Made by a program: the position numbers and the translations under genes. A stretch of DNA of 64,000 bases, taken from assembly GCF_012844235.1 (NCBI RefSeq), contig NZ_JABAGR010000003.1, forward strand, positions 124,001 to 188,000, given 5' to 3'. A model generated the notes under the pieces. The model was not told the origin of the DNA. It saw only the letters and a list, made by a program, of their open reading frames with translations, and ran no database searches. Every line of letters begins with the position of its first letter. Position 1 is the stretch's first letter. Origin of the DNA: Parafannyhessea umbonata. Its GTDB lineage: Bacteria > Actinomycetota > Coriobacteriia > Coriobacteriales > Atopobiaceae. This document shows, piece after piece, positions 1 through 64,000 of the stretch.

Positions 1-69
1 GTCACGACGGACGAGCTGGACGAGGGTGTGGGAATCCTGGACCGCTCCATGAGCGAGCTGGGGTACTAG
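1..69 (+). CDS. C-terminal end of an aminotransferase-like protein (partial)
   Basis: The first 22 codons of the window are open and end at TAG (67-69). The tail TDELDEGVGILDRSMSELG resembles the last helix of fold-type I PLP aminotransferases of the acetylornithine/GABA class, where the protein commonly ends in an acidic helix of this form. Everything upstream is outside the window, so the substrate cannot be given. About 100 bases separate it from the dehydrogenase gene at 167; that gap has a GC-rich inverted repeat and short GACGGGTGC-type repeats (about 100-145). Confidence 0.4.
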   Translation, partial: VTTDELDEGVGILDRSMSELGY

Positions 70-166
70 ACGGGCGCCGACGCCCGCGCGCCGGTGCGGG
101 CGCCGAGACGGGTGCCAAGACGGGTGCTGAGCTGGGTGCCGGTTCAAGCCATGCAAGGAGGCCATC

Positions 167-1144
167 ATGCCACGCATCGCATATCTGGGAAGCGCGGTCC
201 CGCTGGACCTCGAGCGCAGGATGCTGGGGGAGCTGGGCAGGGAAGACGTCGAGGTGTACGAGGTCGACTCCGACAACGCCGGGCGCCCCGCGCGCGGGTC
301 GCTTTCAGGCGCGGACGCGCTCGTGATCGAGTGGGGCAAGGCGGACGCCCGCACGTTCGAGGCGGCGCCCCAGCTGAGGTGCGTGAGCATGATGGCCATA
401 GGCCACGACAACATAGACGACGCGGCGGCGACGGCGCACGGCTGCTGGGTCACGAACGTGCCGGACTACTGCACGTACGACGTCGCCCTGCACACGCTGG
501 GGCTCGTCGTGGACCTGTACAAGAAGATCACGTGGTTTGATCGGCAGGTGCGCGACGGCGTGTGGGACGACATGGCCGGCTACGACGCGCCCCGGCCGCA
601 GGGCCAGACGGCCGGGCTCGTGTTCTTCGGCTCCATCGCGCAGGCGCTCACGCCCATGCTGAAGTCGATAGGGATGGAAGTCATGGCGTACGCCCCAACG
701 AAGTCGCCGGCGTTTCTCGCCAGCCATGGCGTGACGAAGGCGGAGAGCCTTGACGAGCTTCTGGAGAAGAGCGACGTCGTGAGCCTGCACTGCCCGCTGG
801 TGGGCGCGACGCGCGACATCATCTGCACGCGGACGCTGCGTCTGATGAAGCCGACCGCGTTTTTGGTGAACACGTCTCGCGGCGGCTGCGTGGTGGAGGA
901 GGACCTGGCGCAGGCGCTGACGGACGGCACGATCCGGGCGGCCGCCGTGGACGTGAAGCGCGACGAGACGAACGCGAAGAGTCCGCTGGTGGGGCTGGAC
1001 AACTGCATAGTGACCCCGCATTGCGCGTACCACTCGTCCGACTCGTACACCGAGATGCGCACGCGCGCCCTGAGAAACGCACTTGAGGCGCTGGATGGGC
1101 GCAAGCCCGGTGACGCCGTGAACGAGCTGTCTCTGGCGGGGTAG
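167..1144 (+). CDS. D-isomer-specific 2-hydroxyacid dehydrogenase family protein
   Basis: A 325-residue protein of the NAD-dependent D-2-hydroxyacid dehydrogenase family, which interconverts 2-oxoacids and D-2-hydroxyacids in the cytosol. The start is the ATG after AAGGAGG. The catalytic Arg lies in NTSRGG, an acidic residue in DVKRDE, and the His in TPHCAYHS near the C-terminus. The Rossmann glycine motif is degenerate: VFFGSIAQ stands where GxGxxG is expected, so cofactor binding may differ. The partial aminotransferase just upstream suggests an amino-acid or oxo-acid context. The family is clear, the substrate is not. Confidence 0.8.
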   Translation: MPRIAYLGSAVPLDLERRMLGELGREDVEVYEVDSDNAGRPARGSLSGADALVIEWGKADARTFEAAPQLRCVSMMAIGHDNIDDAAATAHGCWVTNVPDYCTYDVALHTLGLVVDLYKKITWFDRQVRDGVWDDMAGYDAPRPQGQTAGLVFFGSIAQALTPMLKSIGMEVMAYAPTKSPAFLASHGVTKAESLDELLEKSDVVSLHCPLVGATRDIICTRTLRLMKPTAFLVNTSRGGCVVEEDLAQALTDGTIRAAAVDVKRDETNAKSPLVGLDNCIVTPHCAYHSSDSYTEMRTRALRNALEALDGRKPGDAVNELSLAG

Positions 1145-1156
1145 GGCGTGGACGGC

Positions 1157-2055
1157 GGCGTGCGGGTGCGGCGTCGGTGCTGGTGCTGCCGGCGGCCGGT
1201 ACACGTGAGCCCCGAGTTGACACGCCCGTACACGTCGAGGCCGAGTTTCACGGGTCCGTGCAAGCTCGGGGCAGACGTGTACCGGGCCGGGTACACTTCG
1301 CGGCCCAGTTTGCAGGGTCCCCGCAAACTGGGCGCCCATGTGTACGGGGCGGGTACACATGGGCGCGCTTTTGGCAAGAAGCCGCAAACTCGGGCCAGAC
1401 GAGTACCATCACTAGTTGAACCATGTCAGGAACTGTCAGACGTGTACCGAGTAGTTCGTTAAGACTTTGATTGCACAGTTCATCTACCTCATGTTATGTG
1501 GAATTGGACTAATTCCTCATGGTACACGTCTGACCCGAGTTTGCATTTTCCGGTACACGTCAGCGAGTTCCTGCAATGGTTAGATTTCTTATGGCACACG
1601 TCGGCCACGAGTTTGCGGGATCCCGTGCGTTCCGGCCTCACGTGTACCGGCGGGACGTGCCTCCCGTACACACGAGGGCCGAGTTTGCAGGCCGCCCGCG
1701 AACTGGGGGCAGGCGTGTACCGCCAAGGCGCTCCCCAGTACCCGCCTGGCCCGAGTTTCGTGCGGGCGTGCAAACTCGGCGCAGGTGTGTACCGGCGCTG
1801 GGTGCCGCCCGTGCTCGTGAGGCCCGAGTTTGCGGACCCGCTGCAAACTCGGCGTAGGTGTGTACCGGCGCCTATCGCCAGCGTACTCACCTGGCCCGAT
1901 TTTCGTGCGGGCGTGCAAACTCGCGGCCGATGTGTACAAGCAACGGACGCCGCCCGTACTCGTGGCGCCCGAGTTTGCGGACCCCATGCAAACTCGCGGC
2001 GGAAGTGTACCGGGCGCCGACGCGTACCAATCCCAGGCGGTCTGACGCAAACTCG
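1157..2055. repeat. Family A composite hairpin element, copy I
   Basis: The gene-free stretch 1145-2195 is filled by tandem hairpin modules around a less GC-rich core. Each module is about 55 bp, begins and ends with GTAC (GTACACG / CGTGTAC) and carries complementary inner arms of the type CCGAGTTTGC / GCAAACTCGG. Modules lie at about 1229-1282, 1291-1345 and 1353-1407 on the left and about five more between 1665 and 2010 on the right. The core (about 1408-1630) has a larger dyad, CAGGAACT plus GACGTGTACC (1427-1448) facing GGTACACGTC plus AGTTCCTG (1552-1573). A second copy lies at 17160-17925 in the same orientation. Open frames crossing it on both strands look like by-products of the repeats. 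After the element, 2056-2195 holds an 18-bp direct repeat (about 2130-2165) ahead of brnQ. Confidence 0.85.
1467..1495 (+). promoter_or_regulatory. Possible sigma-70 promoter inside family A core, copy I
   Basis: TTGATT (1467-1472) and CATGTT (1490-1495) are 17 bp apart in the core of the element. Copy II has the better version TTGATC / TATGTT at the matching place. If active it would transcribe the right-hand hairpin modules as a structured RNA. This rests on motif match and conservation only. Confidence 0.3.
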
Positions 2056-2195
2056 CTTTCCTCCTGCGCGATGAGTCGCGGGAGCCGTATCATGTGCCCT
2101 TGGAGTTCGCCCCTCCGGAGCGGTGGGGCAACGAGTATCGGTGGGGCAACGAGCGGTAGTGGGCGAGGGCGAGTCCCCGGGATTGCGGTGGTTTC

Positions 2196-3566
2196 ATGGG
2201 TGATGGCAAAAGGCTGGGCGTGCGCGATGGGGTCGCCGTCTCGAGCATGCTCTTCGGGCTCTTCTTTGGGGCGGGAAACCTCATATTTCCCATCCACATG
2301 GGTCAGCTTGCGGGCAGGAATGTGTGGTGGGCGCTGCTGGGGTTCCTCGTCACCGGCGTGGGGCTCCCCATACTTGGCGTCGCGGCGCTAGGCGCCAGCC
2401 GCTCGAAGGGCCTCTTGGACCTGAGCTCGCGCGTGGGCCGGCGCTTCGGGCTCGCGTTCACCTGCGTGCTGTACCTCACGATCGGCCCCCTGTTTGCCAT
2501 ACCGCGCTGCGCCACGGTGGCGTACACCGTGGGCATCGGGCAGTCGCTTCCCAAGGGTGCGCACGGCCCGTGGCTCCTGCTCTTCTCGCTCGCGTTCTTT
2601 GCCGTGGTGCTTGCGCTGTCGCTCAGGCCGGGAAAGATCCTGACGTGGGTGGGCAAGGTGCTGACGCCGGGGTTCCTGGTGTTTCTGGGCGTGCTGGTGG
2701 CAGCGGCGCTTGCAGCGCCGTCCGCGCGCGTGGCGGACGTCGCGCCACAGGGGGCGTACGCGGGGTCGCCGTTCGCGACGGGGCTGCTCGAGGGCTACAA
2801 CACGATGGACGCGCTCGCGGGGCTGGCGTTTGGCATCGTGGTGGTGGGAGTCGTGCGCGACCTTGGCGTGAGCGAGCCGGCGGACGTCGCGCGGGGCACG
2901 ATCGCCTCTGGCGTGGGAAGCGGCCTCATCATGGCGGTGGTGTACGCGCTCGTGACCGTCGTCGGCACCCAGAGCAGGGGCGCGCTTGCGGCATCCAGCA
3001 ACGGCGGCATCGCGTTTGCGCAGATAGCGCGCCTGTACCTGGGGAACGTGGGCCTGGTGGTGCTTGCGGCGACCGTGACCGTGGCGTGCCTGAAGACGGC
3101 GGTGGGCCTGGTGACGAGCTGCTCGCAGACGTTCGTGGGGATGTTTGGCGGGAGGGTGACGTACCGCGGATGGGCGGTTGCGTTCACGATTGCGTCGTTT
3201 GCGCTGGCAAACGGCGGTCTCGACGCGCTCATCGCATGGTCTCTGCCCGTGCTCGACGTGATGTACCCCCTTGCCATCGTGCTCATAGCCCTGGCGCTTG
3301 CGGGCGGGGCGTTTGGGTACGACCGCGTGGTGCTTGCGTGGGCTGAGGGCCTGACGCTGCCGGCGGCGGTCCTGGGCGCGGCGGGCTCGGCCCCCGCGGC
3401 GCTTGCGGCGACTCCCGTCGTGCGGGCGATGGCGCACGCCGCCGCGGCGCTGCCCCTGGCGGCATGGGGCTTTGGCTGGGTGGTGCCGGCCGCGGCGGGG
3501 CTCGCCGTGGGGCTCGCGCTGCACGCGGCGCGTACGCGCGGCCGCGGCAACGTGCCGTCATTGTGA
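2196..3566 (+). CDS. brnQ: Branched-chain amino acid transport system II carrier protein (LIVCS family)
   Basis: A 456-residue polytopic membrane protein with about twelve hydrophobic segments. The N-terminal region LFFGAGNLIFPIHMGQLAG is the hallmark of BrnQ carriers, which import leucine, isoleucine and valine with a cation. Length matches the family. The ATG at 2196 has only a weak GGTGG upstream. It stands alone behind the family A element and 73 bases before prfC. BrnQ next to 2-hydroxyacid dehydrogenases would fit branched-chain amino or hydroxy acid metabolism, but that is inference. Confidence 0.92.
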   Translation: MGDGKRLGVRDGVAVSSMLFGLFFGAGNLIFPIHMGQLAGRNVWWALLGFLVTGVGLPILGVAALGASRSKGLLDLSSRVGRRFGLAFTCVLYLTIGPLFAIPRCATVAYTVGIGQSLPKGAHGPWLLLFSLAFFAVVLALSLRPGKILTWVGKVLTPGFLVFLGVLVAAALAAPSARVADVAPQGAYAGSPFATGLLEGYNTMDALAGLAFGIVVVGVVRDLGVSEPADVARGTIASGVGSGLIMAVVYALVTVVGTQSRGALAASSNGGIAFAQIARLYLGNVGLVVLAATVTVACLKTAVGLVTSCSQTFVGMFGGRVTYRGWAVAFTIASFALANGGLDALIAWSLPVLDVMYPLAIVLIALALAGGAFGYDRVVLAWAEGLTLPAAVLGAAGSAPAALAATPVVRAMAHAAAALPLAAWGFGWVVPAAAGLAVGLALHAARTRGRGNVPSL

Positions 3567-3639
3567 GAGGCCCGGCTTTCGGGCGGCGGGGGCGGCTCTT
3601 CTCGTACAATACGATGGTTACGCCATCTAAGGAGAATGC

Positions 3640-5253
<1,614 letters not shown>

Positions 5254-5310
5254 GGGCGCCTGGCGGCCGCGCCGCCCGCGTCCTTCTCGCCCATGTCGTA
5301 AGGAGCCGCC

Positions 5311-6348
5311 ATGCCAAGCCTGCTGGTCCTCGTACCGTTTTGCGACGAGCACGTCGCGGCGCTTAGGCGCGCGGCGGGTCCCGGCTGGACGGTGGAGCGC
5401 CACGGCCCGGCGGACGCGTCCACGCCGACGGCCGCCTGCTCCGGCCGCTACGACCTTTCGGACGACGCGCTGGTGGAAGCCCTCGTGCGGGCGGACGTCG
5501 TGATAGGCGAGCCCGCGCCCGCCCTGCTGCGCCGCGCGGCGGACGCCGGCTCGCGCCTGCGCCTGGTGCAGATGACGTGGGCCGGGACGGAGAAGTACAC
5601 CAGGAGCGACGTCGCCTTTCCGGCCGGCGTGAGCCTGTGCTGTGCCGTCGGCGGCTTTGGCCAGCTCATATCGCAGTACGTCGTGGCGCAGGTGCTTGGC
5701 CTCATGCAGAACCTGCCGGCGTACCGCGACGAGCAGCGCCTGCACCGCTGGCGCGACCTTGGGCCCGTCGGCTCGCTTGACGGCGCCCGCGTCCTCGTGT
5801 TTGGCGCGGGGAACATCGGCGGCTGGGTCGCGCGGCGCCTGCGCGGCTTCGACTGCGAGGTCACCGGCGTCTGCCGCGACGCGTCGCGCCCGCGTCCGGG
5901 CTTCGACCGCCTGGTCACGCTCGACGCGGCCGAGGGGGAGCTCGCGAGGGCCGACGTGGTGGTGGGCGCGCTTCCCAACAACGACGCCACGGCAGGCTGG
6001 CTGGACGGGCGTCGCCTGCGCCTGATGCGCCCGGGCGCCGTGCTCGTGAACGTGGGCCGCGGCAACTTCGTCGACTGCGACGCCCTTGCCGGCGTGCTCG
6101 CGGCCGGGGGCATCCGCGGCGCCGCGCTTGACGTCACGTCGCCGGAGCCGCTGCCCGCGGACCACCCGCTCTGGGCGGAGCCCCGCTGCGCCATCACGCC
6201 GCACGTGTCCGGCGGCTCGTTCGGCCGCCACCGCCAGACGGAGGACAACATCTGCGCCATCTGCTGCGACAACCTGAGCGCGCTGTGCACGGGCGCCGCG
6301 CTCAGGAACCTGGTGCCCGCGTCCGCGTTCGACGTCGAGCCACGCTAG
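5311..6348 (+). CDS. D-isomer-specific 2-hydroxyacid dehydrogenase family protein
   Basis: A 345-residue NAD(P)-dependent dehydrogenase of the D-2-hydroxyacid family. The nucleotide-binding motif VFGAGNIGG is intact, the catalytic Arg is in NVGRGNFVD, the acid in DVTSPEPLP and the His in TPHVSGGSFG. This set resembles glyoxylate/hydroxypyruvate-type enzymes. The start follows AAGGAGCCGCC. It lies 57 bases after prfC and is only distantly like the dehydrogenase at 167, so it is not a recent duplicate. Substrate unknown. Confidence 0.85.
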   Translation: MPSLLVLVPFCDEHVAALRRAAGPGWTVERHGPADASTPTAACSGRYDLSDDALVEALVRADVVIGEPAPALLRRAADAGSRLRLVQMTWAGTEKYTRSDVAFPAGVSLCCAVGGFGQLISQYVVAQVLGLMQNLPAYRDEQRLHRWRDLGPVGSLDGARVLVFGAGNIGGWVARRLRGFDCEVTGVCRDASRPRPGFDRLVTLDAAEGELARADVVVGALPNNDATAGWLDGRRLRLMRPGAVLVNVGRGNFVDCDALAGVLAAGGIRGAALDVTSPEPLPADHPLWAEPRCAITPHVSGGSFGRHRQTEDNICAICCDNLSALCTGAALRNLVPASAFDVEPR

Positions 6349-6400
6349 TGCCGTGCCGGGGCGGCGCACCGGCCGACCCCACTTCCGGCCGACCCCATTT

Positions 6401-6485
6401 CGCATATCGCGTTATGCGACGTGGGGTCGATTTGCGTTTGCGCAGGTAGGAGCGTTTTGCTGCCCATCGCATAACGCGATATGCG
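6401..6485. promoter_or_regulatory. Pair of quasi-palindromic sites, inverted (family C)
   Basis: A 19-bp sequence, CGCATATCGCGTTATGCGA (6401-6419), recurs as its exact reverse complement at 6467-6485. Each copy is itself nearly palindromic (CGCATA...TATGCG). The first is further enclosed by GACCCCA (6391-6397) and TGGGGTC (6422-6428). The spacing and position about 200 bases before the alcohol dehydrogenase gene fit a two-site operator or two alternative stem-loops. The rest of the 6349-6689 gap shows nothing recognisable apart from a possible RBS for the next gene. Confidence 0.5.
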
Positions 6486-6689
6486 ATCGCGTGTGCCACG
6501 GAGGCGCGTGGCCAGCGGCCTTGGCAGCGCCGTCCTCGAGTCACAACTCGAAACACCACAACAAGCTGCCAGAAACCTTGCGTGTCGCCTTACGCAACCA
6601 CGCGCGCCTAGAATGGCCGCAAAAGACGCGCCCGCGCCTCGCCGGCGCACCGGGCGCGGCCCCGCACACGCAAGGAAGGACCTGACGCC

Positions 6690-7877
6690 ATGCCCCTGGA
6701 CAGCTTTAGCCTCTATGCACCCACCCGCGTCCTGTTTGGCCCCGGCCAGCTCGCTCACCTGCACGAGCAGACCATGCCGGGCAAGACGGCCATGCTCGTC
6801 ATATCCAACGGCCGCTCCACGCGCGCGAACGGCTACCTCGACCGCACGGCGCATGAGCTCACGCAGGCCGGCGTGAAGACGGTGCTGTTCGACCGCGTCG
6901 GCGCGAACCCCACGAAGCAGATCGTGGAGGAGGGCGCGGAGCTCGCCCGCAAGTGCCAGGTGGACTTCGTGGTGGCGCTCGGCGGCGGATCGGTGATGGA
7001 CGCGGCAAAGGTGATGGCGCTCCTTGCACCGCAGCCGTCCAGCGACCTGTGGGACTACGCCACGGGAAGCACCGGCCGGCACCTGCCGCTCAAGCGGCCC
7101 TGCCTGCCGTGGGTCGCCATCACCACCACGGCGGGCACGGGGTCAGAGGTCGACGCCATCGGCGTGGTGTCAAAGCTCGACACGCACGAGAAGATCGGCA
7201 TCGGCTCGCCGGACAACTTCGCCAGAATCGCGGTAGTCGACCCTGAGCTCATGCTGAGCGTGCCGCCCAAGTTCACGGCGTACCAGGGCTTCGACGCGCT
7301 GTTCCACAACATGGAGGGTTACATCAGCACCAAGACCAACCTGTTTGGCCAGATGGTGCAGCTCGAGGCCATCAAGAGCATCGGCGCGTGGCTGCCCGCG
7401 GCCGTGCGCGACGGCGCAAACCTCGAGGCGCGCACGCACGTGGCGTACGCCAACACCATGGGCGGCTACTCCATGGTGGTCTCGTCCAACTGCTCGCAGC
7501 ACTCCATGGAGCACGCCATGAGCGCCTACCACCCGGAGCTTCCGCACGGTGCCGGCCTCACCATGCTGAGCCTGGCGTACTTTGGCTACTGGGCCGAGCG
7601 CCACGTGTGCGACGAACGCATGGTGGCGATGGCCCGCGCCCTGGGCCGCCCGGACGCCACGCGCCCGGAGGAGCTTGTGGACGCCCTGCACGACCTGCAG
7701 GTGGCGTGCGGTGTGGACGGCCTGCGCATGAGCGACTACGGCTTTGCGGGCACGCACGAGGAGGCCCTGCTGCTTGCCCGCACCGCGCGCGAGACCATGG
7801 CCAGGCTCTTCATGGCAGACCCCGCCCCCACGACGGACGAGGACATCGCATCCATATATATGAAGAGCTTCCGCTAG
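6690..7877 (+). CDS. Iron-containing alcohol dehydrogenase
   Basis: A 395-residue group III (iron-dependent) alcohol dehydrogenase, cytosolic, NAD(P)-linked. The cofactor loop GGGSVMDAAKVMA is near residue 97 and TTAGTGSEVDA near residue 152. Metal-binding His residues lie in the SMEHAMSAYH...LPHGAGL block. Length is typical. The ATG follows AAGGAAGGACC. Family A, B and C repeats do not intrude on the gene. The substrate could be an alcohol, diol or lactaldehyde; the sequence alone does not decide. Confidence 0.92.
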   Translation: MPLDSFSLYAPTRVLFGPGQLAHLHEQTMPGKTAMLVISNGRSTRANGYLDRTAHELTQAGVKTVLFDRVGANPTKQIVEEGAELARKCQVDFVVALGGGSVMDAAKVMALLAPQPSSDLWDYATGSTGRHLPLKRPCLPWVAITTTAGTGSEVDAIGVVSKLDTHEKIGIGSPDNFARIAVVDPELMLSVPPKFTAYQGFDALFHNMEGYISTKTNLFGQMVQLEAIKSIGAWLPAAVRDGANLEARTHVAYANTMGGYSMVVSSNCSQHSMEHAMSAYHPELPHGAGLTMLSLAYFGYWAERHVCDERMVAMARALGRPDATRPEELVDALHDLQVACGVDGLRMSDYGFAGTHEEALLLARTARETMARLFMADPAPTTDEDIASIYMKSFR

Positions 7878-7882
7878 GGGGG

Positions 7883-7927
7883 CTCCCGTCGGGCGTGTTC
7901 CCGTCGGGCGTGTTCCCATCGGGCGAG
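7883..7927 (+). repeat. Tandem repeat, three 15-bp units
   Basis: Three near-identical 15-mers follow the alcohol dehydrogenase stop: CTCCCGTCGGGCGTG, TTCCCGTCGGGCGTG and TTCCCATCGGGCGAG. It is non-coding and probably arose by slippage. Confidence 0.75.
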
Positions 7928-8027
7928 AAGTGCCTCCGCCGCGGCCGATGCCGCCCCCCGCGCGGCGCCGCCCGCGGGCCCCAAGGGCTATCATGGGACG
8001 CGACGACATCGACGAAGAGGTGGCTTT

Positions 8028-8822
8028 TTGGAGCGAGGAGAGCTGAGGTCGCTGCTTGCGGCCGTGGCGGCGGGCGGTCTGTCCGTGGACGACGCGTGCG
8101 CGCGCCTGGGCGAGGCGCAGCTGGCGGGCCCCGGGTTCCGGGACCTGGGCTTTGCGAAGCCAGACGTGGGCCGCGGCGTGCGCCAGGGCGTGTCCGAGGT
8201 GATCTACGGCGCCGGCAAGACGGCGGGGCAGATCGCGGGCATCATGCGCGAGCTCGTGCGCTCCGGGCAAAAGCGCGTTATCGTGACGCGCTTGGACCCG
8301 CATAAGAGTGACGACCTGCGCGCGCTCCTCATGGCGCAGGGGCTGCGGATGGTGACGGGCTACCGCTACCACGAGGTCGCGCACATGGGCACGTGGGGCG
8401 ATCCGCCGGCGCCCAGCGGCCACGGTTACGTGCTCGTGGCGTGCGCCGGCACCAGCGACCTCTACTGCGCGGAGGAGGCGGCCCTCACGGCAACGATGCT
8501 GGGCAGCGAGGTGCGCCGCGCCTACGACGTGGGCGTCGCGGGCATCCACCGCCTGCTCGCCCAGGCGGACCTCATCCAGCGGGCGTCCGTGATCGTGGCC
8601 GTCGCCGGCATGGAGGGCGCGCTCGCGAGCGTGGTGGGCGGCCTTGCGGCGTGCCCCGTGATCGCGTGCCCCACGAGCGTGGGCTACGGCGCGTCGCTCG
8701 GCGGCGTCTCCGCCCTGCTCAGCATGCTCAACTCCTGCGCAAGCGGCGTGTCCGTCGTGAACATCGATAACGGCTTTGGGGCCGGCTACCAGGCCAGCCT
8801 CATCAACCACGTGGGGAGGTAG
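8028..8822 (+). CDS. larB: Nickel pincer cofactor biosynthesis protein LarB
   Basis: A 264-residue protein of the LarB family, related to PurE. LarB carboxylates and hydrolyses nicotinic acid adenine dinucleotide in the first step of the nickel-pincer nucleotide cofactor of lactate racemase and related enzymes. Supporting features are the N-terminal LGFAKPDVGRGVRQGVSEV region and the PurE-like C-terminal half with GMEGALASVVGGL and TSVGYGAS. The start is a TTG preceded by AGAGGTGG. The stop is two bases before larC. The LarE partner and a LarA-type racemase are not in the window. Confidence 0.9.
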   Translation: MERGELRSLLAAVAAGGLSVDDACARLGEAQLAGPGFRDLGFAKPDVGRGVRQGVSEVIYGAGKTAGQIAGIMRELVRSGQKRVIVTRLDPHKSDDLRALLMAQGLRMVTGYRYHEVAHMGTWGDPPAPSGHGYVLVACAGTSDLYCAEEAALTATMLGSEVRRAYDVGVAGIHRLLAQADLIQRASVIVAVAGMEGALASVVGGLAACPVIACPTSVGYGASLGGVSALLSMLNSCASGVSVVNIDNGFGAGYQASLINHVGR

Positions 8823-8824
8823 CG

Positions 8825-10156
8825 ATGCCAAAGTCTCCCATCGCGCCGCGCGGCGCCACGGCGCCTGCCGCGCAGACCCTGTACCTGGAGTGCGAAAGCG
8901 GCATAAGCGGCGACATGGTTGTCGCCGCCCTGCTTGACCTTGGCGCGGACGAGAAGGCCATGCGCTCCGCGCTCGCGAGCCTGCCCCTGGACGGCTACAA
9001 GATCCGCGTGACGCGCAAGGTGGCGAACGGAATAGACTGCTGCGACTTCGACGTGGTGCTGGACGCGGCCCACGAGAACCACGACCACGATATGGCGTAC
9101 CTGTACGGCGACCTGGACGGCGCGCACGAGCGCGGGCACGTGCACGGCGAGCATCACCACGAGCATCGCACGCTCGCGGACGTGCTGCGCGTGGTGGACG
9201 CCGGCAGCCTGACGCCGGGCGCGAGCGCCATCGCGCACCGCACGTTCGACATCCTGGCTGCGGCGGAGGCGAAGGCGCACGGCGTGCCAGAAAGCGAGGT
9301 CCACTTTCACGAGGTGGGCGCCGTCGACTCCATCGTGGACGTCGTAGCCGCGGCCGTGTGCCTGGACTCGCTGGGGCCGGCAGACGTCGTGGTGGGCCCG
9401 CTGGCGGAGGGGCACGGCCGCGTGCGCACGCAGCACGGCGTGCTGCCCGTGCCGGTGCCGGCCGTGGTGAACATAGCCGCGGCGTGCGGCCTGACGCTTG
9501 CGCCGCGCGACGCAAAGGGCGAGCTCGTGACGCCCACGGGCGCGGCGATTGCGGCGGCCGCCCGCACGGCGGGGGCGCTGCCTGCGGCGTATGCCGTGCG
9601 GTCCGTGGGCTACGGCTGCGGCAAGCGCGCGTACGAGCCGCGCAGCATGGTGCGGGCGATGCTTCTGGAGGCGCGCGACGCCGCGCACGCGGCGGGCGGC
9701 AGCGCGCCGGCGGGTGCGGGAGCGCTCGTGAAGCTCGAGACCGAGGTGGACGACTGCACGGGCGAGGCGCTCGGCAACGCGCTGGGCATGCTCTTCTCGG
9801 CCGGCGCGCGCGAGGCCCACTACGTGCCCGTGTACATGAAGAAGAACCGCCCGGCGTACCAGGTGGAGGTGCTGTGCACGCAGGATTTGGTGCCCACGAT
9901 GGAGCGCATCCTGTTTGAGCAGACCACCACCATCGGCGTGCGCCGTCACCCGGTGGAGCGCACGGCCCTGCCGCGTCGCATGGCAGAGGTGCGGACGCCG
10001 CTGGGGACGGCGCGCGTCAAGGTCGTGACGCTGCCCTCGGGCGCGGAGCGCGCCTACCCGGAGCACGACTCCGTTGTGGCACTTGCGGAGGCCGCCGGCG
10101 TGCCGTACCAAGAGGCGTATCGCGCGGTGCTCGCGGCCGCGCCGGCGGGGGAGTAG
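8825..10156 (+). CDS. larC: Nickel insertion protein LarC (uninterrupted form)
   Basis: A 443-residue LarC, the CTP-dependent cyclometallase that inserts nickel into the pincer cofactor. The N-terminal ECESGISGDMVVAALLDLGA is diagnostic. A His-rich linker (residues about 80-118, including HGEHHHEH) probably gathers nickel. The C-terminal half has the ETEVDDCTGEALG motif. In Lactobacillus plantarum the two parts are joined by a programmed frameshift; here one continuous frame encodes both. The ATG has GGGGAGG inside the end of larB, and rsmJ starts two bases after the stop, so the three genes are translationally coupled. Confidence 0.93.
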   Translation: MPKSPIAPRGATAPAAQTLYLECESGISGDMVVAALLDLGADEKAMRSALASLPLDGYKIRVTRKVANGIDCCDFDVVLDAAHENHDHDMAYLYGDLDGAHERGHVHGEHHHEHRTLADVLRVVDAGSLTPGASAIAHRTFDILAAAEAKAHGVPESEVHFHEVGAVDSIVDVVAAAVCLDSLGPADVVVGPLAEGHGRVRTQHGVLPVPVPAVVNIAAACGLTLAPRDAKGELVTPTGAAIAAAARTAGALPAAYAVRSVGYGCGKRAYEPRSMVRAMLLEARDAAHAAGGSAPAGAGALVKLETEVDDCTGEALGNALGMLFSAGAREAHYVPVYMKKNRPAYQVEVLCTQDLVPTMERILFEQTTTIGVRRHPVERTALPRRMAEVRTPLGTARVKVVTLPSGAERAYPEHDSVVALAEAAGVPYQEAYRAVLAAAPAGE

Positions 10157-10158
10157 CG

Positions 10159-10836
10159 ATGGCGCTCGACCTTCCGGACGGCCTTGCGCTCGAGCGCGTG
10201 GACGGCGCGCTGACCCTGGTGGCAACAGACGGCCTTTCCATGTGCGGCGACTTCACGCGCGAGCTCAGGCGCCTGCGCCCGGCGAACGTGTCCCGCGAGC
10301 TGCTGGTGCGCGCCGCGCGCGTGCGTGGCTGCGACCACCCGCGCGCCGTGGACGCCACGGCCGGCATGGGCGAGGACTCGCTACTTTTGGCCGCGGCGGG
10401 CTTCGATGTGACGCTGTACGAGCACGACGCCGTGATCGCCGCGCTGCTTGCGGACGCCCTGGAGCGCGCGGCCGCCGTGGCCGAGCTCGCGCCCGTTGTG
10501 GCGCGCATGACGCTGGTTCGCGGCGACAGCGTGGCGGCGCTGCGCGCGCTTGCGGAAGCGGACGCCTCCGCTCGCCCGGACGTGGTGCTGCTTGACCCCA
10601 TGTTTCCCGAGCGCCGCAAGAGCGCCTCCGTAAAGAAGAAGGCCCAGCTGCTGCAGCGGCTGCAGACGCCCGAGAAGGACGAGGCTTCCATGCTTCGGGC
10701 GGCCCTTGGGGCGCGGCCGCGCAAGGTGGTCGTGAAGCGCCCGCTCAAGGGTCCGTTCTTGGCCGGGGTAAAGCCGGCGTACCAGATTGCGGGAAAGGCC
10801 GTGCGCTACGACGTTCTGGTGCCGGCTCAGCTGTAG
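10159..10836 (+). CDS. rsmJ: RsmJ-like 16S rRNA (guanine-N2) methyltransferase
   Basis: A 225-residue class I SAM-dependent methyltransferase. The SAM-binding block is DATAGMGEDSLLLAAAGF (about residues 68-85) and the catalytic motif is LDPMFPERRKSA (about residues 147-158), with the following KKKAQLLQ typical of RsmJ/YhiQ, which methylates G1516 (E. coli numbering) in 16S rRNA. It is the last gene of the larB-larC-rsmJ unit; a functional link to nickel-cofactor synthesis is not obvious. A strong terminator follows at 10882. Confidence 0.85.
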   Translation: MALDLPDGLALERVDGALTLVATDGLSMCGDFTRELRRLRPANVSRELLVRAARVRGCDHPRAVDATAGMGEDSLLLAAAGFDVTLYEHDAVIAALLADALERAAAVAELAPVVARMTLVRGDSVAALRALAEADASARPDVVLLDPMFPERRKSASVKKKAQLLQRLQTPEKDEASMLRAALGARPRKVVVKRPLKGPFLAGVKPAYQIAGKAVRYDVLVPAQL

Positions 10837-10881
10837 GCCGCGCCAAAGAAGCCTCGTGGACTTCGAAACGATGCAAAAGAG

Positions 10882-10920
10882 AAGGCCATCCCACGCGGAT
10901 CGCAGCCGTGGGATGGCCTT
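10882..10920. terminator. Bidirectional terminator between rsmJ and the nitroreductase
   Basis: A 14-bp perfect stem, AAGGCCATCCCACG facing CGTGGGATGGCCTT, with an 11-base loop. It lies between convergent genes and has A and T residues on the outer flanks, so it can serve both. Confidence 0.8.
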
Positions 10921-10971
10921 TGAGGTTGGGGATCGTGAGGGCGGTGCCCGCGCGAAGGTGGGAGGGACCTC

Positions 10972-11478
10972 CTACACGGCGTGTATGCGCTTCTCGTCGT
11001 AGCGCTCCGCGCAGTGGGGCGTGACCGTGCCGTCAGGATGTCCCACCGCGACCATGCAGAACGGCGTGAGGTCCTGCGGCAGATCGAGCGCTGCAGCGAC
11101 CTTCTCCTCGCGCTCGCGCACGGGGTGGACGCCGAGCCACACGGCGCCCAGCCCCAGGTCTACGGCCTCGAGCAGCAGGTTCTGCACCGCGGCGGCCATG
11201 TCGAGCGGCGCGCACTCCGGGAAGCGCACGTTCTGCCTGAAGCACGGCACGATCACGAGTGGCGCGCCGGCTGCGGGTGCGGCGTACGGCGAGGCCTGCG
11301 CGAGGGCCGCGCGGACGTCTTCGCTCGATACGAGGTAGAACTCCCACGGCTGCTGGTTGCCTGCCGAGGGCGCCGCCATCGCGGCGTGGAGAAGAGCCTC
11401 CGCCTCGAACGACGTGACCTTCTCGCCCGTGAAGCGCCTGACGCTCGCGCGCCGGTACATGGTGTCGAGGGCGCCCAC
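10972..11478 (-). CDS. Nitroreductase family protein
   Basis: A 168-residue FMN-dependent nitroreductase-fold protein. The N-terminal YRRASVRRFTGEKV and AAPSAGNQQPWEF are the FMN phosphate-binding regions of the family; GLGAVWLGVHP marks the C-terminal half. The start is a GTG one base after the stop of the CobW-type GTPase gene, so the two are co-translated. The substrate could be a quinone, nitro compound or flavin. A second family member lies at 15007. Confidence 0.88.
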   Translation of the reverse strand: MGALDTMYRRASVRRFTGEKVTSFEAEALLHAAMAAPSAGNQQPWEFYLVSSEDVRAALAQASPYAAPAAGAPLVIVPCFRQNVRFPECAPLDMAAAVQNLLLEAVDLGLGAVWLGVHPVREREEKVAAALDLPQDLTPFCMVAVGHPDGTVTPHCAERYDEKRIHAV

Positions 11479-11479
11479 G

Positions 11480-12637
11480 CTACTCTCCGTCCTCGGGGTA
11501 GTCGTCGTCCTCCGGGACGTAGTCCGTCAGGCACGCGTCCAGCTTTGCGACGATGTCGTCCTTGTCCATGTGGCGGCCGATGATGCAGAGCTTGTTCTCG
11601 CGGTCGCCCACCTCGGGGTCCCAGCCGTCCATGATCTCCGGGCTCTCCGCGACGATGCGCTTGAACTCCTCCTCCGGGGCCGTGGCGACCCAGAGGCCGC
11701 TCTCGTTCAGGCGAACCTGGTGGCCGGCCTGCTCGAACACGTAGCACATGTCGGGGTTCTGCTGCGCCCAGAACGTGCCCTTCGTGCGGATGATCTCGTC
11801 CGGGAAGTTCTGCAGCAGCTCGTTGAACTTGTCCACGTCAAACGGCTTGCGGCGGTGGTACACGAACGTCTCGATGTCGTACTCCAGGACCTCCGGGTCC
11901 TCGTGCTCCTCCGGGTGCTCCATCGCGTCGATCCACGCGGCCGAGCCGTAGGCGCGCTCGAAGCTGAAGCGGCCGGTGTTGAGAATCTGGTCCATGGGGA
12001 CCTCGCCGTTTTCCGCCTCGACGATGACGGCGTCCTTCTGCAGGCTGCGGACGATGGCCTTGAGCTCCGCGATCTGGTCGGGGTTCACGAGGTCGGTCTT
12101 GTTGAGGACCAGCGTGGAGCAGAACTCGATCTGCTGGATGAGCAGCGACTCGATGTCGTCCTCGTCGATGTCGTCCTCGAGCAGGTCCTTGCCGCCGTTG
12201 AACTCGTCGTACATGCGCACGCAGTCGACGACGGCCACGATGTTGTCCAGGTCGAGCGGGGCGTTGCCCTCGTACTTGGACTGGTCGCAGAACGCGCTGA
12301 TGGTGTAGGCGATGGGGATGGGCTCGCAGATGCCGGACGCCTCGATGATGATGTAGTCGAAGTCGCCGGAGGCCGCGATGCCGCCCAGCTGCTTCGCGAG
12401 GTCGTCGGAAAGCGTGCAGCAGATGCAGCCGTTCGTGAGCGGGATGAGGCTGTCGGTCTGGTTGAGGCCGCCCTCCTTGATGAGGCTTGCGTCCACGTTG
12501 ACCTCGCCGATGTCGTTCACGATCACGGCGGCGCGGATGCCCTGGTCGTTTGCCAGGATGTTGTTGAGCATGGTGGTCTTGCCGGCGCCCAGGTAGCCGG
12601 TGAGCATCACGATCTTGACGGGTTTGGACTGGGGCAT
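11480..12637 (-). CDS. CobW/COG0523-family GTP-binding metallochaperone
   Basis: A 385-residue G3E-family GTPase. The Walker A motif GYLGAGKTTMLN is near residue 14, the metal-binding motif GCICCTL near residue 70, IEASGICEP is Walker-B-like and NKTDLV is the base-recognition motif. A CobW_C domain follows, ending in a very acidic tail (PEDDDYPEDGE). Members deliver Zn, Co or Fe to client proteins; the metal is not decided by sequence. RBS is GAGGAGG. The gene is divergent from the antiporter and overlaps the nitroreductase unit, so the nitroreductase may be a client or partner (inference). Confidence 0.9.
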   Translation of the reverse strand: MPQSKPVKIVMLTGYLGAGKTTMLNNILANDQGIRAAVIVNDIGEVNVDASLIKEGGLNQTDSLIPLTNGCICCTLSDDLAKQLGGIAASGDFDYIIIEASGICEPIPIAYTISAFCDQSKYEGNAPLDLDNIVAVVDCVRMYDEFNGGKDLLEDDIDEDDIESLLIQQIEFCSTLVLNKTDLVNPDQIAELKAIVRSLQKDAVIVEAENGEVPMDQILNTGRFSFERAYGSAAWIDAMEHPEEHEDPEVLEYDIETFVYHRRKPFDVDKFNELLQNFPDEIIRTKGTFWAQQNPDMCYVFEQAGHQVRLNESGLWVATAPEEEFKRIVAESPEIMDGWDPEVGDRENKLCIIGRHMDKDDIVAKLDACLTDYVPEDDDYPEDGE

Positions 12638-12725
12638 GTGCCCTCCTCGCTTGGGCCCGGCGGCGCCGGGCGGTTTGTTGTCGGTTGCAGTCTAGGGGTT
12701 CGTACCCAAAAGGGCGGCCTCGCAT

Positions 12726-12756
12726 GGTGGTTTCACGTTCAATACACGTAACCACC
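12726..12756. promoter_or_regulatory. Dyad between the divergent GTPase and antiporter genes
   Basis: GGTGGTT (12726-12732) and AACCACC (12750-12756) form an inverted repeat that also encloses two CACGT cores. It lies in the divergent intergenic region, where a metal- or pH-responsive repressor could act on both promoters. No regulator family can be named from the sequence. Confidence 0.4.
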
Positions 12757-12862
12757 TGCGCCGTGCGCGTGGGCGCCGGCCAGCCTCGTATATAGTTTCC
12801 TCAACGGCAGGGCGTCGGGCCGGCCTTCTTCCGGCATGCCGACAAAACGCGTGGGAGGTCCC

Positions 12863-14995
12863 TTGGAGCAGTTCGAGTTCATTTTGGTGGTGCTTGCGTG
12901 CGTGGGGCTGTCCTCGGTCCTGGACCACGTGGTGGAGAAGGTCTCGCTTCCCGTGCTGCAGGTGATCTTGGGCCTGGCCGCGTCCGTGCTGGTGCCCGGC
13001 GTGCGCGAGGCGCGGGTGGAGTCCGAGCTCTTCCTGGTGCTGTTCATAGCGCCGCTGCTGTTTAACGAGACCCGCGAGGTGGACCCGCGCCGCCTGTGGC
13101 AGAGCCGCGGCGACATACTGTCGCTCGCGGTGGGGCTGGTGGTGGCGAGCGTGCTTGCGGTGGGTTACGTGCTGCACTGGCTGGTGCCGAGCATCCCGCT
13201 TGCCGCGGCGTTCGCCCTGGGCGGGGCTCTGGGCCCCACGGACGCCGCCGCGGTGACGGCGCTGAAGTCCTCCGTGAACCTGAGCGACCGGCAGACGACG
13301 CTCCTCTCGGGCGAGTCGCTCATAAACGACGCGTCCGGCGTCGTCGCGTTCCAGTTTGCCGTCGCGGCCGCGGTGACCGGGTCCTTCTCGCTCGCGAGCG
13401 CCGCCGGGACGTTTCTGGTGCTGTTTGCGGGCGGCATCGCGGCGGGCGCGCTGCTTGGGGTGGCGCTCTCTGCCGTCATCAGGCTGCTGGAGGACCTTGG
13501 CCTGGAGGACGTGACGTCGCACGCGCTGTACGAGCTGCTGGCGCCGTTTCTGGTGTACCTGGTGGCGGAGGCGCTGCACGTGAGTGGGATACTGGCAGTG
13601 GTGGCCGCCGGCATCGTTATGGCTGCGTCGCGTCCGCGCTTTCACTCCACGTTCGAGGCGCGCAGGTCGCTGGTGTCCGGCTCGCTGTGGTCCGTCGTGT
13701 CGTTCCTTATAAACGGCACCGCCTTCGTGCTGCTGGGCATGCAGCTGCCGCACGTGGCGGCGCCGGGCCTTGCGGACGGGCTCGTTCCCGCGCAGGTGCT
13801 GGGCGTGATCGTGGCCGTCGCGGCCACGAGCATGCTGTGCCGGCTGCTGTGGGTGTACGCGCTTGAGGTTGCGCACCGCAGGCGCGGCGAAAGCCTGTGC
13901 GGCCGCAGCGGTTCTGCGCTGCACGACGCGCTGGTGACGACCGTCGCGGGCGCAAAGGGCGCCGTGACGCTCTCCATCGCGCTGACGCTGCCCGTGACCG
14001 TGGAGGGCGGTGCGCCGTTTGTGGGACGCGACCTTCTGGTGACGCTTGCGGCCGGCGTGATCCTCGTGACGCTTCTGGCCGCGGACGCCGCGCTGCCGCG
14101 CCTGGCCCCGCAGCCGGCGGACGACGGCTCGCTTGGGCGGGAGCGCAGGCGCGCCACCATGGCCGTGCTTGAGGGGACCGCGGCGGAGCTCGCGCGCATG
14201 CTGGAGGAGGAGCCGGACGCCGACCACGCGCCGGCCGTGCGCTTCGTGCTCGACCGCTACCAGATGCGCATGGCGACGGAGCGGCTGGAGGACGCGGACG
14301 TGGCGGACGCGAACCGCGCCGTGGAGCGCGAGGAGTTTCGCCGGCAGGCGCAGACGCTCAACCGGCTGCACGCGCGCCACGTGCGGACCCGCTCCGAGCA
14401 GGACTGGAAGGAACACGTGCGCTGGCTGCGCTTCGTGCGGCACCTTGTTGGCTACCAGGGGCGCATGGAGGGCGTGGTGCCGCGCGGGCACGCGCTGGGC
14501 GCGGCCGCGGCGACGCTCGTGCGGCGATCCGCGCGCGTGGCGCGTCCGGACGGGCGTCCGGACGACGAGGAGTTCGCGCGCGTGTTTGGCCAGGCCTGCA
14601 TCTATGCGATCGAGCTGGAGTACGCGAGCCTGGACTACTTTGACGAGGTGATCGCCGAGGGCGACGCCGGGCGGGCAAAGGCGGCGCGCATCCGCAGGGA
14701 CACGCACGAGCAGCTGCTGCGCTCGCTGTGGAGCTGGCTCAACTACGGTTGCGACGTGCCCGTGGACTCCGACGAGGCGTACGCGCTGCCGTACAATCTG
14801 CTTACGCACGAGTTTGCGCCGCGCTTTGGCGAGCACCTTGCGAAGGCCCGCGAGTACGCCCGCGACGTGGACGCGACGGCGCTGAGGATAGAGCTGGACG
14901 TGATAGCGCGCCTTCAGGCGGAGGGGCAGGTGTCCCGGCACGTGGCGGGCGAGCTGCGCGAGGACGTGTACCTGCTGCAGATGAGCGAGGAATAG
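12863..14995 (+). CDS. Na+/H+ antiporter, CPA1 family
   Basis: About 710 residues. The first 420 or so form the multi-span membrane domain of CPA1 sodium/proton exchangers, with ALGGALGPTDAAAVTALK and GESLINDASGVVAFQ carrying the ion-binding Asp residues. The rest is a long charged cytosolic helix-rich domain (about residues 430-710), probably regulatory. The start is placed at TTG 12863 because GGGAGG lies just upstream; an in-frame ATG at 12836 has no ribosome binding site. Its role would be pH and sodium homeostasis. Confidence 0.9.
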   Translation: MEQFEFILVVLACVGLSSVLDHVVEKVSLPVLQVILGLAASVLVPGVREARVESELFLVLFIAPLLFNETREVDPRRLWQSRGDILSLAVGLVVASVLAVGYVLHWLVPSIPLAAAFALGGALGPTDAAAVTALKSSVNLSDRQTTLLSGESLINDASGVVAFQFAVAAAVTGSFSLASAAGTFLVLFAGGIAAGALLGVALSAVIRLLEDLGLEDVTSHALYELLAPFLVYLVAEALHVSGILAVVAAGIVMAASRPRFHSTFEARRSLVSGSLWSVVSFLINGTAFVLLGMQLPHVAAPGLADGLVPAQVLGVIVAVAATSMLCRLLWVYALEVAHRRRGESLCGRSGSALHDALVTTVAGAKGAVTLSIALTLPVTVEGGAPFVGRDLLVTLAAGVILVTLLAADAALPRLAPQPADDGSLGRERRRATMAVLEGTAAELARMLEEEPDADHAPAVRFVLDRYQMRMATERLEDADVADANRAVEREEFRRQAQTLNRLHARHVRTRSEQDWKEHVRWLRFVRHLVGYQGRMEGVVPRGHALGAAAATLVRRSARVARPDGRPDDEEFARVFGQACIYAIELEYASLDYFDEVIAEGDAGRAKAARIRRDTHEQLLRSLWSWLNYGCDVPVDSDEAYALPYNLLTHEFAPRFGEHLAKAREYARDVDATALRIELDVIARLQAEGQVSRHVAGELREDVYLLQMSEE

Positions 14996-15006
14996 GGGAG
15001 AAGGGC

Positions 15007-15522
15007 ATGGCGTTTGCGGATCTGGCGCTTCGGCGCTGCAGCATAAGGAAGTACTCGGAGAGACCGGTAGAGCAGGGCAAGCTCGACCAGGTTCTGGAGG
15101 CGGCGCGCGTGGCGCCCACCGCGAAGAACCTGCAGCCGTGGCGCGTGCACGCGCTGCGGAGCCCGGAGGCGCTTGCCGCGTTTGACGAGCTGACGACCAT
15201 GCGCTTTGGCGCGCCCGTGGTGCTGGTCTTCACCTACGACGTGGACGAGGACTGGAAGAACCCCCTGGAGGAGGGCATCCACTCTGGCCAGCAGGACGCG
15301 AGCATAGCGGCGACGTACGCCATGCTGCAGGCGACGGAGCTGGGACTGGGCACGTGCTGGTGCAACTACCTGCCAAACGCGCGCGTCGCCGCGATGCTGG
15401 GGCTGCCGAAGTCGGAGCGCGTGGTGCTGGCGCTTGACGTGGGCTATCCCGCGGCGGAGGCGCACCCGGCGCACCTGCACTGGAAGCGGAAGCCCCTGGA
15501 GGACCTGGCGGACTACCGATAG
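15007..15522 (+). CDS. Nitroreductase family protein
   Basis: A 171-residue FMN-dependent nitroreductase-fold protein. RRCSIRKYSERPVEQ and VAPTAKNLQPWRVHA are the FMN-binding segments; GLGTCWCNYLP marks the core of the second half. The ATG follows GGGGAGAAGG and lies 11 bases after the antiporter stop, so the two may be co-transcribed. The upstream in-frame extension over the antiporter gene is rejected. Confidence 0.9.
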   Translation: MAFADLALRRCSIRKYSERPVEQGKLDQVLEAARVAPTAKNLQPWRVHALRSPEALAAFDELTTMRFGAPVVLVFTYDVDEDWKNPLEEGIHSGQQDASIAATYAMLQATELGLGTCWCNYLPNARVAAMLGLPKSERVVLALDVGYPAAEAHPAHLHWKRKPLEDLADYR

Positions 15523-15636
15523 GGGGCAGCCGCGGCGCTGCTTTGGCGCGGCTGTGGCGCGGTCGTGGCGCCGAGCGGGCGCCGATGGCGGAGGCTGCTC
15601 TTCTCGCCGAGGTGACGGCCGTTTTTGGGGGATGAC

Positions 15637-16395
15637 GTGACGATCTTGCTGGCTTTTGCCCTTGTCGCGGCCGGCGCCGTGCTTCAGGCGCTGTTTGTGC
15701 GGGCGGACCGTGCGGGCGCGTATGGGCGCGCCGCGGTGCTTAAGGGCTGTGCGGCGCTGGCGTTTGTGCTGGTGGGCGGCCTGGGACTGAGGGCCGAGCT
15801 CGCGCTCGCCAGCCGCGATGCGGCGCGCGTGGCCCCGGCCGCGTCCATGTGCCTGGGGCTTGCGCTGGGCGCGGTGGGCGACGTGCTGCATGCGCTGCGC
15901 TTTGTGCTGCCGTCGCGCAAGAGGCTGCTGTTCAACGTGGGCGCGGTGACGTTCTTGCTCGGCCACCTTGCGTACCTGGCGGCCGTGGTGCCGGCGTGCG
16001 GCTGCCGCACGTGGGGCGCGGCGGTCTCCGTGGCTCTTGCGTTTGCGGTGGACGCGGCCGTGCTGCCAAGGATCCGCGTGCAGAGCGCGGCGGAGCTTGC
16101 GGCGGGCGGCGCATACCTTGCGGTGACGTCCGCCGTGGTGGGCTTTGCCGCGGCGGGGGCGGTCGCCGGCGTCCCTGGTGGGGCGACGGCCGCGGTGGGC
16201 GCGGCTGCGTGGCCGGGTACCGCCGCATCATGGCTGGCGCTTGCCGTGGGGACGGCGGCGTTTCTCGCCTCCGACGTGATGCTGGCCGTGAACACGTTTG
16301 GCGCCCTGGACAGCCCTCGCCTGCGCGCGACGAGCCTGGTCACGTACTACGCGGGGCAGTCGCTCATCGCGCTGAGCCTGGTGCTTGCGGCGTAG
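15637..16395 (+). CDS. YhhN-family membrane protein (lysoplasmalogenase-like)
   Basis: About 252 residues with around eight membrane segments. The family pattern is visible as KGCAALAFVLVGGLG, LGLALGAVGDVLHALR and FLLGHLAYLAAVV. YhhN/TMEM86 proteins hydrolyse lysoplasmalogens in animals; plasmalogens occur in anaerobic bacteria, so a lipid role is reasonable but unproved. A GTG at 15637 with GGGGGA upstream is preferred; an in-frame TTG at 15625 is possible. Confidence 0.78.
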   Translation: MTILLAFALVAAGAVLQALFVRADRAGAYGRAAVLKGCAALAFVLVGGLGLRAELALASRDAARVAPAASMCLGLALGAVGDVLHALRFVLPSRKRLLFNVGAVTFLLGHLAYLAAVVPACGCRTWGAAVSVALAFAVDAAVLPRIRVQSAAELAAGGAYLAVTSAVVGFAAAGAVAGVPGGATAAVGAAAWPGTAASWLALAVGTAAFLASDVMLAVNTFGALDSPRLRATSLVTYYAGQSLIALSLVLAA

Positions 16396-16452
16396 CGCAC
16401 CCGGCGCGGTTGCGCTACAGTACGCTGTGGCAATGGCATGGAGGTGGCTGCA

Positions 16453-17148
16453 ATGGACGTGAGGGTTCTGGAGCTTGTGGACGGCGCGCGTAAGGCGCGG
16501 GGGCTCACGGTGGTGATCGACGTGTTCCGCGCGTTCACGCTGGAGTGCTACCTGTTTGCGCAAGGTGCTAAGAAGATTTATCCCATCGGGTCTGTGGAAG
16601 AGGCGCGCGCCCTGAAGGCGGCGCACCCCGACTGGCTGTGCTTTGGCGAGCGCGGCGGCTGGCAGGTGGAGGGATTCGACTTTGGCAACTCTCCGTCGCA
16701 GGTGGCGGGCGTGGACCTGGCGGGCAGGACGTGCATCCACACCACGAGCGCCGGCACGCAGGGCATCGTGAACGCGACGGGCGCGGACGAGATCGTGACG
16801 GGGAGCCTTGCGAACGCGCGTGCCGTCGCCACGTACATCGGGCGCCGCGACCCGCGCGAGGTCTCCATCGTGGCGATGGGGACGGCCGGCGTCACGAGCG
16901 CGGACGAGGACGTGCTGTGCGCACGCTACATAGAGGCGCTGCTGAAGGGGCAGGGCGACGGCTTCGACGTCGCGGCGAAGGCCGCGGCGCTGCGCGACGG
17001 CGCGGGCGCGAAGTTCTTCGACCCCGAGCAGCCCCAGTACCCCGCGGCGGACTTTCCGTACTGCGTGGACTGCGACCGCTTTGACTTTGTGATCCGCGTG
17101 GGCAAGGACGGCGACGGCTGGCTGGTGAACACGCGGCTTGACCTTTAG
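16453..17148 (+). CDS. ComB-like 2-phosphosulfolactate phosphatase family protein
   Basis: A 231-residue protein of the ComB family (Mg-dependent acid phosphatase, coenzyme M pathway in methanogens). The N-terminal VVIDVFRAFTLECYLFAQGA, the central LCFGERGG with GFDFGNSPSQ, and THTTSAGT-like HTTSAGTQG match the family. An in-frame ATG at 16438 exists, but GGAGG sits inside its codons and points to 16453. ComA and ComC are not nearby, so the true substrate may be another phosphoester. The family A element copy II begins just after the stop. Confidence 0.82.
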   Translation: MDVRVLELVDGARKARGLTVVIDVFRAFTLECYLFAQGAKKIYPIGSVEEARALKAAHPDWLCFGERGGWQVEGFDFGNSPSQVAGVDLAGRTCIHTTSAGTQGIVNATGADEIVTGSLANARAVATYIGRRDPREVSIVAMGTAGVTSADEDVLCARYIEALLKGQGDGFDVAAKAAALRDGAGAKFFDPEQPQYPAADFPYCVDCDRFDFVIRVGKDGDGWLVNTRLDL

Positions 17149-17159
17149 AGGCGGGCGCC

Positions 17160-17925
17160 GGCGTGCGGGTGCGGCGTCGGTGAGAGCGGCGCTGGTGCCG
17201 GCGCTGGTACTGCCGGCGTCGGTACACGTGAGCCCCGAGTTGACACGCCCGTACACGTCGCGGCCCAGTTTGCAGGGTCCGTGCAAGCTCGCGGCAGACG
17301 TGTACCGGGCGGGTACACATGGGCGCACTTTTGGCAAGAAGTTGCAAACTCGAGTCAGACGAGTACCATCGAAAGTTGAACCATGTCAGGAACTCTTAGA
17401 TGTGTACCGAGCGGTTCGTTAAGACTTTGATCGCGCAGCTCATCTACCTTATGTTATGTGGGATTAGACTAATTCCACATGGTACACGTCTGACCCGAGT
17501 TTGCATTTTCCGGTACACATCAGCGGGTTCCTGCCATGGTTTGATTTCTTATGGCACACGTCGGCCGCGAGTTTGCGGGATCCCGTACGTTTCTGCCCCA
17601 CGTGTACCGGCGGGGGACACCCTCGGCACACATGAGGCCCGAGTTTGCGGACTGTCCGTAAACTGGGGGCAGGTGTGTACCGCCAAGGTGCCCCCCGGTA
17701 CTCGTCTGGCCCGAGTTTCGTGCGGGCGTGCAAACTCGGCGCAGGTGTGTACCGGCGCTGGGTGCCGCCCGTACTCATGAGGGCCGAGTTTACGCCAGCC
17801 CTGCAAACTCGCGGCCGATGTGTACCGGCGCGCCGCTTCCCCGTACTCGTGGGGCCCGAGTTTACGCCGCCCCTGCAAACTCGGCCCAGAAGTGTACCGG
17901 CGCCGGGCGCCCCGGCACATGTGGG
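17160..17925. repeat. Family A composite hairpin element, copy II
   Basis: Second copy of the element at 1157, same orientation, offset 15,960 bases in the core. The first 23 bases (17160-17182) are identical to 1157-1179. In 120 aligned core bases (17401-17520 against 1441-1560) I count 11 substitutions and no gaps. This copy has two left modules instead of three and about four right modules instead of five, so module number varies. The remaining gap to 18064 shows nothing else recognisable. Confidence 0.85.
17427..17455 (+). promoter_or_regulatory. Possible sigma-70 promoter inside family A core, copy II
   Basis: TTGATC (17427-17432) and TATGTT (17450-17455) are 17 bp apart, better than the matching sites in copy I. 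It would read rightward into the hairpin modules. Motif evidence only. Confidence 0.35.
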
Positions 17926-18064
17926 AACCTATGCTGTTGGCCGTGTTCTCTGCCTCGCCATCCCGTGGGCGGGAAACCCTCGCGCGATTTCTTTGCGCGC
18001 AGCTTGGGAATGCTACCGGCCGCATCTCACTTGCTGGTCAATCGCTCCGACTCCCCGTCCGAAG

Positions 18065-18703
18065 CTATTCGCACGGCTCGCGATCGAGGCGGATTGCGCT
18101 GCGGTCGGCAAGGCTCGGCCAATCGCCGCCCAGCCAGACGCTCGACTCTCCGGGCCCCAGCACGAGTGGCATGCGGTTGTGCACGGACGCGACGCTTGCG
18201 TTTGGCTCCGTCGTGACCACGGAGAAGTGCTTGCCCTGCCGCACGCACGCGATGAGGAAGATGCGATGCCCGGCCAGCCGGAACGCCACCTGCGGGCGGC
18301 GGCTGCGCCTGTCCGGAACGTCGCCATCCGCGCTGGTACGCGGGGCGCCTGGTTGGGTCCACCACTCAAAGAACGCGCGAACGGGCACGATGCAGCGTCC
18401 GTGCTCGATGGGCTCCGCCCACATGCCACGTCCGTCCGTCGCCTGACGCAGCGCCGTCTCTATCCGGGTGTTGAACACCGTGCGTCCGCCTTGTGCGGGG
18501 GAGGGAAAGCCCCACGTCAGCTGTGCGGTGGAAAGAGACCCGTCGTCGCTGGGGACGAAGAGCGGAACCTGCGAGCCGGGGTACGCGTCCGGCACCACGA
18601 CGGAGGGGTCGCGCCGCGGTACGTGCGCGCGGCCTGTGACCTGCATGTACTTGAGTCCCTCCTGCAGCTCGCGCAAAAGCAGCGGGGACATCCTGTGGCA
18701 CAT
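18065..18703 (-). CDS. SOS response-associated peptidase (SRAP/YedK/HMCES family)
   Basis: A 212-residue SRAP-domain protein. The family crosslinks its N-terminal Cys2 to abasic sites in single-stranded DNA and shields them. The start is set at the ATG that gives MCHRMS, leaving Cys2 exposed after Met removal. FNTRIETAL matches the conserved Asn-x-Arg block, FFEWW the acidic site and VHNRMPLVL the catalytic His block. The usual second residues Gly-Arg are His-Arg here. The start lies 8 bases from the stop of the upstream membrane-protein gene. Confidence 0.9.
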   Translation of the reverse strand: MCHRMSPLLLRELQEGLKYMQVTGRAHVPRRDPSVVVPDAYPGSQVPLFVPSDDGSLSTAQLTWGFPSPAQGGRTVFNTRIETALRQATDGRGMWAEPIEHGRCIVPVRAFFEWWTQPGAPRTSADGDVPDRRSRRPQVAFRLAGHRIFLIACVRQGKHFSVVTTEPNASVASVHNRMPLVLGPGESSVWLGGDWPSLADRSAIRLDREPCE

Positions 18704-18710
18704 GGCGCGC

Positions 18711-19565
18711 CTACCTCCCGTCGTGGGTGGGCGCGTTGCCTGCGCCGTCCGCGTTGCCTGCGCCGTCCGCGTTGCCCGCGTGCCTGCGGGCGCGGCGCTC
18801 GCTCTCGACGCGCGCGACGGCACGGCGCAGGCGCGCGGCCCCCTCCTCGCGGCGCTCGTTGGTGTAGCTGCGGATGCTCTTGAGCGTGCGGCGCTGCACC
18901 AGCGACATTTCCTCCGCGGTGCGGTGCGCGGCCGCCTCCAGATCGGCGCCCAGCGGGCGGCGGCCAGAGGCAAGGTCGTCCACGGCCGTCTCCATCACGG
19001 CGTCGAAGTCCGCGCGGCTGCGCTCCACGCGCTGCGTCACGTCCGTGAGGGCAGAGAGCGTCAGCGCGAGGTCCGCGCTCATGAGGCCCACGGTGAGAAG
19101 GGCGAGGACCTCCCAGGCCGTAAGCGGCAGCGAGACCGAGGCGCCTCCCAGCAGCGGGCACACGAAGTAGTACAGCAGCGTGCCCACCGCGCCGAAGCAG
19201 AGCGCGAACGGCAGGCAGACGCGGCCGTTGAGGTTGAGCGGAACGTTGGAGTAGTCCCACCAGCGCGCGTGGAAGCACTTCTCCAGCACGTAGGAGGTGG
19301 TGTACTCCAGCACGGCGCTGCCGACGGTGGCACATAGGAACACCTGCCACCACGGCACGTTGGAGCTCGTCACGCCAGAGGAGCCAAGGGCCTGCGCCAC
19401 GATGAGAAGTGCCGAAACGCCAAAGCCGTAGATGGGGCACACCGGCCCAAAGAGGAAGCCGCGGTTGTCCCAGCGCTTGGTGCGGATGGCGCAGTAGGTG
19501 CACTCGTACACCCAGCCCAGGACGCTGAACAGGCCAAACCATGCCACGTAGCTGCAGATGTCCAT
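18711..19565 (-). CDS. CmpB-like putative ABC transporter permease (membrane protein)
   Basis: A 284-residue protein matching the putative ABC-transporter type IV/CmpB family: ten or so conserved aromatic positions around FSVLGWVYECTY, FLFGPVCPIYGFG and VLEYTTSYVLEK, with about six membrane spans in the first 190 residues. The last 90 residues are charged and probably cytosolic. The C-terminus carries an 18-bp DNA tandem repeat (18733-18776) that encodes repeated Gly-Asn-Ala-Asp-Gly-Ala. No ATPase partner is adjacent; function is unknown. Confidence 0.8.
   Translation of the reverse strand: MDICSYVAWFGLFSVLGWVYECTYCAIRTKRWDNRGFLFGPVCPIYGFGVSALLIVAQALGSSGVTSSNVPWWQVFLCATVGSAVLEYTTSYVLEKCFHARWWDYSNVPLNLNGRVCLPFALCFGAVGTLLYYFVCPLLGGASVSLPLTAWEVLALLTVGLMSADLALTLSALTDVTQRVERSRADFDAVMETAVDDLASGRRPLGADLEAAAHRTAEEMSLVQRRTLKSIRSYTNERREEGAARLRRAVARVESERRARRHAGNADGAGNADGAGNAPTHDGR
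18733..18776 (-). repeat. 18-bp tandem repeat inside the CmpB-like gene
   Basis: GCGTTGCCTGCGCCGTCC occurs twice exactly and a third time in part. It keeps the reading frame, so copy changes would lengthen or shorten the C-terminal tail by six residues. Confidence 0.75.
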
Positions 19566-19573
19566 GCGGCCCC

Positions 19574-20173
19574 CTAGGAGCGGTCCTCGGGCGCGGCGGG
19601 TGCGGCGGGCGCGGACGGCGCGGCCGGCGGCGCGTCAAGCGGGGCGGGCGCGGGGGCGCCGTGGGCCTCGGCCGAAAGCGCCTGGCGCAGGCGCTCGTAG
19701 TGCAGGAAGACGCCCTGGCGCGCAAGCTCGTCCACCTCGGCGCGGGTGGCCAGGCGGCAACCTATGGCCTCGCGCTGCTGCAGGCGTACGTCCCCCTCGT
19801 CAAAGTCCAGGTGGAAGTGGTAGATGTCCACGATGTAGTTGTCGCCGCGCGTGAGGTCCACGTTGCGGTAGCGCCACACAGGCGCGAGCGGCTCCGCGGA
19901 AACGTCGAGGCCCGTCTCCTCGCGCACCTCGCGCACGATGGCCGCGGCCGATGCCTCGCCGGCCATCACGCCGCCGCCGGTGACCTCCCACCAGCCGGCC
20001 GCCCAGCGCTTGTCGCGCGCACGCTGCGTGATGAGGTAGCGACCGGACGCGTCCTCGATGATGGCGAGCACGTACAGCATGTACTCGCCCTCGTGCAGGA
20101 ACGACCCCTTGCGCGCCATGGTGCGGCCGGTGGGCCTTCCGTCCTCGTCGTAGATGTCGATACGCTCTTCCAC
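19574..20173 (-). CDS. NUDIX hydrolase
   Basis: A 199-residue NUDIX protein. The Nudix box is seen as G-V-M-A-G-E followed by REVREETGL (about residues 76-95). The N-terminal DIYDEDGRPTGRTM resembles isopentenyl-diphosphate isomerase-like and YfcD-like NUDIX proteins. The last 30 residues are Ala/Pro-rich and probably disordered. The GTG start follows GCGAGAAGAGC, and the gene lies 8 bases upstream of the membrane-protein gene. Substrate unknown. Confidence 0.9.
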   Translation of the reverse strand: MEERIDIYDEDGRPTGRTMARKGSFLHEGEYMLYVLAIIEDASGRYLITQRARDKRWAAGWWEVTGGGVMAGEASAAAIVREVREETGLDVSAEPLAPVWRYRNVDLTRGDNYIVDIYHFHLDFDEGDVRLQQREAIGCRLATRAEVDELARQGVFLHYERLRQALSAEAHGAPAPAPLDAPPAAPSAPAAPAAPEDRS

Positions 20174-20287
20174 GCTCTTCTCGCCTTCGCCGTGCGTTGC
20201 CCGTGGCCGGCCACGCGGGCGGCCACGCCTGTCTGACCAGACATTCTACACTGCGCACGCGCGGCGCACGCGGGCATGCGGGTCGCG

Positions 20288-20680
20288 CTAGCTTTTGGAC
20301 ACGCGCACGTAACCCGTGGCCGGGCCTGCGTCCACCTTGCGGATCAGGCCCCGCCGGCTGAGGTCCGCAAGCGCACGCTCAATCGTACGAACCGAGACGT
20401 CCGGGCACTCGTTGCGGATGTCGTCCTTCGTGATCTTGCCGAGCCTCTTCTGAAACACCGCCCACACGCGGTCCGCCTTCGTGGCGCCGCGCGTGCCCGC
20501 GAGCGCAAGACGCTCGTCGAGCGTGCGATAGCATGCGACGATGCATCCCAAGAGGTACGTGACGATGGGCGCATAGTCGTTCGTACCGTCGCCCCATCCT
20601 ACGGAGCTCCGCGCGAGGGCGTCATAGTAGCCGTCCTTCGTCTGCTCGATACGGCCCTCGAGCGAGACGTACGCTCCCAC
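20288..20680 (-). pseudogene. Fic-family protein, C-terminal remnant
   Basis: The frame matches only the C-terminal third of Fic-domain proteins: a helical segment with EQTKDGYYDALARSS and WGDGTNDYAPIVTYLLG, then a winged helix ending KVDAGPATGYVRV. The Fic motif (HPFxxGNGR) and everything before it are missing. Homology stops near 20680, where an AT-rich hairpin cluster begins. A short product from the GTG at 20680 is conceivable, but loss of the AMP-transfer domain makes this a decayed gene. Confidence 0.7.
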
Positions 20681-20686
20681 TCCACC

Positions 20687-20761
20687 ATCTACGCCACATA
20701 AAAAATATCTACGCCAAATGATAGCAAAATGGCGTAGATAGGCTGCCCTGTGGCGGAGATA
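20687..20761. repeat. TGGCGTAGAT hairpin cluster at the Fic breakpoint
   Basis: A perfect 11-bp stem, TATCTACGCCA (20706-20716) and TGGCGTAGATA (20730-20740), is enclosed by an outer pair ATCTACGCCA (20687-20696) and TGGCGGAGAT (20751-20760). The sequence is AT-rich in a GC-rich setting. It may be a former operator of the fic gene or the scar of the event that truncated it. Confidence 0.6.
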
Positions 20762-20802
20762 GGCTGCCGCACGGGCAGATGGGGGCTCTGTCCCAAAGCG
20801 CA

Positions 20803-20836
20803 CGCGGGCGAGAAGGACGCGCCCTTCTCGCCCGCG
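20803..20836. terminator. Terminator after the AICAR transformylase gene
   Basis: A 14-bp perfect stem (CGCGGGCGAGAAGG and CCTTCTCGCCCGCG) with a 6-base loop, starting 8 bases past the stop codon. The same GGGCGAGAAGG stem closes several operons in this window. Confidence 0.8.
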
Positions 20837-20843
20837 GCGTTGC

Positions 20844-22022
20844 CTAGTGGTGGAACAGCCTCATGTGGGTGAAGCACATGGCCATGCCGTACTTGTCGGC
20901 CGTCTCGATCACGTTGTCGTCGCGGATGGAGCCGCCGGGCTCCGCGATGTAGCTGACGCCGGACTTGTGCGCGCGCTCCACGTTGTCGCCAAACGGGAAG
21001 AACGCGTCGGAGCCCAGGGTCACGCCGGTCTGCGTGGCGATCCAGGCGGCCTTCTCCTCGCGGGTCAGGACCTCCGGCTTCTTGGCAAACCACTTCTGCC
21101 ACTCGCCCTCGGCCAGGACGTCGTCGTGCTCGTCGCTTATGTAGACGTCGATGGCGTTGTCGCGGTTGGCGCGACGGATGCCGTCCACAAACTGCAGGCC
21201 TAGCACCTTGGGGTGCTGGCGCAGGTACCAGGTGTCGGCCTTGTTGCCGGCAAGGCGCGTGCAGTGGACGCGGCTCTGCTGGCCGGCGCCCACGCCGATG
21301 GCCTGGCCGTCCTTCACGTAGCACACGGAGTTGGACTGCGTGTACTTAAGGGTGATGAGGCTCACGATCATGTCGATCTTCGCGTCCTCGGGGATGTCCC
21401 TGTTCTTGGTGACGACGTCCGTCAGCAGGTCCTTGTTGATGCGGAAGAAGTTGTGGCCCTGCTCGAAGGTGATGCCGAAGACGTCCTTCGTCTCGGTGGG
21501 GGCGCACTCGTAGGTGGGGTCGATCTGGACCACGTTGTAGGTGCCCTTCTTCTTCTGGGCAAGGATCTCGAGCGCCTCGGGGCTGTAGCCCGGCGCGATG
21601 ATGCCGTCGGACACCTCGTGCTTGATGTAGCGCGCCGTGCGGGCGTCGCACGGCTCGGAAAGCGCCGCCCAGTCGCCGTACGAGCTCATGCGGTCCGCGC
21701 CGCGCGCGCGGATGTACGCGCACGCGATGGGCGAGAGCTCGCCCTCGTCGTCCACGAAGTAGATCTTCTTGTCGGTCTCGGAAAGCGGCTTGCCCACGGC
21801 GGCGCCGGCGGGGCTCACGTGCTTGAACGACGCGGCGGCCGGCATGCCGGTCTCGCGCGAGAGCTCGCGCACCAGCTGCCAAGAGTTGAGCGCGTCCAGG
21901 AAGTTGATGTAGCCGGGGCGGCCCTGCAGCACCTTGACGGGCAGGTCGGAGCCGTCCTTCATGAAGATGCGCGCGGGCTTCTGGTTGGGGTTCATACCGT
22001 ACTTGAGCTGCAGCTCGTTCAT
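20844..22022 (-). CDS. AICAR transformylase, standalone (PurH C-terminal domain only)
   Basis: A 392-residue phosphoribosylaminoimidazolecarboxamide formyltransferase. It makes FAICAR from AICAR (ZMP) and 10-formyl-THF, the ninth step of purine synthesis. The catalytic Lys-His is in FKHVSPAGAAVG; SDAFFPFGDNVERAH and YIAEPGGSIRDD are typical C-terminal motifs. The N-terminal IMP cyclohydrolase domain of ordinary PurH is absent; that activity is supplied by the PurO-type gene upstream. The start is the ATG at 22022, and the in-frame extension over purO is rejected. Confidence 0.92.
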   Translation of the reverse strand: MNELQLKYGMNPNQKPARIFMKDGSDLPVKVLQGRPGYINFLDALNSWQLVRELSRETGMPAAASFKHVSPAGAAVGKPLSETDKKIYFVDDEGELSPIACAYIRARGADRMSSYGDWAALSEPCDARTARYIKHEVSDGIIAPGYSPEALEILAQKKKGTYNVVQIDPTYECAPTETKDVFGITFEQGHNFFRINKDLLTDVVTKNRDIPEDAKIDMIVSLITLKYTQSNSVCYVKDGQAIGVGAGQQSRVHCTRLAGNKADTWYLRQHPKVLGLQFVDGIRRANRDNAIDVYISDEHDDVLAEGEWQKWFAKKPEVLTREEKAAWIATQTGVTLGSDAFFPFGDNVERAHKSGVSYIAEPGGSIRDDNVIETADKYGMAMCFTHMRLFHH

Positions 22023-22105
22023 GGTGTTCCTCTCGTTGTGGGGTTGTGCGCCGGCAGGCGCGGGCGTGTTAGGCCGGTCGCGGTGCGGGCCTTGCGTGCG
22101 GGGGG

Positions 22106-22756
22106 CTAGTCGCCTAGGTTCTTGTTGAACAGGCGGACGTCGCCGTCCACGTTGGTGTACAGGCTCACCTTGTTGTCCGCGTTCAGTGCGGCCCAGACCT
22201 CGTCCGGCTCTGGCATGGTCACCTCGACGGGCTCGCCGGCAAAGCTGGGCAACGGGTTGCCGTCGCCCTGGTACGTGCTGATGAAGTAGCCACGGCCCTC
22301 GTCGGCGCCCTCGTACGAGAAGAACTCGCGCACGCAGCGGCCGCCGTCTGCGCTGCCGTGGTCCTCCGCCTTCAGGATGGACAGCTCGAAGCTGCCGTCC
22401 GCGTTCACGATGCAGCTGATGCGCGGGGTGAAGTTGGGACCGTCCGGCTCGAACTTGCGCGCCATGCATCCGTCGCGGAAGCTGTTCTTCTCCACTATGG
22501 TGTCCGTCTGGTCACCGTTGGTGACCACCAGCGCGTCGCCCATGGTGCGTACGGGGTGGTAGATGATGAGGCTGGGGTCCTCGAGCTTCGAGGGGTCGTG
22601 CGCCTCGGTCATGATGCCGTCGTTCGTCTTGGTGAAGACGCGGTTGCGGCTGTTGGAGCTGCGCCCCATGATCCAGTAGTAGACGCGGCCCCTGCCCACG
22701 ACGATGCCGCGGCCGGGGTAGGGGTTGTTGCGCAAAAGTTCGAGCAGGTCCTGCAT
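22106..22756 (-). CDS. purO: PurO-type IMP cyclohydrolase
   Basis: A 216-residue protein of the archaeal-type IMP cyclohydrolase family (COG3363), which closes FAICAR to IMP, the last step of purine synthesis. NNPYPGRGIVVGRG at the N-terminus and YWIMGRSSNSRNRVF are the family signatures. The ATG follows GAAAGGGAGACC. It is first in a two-gene operon with the standalone AICAR transformylase, together replacing bifunctional PurH. A ZTP riboswitch and terminator lie in its leader. Confidence 0.9.
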   Translation of the reverse strand: MQDLLELLRNNPYPGRGIVVGRGRVYYWIMGRSSNSRNRVFTKTNDGIMTEAHDPSKLEDPSLIIYHPVRTMGDALVVTNGDQTDTIVEKNSFRDGCMARKFEPDGPNFTPRISCIVNADGSFELSILKAEDHGSADGGRCVREFFSYEGADEGRGYFISTYQGDGNPLPSFAGEPVEVTMPEPDEVWAALNADNKVSLYTNVDGDVRLFNKNLGD

Positions 22757-22808
22757 GGTCTCCCTTTCTCTTGGCGCAATCCAAGGGAGCCAGCCCCAAA
22801 ACGCACAA

Positions 22809-22841
22809 GGGCAAGGCACCCCTTTCGGAATGCGCTTGCCC
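22809..22841 (-). terminator. Riboswitch-controlled terminator before purO
   Basis: Read on the minus strand, GGGCAAG pairs with CTTGCCC, with inner GCA/TGC pairing and a GAAA loop, then a short T-rich stretch ending in TTTT. The 5' arm shares GGGCA with the 3' end of the aptamer, so folding of one excludes the other. Confidence 0.8.
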
Positions 22842-22911
22842 AGACGGTCGGCGGTTTTGTCTCACGCTGCTTCCCCGTGGTAGCCCACGATTATCCGTCA
22901 GTAACAGCGCG
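22837..22911 (-). promoter_or_regulatory. ZTP/ZMP (pfl) riboswitch
   Basis: The minus strand carries the pfl layout in order: CGCTG, ACTGACGG, a small hairpin CGTGG...CCACG, GGGGAAG, CAGCG (pairs with CGCTG), a variable linker, then CCGTCTGGGCA. The usual pseudoknot GGCGG/CCGCC is ACGG/CCGT here, so pairing is kept. This RNA family binds the AICAR nucleotides ZMP and ZTP and raises expression of folate and purine genes. Its target here is the enzyme pair that consumes ZMP. The rest of the 22757-23469 gap holds the family B array. Confidence 0.88.
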
Positions 22912-23140
22912 TTCTTGCCCACTACTGTAGCACGGCGCCGCGCCGTGGTCCGCGAGCGTCGCCGCGGCGCGCCACGCCCTACGGTTTTCCCACGAGTCCT
23001 CCGGCGGGCGCGCCTTATGCAACGCGGGCGTCGGTTTTCAGGCGTCAGTTCTGTGTCACGACGGTCGAAAGCGGCAGGCGTTGCACCCTGACAGTGCGGA
23101 AGGCGGCTGTGGTGCGGGCGGTAGTGTTGGATGGAGCGCC

Positions 23141-23380
23141 TCACTATCTGACAAGAACGCAATCTGTCAGATAGTGAGGTGCCTGCATGGGGAAATGGGC
23201 GTCTTGGACCCCCCGACCCACTCACTTTCTGACAGAAGCATGACCTGTCAGATAGTGACAACCACTTTCTGACAGAAGTGCGATCTGTCAGAAAGTGAGA
23301 CTTTAGGGAGCCTTTTCGCCGTATATCACCCGTTTAAGCCCATCACTATCTGACAGGAATGCGACCTGTCAGATAGTGAT
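23141..23380. repeat. Family B hairpin array, copy 1 (four units)
   Basis: Four 37-38 bp hairpins at about 23141-23177, 23221-23258, 23262-23299 and 23343-23380. Arms are of the form CACTATCTGACAG and CTGTCAGATAGTG, or CACTTTCTGACAG and CTGTCAGAAAGTG, with about 10-base loops. Most arm changes are matched on the other side (TAT/ATA against TTT/AAA). Spacers differ in length and sequence. A second array lies at 53832-54162. Confidence 0.85.
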
Positions 23381-23405
23381 TCAACTAGTGATGCACCTAC
23401 GCAGA

Positions 23406-23440
23406 AGGGCGGGCCACCGTTTGACACGATGGCCCGCCCT
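23406..23440 (-). terminator. Terminator-like stem after the lipoprotein gene
   Basis: AGGGCGGGCCA and TGGCCCGCCCT form an 11-bp perfect stem with a 13-base loop, about 30 bases past the lipoprotein stop. The downstream T tract is weak on the minus strand. Confidence 0.6.
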
Positions 23441-23469
23441 TGCAGCTGGAAAAACCTGAGTCGCCTTGC

Positions 23470-24276
23470 TTACTCGCTAGACGTATCGAAGTAGTCTACT
23501 GAGGCTTCGACTCGTGCGGGGGCGGCTGATGGGTAAGCCTCGAGCTTTACTGTCTCGCCAGCCTTCCAGGAATCGATGTTGGTGTAGGTCTCTTCCTGCT
23601 TTACGCCGTTCTGGTCGTACAGAGAGAGGACAATGGAAAGATCCTTGATGTTGTACTTCGTGGTGTTCTGCCCAGTCGCGGTGAGGGTGTAACTACCGTA
23701 TCCGTCGTCGGTCGTGTTCCACTGAAGGGAGGAGACAAGAGCGTTCACAGCCTCCTTCTCGTCGTTCTGCGCCTGCGCGGCCTTGCCGTTGTCGACGAGC
23801 TCCTTCAGCTTGTCGGCGTACTGGTCGCTTACCTTGAGGTTGTACTTGTCAACAAACTTCTTGATGACGGCAGTCCTTTTGTCATAGGTCTCGCTCCATT
23901 TGGTAAAGAAGTCAGTACCGGTTATCGGGTACTTCTCGACGACCTCGCGGGAATCCTCGAGCAGCTTGATGTAGTCGATCACGTCCTTCTGCATGTCGGA
24001 GTTCTTGAACTTGCTGTTGCGCAGGGGCTTGTCCTTCTTGAGCTCGGCGTCGATCCACTTCTTGTAGTCGGTCGCCGTCGCCTCCTTGCCAGATGCGTCC
24101 TGCTGGTCGGCCAGGCGCCATCTGGCCTCGAGCCCACTGGCGATGACCTGCATCGCGCTGTCGTCGGCGTAGTTGTTCGACGCGCTGGCGTCCTTGTTGC
24201 CAGAATTTCCGCCGCAGGCGCTGATTCCCACAAGGAGCAGGAGTGCGGCGCAGATTCCCAAGAGCCTCTTTCTCAT
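23470..24276 (-). CDS. Predicted lipoprotein with FxLYD-like C-terminal domain
   Basis: A 268-residue secreted lipoprotein. The signal peptide ends in the lipobox GISAC (Cys about residue 21), followed by a Gly/Asn/Ser linker. A charged helical middle (about residues 45-190) is followed by a beta domain with the FxLYD-type stretch IVLSLYDQNGVKQEE. RBS is GGAGGAGAATC. GC is clearly lower than in its neighbours, which may reflect its surface role or transfer. Function unknown; FxLYD domains are common in surface lipoproteins of Gram-positive gut bacteria. Confidence 0.75.
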   Translation of the reverse strand: MRKRLLGICAALLLLVGISACGGNSGNKDASASNNYADDSAMQVIASGLEARWRLADQQDASGKEATATDYKKWIDAELKKDKPLRNSKFKNSDMQKDVIDYIKLLEDSREVVEKYPITGTDFFTKWSETYDKRTAVIKKFVDKYNLKVSDQYADKLKELVDNGKAAQAQNDEKEAVNALVSSLQWNTTDDGYGSYTLTATGQNTTKYNIKDLSIVLSLYDQNGVKQEETYTNIDSWKAGETVKLEAYPSAAPARVEASVDYFDTSSE

Positions 24277-24352
24277 GATTCTCCTCCATCATTCATACAC
24301 AAATCCAATGATGAACAAGATAGCTGAAATGGGGGAGAGCGTGTCGTCTCGT

Positions 24353-24405
24353 CGCCCTTCGATGGGCTATTCCGCGGGATTGGCTCCGTGGGCGGTCGAA
24401 GGGCG
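24353..24405. terminator. Stem-loop downstream of the YhgE-like gene
   Basis: CGCCCTTCGA (24353-24362) and TCGAAGGGCG (24396-24405) form a 10-bp perfect stem with a 33-base loop between the YhgE-like stop and the lipoprotein start. It may be a terminator, although no T tract is seen. Confidence 0.4.
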
Positions 24406-24537
24406 TGCGCCTTGAACGGCAATTGCATTGGTAAAGACAGTCCGCACCACGGGGCTCCCTCGTGGCGCGGCCTTTGTACTGGTTCCTCTCAGCGGGCTGA
24501 AGGTGCGCCCGCGATTGCGCTGGCAGGCGAGTGCCGC

Positions 24538-27144
24538 TCACTCGCCCTTGCGCTTGCCTGCCGAGAAGAGCGCGCCCAGCCGGTCGACGAACGACCCGCT
24601 CTTTGTGGCGCTGTCGCCCTTGGAGCTCTTGGACTCGGACTTCGAGCCGCCCTTGGAGCCGCCGCTCTTCTCGCTCGTGGACTTCGCCTCCTTCACGCCG
24701 TCCACCACGTAGACAAACTGCACCTCGCTCACGTTGGTGTTCGACGGGTCCACGAACGAGTGCAGCTGGTAGTCCTGGCCGAGCTTCTGCCTGATGGTTT
24801 CCTTGAGCTTGTCGATGACCTTCTGGTCGATGCCGTCGGTGGAGGACCTCAGTGTGTCGAGGCCGTCAGCGAGTGTGGCCGAGCCGCTCTGCGCCTGCGA
24901 CGTTCCGCTTGCAAGTGTCTTCAGGCCGCCGTCGAGCGTGTGCGCGCCGGACGCGAGCTGGCCGGCACCGCTGTTGAGCCTCGTGGCGCCGGAGTCCAGC
25001 GTGTCGAGGCCGCCCTTGAGCCGCGACGCCCCGCCCGCGACCTGGCTTGCGCCGGATGCGGCCGCCGCGGCGCCGCCATCAAGCTGGCTGGCGCCGCTTG
25101 CGATGCCGGAAACCGCGCCGCCGATCGTGGTGGTGCCGCTCGTGGCCTTGAGCGAGCCCACGAGCGCGCTCACGCCGGACGATACCTGCGCCGCGCCGTC
25201 GGACAGCTGCTTGAGCTGCCCCAGGTCGATGGCTCCCAGCTGCTGCTGCGTCTTGCCCACAAGCTCCTGCGAGCCGTCGAGAGCCTTCTGCGAGCTGGCC
25301 AGCACGGCCGCGGACTCGCCGGTGACGTCCTTGATGCCGCCTTGCATCTGCGAGAGCGTGCCCTTGAGCGCCTCGGCGTCCTTCTGGAGCTTTGCGCCCG
25401 CCGCCTGCATGCCTTGCAGAGAAGTGCCAAGGCCCTTGATCGTGGTAAGCGCGCTGCCGGAATCGTCCGCAGCCTTGCCGGCGTACGTCGATGCTGTGGC
25501 GGCGTAGCCCGATGCCGTGGTCGCGCCCTTCTCGGCGGCCTTTGCCTGATCGTCTGCGGCCTGGACCTTCGCGCGCTGGTCGGGGGTGAGCGAGGCGTCC
25601 GCCAGGAGCGCGTCCAGCTGCTGGCTTGCGGAGCCCGCGCTTGCCGCGGCCGCGTCCGCGGACTGCTTTGCGCCGTCCGCCGCCTGCTTGGAGCCCGTGG
25701 CCTCTGCCTGCGCGGTGCCGGCGGACGTGCCCGCCTGCTGCAGAGCGGTCGTGAGGCCGCCCGTGCCCTGCTCGATGGTCGTGAGGTCGCTCTTTACGGC
25801 CTCCGCCTGGCCGATGGCGGCCTGCGCCGCGGTGGACATGGAGCCCGCCTGAGACTTTATGGTCGCGAGCTTTTGCTGGATGCCGTCGAGCGTGGCGCGC
25901 GTCTGGCTGAGGCCCTGGTTGACGGTGAGGAGCTGCTGGGGCAGGGTGGCGGAAAGCGCCTGGTAGAGCTGCTGCGTGCCGCCGGAGACCTGCCGTGCGC
26001 CGGAGTCGAGTCTGTCGAACGTGCCGCCCTGGCTGCGCAGGGTGTTGCGCAGGGCGCCGGCGCCCTGGCTAAGCTGCCTTGCACCCGCGGCCAGCCTCGC
26101 GTTGCCGCTGCTGAGGCTTGCGCTGCCCGTGGCGAGCGCACCCGCGCCGGCGGCAAGCTTGCCGGTGCCCGCCTTTGCCGCTCTGGTGCCCGCAGCAAGC
26201 TGGTCGGCGCCCGTGGAGAGCGCGCCCGCGCCCGCGGCCGCCTGTCCGGCGCCGCTGGAGAGAAGCCCCAGGGCGTCACGCAGCCTTGCGCCGCCGGCGT
26301 CCAGCCGGCCAATGCCGTCCTGCAGCCTGGCCGTGGCGCTCGTGAGCCCGGACGTGTCGATCTTGCTGGTGTCGAGGTTCAGGTCAAGCGGCATCGCGGC
26401 GATCTGCCAGCCGCCGTACGTGAAGTCGTGCGCGTCGCCGGTGATGTGCCAGTCGCCGTTCTGTCCCGGGATGAGCACGTACGTCAGCACGGTGTTGCTG
26501 CCGCTGGTGGCGACGGTGGCGTTGGTCGCGCTGTCCAGCTTGAAGTTCTGGTTGGGGAACGTGCCCTGCGCCTGCAGCAGGAAGCTCTTGGCGAAGTCTG
26601 CCGTGGCGGAGTCGTCGTTAAGGCCGCTCACCTTGAGCTCGATGTCGAGCCTGCCGTCCTTTCCGGCAAGCTCGCTGGGCTTCACGACCTTGCCATCCAG
26701 CCTGTACGTTATCTGCACCGTCCAGGGGAGCTTGGTGTCCTTGCTCAGGTTGCCCTGGTAGTAGAACGGCTCTCCCGCCACGGTCGTGAGGTCGACGGAG
26801 CCGTCCCTCTGCTCCAGCTTCTTGGAAGAGGTGAGGTTCGTGACCTTCTGGTACGTGCCGGGGTCCTTTATGTCCACCTTGTCCGGCGTCTCGAACGCGT
26901 TCACCACGTATGAGCCGCTGGATGCGCCCGTGGCGTCGGTCTTCGTGTACACCACCTCGCGCTTTGCCGTAGAGGCGGTGCTGGCACCGTGCGCCACGCT
27001 CTTCTCGCCCGTGGCGCCGGATTCGGCCGCGATGGCCTGCGTGGCGCCAAACGGGATGGTCATGCTGAAGCTGAGGACCGCGCCGATGGCGCCTGCCGCG
27101 ACCCTCTTTGCGAGGGGGATGGTTGATGCGTTCGTCTTGCTCAT
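24538..27144 (-). CDS. Secreted YhgE/Pip-like protein with xxxLxxG heptad repeats
   Basis: An 868-residue exported protein. It has an N-terminal signal segment (about residues 10-40), a beta-rich region (about 55-260) and then some 500 residues of Leu/Gly/Ala heptads of the LxxGAxxLxxG kind, typical of YhgE/YueB-like proteins, predicted as long coiled coil. The C-terminal tail is Ser/Lys/Gly-rich. Unlike full YhgE, no C-terminal group of membrane spans follows. The ATG at 27144 is chosen because GGAG lies 8 bases upstream. It is the second gene after the MMPL transporter, 81 bases apart, suggesting a shared export role at the envelope. Confidence 0.75.
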   Translation of the reverse strand: MSKTNASTIPLAKRVAAGAIGAVLSFSMTIPFGATQAIAAESGATGEKSVAHGASTASTAKREVVYTKTDATGASSGSYVVNAFETPDKVDIKDPGTYQKVTNLTSSKKLEQRDGSVDLTTVAGEPFYYQGNLSKDTKLPWTVQITYRLDGKVVKPSELAGKDGRLDIELKVSGLNDDSATADFAKSFLLQAQGTFPNQNFKLDSATNATVATSGSNTVLTYVLIPGQNGDWHITGDAHDFTYGGWQIAAMPLDLNLDTSKIDTSGLTSATARLQDGIGRLDAGGARLRDALGLLSSGAGQAAAGAGALSTGADQLAAGTRAAKAGTGKLAAGAGALATGSASLSSGNARLAAGARQLSQGAGALRNTLRSQGGTFDRLDSGARQVSGGTQQLYQALSATLPQQLLTVNQGLSQTRATLDGIQQKLATIKSQAGSMSTAAQAAIGQAEAVKSDLTTIEQGTGGLTTALQQAGTSAGTAQAEATGSKQAADGAKQSADAAAASAGSASQQLDALLADASLTPDQRAKVQAADDQAKAAEKGATTASGYAATASTYAGKAADDSGSALTTIKGLGTSLQGMQAAGAKLQKDAEALKGTLSQMQGGIKDVTGESAAVLASSQKALDGSQELVGKTQQQLGAIDLGQLKQLSDGAAQVSSGVSALVGSLKATSGTTTIGGAVSGIASGASQLDGGAAAAASGASQVAGGASRLKGGLDTLDSGATRLNSGAGQLASGAHTLDGGLKTLASGTSQAQSGSATLADGLDTLRSSTDGIDQKVIDKLKETIRQKLGQDYQLHSFVDPSNTNVSEVQFVYVVDGVKEAKSTSEKSGGSKGGSKSESKSSKGDSATKSGSFVDRLGALFSAGKRKGE

Positions 27145-27225
27145 GTCTGTCACTCCGTTCGTGAGAATGTGCGTTGGATGCGCGCCCGGCCGTTACGCCG
27201 TGCGGCGTTGGTACCGCTGCGGCCG

Positions 27226-29349
27226 CTAGGCGGTCTGTCCCTGCCCACCGTCCGCGGGCTGCGCCGCGGGCTGCGGGCCGCCGCGATAGAAGCCGATCTT
27301 GTAGCTGGTGACGCGCACGAGGCCGTCAAGCAGCGTGAAGAGCAGCGGCAGCACGAAGAAGATCAGGATGACGCTGATGAGGGCGCCACGTGCGATGAGC
27401 ATGCCCACCTGCTGGATCATGGGGCTGGACACGCTGAGGTAGATGCCGAGGCACGCCAGGATCAGGATGGAGCTCGACGTCATGATGGGCTGCGCGGTCT
27501 TCTCGATGGACTGGATGGACGCGTCCGCCTTGGGCATGCGCCTGCGGCGCGCCAGGTACTCCTCCGTGAAGATGATGGCGTAGTCCACGGCGGCGCCCAG
27601 CTGCACGGCGTCTATCACGAGGAACGCGACGAAGTTGATGGTCTGTCCCATGAGGTAGGGGACGGCCTCGTTCATCCAGATGGAGACCTCGATCGCCAGG
27701 ATGAGGATGACGGGGATCGAGACGGACCTGAACATCACGAGCAGCACGGCGCCGATGGCCAGGATCGAGGCGAGCTTCACCGTGGTGGAGTCCACGGACG
27801 TGACCGCCTTGATGTCCGCGTAGCTCACGGCGTTGCCCACGAGGCGGTACTTGTTGCCGTAGCGCGCCCTGCACAGGCCGCGCACCCTCTTCACCAGGTC
27901 GAACGCCTGCTTGGACTCGTCCGGTATGCGCGACGTCAGCACGATGCGGCTGTAGCCGCCGCTGAAGAGCTGCTTAATCTGGCTCTTGTCTGCCAGCTGG
28001 CGGGGCAGGGCCGAGCTTGCGATGGTGGAGTACGACAGCACGCTCTTGGTGGTGGGGAGCTTCTGCAGGTCCTCCACCAGGTCGTTCTCGTCTCCCCAGT
28101 GCTCCGCCGGCACCATGATGGCCCAGGTCTGCGACTTGCCAAACGCCTTGTCGATCACGTCGCCGTCCAGCTTGACCTGCGAGGTGGGCGACATGTTCGC
28201 CGCGGACCCGTACGTGAAGCTCACGGATTGCGACGCCAAGAGCGCCGGCACGGCCAGCACCGCCGCGATCACGAGCGCGGGCACGGCCCCGGCGTGACAC
28301 ACCTTCGCCATGCGGTGGAACCCGCGGAAGAACGGCTTGTGCATGGTCTTTTCCACGAGCCCGCGCATGTTGTACAGGATGCACGGCATAAGGAGCGTGA
28401 TGGAGAAGAACGAGCATACGATGCCCTTGGCCAGTGCTATACCCATGTCCGCGCCGATCAGGAACTGCATGGCGCCGAGAGAGAGGAAGCCGAAGAACGT
28501 GACGGCCGCGGAGCTGAGGATGACGGGGAACGACTTCGTCATGGCAGCCACCATGGCCTCGAACTGGTCGTCGGTCTCCTGCTGCGCGCGGCCGAAGTTC
28601 GTGAGCAGCACGATGGAGTAGTCCATGGAGACCGCGAGCTGCAGCACGCTTGCCACGAGCTGCGTGATGGAGGATATGGTGCCGCGGAAGATGTTCGTGC
28701 CCATGTTGAGCACGATCGCGACGCCAATGGTGAGCAGCATCACGATGGGGTGCAGGTAGCTGGTGGTGTTGAGCGCGACCACCACGAGCACCACCACGAC
28801 GGCGATCGTCATGATCTTGCCCATGTCCGTGTTGATGGTGGCCATGTTGGCCGCGTCGTCCGCGGCGGACCCGTCGATCGCGACCTTCCTCGCGCCGGGC
28901 ACCGCCTTCGCGAGCGCGCGGATGTGGTCTATCTGGCTCTGCTTCACGCCGGACTTCAGCACGGCCTGGAACAGGTAGCCCTTGCCGTCGTACCAGTCGG
29001 CTATCGTGTCCGCGTCCTGGGTCTCGAGCGGCTGGTCCACGTCCACCTCATCGCCGAGCCACGTGACCGAGATGACGCCCTTCTCGCCCTTCAGGCGCTT
29101 GTCGAGCGCCTTGGCGTCTGGCAGGCTGATCCCCGTGACGTAGACGCGCGCGTTTGCGATGTCGTTGCCGTAGATGCGCTTCATGGCGTCCAGGTCCTGC
29201 GACGACTTTGCCGTGGGCGGCAGGTAGTCGCTCATGTTCGCATCTATCTTTACCTGCGGGACCAGGCATGCGCAGATGGCGGCCAGCACCACGAACACGC
29301 CGATGACCACCCTGCGGTGCCTGAGGACCCCGCGAAACAGCCTCTCCAT
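27226..29349 (-). CDS. MMPL-family RND transporter
   Basis: About 707 residues, with the RND duplication: a first membrane span near residue 10-30, a large outer domain, five or six spans (about 190-370), a second outer domain and a final group of spans (about 540-670). VSMDYSIVLLTNFG and GAAVDYAIIFTEEY are the two Asp-Tyr motifs of the proton relay. Family members export lipids or drugs. The ATG at 29349 lies 12 bases after AAAGGAG. It is divergent from a TetR regulator with a palindrome between, and is followed by the YhgE-like gene. Confidence 0.88.
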   Translation of the reverse strand: MERLFRGVLRHRRVVIGVFVVLAAICACLVPQVKIDANMSDYLPPTAKSSQDLDAMKRIYGNDIANARVYVTGISLPDAKALDKRLKGEKGVISVTWLGDEVDVDQPLETQDADTIADWYDGKGYLFQAVLKSGVKQSQIDHIRALAKAVPGARKVAIDGSAADDAANMATINTDMGKIMTIAVVVVLVVVALNTTSYLHPIVMLLTIGVAIVLNMGTNIFRGTISSITQLVASVLQLAVSMDYSIVLLTNFGRAQQETDDQFEAMVAAMTKSFPVILSSAAVTFFGFLSLGAMQFLIGADMGIALAKGIVCSFFSITLLMPCILYNMRGLVEKTMHKPFFRGFHRMAKVCHAGAVPALVIAAVLAVPALLASQSVSFTYGSAANMSPTSQVKLDGDVIDKAFGKSQTWAIMVPAEHWGDENDLVEDLQKLPTTKSVLSYSTIASSALPRQLADKSQIKQLFSGGYSRIVLTSRIPDESKQAFDLVKRVRGLCRARYGNKYRLVGNAVSYADIKAVTSVDSTTVKLASILAIGAVLLVMFRSVSIPVILILAIEVSIWMNEAVPYLMGQTINFVAFLVIDAVQLGAAVDYAIIFTEEYLARRRRMPKADASIQSIEKTAQPIMTSSSILILACLGIYLSVSSPMIQQVGMLIARGALISVILIFFVLPLLFTLLDGLVRVTSYKIGFYRGGPQPAAQPADGGQGQTA

Positions 29350-29425
29350 CCTCCCAGGCGCTCCTTTCGATCGCGTTCGCCGGCACGTCGCGCCGCTCCG
29401 GTCGAACATCCGTCCTAAGACGCTC

Positions 29426-29449
29426 ACATGTGGTAGAACATACACATGT
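29426..29449. promoter_or_regulatory. Probable TetR operator between the MMPL and tetR genes
   Basis: ACATGTG (29426-29432) and CACATGT (29443-29449) form an inverted repeat with a 10-base spacer, in an AT-richer stretch upstream of the MMPL gene. The size fits a TetR-family site. It probably controls the MMPL/YhgE unit and the regulator itself. Confidence 0.55.
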
Positions 29450-29596
29450 TGAAAAATACCCAAGCACTAGGCACGCACACGGCAGACGGGCTTTTTGGAC
29501 AGCATTTCGAATCATGTTTAAAACCCGACAGAGCGCCGCACAGGTGTGCGAGAGGAACGTGGCGCCGTCCTGGCGTCGAGGCACGTGGGAGGTAGC

Positions 29597-30211
29597 GTGG
29601 AAGCCATCAGAAACCGCAACGCGCAGAGGTCCGTCCGCCTTCTTGAGGAGGCCCTGACCCTGCTCATCGCCGAGAAGCCGTACGACAAGATCACCGTATC
29701 TGACATCACGCGCCGCGCAGACCTCAACCGCGGCACGTTCTACGCGCACTTCGACAGCGTGGACCAGCTGATGCGCCAGACGATGGACGACCTGACCGAG
29801 AAGGTCTCCGCCTCCATAGACCCGCTGGTCACGAACTCGTTCTTCCAGGACCCCATGCCGTTTCTGCGCCAGATAAGCGACTTTGTGTGCGACAACCTGG
29901 CCCTGACCCGCAAGCTCGTGGACAACGACCGCCTGGGGCCGTTCCTGGGCGCGCTCATGGACCGCATAGAGCGCCACCTGCACGACATCGCCCGCAGCGA
30001 GGACCCGGAAGGCGGCAACTTCCCGCTCGAGACGGTGGACTTCCTCTTGGGCGGCATCCGCAACGCCTACGCGTCGTGGCTGGAGGGCGCGTACGGGAAC
30101 GAGGGGATAGAGGACCTCAACCAGAGCCTGTGCGCGTTCATCAAGGCGGTCGGCGTGGTGCTGGAGCGGCGCAGGCGCGAGCGCGCCGGCGGCGAGGGCG
30201 GGGAGGACTAG
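29597..30211 (+). CDS. TetR/AcrR-family transcriptional regulator
   Basis: A 204-residue regulator. The N-terminal helix-turn-helix includes KITVSDITRRADLNRGTFYAHFDS (residues about 31-54, seen in two parts: ITVSDITRRADLNRG and TFYAHFDSVDQL), which is the classic TetR pattern. The C-terminal half is a helical ligand domain. The start is the GTG after GGGAGGTAGC. It is divergent from the MMPL transporter and probably represses it. The GH3 gene begins 2 bases after its stop and may be in the same transcript. Confidence 0.9.
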   Translation: MEAIRNRNAQRSVRLLEEALTLLIAEKPYDKITVSDITRRADLNRGTFYAHFDSVDQLMRQTMDDLTEKVSASIDPLVTNSFFQDPMPFLRQISDFVCDNLALTRKLVDNDRLGPFLGALMDRIERHLHDIARSEDPEGGNFPLETVDFLLGGIRNAYASWLEGAYGNEGIEDLNQSLCAFIKAVGVVLERRRRERAGGEGGED

Positions 30212-30213
30212 CG

Positions 30214-32604
30214 ATGGATGCGAGGTACGCGGACGCGGCCGAGAAGATCGTGGCCAAGCTTGACCGCGACCGCCTGCTTGACCTGGGCGTCGGCGCGGAC
30301 TTCTGGCACACGAGGGCGTATCCCGAGGCGGGCGTACCGGCGCTTGCCGTGAGCGACGGGCCGTCGGGGCTGCGCCACCAGGGGCCTGGCGCGCGGGACA
30401 TGACGGACTCCGAGCCCGCCACGTGCTTCCCGGCGCTGGCGACGGCCGCGGCCACGTGGGACCCGGAGCTCGTGGAGCGGATGGGCGCCGCCATCGGGAG
30501 CGAGGCCCGCGCGCAGGGCGTGGGCGTGGTGCTGGGGCCGGGGCTCAACATCAAGAGGAGCCCGCTCTGTGGCCGAAACTTCGAGTACTTCTCGGAGGAC
30601 CCCCTGCTTGCGGGCACCCTCGCCACGAGCCACGTGCGCGGCGTGCAGTCCACGGGGGTCGGCTCGTGCATCAAGCACTTTGCCGTGAACTCGCAGGAGT
30701 ACAGGCGCTTTGGCAACGACAGCGTGGTGGACGAGCGCACCCTGCGCGAGATATACCTGCGCGCCTTCGAGATGGTGGTGCGCGACGCCAGGCCGCAGAT
30801 AGTGATGAGCGCCTACGTGATGCTGAAAGGCGTCTATTGCAGCGACAACCGCCACCTCCTGCGCGATATCCTGCGCGACGAGTGGGGCTTCGACGGCGTG
30901 GTGGTGACGGACTGGGGCGGCATGCACGACCGCGCGGCCGCGTACGAGGCCGGCTGCGACCTGGCCATGCCGGGTGGCGGCACGCACCTGCAGAGGCAGG
31001 CGGCGACGGCGCTGGACTTGGGCACGCTGCGCGAGGGGCGCGTGCGCGAGAGCGCCCGCAGGCTCGTGGCCCTTGCGATGGCGCATGCCGGCGGAGCCAA
31101 GCCCGCCGCAACGGACGTCGCGGCAAACCGCGAGGTCGCGCGGCGCGTGGCCGCCGAGGGCCACGTGCTTCTGGCCAACGACGGCACGCTGCCGCTTGCG
31201 GCGGGCGCCCGCGTGGCGCTCATTGGCCAGATGGCGGAGCGGCCTCGCTACCAGGGAGGTGGCTCCAGCCACATCAACGCCCGGCGCGTCGCGACCATGC
31301 GCGGGCTGCGTCCCGGCTGGGCGTACGCCGCCGGCTACGACGCGCGCACCGGCAGGACCACGCGGGCGCGCGTGGAGGAGGCCGTGCGCGCGGCGCGCGA
31401 GGCGGACGTGGCCGTGGTGGTCGTGGGGCTTCCCGAGGCCATCGAGTCCGAGGGATACGACCGCGCGGACATGCACCTGCCCAAGGGCATGAACCGCCTG
31501 GTGGCCGCCGTGGCCCAGGCAAACCCGCGCACCGTGGTCGTGCTGCAGTGCGGAAGCCCCGTAGAGCTGCCATGGGAGAAGGACGTGGCCGCGGTGCTGT
31601 GCGCGGGCCTTGGCGGCGAGGCCGGCGCCGAGGCGACGGTCGACGTGCTGGAGGGCGCGGTCAACCCATCGGGAAAGCTGCCGGAGACCTGGCCGCTGCA
31701 CGCCGATGACGCGCCGTGCGCGGGGTGCTGGGGCGAGCCGCACCGTCAGTCGCAGTACCGCGAGGGCGTCTTCGTGGGATACCGCTACTACCAGACGGCG
31801 GGCGTGCCGGTGGCGCACTGCTTTGGGCACGGGCTTTCCTACACCAGCTTCGCGTACGGTGCGCTCGCGGTGGATGCTGCAAGCCGCACGGCGAGCTTTG
31901 ACGTCACGAACGTGGGTGGCGTCGCGGGCGCGGAGGTGGCCCAGGTGTACGTGGAGCCGCCCGCCGGCGGGCTTCCGCACCCGCGCGTGCAGCTTGCCGG
32001 CTTCGCGCGCGTGGAGCTTGCCCCCGGCCAGACGCGCCGCGTGAGCGTGGCGCTGGACGAGAAGAGCCTCTCCGTGTGGGACGACGGGTGGAAGCTTGTG
32101 GGTGGCACCTACCAGGTGCTCGTGGGCTCCTCGGTGGAGGACGTGCGCCTCCGCGGCGCGCTGGACGTTGCCGGCAAGGGCATCGCGGCGCCCGGGAAGT
32201 TCGCGGGCACCTGGTACCGCTCGCTGGAGGGAAGGCCAACGGAGGAGGACTCCCGCGCCCTTCTCGGCAGGCCCGTCCCCCCGGAGGTGCACCACGCCAG
32301 GGGGACGTACGACGAGACGGACTCGCTGCTAGAGATGGCGCAGACCTCCGCCGCGTGCCGCTTCGTGGCAAACCGAATCAAGGGCTCGGTGGAGCGGCAG
32401 TACGGCGACCCGATGGACCCGCAGTGCCGCATGTCGATTGCGTCGAGCGTGGGCTGCGCGCTGTTTGGCCTGGTGAACTGCTCTGGCGGTGCCTTGCCCG
32501 CAGGCGTTGCGCGGGCGCTCCTCAACCTTGCGAACGGCCGCGCGCCGTGGCGCCGTGGCGCCGGGGCTGACGGGGCGCCGGGGCTGACGGGGCGCCGGGG
32601 CTGA
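30214..32604 (+). CDS. Glycoside hydrolase family 3 beta-glucosidase
   Basis: A 796-residue GH3 enzyme. The N-terminal barrel has VSDGPSGLRHQ, LGPGLNIKRSPLCGRNFEYFSEDP and the nucleophile Asp in VVVTDWGGMH (about residue 233). The alpha/beta sandwich and a C-terminal FnIII-like domain follow (LSYTSFAYGAL onward). About 100 further residues form a helical extension. No signal peptide is seen, so it likely cleaves imported beta-glucosides. The gene is coupled to tetR. Its last codons and stop come from a 17-bp tandem repeat. Confidence 0.9.
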   Translation: MDARYADAAEKIVAKLDRDRLLDLGVGADFWHTRAYPEAGVPALAVSDGPSGLRHQGPGARDMTDSEPATCFPALATAAATWDPELVERMGAAIGSEARAQGVGVVLGPGLNIKRSPLCGRNFEYFSEDPLLAGTLATSHVRGVQSTGVGSCIKHFAVNSQEYRRFGNDSVVDERTLREIYLRAFEMVVRDARPQIVMSAYVMLKGVYCSDNRHLLRDILRDEWGFDGVVVTDWGGMHDRAAAYEAGCDLAMPGGGTHLQRQAATALDLGTLREGRVRESARRLVALAMAHAGGAKPAATDVAANREVARRVAAEGHVLLANDGTLPLAAGARVALIGQMAERPRYQGGGSSHINARRVATMRGLRPGWAYAAGYDARTGRTTRARVEEAVRAAREADVAVVVVGLPEAIESEGYDRADMHLPKGMNRLVAAVAQANPRTVVVLQCGSPVELPWEKDVAAVLCAGLGGEAGAEATVDVLEGAVNPSGKLPETWPLHADDAPCAGCWGEPHRQSQYREGVFVGYRYYQTAGVPVAHCFGHGLSYTSFAYGALAVDAASRTASFDVTNVGGVAGAEVAQVYVEPPAGGLPHPRVQLAGFARVELAPGQTRRVSVALDEKSLSVWDDGWKLVGGTYQVLVGSSVEDVRLRGALDVAGKGIAAPGKFAGTWYRSLEGRPTEEDSRALLGRPVPPEVHHARGTYDETDSLLEMAQTSAACRFVANRIKGSVERQYGDPMDPQCRMSIASSVGCALFGLVNCSGGALPAGVARALLNLANGRAPWRRGAGADGAPGLTGRRG
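32557..32604 (+). repeat. 17-bp tandem repeat forming the end of the GH3 gene
   Basis: GGCGCCGGGGCTGACG recurs with a 17-base period three times. Because 17 is not a multiple of three, the copies are read in three frames: GAGAD, GAPGLT, then GRRG and stop. The TGA stop lies in the third copy. Confidence 0.8.
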
Positions 32605-32613
32605 CGCGCGGCG

Positions 32614-33261
32614 CTAGAGCTGCAGCAGCTCGAAGGACGAGAAGAGCTCGTCCGCGGCAGAGAGGTCCTGCGGGACGCTCGATCCCGTGTATCCCAGCGT
32701 GTGGACGCCCGCGGCCTGCGCGGACGCCACGCCGGAGGGGGAGTCCTCGAACGCGACGGCCTCGCGCGCCGCCGTCCCAAGCGCCTCGAGCGCACGGGCG
32801 TACGGCTCTGGGTCCGGCTTGTGGCGCGCGACGTCGTCGCCGCCCACGACGAGGTCCACCAGGTCAAGAAGGCCTATGCGCCGCAGCGCCGTCACGACGA
32901 GGCGGTGCTGCGTGGTCGAGACGACGGCCACGCGCGTGCCGCCCGTGCGCAGGCGGCCCATGAGCCCGCGGGCGCCGGGCGACGCCTCTAACGGCATCTC
33001 CTCGTAGATCACGTCGCTGGGACGTCGGTGCGCGAAGAACTCCTGCGCGCTCACGTCCATGCCGTGTGCCCGGAAGAGGGCCGGGATCGACTCCAGGCCG
33101 TCGGTCCCGGCGAGCGAGTTCTTCTCGCCCTGCGTGGGCGTGATGCCGAAGTGGGCGTAGGCCTCCTCGTCGAGCTCGATGCCAAAGCGCTCCGTGTCCG
33201 CGAGCGTGCCGTCAAAGTCGAAGAGCGCCGCCCGGATGCGCGACGGCCGTGGTGTTGCCAT
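32614..33261 (-). CDS. HAD hydrolase, beta-phosphoglucomutase-like
   Basis: A 215-residue HAD subfamily IA protein. Motif I is FDFDGTLADTE (nucleophile Asp near residue 14), motif II VVSTT, the Lys is in RHKPDPEPY and motif III is AFEDSPSGVASA. The cap is the small helical type of phosphoglucomutase and sugar-phosphate phosphatases. The ATG follows GGGAGGCACC. It converges with the GH3 gene. Substrate unknown. Confidence 0.9.
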   Translation of the reverse strand: MATPRPSRIRAALFDFDGTLADTERFGIELDEEAYAHFGITPTQGEKNSLAGTDGLESIPALFRAHGMDVSAQEFFAHRRPSDVIYEEMPLEASPGARGLMGRLRTGGTRVAVVSTTQHRLVVTALRRIGLLDLVDLVVGGDDVARHKPDPEPYARALEALGTAAREAVAFEDSPSGVASAQAAGVHTLGYTGSSVPQDLSAADELFSSFELLQL

Positions 33262-33335
33262 GGTGCCTCCCGTGGGTGTGGTGCCGATGTGGTGGCGTCC
33301 ATTGTAGCGTGGCGACGAGTTTTGCTCGGGAGTGA

Positions 33336-33428
33336 CAAGTCGTGATGCGTGCGCCCTATATTTTGACTTATGGATTAAGTCGAATTATAGATAGCTCATA
33401 ATTTGAGTTGTGCCGTAAGTCGTGACAT
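33336..33428. promoter_or_regulatory. AT-rich promoter region with dyads upstream of the esterase gene
   Basis: An AT-rich island between divergent genes. It has GACTTA / TAAGTC (about 33364-33381) as an inverted repeat and AAGTCGTGA twice (about 33337 and 33416). These look like binding sites for a regulator of the esterase or HAD gene; none can be named. Confidence 0.4.
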
Positions 33429-33464
33429 AAGGGGTAGCGGCGTCGCCGCGAGTGAGGAGGGGCA

Positions 33465-34367
33465 GTGCCCAGCGAGTACGCAGAGCTCATGAACGCGATA
33501 TTCAGGGACAGGCCGTGGGACGCGTCCCCAGAGGCGCACGTGCACGACGGCGATGGCGACGCCCGCGCCAGGCGGCTGCCGCGCACGCCCAAGGGCGTGA
33601 CGGTTGGGGAGGTCGACCTCAATGGGCTGGGAGGCGAGTGCCTGACGAAGCGGGGCAACGCGGGCTGGGTGCTCTACGTGCACGGCGGCGGGTACATGTC
33701 CGGGTCTGCGCGCGAGCGCCGCGAGGTGTGCCAGTACATCGCGGACGTGCACGGCCGCAACGTGATGAGCTGCAACTACCGCCTTGCCCCCGAGCACCTG
33801 TGGCCCGCGCAGATCGACGACACGCTGACGGCGTGGGAGGGCGTGCTCGCGCGGGGCATCGACCCCGCGGACGTGATCGTCGCCGGGGAGTCCGCGGGCG
33901 GCACCCTGGCCCTCTCGCTCGCGTTCGTGCTCAAGGGGCGCGGCATGGCGCAGCCGGGCGGCATCATGGCGCTGTCACCCTCCGTCACGCAGGCGGAGAG
34001 CCTCCCGTCGCACTCCGCAAACGTCGCCACGGACTACCTGCTGCGCGACGCGGTCGAGAAGGGCGCCCTCCGCATGGTGTACGGCGGACCCGCCTGCACG
34101 GAGGGGTTCCTGCGCGACCCGGTGGTGTCGCCGCTGTACGGCGACTTCTCTGGCCTGCCGCCGGTGTTTCTCTCCGCGTCTGACACGGAGTGCCTGGTGG
34201 ACGACGCGCGCGTGCTCTACCAGCGGCTTCGCGAGGCGGGGCATCCCGCGGCGCTCGACATCCAGCACGGGTGCCCCCACGCCTTCCAGATGTTTCCCCG
34301 CATGCCCGAGGCGCGCGACGCCCTTGCCGCCGGCTTTGCGTTCTTCGCACGACAGGCGCGGGCGTAG
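33465..34367 (+). CDS. Alpha/beta hydrolase, hormone-sensitive-lipase family
   Basis: A 300-residue esterase. The oxyanion-hole motif HGGGYMSGS is near residue 73 and the nucleophile Ser is in GESAGG near residue 145. The Asp in ASDTECLVDDA and the His in GCPHAFQMF complete the triad. There is no signal peptide. The GTG start has GAGGAGG upstream. The family hydrolyses short acyl esters; the natural substrate is unknown. Confidence 0.9.
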   Translation: MPSEYAELMNAIFRDRPWDASPEAHVHDGDGDARARRLPRTPKGVTVGEVDLNGLGGECLTKRGNAGWVLYVHGGGYMSGSARERREVCQYIADVHGRNVMSCNYRLAPEHLWPAQIDDTLTAWEGVLARGIDPADVIVAGESAGGTLALSLAFVLKGRGMAQPGGIMALSPSVTQAESLPSHSANVATDYLLRDAVEKGALRMVYGGPACTEGFLRDPVVSPLYGDFSGLPPVFLSASDTECLVDDARVLYQRLREAGHPAALDIQHGCPHAFQMFPRMPEARDALAAGFAFFARQARA

Positions 34368-34410
34368 CGTCTTCGGGCGCGCCGCGAGCAGAGCGCCTGC
34401 CGCAGGGCGG

Positions 34411-34932
34411 CTACAGGCCCTGGATCTGGCAGGAGCGCATGGTCTCGAGCGCGGCCTCGTGCTTCTGCGGCGTGACGCCGGCGCAGCAAGCGGGATCGAC
34501 GGAGATGCGCACCTCCGGCAGCACGGCCTTCAGCAAGAGCGCGTTCGACACGACACAGATGTCCGTGCACAGGCCCACGAGCTCCACCTCGAGCTCGTGG
34601 GCCTCGGCCATCTGCCGCACGGCGCGCGCGAGGTCCGTCGAGCCAAACGTGGGCTTGTCAAACACGTGGTCCGCCGGCACGAGCTCCGCGACCTCAGGGC
34701 GCAGCTGCCAGCCGTCCGTCCCCCTTATGCAGTGGGGGACGGGCAGGTACGTGCCCTCCTGCGTGGAGAGGTAGTCCGCGGGGTGCGTGTCGCGCGTGGC
34801 GAACACGTCGCGCGCCGGGTACGAGCGGATCTTCCGCACGACGGCCGGGACAATGGCCCGCGCCTCCGGCGTGCCGAGCGCGCCGTCGATGAAGTCGTTC
34901 TGCATGTCGATCACGATCAGGATCTTGCGCAT
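34411..34932 (-). CDS. Isochorismatase-family cysteine hydrolase
   Basis: A 173-residue protein. IVIDMQNDFIDGALG supplies the catalytic Asp, the Lys lies in FDKPTFGSTDL and the nucleophile Cys in GLCTDICVVSNAL. The layout is that of nicotinamidases and related amidases. The ATG follows GAGGGAGGCACC. The in-frame upstream extension over GC-rich non-coding DNA is rejected. It could take part in NAD salvage, but other amides are possible. Confidence 0.88.
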   Translation of the reverse strand: MRKILIVIDMQNDFIDGALGTPEARAIVPAVVRKIRSYPARDVFATRDTHPADYLSTQEGTYLPVPHCIRGTDGWQLRPEVAELVPADHVFDKPTFGSTDLARAVRQMAEAHELEVELVGLCTDICVVSNALLLKAVLPEVRISVDPACCAGVTPQKHEAALETMRSCQIQGL

Positions 34933-35173
34933 GGTGCCTCCCTCTGCGAGCGGGCCGCCGTGGCCCGCGCCCGTTCCCACCTGCATGCTACCGCGTATCG
35001 CGCGGCCGCGTGCCGCACGGCCGCGGCGCCGGGTGAGAAGGGCTTGGCCGCCGGTGCCGGCGACGGCGCCGGGGCTTCTCGGCCGCACGGCCGTGACGCC
35101 GGGCCGGCAGGCGGCTACAATTGCCTCGCGCGGGCGTCCATGGGGGACGCCGCGACGGCGTGAGGGGGCTGGC

Positions 35174-36100
35174 GTGTCTGACGATGTTGCCGCAAGGGCA
35201 GACGTGAAGGTGAGCGAGGGCTACATGCCCTTTGGTGAGTGGCGGACGTACTATCGCATCGCGGGCGACGTGCGGGCGGGGCTTGCCGCGGGCAAGGCGC
35301 CGCTCGTGTGCCTGCACGGGGGCCCGGGCTCCACGCACAACTACATGGAGCTGCTTGACCCGCTGGCCACGGACGGCCGCGCCGTCATTAGCTACGACCA
35401 GCTGGGCTGCGGCAACTCGTACGTGGAGGGGCACCCGGAGCTGTGGCACGCGAAGACCTGGGTGGACGAGCTCGAGGCGCTCGTGGCGTACCTGGGGCTC
35501 ACGCGCTTCCACCTGCTGGGGCAGTCTTGGGGCGGCATGCTCGAGATAACGTACCTGGTGGAGCGCCAGCCCGCCGGCGTGCTGAGCGCCACGCTCAGCA
35601 GCACGCTGCCGTCCTCGCAGCTGTGGGGGCGCGAGCAGCACCGCATGGCTCGGATGCTTCCCGAGCCAGAGTGGCGCGCGCTCGAGCGCGCGGAGGAGAC
35701 CGGCGACTTCCGGGGCGAGGCATACCAGCGCGCGATCGACCACTACATGCAGCTGCACTGCGCGGACCTTGCGTATGGGCCGGACGCGCCGGAGTGCCTG
35801 CGCCGCCCCAAGCGCAGCGGCACGGAGTCGTACGTGACGGCGTGGGGCCCCAACGAGCTCACGCCCGCCGGCACGCTGCGCGACTGGGACTACACGGACC
35901 GGCTGGGCCAGATCCACGTGCCCACCCTGGTGGTGAGCGGCACGGACGACCTGTGCACGCCGCTCGTGGCCAAGACCATGGCGGACGGCATCCCCGGTGC
36001 GCGCTGGGAGCTGTTCGAGGGGTGCCGCCACATGTGCTATGCGGACGACGCCCCTCGCTACCTGCGCATGATGCGCTCGTGGCTTGCCCAGAACGACTAG
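35174..36100 (+). CDS. Alpha/beta hydrolase, proline iminopeptidase-like
   Basis: A 308-residue hydrolase of the prolyl-aminopeptidase/L-amino-acid amidase type. HGGPGSTHNYM is the oxyanion motif, the nucleophile Ser is in GQSWGGML, the Asp in SGTDDLCTP and the His in GCRHMCYADD. The GTG start has GAGGGGG upstream, and a -10-like TACAAT lies at about 35116. The enzyme probably removes N-terminal proline from small peptides in the cytosol. Confidence 0.88.
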   Translation: MSDDVAARADVKVSEGYMPFGEWRTYYRIAGDVRAGLAAGKAPLVCLHGGPGSTHNYMELLDPLATDGRAVISYDQLGCGNSYVEGHPELWHAKTWVDELEALVAYLGLTRFHLLGQSWGGMLEITYLVERQPAGVLSATLSSTLPSSQLWGREQHRMARMLPEPEWRALERAEETGDFRGEAYQRAIDHYMQLHCADLAYGPDAPECLRRPKRSGTESYVTAWGPNELTPAGTLRDWDYTDRLGQIHVPTLVVSGTDDLCTPLVAKTMADGIPGARWELFEGCRHMCYADDAPRYLRMMRSWLAQND

Positions 36101-36163
36101 CCGCCCAAAGCACGCGGCCGCGCGCCTTGGGCCTGAGGCCGCCGGCCGCGGCAGCGCCGTGCG

Positions 36164-38035
36164 CTATTCCACGCGCAGGATCACGGTCGCGAACGGCGGC
36201 AGCGTGCACGTGAGCACGTGCGTGCCCGCGTCCAGCGCCACGGCCTCGTCGCCGCGCGGCGTGGTGCCGGCGTACACGTCCCAGTCGCTGTCGAGAAGGA
36301 CCTTGGCCCTCGTCGCGCCGGGCACCTCGACCTCGTAGTCCTCCTGGGTCGCGCCGGAGAGGTTCAGCACCGCGACGACGCGCTCGCCCGCGGCCGGCTG
36401 CGCCTCCGCGCCCGCGTCCTTCTCGTCCGCGGGCGCCTGCGCGCCGTCGTCCGCCGCGGCGGAGCGGCGCTCGATGGCATAGGTGCAGCGCTCCGTGGAA
36501 GCGACGTCCAGCCACTGAAAGCCGTGCTCGGCGTAGTCCTCCTGCCACAGGGCCGGGTGGTCCAGGTACAGGTGGTTGAGGTCCGTGCAGAAGCGGTAGA
36601 ACGCGTCGTGCTTGGGGAACTTGCGCATGAACCAGTCCTGCTCGCGGCACTCGTCCCACTCGCGCAGCTGTGCCACCTCGGACCCCATGAAGTTGAGCTT
36701 CTTGCCGGGGTGAACCATCATGTAGCAGTACAGCGAGCGCGCCTGCGGGAACTTGAGGTCGCCCTCGCCCCACATTTTCTGGGCGATGGTGGCCTTGCCG
36801 TGCACCACCTCGTCGTGTGAGAGCGGCAGCAGATAGCGCTCGTTTCTGAAGTACATCATGCTGAAGCTGAGCTTGTGGTAGTTGCCGCTGCGGAAGTACG
36901 GGTCAAGCTGGAAGTAGCTCAGCGTGTCGTGCATCCAGCCCATGTCCCACTTGTAGTCGAAGCCCAGGCCGCCCTGCTCCACGGGGCGCGTGGTGCCGTC
37001 GAAGTCCGTGGAGTCCTCCGCGATGGTGAACGTGCCCGGGTTGAGCGACTTCACGCCGGAGTTCAGGCGCTTCATGAACTCGACGTTCTGGTTGTTCACG
37101 CCGCGCTTCTCGTCCCCCTGCCAGTAGATGATGCGGCTGATGGCGTCCATGCGCACCGCGTCGAAGTGGTAGCAGCCGAGCCAGAAGTTCACGGACGACT
37201 GCATGAAGCTGCACGACTCGCCGCGGCTGTACATGAAGTTGTGGCTGCCCCACTCGCTTACGCCCACGGCCTCGTTGGGGTACTCGAACAGCGGCGTGCC
37301 GTCGTAGTCCGCAAGGCCCCACGCGTCCGTGGCAAAGTGCACGGGCACCACGTCCAGGATGCAGCCGATGCCGGCCTGGTGCAGCGCGTCCACCAGGCGC
37401 ATGAGCTGCTGCGGCGTGCCGTAGCGGCTGGTGGGGCTGAAGAAGCCCGTCGGCTGGTAGCCCCACGAGCCGTCGAACGGGTACTCGCACAGCGGCATGA
37501 ACTCCACGTAGTTGTAGCCGGTCTTTGTGAGGTACTCCACCAGCGGCTCGGCCAGCTCCTCGTAGGTGTACCAGTCCGCCGGGTCGTCCGAGGGCTCGTC
37601 GCCGGAGCGCTTGCGCCACGACCCCACGTGCATCTCGTACACGTTCAACGGGCCGTCCAGCTGGCGGTTGCGCCGCGTGCGGCCGGCCACCCACTCGGCG
37701 TCGCCCCACTCGTAGGAGAGGTCCCACACGATGGAGCGGTGGTTGGGCCTCAGCTCGGACGCGAACGCGTACGGGTCCGCATGGTCCACGTAGCCGCCGC
37801 CGTGGTAGATGCGGTACTCGTAGTGGTCGCCCGCCTTGGCGCCCGGGACCTCCGCCTCCCAGAAGTTGCCGTCCTGCGCACGGTGCATCTCGTGCGGGCC
37901 GTCGTCCATAAGCACCACGATGCCGTCCGCCGCGGGCGCGAACGTCCGGAAGGTGACGCCTTCGGGCGTGGCGTGCGCGCCCAGGTGGTCCTGCGCATAG
38001 AACTCAGTGCCGCGATAGAAGTTCTGGATGTCCAT
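36164..38035 (-). CDS. glgB: 1,4-alpha-glucan branching enzyme
   Basis: A 623-residue GH13 enzyme that forms alpha-1,6 branches in glycogen. The CBM48-like N-domain is followed by the barrel with DVVPVHFA, the nucleophile Asp in FDAVRMDAISRI, the acid Glu in IAEDSTDF and the third Asp in LSHDEVVHGK. The C-terminal beta domain has an Ala/Asp-rich insert (about residues 535-555). The start follows AAGGAAGG. No other glycogen genes are in the window. Confidence 0.95.
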   Translation of the reverse strand: MDIQNFYRGTEFYAQDHLGAHATPEGVTFRTFAPAADGIVVLMDDGPHEMHRAQDGNFWEAEVPGAKAGDHYEYRIYHGGGYVDHADPYAFASELRPNHRSIVWDLSYEWGDAEWVAGRTRRNRQLDGPLNVYEMHVGSWRKRSGDEPSDDPADWYTYEELAEPLVEYLTKTGYNYVEFMPLCEYPFDGSWGYQPTGFFSPTSRYGTPQQLMRLVDALHQAGIGCILDVVPVHFATDAWGLADYDGTPLFEYPNEAVGVSEWGSHNFMYSRGESCSFMQSSVNFWLGCYHFDAVRMDAISRIIYWQGDEKRGVNNQNVEFMKRLNSGVKSLNPGTFTIAEDSTDFDGTTRPVEQGGLGFDYKWDMGWMHDTLSYFQLDPYFRSGNYHKLSFSMMYFRNERYLLPLSHDEVVHGKATIAQKMWGEGDLKFPQARSLYCYMMVHPGKKLNFMGSEVAQLREWDECREQDWFMRKFPKHDAFYRFCTDLNHLYLDHPALWQEDYAEHGFQWLDVASTERCTYAIERRSAAADDGAQAPADEKDAGAEAQPAAGERVVAVLNLSGATQEDYEVEVPGATRAKVLLDSDWDVYAGTTPRGDEAVALDAGTHVLTCTLPPFATVILRVE

Positions 38036-38094
38036 GCTCTTCCTTCCTTACGGGGCCCCATGCAAGGGGGCGTGTCTTGTGGCGGGCGCGTCTC

Positions 38095-39039
38095 TTACGA
38101 GAGGAACGTGTCTCCCGGGTCCTGGACGCTTATGGGGATCGTCGGTATGCGGCTCGCGGGGCCCCTGTCGTCGGCCGCGGCGCTCGTGCCGAAGGTGGAG
38201 GCGTCCGCCTCCAGGATGTCGCGCGCGGGGTCCGGGTACAGCGGGTCCTCGTCCGGCGCGATGGCGTCCAGCACCCACGCGTCGTCCACGCGGTCGAGCG
38301 CCGCGGCGTCCAGGCTCACCCAGCTCTGGCAGTGGTCGATCACCGCGCTGTCGTTCGTGGCCACGTACGCGCGGCCCGCAAGCTCGTTGTCCACGTTGTC
38401 CACCAGGGCCGCCTGCACCTTGGGCAGGCTGGGCTGGATGTTCGCCAGGGCGCGCACGTAGTCCGCTATCGTCTTCGCGAGGCGGCCGGAGTTGCGCACC
38501 GGGCGGTCGAAGTAGAACGTGGCGGAGGCCACCTGCGCCTCGGTCAGCAGGTCAAGCACAAGGTCGATCGCCTGCATCGTCTGCTCCACGGAGCGGTACG
38601 TGCCGTTGATGCCCGCAAGGTCGCGAATGGCGCCGTCCTGCGCGCGGATGAGCGGGGAGCGCACGAGCGCCACCTCGAGCGGCACGATCACGTTGAAGCC
38701 GTCTATGCACACGTCGCGGCCGCGCAGGTCCTCGAGCTTCAGGTGCTTCGCGGCGCGCGCGGCCCGCTTCGCCTCGCCGCTCACGCCGCGGTTCAGAAAC
38801 AGGCGCTGCCGCGTGGTGAACTGGTAGCGGTTGCCCACGAACTCCACGGCCGTCTCGCGCGGGTAGTCGCGGTCGAGCAGGAACGACAGCTCGGCCGCCG
38901 CGCGTTGCAGGGTCTCCATCGACTTCGTGCCAAAGTCCTTCTCGTCCGAGGGCTGGTACCCGCGGCGAGGCGCGGCCGCGCCGTCCGCCTGGGTGCCGTC
39001 GCTTGCGTTTTCGTTGCTATGGGTGATGTCGTAAGACAT
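38095..39039 (-). CDS. DUF434 domain-containing protein
   Basis: A 314-residue protein matching DUF434/DUF5616 proteins. FVGNRYQFTTRQRLFLNRG and CIDGFNVIVPLEVAL are the conserved blocks, followed by RDLAGINGTYRSV. The Asp-Gly-Phe-Asn strand and later acidic positions are reminiscent of PIN-like metal sites, so a nuclease role is possible but not shown. The first 35 and last 45 residues are low-complexity. The ATG follows CAAGGAG. It is downstream of trmL on the same strand. Confidence 0.75.
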   Translation of the reverse strand: MSYDITHSNENASDGTQADGAAAPRRGYQPSDEKDFGTKSMETLQRAAAELSFLLDRDYPRETAVEFVGNRYQFTTRQRLFLNRGVSGEAKRAARAAKHLKLEDLRGRDVCIDGFNVIVPLEVALVRSPLIRAQDGAIRDLAGINGTYRSVEQTMQAIDLVLDLLTEAQVASATFYFDRPVRNSGRLAKTIADYVRALANIQPSLPKVQAALVDNVDNELAGRAYVATNDSAVIDHCQSWVSLDAAALDRVDDAWVLDAIAPDEDPLYPDPARDILEADASTFGTSAAADDRGPASRIPTIPISVQDPGDTFLS

Positions 39040-39179
39040 GGGATGCTCCTTGGTTTGCCGGCGTTTCGCACGGATACCCCTAGTCTACCCATCGTGCGCC
39101 CGTGCGTGTGCCATGGCGCAACATCTCACACGCCGCTTGGCGGGCGTCCGCGCCTGGCGCGAACCGCCGCGAGCGCCGC

Positions 39180-39860
39180 CTACGCGCCGGCGCCCATGCC
39201 CGCAAATCCCGTCTGCCGCAGCGCCTCGTACAGCACGACGGCAACCGCGTTAGAGAGGTTGAGCGCGCTTATGCGCCAGTCGTCCACGTTCACGAAGTTG
39301 CCGCAGATGTCCGGTCGCAAAAGGGGAGAAGCGCCGGCTCCCGCGCTTGCGGCCGCGTCCCCAAGCGACTCCTCGTGCGCGGCCCAGGCGTCACGGTTGG
39401 AAAGCGATGCCGCATCCGGAAGCATAGGGATGCGCTCGCAGCTTTCGGGGTGCGCGGCGAGCACCTGCTCCGGGATGCCGGTGCTCTCGGAGCCAAACAC
39501 CAAAAAGTCGCCGTCGCGGTACGTGGACTCCGCGTACGTGCGCCGCGCCTTCTTCGTGAGCAGGTGCAGCCAGGGCGCGTCCGCGGGCGCGCCACCGTTG
39601 GGCTCGCCGCCCGCGGTGTCACCCCCGTCCGCGGCGTTGTTCGCCAGGCCGTTCTGCCGCAGGAACTCCTCCCAGCCGGTGTAGCGCACCACGTCCAGGT
39701 TTGGCCAAAAGCCAAGGCCGGCGCGGCGCAGCATGCGGTCGTCCAGGCTAAACCCCAGGGGTTCCACCAGGTGCAGGCGCGATCCCGTGAGCACGCACGT
39801 GCGCCCTATGTTTCCCGTGTTTGCCGGGATCTCCGGCGCGTACAGCACGATGTTGAACAC
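39180..39860 (-). CDS. trmL: tRNA (cytidine(34)-2'-O)-methyltransferase, TrmL-like
   Basis: A 226-residue SPOUT methyltransferase that modifies the wobble base of leucine tRNAs. The N-terminal VLYAPEIPANTGNIGRTC is diagnostic, FGSESTGIPEQ is the SAM-binding knot region and LNLSNAVAVVLYEALRQ the C-terminal motif. A Gly/Ala/Asp-rich insert lies at about residues 75-95 and another near 180. The start is the GTG after GGGAGGCATCGCAG; the 25-codon upstream extension is rejected. Confidence 0.9.
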   Translation of the reverse strand: MFNIVLYAPEIPANTGNIGRTCVLTGSRLHLVEPLGFSLDDRMLRRAGLGFWPNLDVVRYTGWEEFLRQNGLANNAADGGDTAGGEPNGGAPADAPWLHLLTKKARRTYAESTYRDGDFLVFGSESTGIPEQVLAAHPESCERIPMLPDAASLSNRDAWAAHEESLGDAAASAGAGASPLLRPDICGNFVNVDDWRISALNLSNAVAVVLYEALRQTGFAGMGAGA

Positions 39861-40039
39861 CTGCGATGCCTCCCGTCCCACGCGGCGCGCCAAGCCCGGC
39901 GCGCCCGCGACCATGCCCGTGGGTCCGTGGCCCACGCGTCCGCCCCAGCATCATAGGCCCATCTTGCCCCCGGCGCGCCCGCGGCGCCGCAGTGGTATCG
40001 TGACGTGACGGCAGTGGCCTGCGCGGCAGGGGAGGCACC

Positions 40040-40888
40040 ATGATCAGGCTCTTCGCATCGGACCTCGACGGCACCCTCCTCAACGCGCTGCACCGCACGG
40101 ACCCGGTGGTGCTGCGCTCGATCGCCCTCGTACGCCAGGCGGGGCTGCACTTCTCGCTCGCCACGGGACGCACGCTCAGGAGCGGGCGCCAGATGGGCTT
40201 TGCGGGCAACGTGTGCGTGGTGTGCGCAAACGGCGCCATCGTGCTGGACGAGGGCGGCGCCCCCATACGCACCCGCAGCCTCGACCCCGCGTTCGTGCAA
40301 GAGCTCGCCGCGGCGTTCCCCACGGCGCCGCTCGAGTTCGTGACGGTCCGCCACACGTACCACCTGCAGAGCCTGGGGCAGCACCGCGCGTCGTTCGGCA
40401 ACGCGCCGCTCGTCCGGCGCATGCTCATGCGCGCGCCAGGGCTCGTCGGACCTCCGGAGCACGTGTACGACGTCACGCCCGCGCAGCTTGCGTCGCTCGA
40501 CGTGCTGAAGGTGAACGCGCACCTCCAGGGACCAGGCCTCGCCCAGGACGTCCACGCGTTTCTCGCCCGGCACGCCGACGTGGCCACCAACGCCCCGTTC
40601 GACCCGTGCATGTTCGAAATCACAGCCGCCGGCGTCAACAAGGGGGAGGCCCTCGCGTGGCTGGCCGCGCGCCTGGGCATCGCAGAGGACGAGGTGGCCG
40701 TCTACGGCGACGGCGGGAACGACGTGGTTATGCTGGGGCGCTTCTCGCACGCGTACGCCACGGCAAACGGCTCGCCCGCGGCCAAGCGCGCCGCCGGCAC
40801 CGTCATCGGGCCATGCGCCGCGTACGCCGTGCCGCGTCACGTGGTGCGGACGCTTCGTGCGCAGGGCTCGCTTCGCGCCGCCCGCTAG
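40040..40888 (+). CDS. Cof-type HAD phosphatase
   Basis: A 282-residue HAD subfamily IIB protein. Motif I is FASDLDGTLLNA, the Thr is in LATGRTL, the Lys in NKGEALAWLA and the final acidic motif YGDGGNDVVML. Such enzymes dephosphorylate sugar phosphates, FMN or nucleotides. The ATG follows GGGGAGGCACC. It is a single gene upstream of the peptide-deformylase-like gene. Confidence 0.9.
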   Translation: MIRLFASDLDGTLLNALHRTDPVVLRSIALVRQAGLHFSLATGRTLRSGRQMGFAGNVCVVCANGAIVLDEGGAPIRTRSLDPAFVQELAAAFPTAPLEFVTVRHTYHLQSLGQHRASFGNAPLVRRMLMRAPGLVGPPEHVYDVTPAQLASLDVLKVNAHLQGPGLAQDVHAFLARHADVATNAPFDPCMFEITAAGVNKGEALAWLAARLGIAEDEVAVYGDGGNDVVMLGRFSHAYATANGSPAAKRAAGTVIGPCAAYAVPRHVVRTLRAQGSLRAAR

Positions 40889-40969
40889 CGCCAACGGATA
40901 TACTGTCGGGACGTACACGGCGCCGCACGGGCGCCTTGGGGCCGCGGACGCGGCCGGGAAGGAGCCCAC

Positions 40970-41389
40970 ATGATCAAGGAACTCTGCAAGGACGAAGCGA
41001 TCCTCTCCAAGAGGTGCGAGCGCGCCACGGCGCAGGACGCGTCCATCGCGCAGGACCTCGTCGACACCATGCACTCGCTCGAGGACTGCGGCTGCCTCGC
41101 CGCCAACCAGATCGGCGTCACGAAGGCCGTCGTCGTGTTCCAGGACGATTCCGGCGCGGACCACGTGATGTACAACCCCCGCATCATGATGGGCCTGCGC
41201 GCCGCGAAGATGGTCGAGGGCTGCATGACGCGCGACGAGCCGTCCAAGGTCACGCGCTACCAGAAGGTGAAGGTCAGCTTCGACGAGCTGGTCGACGGCG
41301 AGCTCAAGCCGCGCCGCCGCGACTACACGGGCTTCGAGGCCCAGATGATCCAGCACATGTGCGACCACTGCCAGGGCAAGCTGGTCTAG
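40970..41389 (+). CDS. Peptide deformylase-like protein lacking the catalytic Glu
   Basis: A 139-residue protein with the peptide deformylase layout: motif 1 as CGCLAANQIG (about residue 40), motif 2 as EGCMT (about residue 84) and motif 3 as QHMCDHCQG near the C-terminus. In active enzymes motif 3 is HExDH; here Met replaces the Glu that acts as general acid/base, while both His ligands and the motif 2 Cys remain. It should bind metal but may not deformylate. RBS is GGGAAGGAG. It is shorter than a standard deformylase; a normal copy is expected elsewhere. Confidence 0.82.
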   Translation: MIKELCKDEAILSKRCERATAQDASIAQDLVDTMHSLEDCGCLAANQIGVTKAVVVFQDDSGADHVMYNPRIMMGLRAAKMVEGCMTRDEPSKVTRYQKVKVSFDELVDGELKPRRRDYTGFEAQMIQHMCDHCQGKLV

Positions 41390-41460
41390 CGGGCCGAATC
41401 CGCGGGGCCAACGCGCGCCCGGCAAGGCGCCAACCCGCAAAAGCGCCAAGGGAGAAGAAC

Positions 41461-42276
41461 GTGCCATCCTCAGTCGCGGACGCCAACGAGCGTGCGATCT
41501 ACTCGCTCATCTGCAGCGAGGACGGCGTGAGGGCGCGCGACGTGGCCCGCAGGCTCGGCATCGACCGCACGACGGTCAACCGCTACCTGTACGCGTCGCC
41601 GTTCGTGCGGGACCTCTGCTATCGCGACGACGCCTACCTGTGGTACGGCCTCATCGGGCAGACGGTCCCGCACCACGGCCTGGGCGAGTTCTGCGGCTGG
41701 TACGGCACGGTGGGGGAGTTCCTCGCGCAGGACCGCGACGCGTGGCTTGGGGAGCTCAAGCGCGGCTGCGCGCGCATCGGGCGCAACCTCAACGACACGC
41801 GCGGCCTCTTCCACTCGTTCATGGACACGCACGACGCCATGGCCTCGCTCTTCTCGGACCTGCGCCAGCTGGGGGCGCCGGACCCCACCGACTGGGAGCT
41901 CTGCTTCGAGCTGCGCATACGTCGCGCGCGCCACGTGCGCATCTACGCGGATGTGCTGCTGCTGGTGCCGCCGGCGCCCGCGTTCGTAGACGCACCTGCG
42001 CGCCCCGCGCCCGCGCGGCCGGGCTACGCGTTCAGCCTGGAGTTCAAGATGAAGGACGCCATCGACCAGGCGGAGGTTGACCAGGCAGCAAAGTACGTGC
42101 CGTACCTGGAGGTCGTGCTGGGCCCCACGTTCAACGTCGTCGCGGCGCTCGTGCTCACGTCCGCCCGCGACCTGTACACCCATGCGCGCATCTCGCGCAG
42201 CACCGCGGAGGTGTCCGTCGCCTCTGGTGATATGCTGTTCAACGTGCTCGACGAGTACCTGGGCTTCCTGTCCTAG
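41461..42276 (+). CDS. Predicted winged-helix protein with PD-(D/E)XK nuclease-like domain
   Basis: A 271-residue protein not matched to a named family. The N-terminal 60 residues form a winged helix (ARDVARRLGIDRTTVNRYLY, then a Trp in YLWYGL) that recalls Z-alpha-like domains. The C-terminal half has an Asp in IYADVLLLV, then LEFKMK and DQAAKYV, in the order D...ExK...QxxxY of PD-(D/E)XK nucleases. The GTG start follows GGGAGAAG. It is 71 bases downstream of the deformylase-like gene. Nuclease activity is inferred from motif order only. Confidence 0.6.
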   Translation: MPSSVADANERAIYSLICSEDGVRARDVARRLGIDRTTVNRYLYASPFVRDLCYRDDAYLWYGLIGQTVPHHGLGEFCGWYGTVGEFLAQDRDAWLGELKRGCARIGRNLNDTRGLFHSFMDTHDAMASLFSDLRQLGAPDPTDWELCFELRIRRARHVRIYADVLLLVPPAPAFVDAPARPAPARPGYAFSLEFKMKDAIDQAEVDQAAKYVPYLEVVLGPTFNVVAALVLTSARDLYTHARISRSTAEVSVASGDMLFNVLDEYLGFLS

Positions 42277-42344
42277 GCCCCAGGCGCGTGCAGTCGCCGG
42301 GCAGCGGCAGCTGCAACCACGTCCAGAGTCACCGGGAGGTTCCC

Positions 42345-42848
42345 ATGCAGGCAATGCGCAGGAAAGACCGCTCCGTTACCGATCCCAAAAGGATCGAGCG
42401 TATCCTCTCGGTGGCGCGCATCGTGCACCTGGGGCTCGTGGACGACGGCCGCCCGTACGTGGTGCCGCTGCACTACTGCTACGAGTACGCGGGCGCGGAT
42501 CTCACGCTGTACATGCACTCCGCGCGCAGTGGCCGCAAGATAGACGTGATAGGCGAGGGCGCCCCGTGCTTTGTCGAGCTCGAGTGCGACGTCAATCTGG
42601 ACGACGGCGGCAGCACCCCCTACAAGCTGGCCTGCAAATACGGCTCGTTCTACTCCAGCGTCATGGGCGAGGGCACGGCCTCCCTGGTCACGGATGCGGA
42701 CGAGAAGGTCCATGCCCTCAAGCTCCTCATGCGCCAGCAGACGGGTCGCGACTTCCCGATCACCCGACTCATGGCCAAGCCTGTTGCCGTCATTCGCGTG
42801 CGCGTACCCGGGGGCTCGCTCACCGCAAAGGCCCACATGCGCAAGTAG
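42345..42848 (+). CDS. Pyridoxamine 5'-phosphate oxidase-family flavoprotein
   Basis: A 167-residue split-barrel flavin-binding protein. RIVHLGLVDDGRPYVVPLHY and GADLTLYMHSARSGRKID match the NimA-like branch of the PPOX family, which includes 5-nitroimidazole reductases. The ATG is chosen by GGGAGG five bases upstream. Likely a cytosolic FMN-dependent reductase. The substrate is not decided by sequence. Confidence 0.85.
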   Translation: MQAMRRKDRSVTDPKRIERILSVARIVHLGLVDDGRPYVVPLHYCYEYAGADLTLYMHSARSGRKIDVIGEGAPCFVELECDVNLDDGGSTPYKLACKYGSFYSSVMGEGTASLVTDADEKVHALKLLMRQQTGRDFPITRLMAKPVAVIRVRVPGGSLTAKAHMRK

Positions 42849-42910
42849 GCGTCCCGCGCATCTCCTTCGGAATGCCACCCTTCAAATCTGACGGCATCGT
42901 GTCGATAAAA

Positions 42911-43007
42911 TTGAACCCATGAGTTCAAAATCGTTGTGCTAGAGTGTCCGTAGTTCAATTTGAAAATTGAACTACGGACATCTGCGTTAGATTGAAATTG
43001 AACTACG
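42911..43007. promoter_or_regulatory. Operator cluster upstream of the XRE-aminotransferase gene
   Basis: Three related sites lie in an AT-rich stretch. TTGAAC / GTTCAA (42911-42928) is a short palindrome. A perfect long palindrome has 17-bp arms, TGTCCGTAGTTCAATTT (42945-42961) and its complement (42964-42980), around GA. A half-site TTGAACTACG lies at 42998-43007, just before the RBS. The shared core is GTTCAA/TTGAAC. The first codons encode an XRE-type DNA-binding domain, so autoregulation is likely. Confidence 0.65.
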
Positions 43008-43018
43008 AAAGGTCGGAC

Positions 43019-44599
43019 ATGTCCCGGAACCTCTTCAGCGACCGGCTTGCGGAAGCGATGGAGAAGAGCGACCTCCGCCAGTCGGACCTCATCCGCATCG
43101 CGGCGGAGCAGGGCCACAAGCTCGGCAAGAGCCAGCTGAGCCAGTACCTCAGTGGCAAGGTGACGCCTCGGGCCCAGGCGGTGGTCATTCTCGCCCAGGC
43201 GCTGGGCGTGAGCGAGGAGTGGCTCGCGGAGGGCGAGGCCGCGTCGCGGCAGGACGGTTCCGCTCCGACCGACGTCCAGCCGGCACCATGTGAGGATGCG
43301 CGAAGCGAGCAAGACTCGGGCTCGAAGGGTACCAGCAATATGAGGAAGGGCACTGCCACCGGCAGGCAAGGGGAAGGAAGCTCCATGCGCCAGTTCACGA
43401 AGTCTCACAAGCTCGACAACGTCCTGTACGACATCCGCGGGCCCGTCCTGGACGAGGCCTACCGCATGGAGGACCAGGGCATCCACGTGCTGAAGCTCAA
43501 CATCGGCAACCCCGCGCCGTTTGGCTTCCGCACGCCGGACGAGGTCGTGAAGGACATGCAGGACCAGCTGACGGAGTGCGAGGGCTACTCCAACAGCCGC
43601 GGCCTGTTCGCGGCGCGCAAGGCCATCATGCAGTACGACCAGCTCAAGGGCATCCCCAACGTGGACGTGGAGGACATCTACACCGGCAACGGCGCGTCCG
43701 AGCTCATCCAGCTCGCGATGAACGCGTTCATGGACGAGGGTGACGAGATCCTGGTCCCGAGCCCGGACTACCCGCTGTGGACCGCGTGCGCCACCCTTGC
43801 CGGCGGCACCGCCGTGCACTACGTCTGCGACGAGAAGGCAAACTGGTACCCTGACATCGACGACATCAAAAGCAAGGTCACGCCGCGCACCAAGGGCATC
43901 GTCGTGATCAATCCCAACAACCCCACGGGCGCCCTGTACCCGCGCGAGGTGCTGCAACAGATCGTGGACGTGGCGCGCGAGCACCAGCTGGTGATCTTCG
44001 CCGACGAGATCTACGACCGCCTGGTTATGGACGGCAAGCAGCACGTTTCCATCGCGAGCCTCGCGCCCGACCTGTTCTGCATCACGTTCAACGGCCTCTC
44101 CAAGAGCCACATGGTCGCGGGCTACCGCATCGGCTGGATGAGCCTTTCCGGCAACAAGCGCATCGCGAAGGACCTGATCGACGGCATCAACATGCTGTCC
44201 AACATGCGCCTGTGCTCCAACGTGCCGGCCCAGTCCATCGTGCAGACGTGCCTGGGCGGCATCCAGCGCAGCCAGAACCTGCTGGTGCCGGGCGGCCGCA
44301 TCTTTGAGCAGCGCGAGTACGTGTACGACAGGCTCTCGCACATGGACGGCGTCACCGTCACCAAGCCCGAGGCCGCGTTCTACATCTTCCCGCGCCTGGA
44401 CCCCGAGAAGTTCCACATCACGGACGACGACCAGTTCGCGCTCGACCTGCTCAAGGACAAGCACGTGCTCGTGACGGCGGGCAAGGGCTTCAACTGGGAG
44501 ACCCCCGGCTACTTCCGCATCGTCTACCTGCCGCGCAAGCATACGCTGCACGAGGCGATGGACGCCCTCGAGGACTTCCTCAGCTACTACCACCAGTAG
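43019..44599 (+). CDS. XRE-type HTH domain fused to AlaA-like PLP aminotransferase
   Basis: A 526-residue fusion. Residues about 8-72 are a Cro/C1-type helix-turn-helix (RQSDLIRIAAEQ, KSQLSQYLSGK, ILAQALGVSEEWL). A polar linker of about 50 residues follows. Residues about 125-526 are a fold-type I aminotransferase like alanine transaminase AlaA: KLNIGNPAPFGF, VINPNNPTGALYP, FADEIYDRL and the PLP Lys in FNGLSKSHMVAGYRIGW. The ATG follows GAAAGG. Unlike MocR/GntR fusions, the DNA-binding part is XRE-type. A rho-independent terminator follows. Confidence 0.9.
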   Translation: MSRNLFSDRLAEAMEKSDLRQSDLIRIAAEQGHKLGKSQLSQYLSGKVTPRAQAVVILAQALGVSEEWLAEGEAASRQDGSAPTDVQPAPCEDARSEQDSGSKGTSNMRKGTATGRQGEGSSMRQFTKSHKLDNVLYDIRGPVLDEAYRMEDQGIHVLKLNIGNPAPFGFRTPDEVVKDMQDQLTECEGYSNSRGLFAARKAIMQYDQLKGIPNVDVEDIYTGNGASELIQLAMNAFMDEGDEILVPSPDYPLWTACATLAGGTAVHYVCDEKANWYPDIDDIKSKVTPRTKGIVVINPNNPTGALYPREVLQQIVDVAREHQLVIFADEIYDRLVMDGKQHVSIASLAPDLFCITFNGLSKSHMVAGYRIGWMSLSGNKRIAKDLIDGINMLSNMRLCSNVPAQSIVQTCLGGIQRSQNLLVPGGRIFEQREYVYDRLSHMDGVTVTKPEAAFYIFPRLDPEKFHITDDDQFALDLLKDKHVLVTAGKGFNWETPGYFRIVYLPRKHTLHEAMDALEDFLSYYHQ

Positions 44600-44622
44600 G
44601 CCTGGGCGGAGCACAGCCAATC

Positions 44623-44658
44623 GAGCGCCATGTCCTGCCGGGCATGGCGCTCTTCTTT
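44623..44658 (+). terminator. Terminator after the XRE-aminotransferase gene
   Basis: GAGCGCCATG and CATGGCGCTC form a perfect 10-bp stem with a 10-base loop, followed by TCTTCTTT. Confidence 0.85.
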
Positions 44659-44762
44659 CCCCACGAAAAACCGAATGAATTAGGCGTACGAAAATATTTT
44701 ATGTAACAAAACCTAACGAATTAGGCACTCGGAATTGCCAACAGAGGGCCAACGCATAAAAG

Positions 44763-44800
44763 GCGGGCGAGAAGGACGTGGCCTTGTCCTTCTCGCCCGC
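44763..44800 (-). terminator. Terminator after scrK
   Basis: A 14-bp perfect stem (GCGGGCGAGAAGGA and TCCTTCTCGCCCGC) with a 10-base loop. It lies about 60 bases past the scrK stop. Between this and the previous terminator is an AT-rich stretch (44660-44740) with GAATTAGGC twice. Confidence 0.75.
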
Positions 44801-44858
44801 TTGGCGTGTAGGTGAAGCGCGGCTGGTGGGGGAGCCGTGCGACGCGCTAGGCGTTGTG

Positions 44859-45818
44859 CTAGGCGTTCTCCGCGAGCACCTCCTCGACCGCGTCGCGCGA
44901 CGGCATGGCGGGGATGGCGCCCCTTTCCCGCACGCAGAGGGAGGCGACGGCGTTGCCGAAGCGCGCGAAAGAGGCCGCGTCGTCCAGCGTGAGCCCGCCG
45001 ACGTCCTTGCCGGAGTCGAGCAGCGCGCACAGGAAGCCGCCCCAGAACGAGTCGCCGGCGCCGGTGGTGTCCGTCGCGTTCACGCGGAAGCTCGGCACCG
45101 TGCGTGCGCCCTCTGGCGTGACGACCATGGCGCCGTCCGCGTCGAGTGTTACCACGACGACCTTTGGCCCCTGCGCAAGGATCTTGCGCGCCGCCTCGTT
45201 CGGGTCGGACTCGTCCGTGAGGAGGGTGGTTTCCTCCGCGGAGATCTTTACCAGGTCCATCATGCCCACGACGGAGCGCATCTGCTGCGCGGCGACCTCG
45301 GCGGACGGCCAGAGCGAGGCGCGGTAGTTGGGGTCATACGAGAGGATCGCCCCGGCGTCGCGCGCGATGCGCAGGGCCTCGAGCGTCGCAGAGCGGGCGG
45401 GCTCGTCTGTGAGCGAGAGCGAGCCCACGTGCAGCACGCGCGTGTTCTGCAGCACGTCGCGATTGAGCTCGTCCGCGCGCAGCTGGGTGTCTGCGCCGGG
45501 CTTCCGCGCGAACGAGAACGTGCGCTCGCCGGTGGGGTCGAGCGCCACGAACGCGAGCGTGGTGAAGTAGTCCGGGTCGCTCACGAGGCCGGAGCAGTCG
45601 ACGTCGTTCTCCTCGAGCGTCTGCCGCAGGAAGGCGCCGTGCATGTCGCACCCGACCTTGCCCACGAACGCCGTGGAGTGGCCGAGCCTCTGCAGTGCCA
45701 CCAGGACGTTTGCGGGGGCGCCGCCGGGATTGCGCTCGAACACCTTCTGCCCGGCGGGTGATGTCCCGGCATCCGTAAAGTCGATCAGCAGCTCGCCCAA
45801 CGCGGTTACGTCGTACAT
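44859..45818 (-). CDS. scrK: PfkB-family carbohydrate kinase, probable fructokinase
   Basis: A 319-residue ribokinase/PfkB kinase. GELLIDFTDAG and NPGGAPANVLVAL are the N-terminal sugar-binding signature; NATDTTGAGDSFWGG holds the catalytic Asp. It probably phosphorylates the fructose released from sucrose-6-phosphate. The ATG follows AAAGGA. It lies 111 bases downstream of the sucrose PTS gene, with a stem-loop between, and near scrR and scrB. Confidence 0.88.
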   Translation of the reverse strand: MYDVTALGELLIDFTDAGTSPAGQKVFERNPGGAPANVLVALQRLGHSTAFVGKVGCDMHGAFLRQTLEENDVDCSGLVSDPDYFTTLAFVALDPTGERTFSFARKPGADTQLRADELNRDVLQNTRVLHVGSLSLTDEPARSATLEALRIARDAGAILSYDPNYRASLWPSAEVAAQQMRSVVGMMDLVKISAEETTLLTDESDPNEAARKILAQGPKVVVVTLDADGAMVVTPEGARTVPSFRVNATDTTGAGDSFWGGFLCALLDSGKDVGGLTLDDAASFARFGNAVASLCVRERGAIPAMPSRDAVEEVLAENA

Positions 45819-45880
45819 GCCCAGGTCCTTTCTGTCTGCGCCGACCGGTCGCAACGTCGCGACTGACCGTAAGGATATGC

Positions 45881-45914
45881 CATGCCGCGCGCCCGTGGCG
45901 GGACGCGCGGCATG
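45881..45914 (-). other. Stem-loop between scrA and scrK
   Basis: CATGCCGCGCG and CGCGCGGCATG form a perfect 11-bp stem with no T tract. In polycistronic PTS mRNAs such stems can tune the level of the downstream gene; here that is inference. Confidence 0.55.
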
Positions 45915-45929
45915 GACTTGGATGAGCGG

Positions 45930-47882
45930 TTACTTGGAGAGCTTCACCAGGGAGGCGCCGGCAACGACCTTGCCGGAGGTTCCCTCGATCGACTTGAAGT
46001 CGTCGGAGTTGGTGACGATGACCATGGTGGTCGCGGCCTTGCCGGCCGCCTTGATCTGGTCGAGGTCGGCCTCCATCAGGAGCTGTCCCGCCTTCACGTG
46101 GTCGCCAGCGCTGACGTGTGCCGTGAACGGCGCACCCTTCAGCTCGACCGTGTCGATGCCAATGTGGAGAAGGACCTCGCACCCGGCGTCAGACATCATG
46201 CCGAGCGCATGGCCGGTGTTGGCCACGAGCGTGACCTCGCCGTCGCACGGCGCGTAGATGGCGCCGTCGGTGGGCTCGACGGCAGCGCCCTTGCCCATGG
46301 ACTCGCTGGCGAAGACGGGGTCGCTCACCTGCGAGAGGGGAAGCGCGGTGCCGGTCATGGGCGAGACGAGCGTGGCAGCGTCTGCCGCGGAGGCGTCGAC
46401 CTGCGGGGCGACCATGGCCTTGGGCTCGCTGTCCTTCGGGGCGTCGGACTTCTTGGCGGCCTTCGCCTTGTCCTCGTCCTTGTAGATGGTGCTGGTGATG
46501 CCGAACGCGACGCCGAAGGCGACGGCGAACATGATGGCGTACTGGACGGGCTGGGCGATGCAGAGCAGGATGCCGAAGATGCCGGTGACGCCGGTGCCGG
46601 AGGCGGCGAGGTTGAAGACGTAGCAGCACAGGGCGCCGCACGCGGAGCCGATCATGCCTGCGACGAACGGCTTGATCTTAGGCAGGTTCACGCCGAAGAT
46701 TGCGGGTTCGGTGATGCCAAGCAGGCAGGAGATGCCGGAGGGAACCGCGAGGGACTTCGTCTTCTCGGACTTGGTGCGAAGCGCCACGGCGAGGCAGGCG
46801 CCGCCCTGGGCGATGTTTGCCGCGGACGCGATGGGCAGCCAGTAGGTCACGCCGTACTTCGCGAGCATGGAGACGTCGATGGCGGTGTACATCTGGTGCA
46901 GGCCGGTGACGACGGACGGGCTGTAGATGAGGCCGATGATGATGTAGCCGATGCCCAGGGGCACCTTGAGGAGGAACATGAGCAGGCCGAGGATGGAGTT
47001 CTCGAGCCAGACGAAGATCGGGCCGATGAAGAGGATCGTGATGTAGGCTGCGAGGGAGACGGAGACGAGCGGAGTCACGAAGAGGTCGAACATCTCGGGC
47101 ACGGCCTTGTGGAGGCGTTTCTCGAAGAAGCAGAGTATCCATACGCCGACGAGGATGGGGATGACGTGGCCCTGGTAGCCGACCCAGTCGATGCTGTAGA
47201 GGCCGGGGATGACGTCGAGCGTGATCATGGTGCCCTTGGCAATGGCGTCGCTCGCGCTATACGCATTGATGAAGTCGCTGCTGATGAGCAGGGCGCCGAA
47301 CGACGCGCCGAGGTAGGGGTTGCCGCCGAAGACCGTCGCGGCGCTGAAGCCGAGCAGGATCTGCAGGTTCGCGAGGGCGCAGGCGTTGACGAGCTTCGCG
47401 ATGCGCCACCAGACGGTGTTCTGGTCGAGCATGAAGAAGCCGGCGCCGCCGTCCGCGACGGGGGTGCCCATGTAGCTGAGGGCGCCCATGATGCCCATGA
47501 GCATGCCGGACGCGACGATGGCGGGGATGATGGGAACGAAGACGTCGGAGAGGACCTTGATAGCGCGCTGGAAGGCGTTGCCCTGCTTGGCCGCCTCCTC
47601 CTTCGCCTCGGCCTTGCTGACGGCGGTGATGCCGCCCTGGCGTATGAACTCGTCGTACACCTTGTCGACGGTGCCGGTGCCGTAGATGATCTGCAGCTGG
47701 CCGGCGGCCTCGAAGTTGCCCTTCGCGCCGAGGGCGTCCTCGAGCTTGTCCTTGTCGATCTTGCCGTTGTCTGCGATCACGAGGCGCAGGCGGGTGGCGC
47801 AGTGCGCCGCGGAGACGACGTTGTCAGCCCCTCCCACGGCCTCGAGCGCCTGGCGCGCGGCTTCCTTGTAGTCCAGTGCCAT
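45930..47882 (-). CDS. scrA: Sucrose-specific PTS transporter EIIBCA
   Basis: A 650-residue PTS permease. EIIB has its phospho-Cys in AAHCATRLRLV (about residue 27). EIIC spans about residues 110-470 with multiple membrane segments. EIIA (glucose type, about 500-650) has its His in LLHIGIDTVELKG. It imports sucrose as sucrose-6-phosphate. Specificity is assigned from the B-C-A order and the adjacent scrR, scrB and scrK. RBS is GGGAGGG. A LacI-type site lies about 90 bases upstream. Confidence 0.92.
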   Translation of the reverse strand: MALDYKEAARQALEAVGGADNVVSAAHCATRLRLVIADNGKIDKDKLEDALGAKGNFEAAGQLQIIYGTGTVDKVYDEFIRQGGITAVSKAEAKEEAAKQGNAFQRAIKVLSDVFVPIIPAIVASGMLMGIMGALSYMGTPVADGGAGFFMLDQNTVWWRIAKLVNACALANLQILLGFSAATVFGGNPYLGASFGALLISSDFINAYSASDAIAKGTMITLDVIPGLYSIDWVGYQGHVIPILVGVWILCFFEKRLHKAVPEMFDLFVTPLVSVSLAAYITILFIGPIFVWLENSILGLLMFLLKVPLGIGYIIIGLIYSPSVVTGLHQMYTAIDVSMLAKYGVTYWLPIASAANIAQGGACLAVALRTKSEKTKSLAVPSGISCLLGITEPAIFGVNLPKIKPFVAGMIGSACGALCCYVFNLAASGTGVTGIFGILLCIAQPVQYAIMFAVAFGVAFGITSTIYKDEDKAKAAKKSDAPKDSEPKAMVAPQVDASAADAATLVSPMTGTALPLSQVSDPVFASESMGKGAAVEPTDGAIYAPCDGEVTLVANTGHALGMMSDAGCEVLLHIGIDTVELKGAPFTAHVSAGDHVKAGQLLMEADLDQIKAAGKAATTMVIVTNSDDFKSIEGTSGKVVAGASLVKLSK

Positions 47883-47966
47883 GGTTCCCTCCCAAGTTTG
47901 CCTGGTACCCATCGTCGATTCCACGTGCCCCGGGAGCGACCCCGGCTCCCGAAAGGTGGCATGGCA

Positions 47967-47984
47967 TGTGAAATCGTTCTCACA
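47967..47984. promoter_or_regulatory. LacI-type operator upstream of scrA
   Basis: TGTGAAATCGTTCTCACA is an inverted repeat with a central CG. Its inner 14 bases match the published cre consensus TGWAANCGNTNWCA at every position. It could bind ScrR or a CcpA-like protein. The rest of the 47883-48243 gap has an inverted repeat GAAAACA / TGTTTTC (48055-48082) and no gene. Confidence 0.6.
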
Positions 47985-48243
47985 CACTCACTATGTAACG
48001 ACTTGGCGAGTCGAAAGCCCCTCTGAACCAGGGTTCGGGACGGACGAACGGTATGAAAACATCGGCGTACGGCACTGTTTTCGTGGCGAGCCTGTGAAGG
48101 CGAGGATTTGCGCGCCCTTCTCGCCCGGCGCGACGGGACGGCGGCCGCGCCGAGGGATATGGGATAGATTTCATAGCGTTTTTCATGCACGGGGCGTGTG
48201 GGGCCTCGCGGGGGGACGGCGTGCGACGGGGGCGGGGCGGGCG

Positions 48244-49227
48244 CTAGCGCGTGGAGTTGCGCATCATGATGCCGTAGGACATGCGAATCTCTCGTGGGAC
48301 GACATCCTTGCTGGTCATGGCCTCGACCAAGAGCTTGGCGGCCTCGCGGCCGGACGTCTGGTAGTGGTGGTGGATCGAGGTGAGGGTGGGGGTGACGACG
48401 CGCGTGAGCTCGCTGTCGCCGACGCCGGTGACCTGCACGTCCTCGGGCACGCGGCGGCCGTACTCGCGCGCGCACGTGAGCGCGCCGAACGCGATGACGT
48501 CCGTGGCGCACACGAACGTGTCGAGCTCCGGGTGGCGGGACATGATGGCCTCCGCGCACTCGTAGCCGCCGTCGAGGGAGAACGGGCTCGTGCCCATGGC
48601 GTCCTCCGGCACGTCGAGCCCGAGCTCCGAGCAGGCGTCCAGGAAGCCGCGACGACGCTCCTGGCCTGCGGAGACGTCTTCCTGCGTCACGCCGATGTAC
48701 GCGGGGTGCGCGCTGTTTTGCAGCACCTTGCGGCACAGCTGGAGCATGGAGCGGTAGTCGTCGTTGAAGACGGAGGAGTAGCCCTGCATGTCCTGGCCGA
48801 GGATGACGACGGGCACGCGCAGCGCGTCGAGCGCGCGACGGTGCTCCTGGTCGAGCACGGTCGCGATGAGGATGATGCCGTCCACCTGGTTGCCCTCCGC
48901 GAAGAGCTGCAGGTACGAGACCTCGGTCTCCTTGTTGTTGTTTGTGTTGGCGAGCAGCGTCTGGTAGTGGGCGTCGTTGAACTCGAGCGTCATGCCGGAG
49001 AGCATGCGCGAGACCGCGTGCGAGTTGACCTTGGGGAGTATGACGCCGACGATGTTTGTCTTGCCGGTGCGCAGCGTCTGGGCCTGCTGCGACGGGACGT
49101 AGCCGGTCTCCTTTATGACGCGGGCGATGACCTTGCGCTTCTCGGCGGAGACGTAGCCGTCGTTGAGGTAGCGCGACACCGTGGCGCGCGAGACGCCTGC
49201 GAGCTTGGCTATGGAGTTGATGTCCAC
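48244..49227 (-). CDS. scrR: LacI-family transcriptional repressor, sucrose regulon
   Basis: A 327-residue LacI/GalR regulator. The N-terminal HTH is INSIAKLAGVSRATVSRYLN and the hinge is QAQTLRTGKTN. The periplasmic-binding-like core follows (GVILPKVNS, IILIATV, CATDVIAFGAL). The start is a GTG after GGAGGG, giving the short N-terminus usual for LacI proteins. It lies between scrA and the divergent scrB and probably represses both in the absence of sucrose-derived inducer. Confidence 0.92.
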   Translation of the reverse strand: MDINSIAKLAGVSRATVSRYLNDGYVSAEKRKVIARVIKETGYVPSQQAQTLRTGKTNIVGVILPKVNSHAVSRMLSGMTLEFNDAHYQTLLANTNNNKETEVSYLQLFAEGNQVDGIILIATVLDQEHRRALDALRVPVVILGQDMQGYSSVFNDDYRSMLQLCRKVLQNSAHPAYIGVTQEDVSAGQERRRGFLDACSELGLDVPEDAMGTSPFSLDGGYECAEAIMSRHPELDTFVCATDVIAFGALTCAREYGRRVPEDVQVTGVGDSELTRVVTPTLTSIHHHYQTSGREAAKLLVEAMTSKDVVPREIRMSYGIMMRNSTR

Positions 49228-49305
49228 GGGCCCTCCTTCCGCGCCGGGGGACGTGCCGTGACGGGGGCGTGGCGCCCTTGGCCGCGGCGATTCTCGCCCA
49301 CAATG

Positions 49306-49324
49306 TGAGACCGATACCAGTATC
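49306..49324. promoter_or_regulatory. LacI-type operator upstream of scrB
   Basis: TGAGACCGATACCA (49306-49319) matches 12 of 14 positions of the site before scrA, and overlaps the palindrome GATACCAGTATC (49313-49324). It lies in the scrR-scrB divergent region and probably controls both. Confidence 0.55.
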
Positions 49325-49375
49325 ATGTGACATCAAGGTGGCTCCTGTCAAAGTCGATTGCGAGGAGGAACACAC

Positions 49376-50827
49376 ATGTCCAACGCTCTTGAGCGCGACC
49401 TCGACGCGCTGCGAATTGGCGCGGAGGGGGCAGCGAGGCATGGCCGCTACGCGCAGGGGTTCCACCTGATGCCGCCCGTGGGCTGGCTGAACGACCCGAA
49501 CGGGCTGTGCCAGGTGGACGGGACGTTCCACGCGTTCTTTCAGTATGCGCCGTTCAACGTGGACGGCGGGGTGAAGATGTGGGGGCACTCCACGTCCGAC
49601 GACCTGCTGACGTGGGACTACCATGGCGTGACGCTCTATCCCGACCAGCCGTCGGACTGCTCGGGCGTGTACTCCGGGAGCGCCCTGGTGCGCGAGGTGG
49701 GCGGCCGAAGGCGGATGGAGCTGTTCTATACCGGCAACGTGAAGCTCGAGGACGCGGACGGCTACGACTACGTGCGCACGGGCCGCGAGGCTAACACCGT
49801 GTGGGTTACGACGGAGGACGGCGACGCGCACGGTCCGAAGCGCGTGGTGATGAGGAATGCGGACTATCCCGCGGACGACACCTGCCACGTGCGCGACCCG
49901 AAGGTGTGGGAGGGCGACGGCCGCTACCTGATGGTGCAGGGCGCCCGCCGCGACGACGACTGGGGCGAGGTGCTTGTGTTTGGCTCCGACGACCTGGCGC
50001 GCTGGGAGCTTTTGAACCGCGTGACCACGCCGACGCGCTTTGGCTACATGTGGGAGTGCCCGGACTACTTCGAGCTGTCCGACGGAAAGGGGGGCTCTGC
50101 CAAGGTGCTGAGCGTTTCTCCCCAGGGGCTCGAGGGCGGCGACTGGGACCGCAGGAACGTGTACCAGTCCGGCTACTTCATGCTGGAGGGCGACGTCGCG
50201 GGCTCGTGCGAGCTGGGCGACTTTGCCCTGTGGGACGCCGGCTTCGACTTCTATGCGCCGCAGACGTTTGCCGCGGAGGACGGCCGGCGCATCCTGATTG
50301 GCTGGATGGGGATTCCGGACGAGCCGACGTACGGCAACGACCCGACGGTCGCAGCCGGCTGGCAGCACTGCTTCACGATTCCGCGCGAGGTGACGCTTGC
50401 GGGCGGGCGCGTGCGGCAGGCCCCGGTGCGCGAGCTGGACGCGCGTCGCGCGGACGCGGCGCGATCTGTGGGCGGAGCGCTGGACGTGGAGGGACGCACG
50501 GCGTTCGACCTGGTGCTGGACGCGAGCACCTGCACGGCGGGCGTGCGCGTGACCCTGTCGGACGAGCTGGCGCTGACGTGGCGTGACAGCCGTCTGAGCA
50601 TGGCGTTTGGGCGCACGGCGCGCTCCGACGCGGGCTGCGGGCGCACGGAGCGCTGGGAGCCGCTGCCGGAGCTGCGCAACCTTCGCGTGGTGGGCGACGC
50701 GTCCTCCGTGGAGGTGTTCGCGAACGACGGCGAGCTGTGCATGTCGACGCGCTACTATCCCCGCCGCTACCGCGTGCAGGTGGACGCGCCCGGCGCGGAC
50801 GCGACGCTTTGGGGTCTTGAGGCCTAG
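49376..50827 (+). CDS. scrB: Sucrose-6-phosphate hydrolase (GH32)
   Basis: A 483-residue GH32 enzyme. The nucleophile Asp is in GWLNDPNGLCQ (about residue 42), the transition-state Asp in HVRDPKVW and the acid/base Glu in MWECPDYFEL. The C-terminal beta-sandwich is present. It cleaves sucrose-6-phosphate from the PTS into glucose-6-phosphate and fructose. The ATG follows GCGAGGAGG. It is divergent from scrR. Confidence 0.94.
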   Translation: MSNALERDLDALRIGAEGAARHGRYAQGFHLMPPVGWLNDPNGLCQVDGTFHAFFQYAPFNVDGGVKMWGHSTSDDLLTWDYHGVTLYPDQPSDCSGVYSGSALVREVGGRRRMELFYTGNVKLEDADGYDYVRTGREANTVWVTTEDGDAHGPKRVVMRNADYPADDTCHVRDPKVWEGDGRYLMVQGARRDDDWGEVLVFGSDDLARWELLNRVTTPTRFGYMWECPDYFELSDGKGGSAKVLSVSPQGLEGGDWDRRNVYQSGYFMLEGDVAGSCELGDFALWDAGFDFYAPQTFAAEDGRRILIGWMGIPDEPTYGNDPTVAAGWQHCFTIPREVTLAGGRVRQAPVRELDARRADAARSVGGALDVEGRTAFDLVLDASTCTAGVRVTLSDELALTWRDSRLSMAFGRTARSDAGCGRTERWEPLPELRNLRVVGDASSVEVFANDGELCMSTRYYPRRYRVQVDAPGADATLWGLEA

Positions 50828-50877
50828 GCCCTCAAGCGGCCCGCGGGGTCGCGGCGGCGGGGCTGGTGCCATGAAGG

Positions 50878-50915
50878 ACGGGCGAGAAGGGCGTGGGCGC
50901 GCTCTTCTCGCCCGT
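50878..50915. terminator. Bidirectional terminator after scrB
   Basis: ACGGGCGAGAAG and CTTCTCGCCCGT form a 12-bp perfect stem with a 14-base loop between the convergent scrB and TIM-barrel genes. Confidence 0.8.
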
Positions 50916-50947
50916 TGGCGTGCGTGGGGAGTACGTGGCCGAATGGG

Positions 50948-51775
50948 CTACTTGCTGCGCTCGTCCCCGCGGCTTGGGTTGGGGTCGAGGTTTGCGTCCG
51001 CGCCGGCGTGCGTGCCGTGGAACAGCTCGAAGAAGTCGTGCACGGCGTCGCGGCTGGTGTCCGACGTGCGGAAGTGGAACTCTGGGTTCTTGGTCTTGAG
51101 CTGGCGGTACTCTGCCATCATGTCGCCGAAGATGTGCGCGTTCGAGGGCGGCGTGTACACGATGGAGTTTGCGCCGGCCTGGATGGTCTCTTGTATGGAC
51201 TCGTCCGTACGGCCGCCCGTTGCGATGATGGGCACGGTGGGGAAGTCCTTGCGGATGTTGCGCACGACCTCGGCCGTCTTGGAGCCGGCGGCGACGTTGA
51301 GGATGGTGACGCCCGCGTCGAGGCGCGCCTGCACGTCCTCGTCGCCGGTGGCGATGGTCGCGATGATGGGGATGTCGATGACGCGGCGGATGAGGCGGAT
51401 GTTGGAGTTGCTCATGGGGGAGTTCACGACCACGGCGAACGCGCCCTGCGCCTCTGCGTCCTGCGCGATGACGACGGAACGCATGCCGCGCGTGGTGCCG
51501 CCGCCGACGCCGACGAAGACGGGGCTGACCGCGGCGCTGATGACGGCCTGCGAGATGGCCTGCTGCGGCGTGAACGGGTAGACCGCGAGCACGGCGTCCG
51601 CGTTGCAGTTGCGGATGATGGCGACGTCCGTGGAGAAGACGATGGACTTGATGCGGCGCCCCATGATGACCATGCCCTTGGCCTGGTAGATCACTTCTGG
51701 GACCTGAATGGAGTGCGCTCGCAGCGTGCCGGTGATGCGTGGGACGTGGTCTTCGTCCTGGGTTGTGGTGACCAT
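50948..51775 (-). CDS. Conserved TIM-barrel protein of unknown function
   Basis: A 275-residue protein of a family often labelled hydrolase without evidence. GRRIKSIVFSTDVAIIRNCN, AVYPFTPQ, GVTILNVAAG and IIATGGRTDESI fit a TIM barrel with a phosphate-binding end like that of FMN- or IMP-binding enzymes. The last 25 residues are polar. RBS is GAAGGGAAGG. AT-rich repeats with GTCAAA / TTTGAC (51874-51893) lie upstream and may be its promoter region. Confidence 0.7.
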   Translation of the reverse strand: MVTTTQDEDHVPRITGTLRAHSIQVPEVIYQAKGMVIMGRRIKSIVFSTDVAIIRNCNADAVLAVYPFTPQQAISQAVISAAVSPVFVGVGGGTTRGMRSVVIAQDAEAQGAFAVVVNSPMSNSNIRLIRRVIDIPIIATIATGDEDVQARLDAGVTILNVAAGSKTAEVVRNIRKDFPTVPIIATGGRTDESIQETIQAGANSIVYTPPSNAHIFGDMMAEYRQLKTKNPEFHFRTSDTSRDAVHDFFELFHGTHAGADANLDPNPSRGDERSK

Positions 51776-52006
51776 GCGTTTACCTTCCCTTCAGGTGTAG
51801 GGGCGTTGCCGCCTGCGTGGCGGCGGTCCCGCCGACGTGACTATGGACGTTAGGATATCCATTTTTGAGTGGAGTCAAACATTCATTTTTGACGAACGAC
51901 GTTTGGCCACGTTTGCCCCCGCGGGGTTATGGGTAGACGTTCTGCAGGAAACGAACCGCCGCCCGCGAGGAGCGTAGGCGGCACGAACGAATGATGGGAG
52001 GCCCCC

Positions 52007-52318
52007 ATGGCCAGCTTTGACGACCTGAAGCTCTACGTCCTGCCCGGATGCCCCTTCTGCGCGAAGGTGGACGCATTCTTGGATGAGCATGACATTGAGA
52101 TCGAGCACCTGGACGTGACCCAGGGCACGAACGGCGACGACCTTGTGCGCATTGGCGGCAAGAGGCAGTGCCCGTGCCTGCTTATTGACGGCAAGCCGAT
52201 GTACGAGAGCGGCGACATCATCGACTACCTGGCCGATCGCATTGGCGCGGACGCGCCGACGCACGAGGGCGGCGGCGCATGCCACTTTGTTCCCGGCGGC
52301 GGCCACGTGTGCGACTAG
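52007..52318 (+). CDS. Glutaredoxin-like protein
   Basis: A 103-residue thioredoxin-fold protein. The active site is LPGCPFCAKVDAF (CxxC near residue 15) and the GSH-loop-like segment is CPCLLIDGKPMYESGDII. The C-terminal tail is Gly/His/Cys-rich (GGGACHF, GGGHVCD), which could bind metal. RBS is GGGAGG. Many relatives of this organism lack glutathione, so the reductant may be another thiol. Confidence 0.88.
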   Translation: MASFDDLKLYVLPGCPFCAKVDAFLDEHDIEIEHLDVTQGTNGDDLVRIGGKRQCPCLLIDGKPMYESGDIIDYLADRIGADAPTHEGGGACHFVPGGGHVCD

Positions 52319-52373
52319 CGCGGGTTTGCGGCCGGCGCGGCTGGACGCGGCTCTTGAACCATCGGCTGGTTTT

Positions 52374-52410
52374 GGCGGGCGGATCCGTTGGGGGTCCGCC
52401 CGCCTTGCTG
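52374..52410 (+). terminator. Terminator after the glutaredoxin gene
   Basis: GGCGGGCGGA and TCCGCCCGCC form a 10-bp stem, followed by a short TTG stretch. The rest of the 52319-52652 gap is GC-rich and shows no convincing gene. Confidence 0.65.
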
Positions 52411-52652
52411 TGCCGCTCGCCGTTTGGGGGAGAAGGGCGGCCCTTCTCGGCAGGGGAGGAAGGAATCTGGAAGATGACGCGGTTGGCCCGTGGTTGCGCT
52501 CGGCTATTGCGGCGGAGAGGGTTGCTCTTGGGAGCGAGAGGGCCCGGATCGCGCGAGTTCGCGCGCAGAGATGTGGAAGTCGGCGTTCGGTCCGGGGTGA
52601 CGCTCGCGGAAAGCGTGCGGGGCGCGTGCGGTCCGGGGGATACCATGCCGAC

Positions 52653-53729
52653 ATGTCGATTGTGGTCGTGGGACATATCTCCAGCATCGAGGCGCGTGAC
52701 CTTGGCCTTCTGAGTGCCGCGGGCGTGAAGCCGCCGGCGGGGATGAAAGGTGACGCGATGGATGCGGCCGGACTTCGAGTCGAGGCCTTGCGCGTGACGC
52801 CACCTGCGAGCATGATGCCCGACGTCGCCGCGTTGTTGGCGAGGACGGGGCTACCCGCGCCCGTGCACATGCTTGTTCCCGCCAGGGCGGATGCGTTTGC
52901 CTCGCGCTGCGCCATACCCCACGGTTGGTCGTTCTGCCAGCCACGGGACGACTTGGCAGAGATTGACGTCGCATGCCCTGCCAGCGTGTTTGCATGTCCT
53001 CCCGAAATGGCTTTGATGCAGATGGCGAGGGGCCTTGGCGTGGCAAGGACGGCACTGCTTGTTGACCAGGTGCTGGGGACGTACAGGACCTGCAGGCGGG
53101 AGTCGGTTGGCTCGTACGGCCAGCTTGATGGTGTGTCTCTGGATGAGTGTACCGACGATTGCGGGACTACCACGGCATACGGGCTTGCGCCGCTGACGAC
53201 GATAAATAGATTGTCAAACTATTTGGATGCGATGGCGGGCGCTCCCGGGGCAAGGGCGGTCAGAAGGGCGCTTCCGCTGGTGGCCGAGGGCCTGGCGTCT
53301 CCGCTAGAGGCTCAGACGTATGCCTTGGCGTTCTGCTCTCGTCACACGGGCAGCCTTGGTCTGCCAAAGCCACTCGTGAACCACCGGATCGAGGTCCCCG
53401 TTGAGGCGAGGGGCTGCTTTGGGTCTGCGACCATTCGGCCGGACTTCTGGTGGCCCGAGCAGCGCGTGGCGCTTGAGGTTCTGGGCGTTCGCTGGCATGG
53501 CGGTGCGAAGGGAATCACCCAGACCTCTCTGAGGGAAAAGGGGTACTACGCCATGGGGGCTTCTTGCATCACGATTACTGAAAGGGAGATACGGATGCTC
53601 TCGAGCTTCGAGTCCGCGATGGCGGTGCTGGCGAAGCTCTTGGGGGTGAGGCTTCGGCAGCCCACCAGGGCGTTCGCGAAGGCAAGGGGCCGACTGCGCA
53701 CCGAGGTGCTGGACGTCAGGCCCGCGTAG
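52653..53729 (+). CDS. DUF559/Vsr-like domain protein
   Basis: A 358-residue protein seen as hypothetical. The C-terminal 110 residues contain TIRPDFWWPEQRVALEVLG followed by RWHGG, the layout of DUF559 endonuclease-like domains related to very-short-patch repair nucleases. The N-terminal 230 residues have several Cys and a Leu-rich helical region and may recognise DNA or a partner. The start at 52653 has no good RBS (GGGGGA is 13 bases away). A hairpin array begins about 100 bases after the stop. Confidence 0.6.
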   Translation: MSIVVVGHISSIEARDLGLLSAAGVKPPAGMKGDAMDAAGLRVEALRVTPPASMMPDVAALLARTGLPAPVHMLVPARADAFASRCAIPHGWSFCQPRDDLAEIDVACPASVFACPPEMALMQMARGLGVARTALLVDQVLGTYRTCRRESVGSYGQLDGVSLDECTDDCGTTTAYGLAPLTTINRLSNYLDAMAGAPGARAVRRALPLVAEGLASPLEAQTYALAFCSRHTGSLGLPKPLVNHRIEVPVEARGCFGSATIRPDFWWPEQRVALEVLGVRWHGGAKGITQTSLREKGYYAMGASCITITEREIRMLSSFESAMAVLAKLLGVRLRQPTRAFAKARGRLRTEVLDVRPA

Positions 53730-53831
53730 CTTGCGAGTTGGGTGCCAGAGGGAGAGCGCCGACCGAGCGGGCTTGCCTGGTGCGCTTGCCTGGTGCGCGG
53801 AAATCCTAGGTATCGGCAAGACCGGAGATCG

Positions 53832-54162
53832 CACTACCTGACAGATTACGCTCCTGTCAGATAGTGGTGACTTTGGACGTATCACTTTCTGACAGATTGC
53901 GTTTCTGTCAGGTAGTGGTGGCGTACGAGGCGCGAAACGCGGGAAAGGGGCCTCTTGGAGTCCCACTTTCTGACAGATCGCACTCCTGTCAGAAAGTGGG
54001 GCTCACTATCCGACAGGTCGCACTCCTGTCAGAAAGTGGGGCTCACTATCCGACAGATCGCACTCCTGTCAGAAAGTGAGCGGTTCGCGTAATGCGAAGT
54101 GCCCCTTTTCATGCAAATACACCCCACAACCTGACAGTTTGTGCTTGTGTCAGATTGTGGGG
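53832..54162. repeat. Family B hairpin array, copy 2 (six units)
   Basis: Six hairpins fill the convergent gap 53730-54193, at about 53832-53866, 53883-53917, 53962-54000, 54003-54038, 54043-54079 and 54122-54162. Arms are CACTTTCTGACAG / CTGTCAGAAAGTG and variants. The last unit has CCCACAA / TTGTGGG in place of CCCACTT / AAGTGGG, a paired change. Two neighbouring units (54003 and 54043) are almost identical, including the loop, showing recent local duplication. Confidence 0.85.
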
Positions 54163-54193
54163 CGCTACGTTTTGCTTCGCCATCCGCCTCGCG

Positions 54194-55309
54194 CTACTCC
54201 AGCGTGGCAGCCGCCTCTTCCAGCAGGCTTACGATGGGCAGGTGCTGCGGGCACGCCTGCTCGCACTGGCCGCACTGGATGCACTCGGACGCCAGCGTGT
54301 CGCCTGCGCGGCGCACGTAGTCCTTGCGCGAGCGCTCCAGGTTGCCAAAGAGCTTGTACTCGTTCATGGTACGGAAGATGTCCGGAATGTGCATGTGCAC
54401 GGGACAACCGCCCGTGCAGTAGTGGCACGAGGTGCATGCGATGCGGTCGATGGCGTCGAACGCGCGACGGACCTCGTCCACCGTTGCCGACTCCTCCTTC
54501 GAAAGCGGCCTGAAGTCGCGCATGAAGCTCAGGTTGTCCGCCATCTGCTCCGGGGTCGACATGCCGCTCAGCACCATCATCACGTTCGGGAGCGACGCCA
54601 CGAAGCGGATGGCCCACTGCGCGGGCGAGGCCGTCGCGTCCGCGGACCGAAAGATCTCCGCGACCGCGGGCGGAAGCGCGGCCAGCGTGCCGCCCTTCAC
54701 GGGCTCCATCACCACCACGGGGACGTCGTGCGCCACCGCGACCTCGTAGTTTGCGCGAGACTGCACCACGGGGTCCTCCCAGTCGGCGTAGTTCAGCTGC
54801 AGCTGCACGAACTCCACCTCGGGGTGCTCCGTCAGCAGGCGGTCCAGCAGCTCCGGCCCGTCGTGGAACGAGAATCCCATGTGCCGCACCAGCCCGCGCG
54901 CCTTCAGGTCGCGCACGTACTCCCAGATGCCGTACGAGTCGTACAGTCCCACGTTGTCGCTGGACAGCGCGTGCAGCAGGTAGAAGTCAAAGTAGCCGGC
55001 GCCGGTGCGCTCCAGGCTCTGCTCGAACTCCGCCTTCGCCGCGGCCTCGTCCTTCGCGGCCCACTCGCCGGCGTTCAGCTTCGTCGCAAGGTAGTACGAG
55101 TCGCGCGGATGGCGCTCCACCAGAGCCTTTCGAACGGCGTCCTCCGACCCCTCGTACACAAAGGCGGTGTCCACGTACCTGCCGCCCGCCGCAAGGAACT
55201 CGTCCACCATCTGCGCGGTCGTCCCCACGTCGATGGTCCCGTCCTCGCGCTTCGGCAGGCGCATCATGCCAAATCCCAGCTTGATACAGTCAGGTGCAAG
55301 GGTCCTCAT
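54194..55309 (-). CDS. Aldo/keto reductase with C-terminal 4Fe-4S ferredoxin domain
   Basis: A 371-residue protein. The AKR barrel (about residues 1-270) has the catalytic Asp/Tyr in YVDTAFVYEGSE, the Lys in LATKLNAGE and the His in FDFYLLHALSS. The C-terminus carries Cys clusters CTSCHYCTGGCP and CIQCGQCEQACP, fit for iron-sulfur binding. Such proteins are common in anaerobes and probably couple ferredoxin or NAD(P)H to carbonyl reduction. The ATG follows GGAGGC. Confidence 0.92.
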   Translation of the reverse strand: MRTLAPDCIKLGFGMMRLPKREDGTIDVGTTAQMVDEFLAAGGRYVDTAFVYEGSEDAVRKALVERHPRDSYYLATKLNAGEWAAKDEAAAKAEFEQSLERTGAGYFDFYLLHALSSDNVGLYDSYGIWEYVRDLKARGLVRHMGFSFHDGPELLDRLLTEHPEVEFVQLQLNYADWEDPVVQSRANYEVAVAHDVPVVVMEPVKGGTLAALPPAVAEIFRSADATASPAQWAIRFVASLPNVMMVLSGMSTPEQMADNLSFMRDFRPLSKEESATVDEVRRAFDAIDRIACTSCHYCTGGCPVHMHIPDIFRTMNEYKLFGNLERSRKDYVRRAGDTLASECIQCGQCEQACPQHLPIVSLLEEAAATLE

Positions 55310-55458
55310 GGCAGCCTCCAGCTCGCTCGTCGCGGTCGCGTCACCCACCCATTGTGCACCAACGGGCGCGCCGTGCGCGTCTCGCGTCGCCATGCCGCGC
55401 AGGTTCCTCCGCCGTCGGCGCCGGGCGAGAAGAGCCGCCCCCTTCGCAGGCGCCCGGC

Positions 55459-56409
55459 CTACGCCCGCGGCGTGAAGTACGGCAGCGACTCCACCTTCCG
55501 GTCGCCGGCCGGCCTCGCGCGCATGGCAAGGCCGCGCTCGTTTGCCGCCTCGCACATGAAGTCCGGCATGCGGCCCTCCGCGCTCGCGCGGGCGATGTCC
55601 CAGATCGCGTCCGCCACGGCGTCGTCCGCGCTGGCCCCAATGTGCCAGCGCGCCGCGCTCGCCACCTCGGGCACGGCGTTCGCGACGGCGACGGAGTTCG
55701 GATAGAACCCCAGAAGCTCCAGGTCGTTCTCCGCGTCGCCAAACGCGGCCACCTCGTCCACGCCAATGCCAAGGTGCCGACGCAGCAGCTCAGCGCCCTT
55801 CGCCTTCGACCATCCCTCCGGCGCAACGTCGAACGTGGGCACCTGCGGCCCGGGCGACATCAGCCTGATGCCGGGGCACAGCGCCTCCAGCCGCGCGCGA
55901 ACCTCGCCCATCCGCTCAACGCCGCCCATGACGTGGATGTTCGACTTCACCAGCGGCCCGTCCGGCAGGTGGTCCATCACCACCACGTCGTCGCTGTCCG
56001 CGCGAAACGCGTGCCCGGCCGCGTCGGGGTCGTCGCTCACGATCACGCGCACGGGCTCCATGGTCTCGGCGCGCATGATCACGTTCAGCATGAAGTCGCG
56101 GTCTCCCACCAGCTCCTCTGCCAGGCGCTCCATGCCCTCGCGGCACAGCTCGACCTGGCCAATGAGCTGCCCGTCCGCAAGCACGAGCTGGCCGTTGCTC
56201 ATCACGGCGGACCGCGTGCACTCGCGCGCGAAGCCAAACGCCGCGCACGCGCCCTGGCGGATCCTCCCCGTCGTGGCGGCAAACGTGACGCCGGCGGCCT
56301 CCGCGCGCCTGATGGCGGCGATGGCGTTGTCGGTCGCGCGCGCGAGTCCAAAGTGAATCAGCGTCTCGTCCAGGTCGGTCAGGATGAGCTTAATCAAATG
56401 TCTTCCCAT
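55459..56409 (-). CDS. Cof-type HAD phosphatase
   Basis: A 316-residue HAD IIB protein. Motif I is LILTDLDETLIHF, the Thr is in AATTGRIRQG and the last acidic motif is AFGDAENDLELLG. The start is the ATG at 56409; the in-frame 77-codon extension is GC-rich non-coding sequence. About 30 extra residues follow the core (RMPDFMCEAANERG to the end). Substrate unknown. Confidence 0.85.
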   Translation of the reverse strand: MGRHLIKLILTDLDETLIHFGLARATDNAIAAIRRAEAAGVTFAATTGRIRQGACAAFGFARECTRSAVMSNGQLVLADGQLIGQVELCREGMERLAEELVGDRDFMLNVIMRAETMEPVRVIVSDDPDAAGHAFRADSDDVVVMDHLPDGPLVKSNIHVMGGVERMGEVRARLEALCPGIRLMSPGPQVPTFDVAPEGWSKAKGAELLRRHLGIGVDEVAAFGDAENDLELLGFYPNSVAVANAVPEVASAARWHIGASADDAVADAIWDIARASAEGRMPDFMCEAANERGLAMRARPAGDRKVESLPYFTPRA

Positions 56410-56625
56410 CTGCGATGCCGTGCCACGGGGCCGGCGGCGTGCGTTCCCAGGGCAACCATTATGCACGACGCTTGTGGTCTCCCCGTGTATGGCCCGCGCG
56501 GCCCGCACCTTGCGGGCGCTGCGGCAACGCCCGCTCAAATCTTGCGTGCCCACCCGCCCGCGTGACGCATAATTGGAACGGAAAAGCACCGCCCCGGCGA
56601 TCACCCGTCGTAAGGAGACCATGGC

Positions 56626-58194
56626 ATGAACAGCACGCACGCGACCCTGCAGAGCAACGACCTCTCCCGCGCCATCGAGGTGGAGGTGTACGGTGACGCG
56701 GGTCAGCCCGTCATCGTGCTGCCCGAGGGCGACTCCTCGTTCGCCAGCTGGTCGGAGGGCGGCATGATCGACGCGCTCGCCCCGCTCGTCGACTCTGGCA
56801 TGATGCGCCTGGTCTGCACGGACTCAGTCGACCTCATGGGCTGGTACTCGCGCTACGCCGTGCCGGAGTATCGCCTGTCAAACATCAAGAACTTCTTCAA
56901 GTTCGTCGAGAAGGACCTGCTGCCCTTCGTCGCAAGCACGTGCGGGGACGATCGCCCGCCCGTGCTTGCGGGCGCGGGTATGGGTGCGCTGAACGCGTGC
57001 GTGCTCATGCTGTCCCGGCCGCAGCTCTTCGGCGGGCTCCTCGCGCTGTCGGGCACGTACGACGCGCGCCGCTTCGTCGTGGGAGAGCTCCCGGAGGGCT
57101 GGGAGGACGTCTCCCCGGTCGACATGGTCCCCGCGCTTCCCCAGCGCGGCAAGGCAGTCCGCCTGCTCAGCGGCCTGCCGCTCGCGTTTGTCTGCGGCCA
57201 GGACGCAAGCGAGGACGGCATCGACACCCAGCGCGCGCTGGAGCAGGCGTTTGAAGACCGCGGCATCGACGCCACGTTCGAGTACTGGGGCTACGACGTC
57301 CGTCACGACTGGGAGTGGTGGCGCAAGGAGGCCGCCGAGATGCTCCCCGCGGTGCTCTCGCCGGAGGGTCTCGCGGACCGCAGGCTCAGCGCGTCGCTCG
57401 CCTACGCGGAGCGCGAGGCAAAGCACGCGGCCGCGCAGCTTGCGGACGCACAGGCACGCCTTTCCGCGGCGAACGACGCGCTGAAGATCGCGAAGCACGA
57501 CCTCGACGTCACCGCCAGGCGCGCAAAGCAGGAGGAGAAGAGCGTGACCACGTGCGGCGAGGCCGAGGCGGAGCTCGTGAAGGCCGCCCGCGTCGCATGG
57601 GCGGAGCGCGACCGCGTGGCGAAGCTCCTGCACGAGGCGGACTCCGCGGCAAACGATGCCCAGGCGAAGGCCGACGCAGCCACGAAGTCCCGCCGCGACG
57701 CGGAGTGGATCCTGGGCGAGGCGCGCGCGGCCGCATCGGCAGCCAGGGCCAACAACGAGGCCGCGCAGGAGTCCGTCGTGGCGTGCGAGGAGGAGGCCGC
57801 GGCTGCCACCAGGGAGGATGCGCTCGCACGCCAGCGCCTGGAGGACACCCGCGCCCTCATCGAGGAGGAGCGCTCCAAGGCGAAGGCCGCGGCGGAGCAT
57901 GCGCTCGAGCTTGCGCAGAAGCCAGCTACGAAGACGCCCGCCGCGAAGAAGCCAGCCGCGAAGACGCCAGCCGCGAAGAAGCCAGCCGCCAAGAGGACCA
58001 CGGCATCCAGGAAGCCGGCGGCGACCAAGAAGCCGGCAGCCGCCAAGAAGCCGGCGGCCACGAGGTCCGCGGCAACCAAGGCGCCTGCAACCAAGAAGCC
58101 GGTCGCGAAGACGCCCGCCGCCAAGAAGGCGCCCGCTCCCGCGAAGAGTGCGTCCGTCTCCGCTGGGAAGCCGGCCACCAAGCCCGCGGAGTAG
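56626..58194 (+). CDS. Esterase-like domain (nucleophile lost) with coiled coil and histone H1-like tail
   Basis: A 522-residue three-part protein. Residues about 1-240 match COG4947/esterase-type alpha/beta hydrolases, but the nucleophile elbow reads LAGAGMGALNA, with Ala where Ser or Cys is expected; the His-Asp block YDVRHDWEWW is kept. Residues about 250-430 are Ala/Glu/Lys-rich and predicted coiled coil. Residues about 430-522 are repeats of KKPAAKTPAA type, as in histone H1-like proteins. No signal peptide. The ATG follows TAAGGAG. It probably binds DNA, RNA or another polyanion through the tail. Confidence 0.8.
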   Translation: MNSTHATLQSNDLSRAIEVEVYGDAGQPVIVLPEGDSSFASWSEGGMIDALAPLVDSGMMRLVCTDSVDLMGWYSRYAVPEYRLSNIKNFFKFVEKDLLPFVASTCGDDRPPVLAGAGMGALNACVLMLSRPQLFGGLLALSGTYDARRFVVGELPEGWEDVSPVDMVPALPQRGKAVRLLSGLPLAFVCGQDASEDGIDTQRALEQAFEDRGIDATFEYWGYDVRHDWEWWRKEAAEMLPAVLSPEGLADRRLSASLAYAEREAKHAAAQLADAQARLSAANDALKIAKHDLDVTARRAKQEEKSVTTCGEAEAELVKAARVAWAERDRVAKLLHEADSAANDAQAKADAATKSRRDAEWILGEARAAASAARANNEAAQESVVACEEEAAAATREDALARQRLEDTRALIEEERSKAKAAAEHALELAQKPATKTPAAKKPAAKTPAAKKPAAKRTTASRKPAATKKPAAAKKPAATRSAATKAPATKKPVAKTPAAKKAPAPAKSASVSAGKPATKPAE

Positions 58195-58251
58195 CCCTTC
58201 TCGCCCAGCGCGCCATCCGGCCAGCCACCTGCGCAAACGCATGCCCAAGCG

Positions 58252-58283
58252 CGCCGTCCCGCGGGTCGGCCTGCGGGACGGCG
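58252..58283. terminator. Bidirectional terminator between convergent genes
   Basis: CGCCGTCCCGC (58252-58262) and GCGGGACGGCG (58273-58283) form a perfect 11-bp stem with a 10-base loop. Confidence 0.75.
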
Positions 58284-58311
58284 TCGTGCGTCGCGGGGCC
58301 CTGCGGCCGGC

Positions 58312-59244
58312 CTACAGCCAGACCAGGTTCGCGAGCCCCACCACCAGGGGCACGGTCACGATGGAGAGCAGCACGGACACCACGACGGTCTCGACGGCGT
58401 ACGCGTAGTCCGCGTCGTGCAGCTGCGCGTACACGGCGACGTTTGCGCCCACGGGGCACGCCGCCGCGATCAGCAGGGCCATGCGCATCTGGTACGGCAT
58501 GCCCGGAATGACGGAAAGCAGCGCGAGCGAGAAGAGCGGCGACACCACGATGCGCGCCAGCGCCACGCGGTAGTTTGCCACGCGCGCAAGCATGCGGCGC
58601 ACGTCCGTCTGCGCAAGGTAGACGCCGATCATGAACATGGCGAGCGGCGTGTTGAGCGCCGCCACGTCGTCGAGGCAGGTGGTGACGACGTCCGGCAGGG
58701 GAGGCTGCGTGCAGAACAGGGCGATGCCCACGAGCGACGCGATCATGAACGGCGCGGTCGCCACGTCGTGCAGCACCTGGCGCGGCGTGGGCGAGGGCTC
58801 CCCGTTCTGGCGGGTCAGGAGCGACACGCCGTACGTCCACTGCCCAATGTTCATGAGCGCGATGAACCCCACGTTATAGAACACGCTCTTAGCGCCGACC
58901 GTCGCGACCACGAGCGGTATGCCAAAGAAGCTCGGGTTGCTGAACGTGCCCGCGAAGTTGCCTATCGCGTCCCTGCCGCAGACCACGCGCGCCACCACCG
59001 CCGCCAGCACCAGCAGCACAAGCGCGACTGCCGTGCCCATCGCCAGTGCAAGCGCGTGCTGTGGCGTGCGCTCCACCATGAAGCTCTTGACGATGACCGC
59101 GGGAAGCGACAGGTAGATGAGCACGTTGCCGATGACCCGGTTTCCCTCCATCGATATCTTGCGTGCCCTGAACATCGCGAAGCCCACGCCCACCAGCACA
59201 AACATCACGAGCACCTGCTTCGCGAGCACGATCGACATCTGCAT
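58312..59244 (-). CDS. AEC-family transporter
   Basis: A 310-residue membrane protein of the auxin efflux carrier family with about ten spans in two five-helix halves. LIYLSLPAVIVKSF and FSNPSFFGIPLV are the first-half motifs, and ACPVGANVAVYA is the second-half motif. Bacterial members move malate and other organic acids. The ATG follows GGAGGGAACCGCCC. The start choice excludes 16 upstream codons. Confidence 0.9.
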   Translation of the reverse strand: MQMSIVLAKQVLVMFVLVGVGFAMFRARKISMEGNRVIGNVLIYLSLPAVIVKSFMVERTPQHALALAMGTAVALVLLVLAAVVARVVCGRDAIGNFAGTFSNPSFFGIPLVVATVGAKSVFYNVGFIALMNIGQWTYGVSLLTRQNGEPSPTPRQVLHDVATAPFMIASLVGIALFCTQPPLPDVVTTCLDDVAALNTPLAMFMIGVYLAQTDVRRMLARVANYRVALARIVVSPLFSLALLSVIPGMPYQMRMALLIAAACPVGANVAVYAQLHDADYAYAVETVVVSVLLSIVTVPLVVGLANLVWL

Positions 59245-59408
59245 GGGCGGTTCCCTCCGTTGGGCGCGCGGCGCCTGATCACCAACGCCCACACATGATA
59301 GGACGGCGGGCGCGCCCGGGGTGCCGCGGGGATGGTCGCATGCAGAACGAACGTCCTTCCATGCGGAATGTAAGATGCAGTATTAGGCCAACTTGCACTC
59401 TATTTATA

Positions 59409-59482
59409 AGACATTTCGCTACTTACCGATTATTCGACCTGCAGGTATCCCGTATTGATTGAATATCTGCAGTAAAATGTCT
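59409..59482. other. AT-rich island with nested repeats
   Basis: The gap 59245-59569 contains an AT-rich stretch (about 59340-59500) unlike its surroundings. AGACATTT (59409-59416) and AAATGTCT (59475-59482) are inverted, enclosing two CTGCAG sites (59439 and 59467). It could be a promoter region, an old integration scar or a protein-binding site. No gene is supported. Confidence 0.4.
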
Positions 59483-59569
59483 AACATTCCCAAAAAAGCG
59501 GCAGCCGCACACCGCGGGGCGGGTGCGGTCGCCGCGCCGCAAGGCGTATAGGATCGATTGGAGCCCACC

Positions 59570-59800
59570 ATGCGCAAGACCAAGACCTTCGAGGGCAAGC
59601 GCCACGTGTACGACACCGACAAGGCGGAGGAGTGCGGGCACCGTGCCTTCGGCGCGTTCGGCGACCCGGACGGCTACGAGGAGACCCTCTACAGGACGAA
59701 GGGCGGGCTGTACTTCGTGCTGGGCACGGGTGGCGAGGCCTCCCCGTATCCCGCGCAGGACATCAGGCCGCTCACTGCCGTGGAGGCAAAGCAGTTCTAG
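59570..59800 (+). CDS. Small conserved-looking protein of unknown function
   Basis: A 76-residue acidic/basic protein, not recognised. It is predicted soluble, with a mixed pattern (TFEGKRHVYDTDKAEE, DPDGYEETLYRTKGG, LYFVLGTGGEAS) suggesting a small beta-rich fold. The ATG follows GGAG and is preferred over the in-frame TTG at 59558. The codon use and the RBS support a real gene. It precedes the dCMP deaminase gene. Confidence 0.6.
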   Translation: MRKTKTFEGKRHVYDTDKAEECGHRAFGAFGDPDGYEETLYRTKGGLYFVLGTGGEASPYPAQDIRPLTAVEAKQF

Positions 59801-59961
59801 CCTGGCGGCCTCGGCCACACAAGCATGGGGCGGCGCCGGCAGGACCCGCCCCTCTATATATACACGGTTCGGTCCTTGCAATGCGGCACGGGTTGCTTCA
59901 TCGTTGATGGCGTGCGCGGGCGTGCCCCGCGTTCCGCAATCCCAAGGCTGGAGGCAGCAAC

Positions 59962-60441
59962 ATGGCAGAGCAGCGCAGCGACGTGATTTCCTGGGACGAG
60001 TTCTTCATGCGGGTGGCGTTTGCCGCCAAGCTCCGCAGCAAGGACCCCAACACCCAGGTCGGCGCCTGCATAGCCGATACCGACCATCGCATACTCTCCG
60101 TGGGCTACAACGGCACGCCGCATGCCATAACGGACGAGGCCTTCCCCTGGGGCGACAGCGACGACCCCCTGAACGATAAGCACAGCTACGTCATCCACGC
60201 GGAGGCCAACGCCATCCTCAACTTCCGCGGAAGCCTGAAGGACATGCAGGGCGCCACGGTCTACGTCACGCTCTTTCCGTGCCACGAGTGCGCGAAGCTC
60301 CTGGTTCAGGCCGGCGTTGGCGAGGTCGTCTACCTGGACGACAAGTACGCCGGCTCCATGGACAACCTCATTAGCAAGCGCACGCTGGACTCCTGCGGCG
60401 TCACGTACCGCAAGGTGCACATGCCCCACGGCCTGTCCTAG
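59962..60441 (+). CDS. dCMP deaminase family protein (ComEB-like)
   Basis: A 159-residue zinc deaminase. The Zn ligands and catalytic Glu are in VIHAEANAI (His, Glu) and PCHECAK (two Cys). The substrate loop GYNGTPHAI is that of deoxycytidylate deaminase. It makes dUMP for dTMP synthesis. The ATG follows GGAGGCAGCAAC. It lies 30 bases upstream of the SGNH hydrolase gene on the same strand. Confidence 0.92.
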   Translation: MAEQRSDVISWDEFFMRVAFAAKLRSKDPNTQVGACIADTDHRILSVGYNGTPHAITDEAFPWGDSDDPLNDKHSYVIHAEANAILNFRGSLKDMQGATVYVTLFPCHECAKLLVQAGVGEVVYLDDKYAGSMDNLISKRTLDSCGVTYRKVHMPHGLS

Positions 60442-60471
60442 GCCCTCCGGGCGAGAAGGGCGCGGCGCACC

Positions 60472-61077
60472 ATGCGCATCCTCATGCTGGGCAATAGCCT
60501 CACCACGGCCCATGGGCTTCCGGACGCCCTCGCGCGCGAGCTTGGCGCCGAGGTGCGCGTGCACGCCCGTGGCGGGGCGCGCCTTGCGGAGCACCTCAAC
60601 CCCAAGACCAGGAACGGCGCCCGCACGCTCGCGGCGCTTGCGCCGGTGGATTCCGGCGGGGAGCCTGCCCATCCCGTCTGGGATTACGTCGTCCTGCAGG
60701 AGATGTCCCACGCACCGGCCACCACGCCCGAGGCCTATGCAAGAAGCGCTGCGGCCCTCTGCGCGCTCGCCCGCGGGGCGGGCGCCACGCCCGTCATCTA
60801 CGCAACTTGGGCCTACCGCGAGGGGAGTTCCAAGCTCGCACGGCTGGGCCTTTCCTACGCCCAGATGCACGACCTCATGCACGACTCGTTCGTTCGGGTC
60901 GCCGCCCAGAACGAGGCCATACTCGCGGATGCCTGCGATGCCTTCTATGGGGCGACGGATTCTGCCGTGCTCTACGCACCAGACGGCGTCCACCCCTCCC
61001 AAGTGGGAACGGGGGTCGCGGCGTCCGTGCTGGCACGTGCCATGGACTCCGCGACCCCCTGGTCGCACGCTCGTTGA
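60472..61077 (+). CDS. SGNH/GDSL-family hydrolase
   Basis: A 201-residue hydrolase. Block I is MLGNSLTTAHG (Ser near residue 9), a Gly in HARGGARL stands for block II, and the C-terminal YAPDGVHPSQVGT provides Asp and His of block V. The block III Asn is not obvious. No signal peptide. The ATG follows GCGAGAAGGGCG. It may remove acyl groups from a cytosolic substrate; the family is very broad. Confidence 0.78.
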   Translation: MRILMLGNSLTTAHGLPDALARELGAEVRVHARGGARLAEHLNPKTRNGARTLAALAPVDSGGEPAHPVWDYVVLQEMSHAPATTPEAYARSAAALCALARGAGATPVIYATWAYREGSSKLARLGLSYAQMHDLMHDSFVRVAAQNEAILADACDAFYGATDSAVLYAPDGVHPSQVGTGVAASVLARAMDSATPWSHAR

Positions 61078-61101
61078 CCTGCAGCTGTGTGCCCGATTGG
61101 G

Positions 61102-62427
<1,326 letters not shown>

Positions 62428-62564
62428 TCACAACCTCATAATACCCTCCATTAGGTAGGAATTACATCGGTTGAAAAAATGAAGGCAGGCTGCTGGTTCG
62501 TGTACAAGTGCCGTGCGCCAAGCCAAGCGCAGGGCGAGAAGAGCGATCTTCTCGGTAGTATTGA

Positions 62565-62592
62565 GGGACCCTGCGAAGGCGGGGTCCCTTTT
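62565..62592 (+). terminator. Terminator upstream of the sortase gene
   Basis: GGGACCC (62565-62571) and GGGTCCC (62582-62588) form a stem followed by TTTT. A second small hairpin, GAGAAG / CTTCTC, lies just before. No gene precedes it on this strand, so it ends a short transcript or controls the sortase leader. Confidence 0.65.
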
Positions 62593-62664
62593 GCGAGGGG
62601 GGGCGGGGCCCGTGTGGGCTCCGCCGGACGAACGGCGGCCGAAAGGTCGCGTTGGGGGGAAGCG

Positions 62665-63600
62665 ATGGCTGAGCACCTTGCGGCGGACGGCAAGGCCAAG
62701 GGGCACAAGGGCCGCGGCGGGCGGCGCAAGAGGCTGCCGCGCTGGGCGGACCGGCTTATAACCGTGGTGATCATCCTGATTGGTGCGGGGCTCTTGGTGT
62801 GGCCGTGGGTGGCGGACAGGCTCCAGGAGTCGGGCGTGTTCAACCAGATCACGACGGTCTCCGGCAACATCGACGCCATGAGCAAGGAGGAGCGGGCGCG
62901 CTACATGTCTCAGGCGCGCGCGTACAACGCGGTGCTGGCGGGGCAGACGCCAAAGATCCCCGCGGACCAGATCCTGCCGTACGCGCAGCAGCTCACGTTT
63001 GACCGCGACCCCATGATGAGCTGGATCGAGATTCCCTCTATCAACGTGAGCATGCCCATCTACCATGGGACGAGCGAATCCGCGCTGATGGCGGGCGTGG
63101 GGCACCTGGAGGGGACGAGCCTGCCCGTGGGCGGGAAGTCCACGCACTGTGTGCTGACGGCCCACAGCGGCATGAGGAACCTGAGCATGTTCGACGACAT
63201 CCGCGAGCTGGAGCCGGGCGACCTGGTGCTCTTGCGCACCATGGGGCGGACGCTGGCGTACAAGATGGTGGACTCGGAGGTGGTGTGGCCGGACGAGGTG
63301 GGCTCGCTGGGGATAGAGCAGGGAGCCGACAAGGTGACGCTGGTAACGTGCACCCCGTACGGCGTGAACGACCACAGGCTGCTGGTGCACTGCGTGCGCA
63401 CGAAGTACGTGCCGAAGCAGGCCGAAGCGCAGCGGGGCATTGCGCACAGGCACTGGGGCAGGCGCGAGATCGCCGCGGCGCTTGTGGCGGGCACGCTCGC
63501 TGTGGTGGGGCTGGACGTGGTGGTGCATCGCGTGCGGAAGAGGCGCAAAGCCGCTCGGAAGGCGGCGGGTCAGGCCGGTGCGGGCGCTGGCGGCGCGTAG
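62665..63600 (+). CDS. Class C sortase
   Basis: A 311-residue membrane-anchored transpeptidase. A Lys/Arg-rich N-terminus precedes a membrane span (about residues 32-52). The sortase core has the His in VLTAHSGM, and Cys and Arg in TLVTCTPYGVNDHRLLV, the class C form that polymerises pilins. A second C-terminal span (about 270-290) ends in a basic tail, also typical of class C. No LPxTG substrate is in the window. RBS is GGGGGGAAGCG. Confidence 0.9.
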   Translation: MAEHLAADGKAKGHKGRGGRRKRLPRWADRLITVVIILIGAGLLVWPWVADRLQESGVFNQITTVSGNIDAMSKEERARYMSQARAYNAVLAGQTPKIPADQILPYAQQLTFDRDPMMSWIEIPSINVSMPIYHGTSESALMAGVGHLEGTSLPVGGKSTHCVLTAHSGMRNLSMFDDIRELEPGDLVLLRTMGRTLAYKMVDSEVVWPDEVGSLGIEQGADKVTLVTCTPYGVNDHRLLVHCVRTKYVPKQAEAQRGIAHRHWGRREIAAALVAGTLAVVGLDVVVHRVRKRRKAARKAAGQAGAGAGGA

Positions 63601-63604
63601 GCGT

Positions 63605-64000
63605 TTACGGTCTCTTGAGAAACCACTTCCACGCGGGGACGACCGAGACGGTACCGTTTTTGGTATCGATGTCCTGCTCCTCGCGAAGCGTCACGATGGA
63701 GCCATGGGAGAGGCGCGTGCGCTGCATGGCGGCGTCGAGCGACTCGACCTCGCGTCGCCTCGTGCGTTGGGACTCGATCGAGACGGACACCTGAAGGAGC
63801 TCGTACGGCTGGCTGGGCTGCCCTTCTCCCGCATAGGCCTCGCCAACGAGGAAGTCGACCTTGCGACCGCGCGTGCCGGGTTCCGTGTACGAGGTTATGG
63901 AATCAGTGCGGGTGCCTGCCAGCCGTCGCCTGAGCTCAAGGTAGACGGCGGTCTCGAGGCGCTTGCCCACATCCTCCTGGCTTGCGCGTGACACGGCGAG
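63605..64000 (-). CDS. ATPase of the AAA_14/DUF4143 type, C-terminal part
   Basis: The last 131 residues of a protein that starts beyond the window edge. KRLETAVYLELRRR, GRKVDFLV and ELLQVSVSIES match the nuclease-like DUF4143 C-terminal domain of bacterial AAA_14 ATPases; the Asp of KVDFLV and the later Gln are the usual remnants. A GTG at 63994 is not taken as the start because the frame stays open to the edge. Function of the family is unknown. Confidence 0.75.
   Translation of the reverse strand, partial: LAVSRASQEDVGKRLETAVYLELRRRLAGTRTDSITSYTEPGTRGRKVDFLVGEAYAGEGQPSQPYELLQVSVSIESQRTRRREVESLDAAMQRTRLSHGSIVTLREEQDIDTKNGTVSVVPAWKWFLKRP

Follow-up and report, generated by a model that had tools for sequence, protein, structure and literature searches.

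A PF00756-fold protein with a lost nucleophile serine, a conserved coiled coil and a lineage-variable basic tail in Parafannyhessea umbonata

What does a protein do that keeps the fold of an esterase and most of its catalytic residues, has lost the nucleophile, and continues into a long coiled coil and a basic tail that resembles histone H1? The question is raised by an open reading frame in the window, by which we mean the whole stretch of 64,000 nucleotides analysed here (G000:C21:124001-188000), taken from a genome of 2.3 Mb. The gene stands alone, flanked by a divergent HAD phosphatase gene (PF08282) on one side and a convergent gene for a membrane transport protein (PF03547) on the other. 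A second genome of the same genus (G002) also carries it. A preliminary description of this DNA proposed that alanine had replaced the nucleophile while the histidine block was kept, that the fold probably binds rather than cleaves, that the H1-like tail would bind DNA, RNA or polyphosphate, and that the protein may tether the nucleoid or storage granules. The order that it gave, namely esterase domain, coiled coil and basic tail, is indeed present in the encoded protein (Table 1).

Table 1. Positions of the features discussed in the text. Coordinates are those of the window, except for the glycogen synthase gene, which is given on its own locus.
Feature	Position	Strand	Basis
Open reading frame, 522 aa	56626-58194	+	exact bounds confirmed
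Ribosome-binding site AAGGAG, 8 nt 5' of the ATG	56612..56617	+	read from sequence
Pseudo-esterase head, residues 1-245; alpha/beta-hydrolase fold of PF00756	56626..57360	+	Pfam, AlphaFold2, PDB fold matches
Degenerate nucleophile elbow G116-A-G118-M-G120	56971..56985	+	alignment of relatives
Gly118 codon, at the catalytic Ser position	56977-56979	+	Gly in 27/28 orthologues
Glu196, retained; probably the triad acid of the ancestor	57211..57213	+	28/28 orthologues; acid role presumed
His227 of H-D-W-x-W-W, retained; catalytic His of the ancestor	57304..57306	+	25/28 orthologues
Long helical coiled coil, residues 246-431	57361..57918	+	AlphaFold2, heptad period, orthologue conservation
Basic tail rich in Lys, Pro and Ala, residues 432-522; disordered, differing between lineages	57919..58191	+	pLDDT, tail survey
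KPA-extended GlgA, own genome	L199:1334-3640 (G000:C26)	-	TIGR02095

The assignment of the head to the esterase fold draws on sequence profiles and on structure. Residues 10-241 match PF00756 with an E value of 8.2e-13 (49.1 bits, against a curated cut-off of 22), and AlphaFold2, for which the input consisted of 15 sequences from the window and from public loci, returns a confident alpha/beta-hydrolase model for residues 1-245 (pLDDT about 90). The closest solved folds are the feruloyl esterases 7xrt (Z 23.4 over 232 residues) and 5vol (Z 23.1); S-formylglutathione hydrolases and Ag85/MPT51 are also near (Z about 20-23). The fold is shared with these PF00756 esterases, esterase D among them, over residues 1-247 with an rmsd of about 3, and the His and acid positions are retained. 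Unlike them, the protein has Gly in place of the Ser nucleophile and carries the appended coiled coil and basic tail. Sequence identity to PF00756 esterases of known structure is only 11-21%, and a PDB sequence search with the head domain gave no match below E 0.2. MPT51/FbpC1 (1r88), whose fold is common with the head (Z 21.4, rmsd 2.7), is presumably a non-catalytic Ag85-like protein, and would then be a precedent for a PF00756 protein without catalysis. In contrast to the protein studied here, MPT51/FbpC1, which we take to be secreted and built of a single domain, lacks both coiled coil and basic tail. We take the orthologous group to be COG4947; titles and abstracts of the literature naming that group give no function.

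Which residue now occupies the nucleophile position? The Ser of GxSxG is absent from the protein, where the elbow reads GAGMG, as against GCSMG in relatives. Gly116 and Gly120 align with the glycines that never vary in the GxSxG motif, which puts the nucleophile column at residue 118, a glycine. The loss of the nucleophile thus stands, but its replacement by alanine does not: the alanine is the adjacent Ala117.

A search of 150 related genomes recovered two groups of related proteins. Clade A, to which the protein belongs, spans 31 genomes of gut-type actinobacteria, with 11 genera of a single family represented; it is aligned in 28 rows, has a mean pairwise identity of 51%, and forms a single clade (SH-aLRT 99) nested among Ser-bearing relatives. 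Clade B is about 30-40% identical to the query and includes a paralogue in the same genome. Compared with a 96%-identical orthologue (L112), dN/dS of the gene is about 0.10 in the head (dN 0.022, dS 0.213), about 0.22 in the coil (dN 0.055, dS 0.247) and about 0.29 in the tail (dN 0.23), which is the fastest-changing part. Since these ratios are low in all three parts, the gene is being maintained and is not decaying. One other clade A copy (L118; G056:C13, gene start near 8414) has a frame that breaks after about residue 260, with the coil motif resuming downstream in another frame, so that either the gene is disrupted there or the assembly is at fault.

The glycine is not a chance replacement, because purifying selection acts on the gene and 27 of the 28 orthologues share Gly118 at so low a mean identity. 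It is one of 49 among the 245 head columns that are conserved in at least 27 orthologues. Conservation is higher in the columns of the pocket motifs than elsewhere in the domain (0.78 vs 0.57, with motif windows picked by hand). His227 is present, as the preliminary description had it, and its column holds Pro (L121, L133) or Tyr (L128) in the three orthologues that lack the histidine; Asp224 and the W-x-W-W motif are found in all 28. Orthologues with an active serine and esterase activity would, on the earlier account, have counted against binding without cleavage. Serine was found once, in L133 of genome G027, and this lone Ser-bearing copy has Pro at the catalytic His. This pattern, with the Ser lost across the clade, pocket motifs under extra conservation and purifying selection persisting, makes binding without cleavage a well-supported inference; as judged from the sequences, esterase activity has probably been lost and pocket binding retained.

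The relatives outside clade A show other states of the same column. Clade B mostly has Ser, with Asp in 9 of 44 rows and Ala in 2, and at least seven changes are required on the tree. L139 and L143, the nearest sister group to clade A, combine Asp at this column with a KPA tail and no coil, and clade B proteins mostly carry long KPA tails without a coil. The own-genome paralogue (L002) likewise has a KPA tail and no coil, retains an intact GCSMG, and adjoins an ATP-grasp gene. Such a gene lies near 33 of 45 clade B loci, usually immediately downstream, as in Streptococcus (L034); clade A loci have no such partner. The pair of PF00756 esterase and ATP-grasp genes is found close together from Streptococcus to Coriobacteriales (L034:5001-6926, L140-L183). 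Gene neighbourhoods in clade A revealed no conserved partner or operon across genera, and a peptide deformylase-like gene cluster (named by eye) is upstream in 11 loci only. Asp at the nucleophile column with the His kept occurs in L139, L143, L156, L157, L158, L163, L166, L168 and L169 (GFDMG, GVDLG, GCDLG). Asp is the nucleophile of haloalkane dehalogenases and epoxide hydrolases, and these relatives could be Asp-nucleophile enzymes of that sort or further pseudoenzymes.

The coiled coil, like the glycine, is conserved in clade A. Helices are predicted at residues 246-331 and 337-431 in the full-length AlphaFold model; modelled alone, the region is helical again, but the break shifts to near residue 306-310. 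Averaged over the clade, hydrophobicity has its strongest period at 3.5 residues, the heptad value, in each of the two helices, and the alignment is nearly gap-free, with conserved W, G-E-A and A-D-x-A positions. A profile search with the coil alone found generic coiled coils only (tropomyosin, E 0.33), and Foldseek with the coil alone gave no match at E <= 0.001. Pseudo-esterase plus coiled coil is, by alignment, the conserved architecture.

Does the tail belong to it? Its 91 residues are 27% Lys and Arg, 34% Ala, 16% Pro and 1% Asp and Glu, and pLDDT (AlphaFold2) is below 50 from residue 438. The Histone H1-like HC2 model (PF07382) scores 15.2 bits on the whole protein and 18.8 on the tail alone, below its cut-off of 40. 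A tail of at least 30 residues is present in 15 of 26 scored clade A orthologues, the remaining 11 having 0-13 residues; it was gained or lost at least five times on the tree, and the DNA 3' of tail-less orthologues hides no tail in another frame. Where present, tails contain 0-5% Asp and Glu. With this variation, an H1-like tail as part of the conserved architecture has to be given up, and the earlier expectation that relatives share the tail holds for the 15 tailed orthologues and fails for the other 11. Because tails vary within clade A and occur without a coil in clade B, the tail is modular, and head and coil form the conserved unit.

How could such a protein have arisen, and how would it act? 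We favour, with evenly balanced confidence, a non-catalytic binding or scaffold protein of the PF00756 superfamily, with the tail as an accessory polyanion anchor. The starting point would be a duplicated copy of the esterase that elsewhere adjoins the ATP-grasp gene. Ser would have changed to Gly at the nucleophile position before the clade A orthologues diverged, with the pocket kept, and a coiled coil of roughly 165-185 residues would have been gained. The pocket may now bind a ligand or protein partner without cleavage, the coiled coil may oligomerise or space the heads, and the disordered H1-like tail, in some lineages, may fasten the whole to a polyanion, for which the nucleoid or RNA would be the simplest candidate.

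Some facts count against this reading: one orthologue, L133, bears Ser at the nucleophile position; Glu196 and His227 persist in most orthologues, a possible sign of residual or altered catalysis; and the helix break falls at different places in the two AlphaFold models, so that the coil could form a hairpin, a rod or an oligomer. Could the protein still be an enzyme, repurposed and not dead, in which pocket, Glu196 and His227 perform a Ser-independent reaction, as a lyase or by His-activated water? The constancy of Glu196 (28/28), Asp224 and W-x-W-W (28/28), the near-constancy of His227 (25/28) and the extra conservation of the pocket motifs all suit such an enzyme, as do the repeated Asp (9/44) or Ala (2/44) substitutions with His kept in the sister and B groups. 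Yet the clade A residue is Gly, and L121, L128 and L133 are without the His too; we consider such a repurposed enzyme unlikely. Lowest of all we place the idea that the protein regulates the active clade B paralogue by pairing or competing with it. The same genome does hold a paralogue of the family with intact GCSMG, and the two co-occur in many genomes; however, ten genomes, among them the single-contig assemblies G026, G038 and G069, have clade A but no clade B match, and searches for ATP-grasp in six of the ten (G008, G026, G027, G030, G038, G051) found none. As for the tail, it might have arisen by repeat slippage in G+C-rich DNA and be neutral or close to it, leaving only pseudo-esterase and coiled coil functional. 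It changes faster than any other part (measured against L112, its dN is 0.23 and that of the domain 0.02), has its five or more gains or losses, and is missing or tiny in 11 of 26 orthologues. Set against this are its near freedom from acidic residues, a dN below dS, and the recurrence of the same composition on paralogues and glycogen synthases; a neutral tail seems to us very improbable.

A storage-granule tether has known counterparts. The phasin PhaF joins a binding module, an oligomerising coil and a disordered tail of KPAA type that, in the model, wraps chromosomal DNA (PMC3574117), and AlgP, with a KPAA histone-H1-like disordered tail, sits on polyP granules (PMC9239181); both proteins use their tails, for which DNA binding is proposed, to position the granules (PMC3574117, PMC9239181). 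The protein studied here resembles PhaF in having a putative binding module, a coil and a KPAA-like disordered tail, and AlgP in tail composition. It differs from PhaF in that the binder there is an amphipathic helix and here an esterase fold, and in a coil of about 180 residues as against a zipper of about 22; from AlgP, which lies on polyP granules, it differs in that AlgP has only a helical N-terminal domain of 124 aa beside its tail. If head or coil sat on a granule of polyphosphate, PHA or glycogen while the tail held the chromosome, the overall logic would be that of PhaF (PMC3574117) and AlgP (PMC9239181), and the genome does encode PPK1 and a glycogen synthase carrying a KPA extension. 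PhaF, however, needs PHA, and no PhaC (PF07167) match was found in the genome, a Caulobacter control being positive. Nor do clade A tails track PPK1: of the genomes with tailed orthologues, 12 have a PPK1 match and 6 have none, and of those with tail-less orthologues, 10 have one and 1 has none (Fisher p 0.20 with kinship ignored, and in the wrong direction for a granule link), and the long tails of L115 and L117 (67-109 aa) belong to G028 and G049, both without a match. A literature search that combined polyP granules with Atopobium or Olsenella found nothing relevant. The granule half of the preliminary description is thus not borne out, and we hold a granule tether to be distinctly unlikely. 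Because the tails do not track PPK1, polyphosphate is improbable as their general target; DNA or RNA is the remaining candidate, and nucleoid tethering by the protein is possible.

Are such tails confined to this family? Our counts of KPA-bearing genes come from DNA patterns alone. The KPAAK pattern marks five genes in the genome: the open reading frame, its paralogue, a second glycogen synthase (TIGR02095, 552 bits) with a KPA-rich N-terminal extension of ~285 aa, and two genes with single matches. In several genera of one family a second GlgA has a KPA-rich extension at its N-terminus; in another family of the order, GlgA is extended in this way at the C-terminus. These K/P/A-rich extensions measure roughly 100-360 aa, being N-terminal in L199, L232-L242, L245 and L246, and C-terminal, mostly in the other family, in L202, L209, L219, L220, L223, L224, L226, L229, L243 and L244; a literature search on KPA-tailed glycogen synthase found nothing relevant. 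In this genome, one frame of L201 (G000:C23) reads by eye as a cytidylate-kinase-like part, a KPA-rich linker and an acyltransferase-like part, and a 388-aa open reading frame of L200 (G000:C22) has a K/P/A-rich stretch close to its end. The recurrence on glycogen synthases hints that KPA tails are a general localisation device here. It is a long shot, but in this order of actinobacteria the K/P/A tails on pseudo-esterase, active paralogue and GlgA may serve as a reusable address tag and gather these proteins on one nucleoid- or RNA-attached body scaffolded by the pseudo-esterase.

The known kinds that are varied at this locus are non-catalytic PF00756 proteins and PhaF/AlgP-like tails, and we infer the mechanism by which the protein would act as a conserved pseudo-esterase scaffold. 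The family offers a natural series for the change from enzyme to scaffold, from an active-looking copy beside an ATP-grasp gene, through Asp and Ala variants, to a clade in which Gly is fixed and a new conserved coiled coil is present. If the tail is an anchor, the idea developed for PhaF and AlgP, of H1-like tails positioning cell contents, would extend to actinobacteria and to glycogen synthesis.
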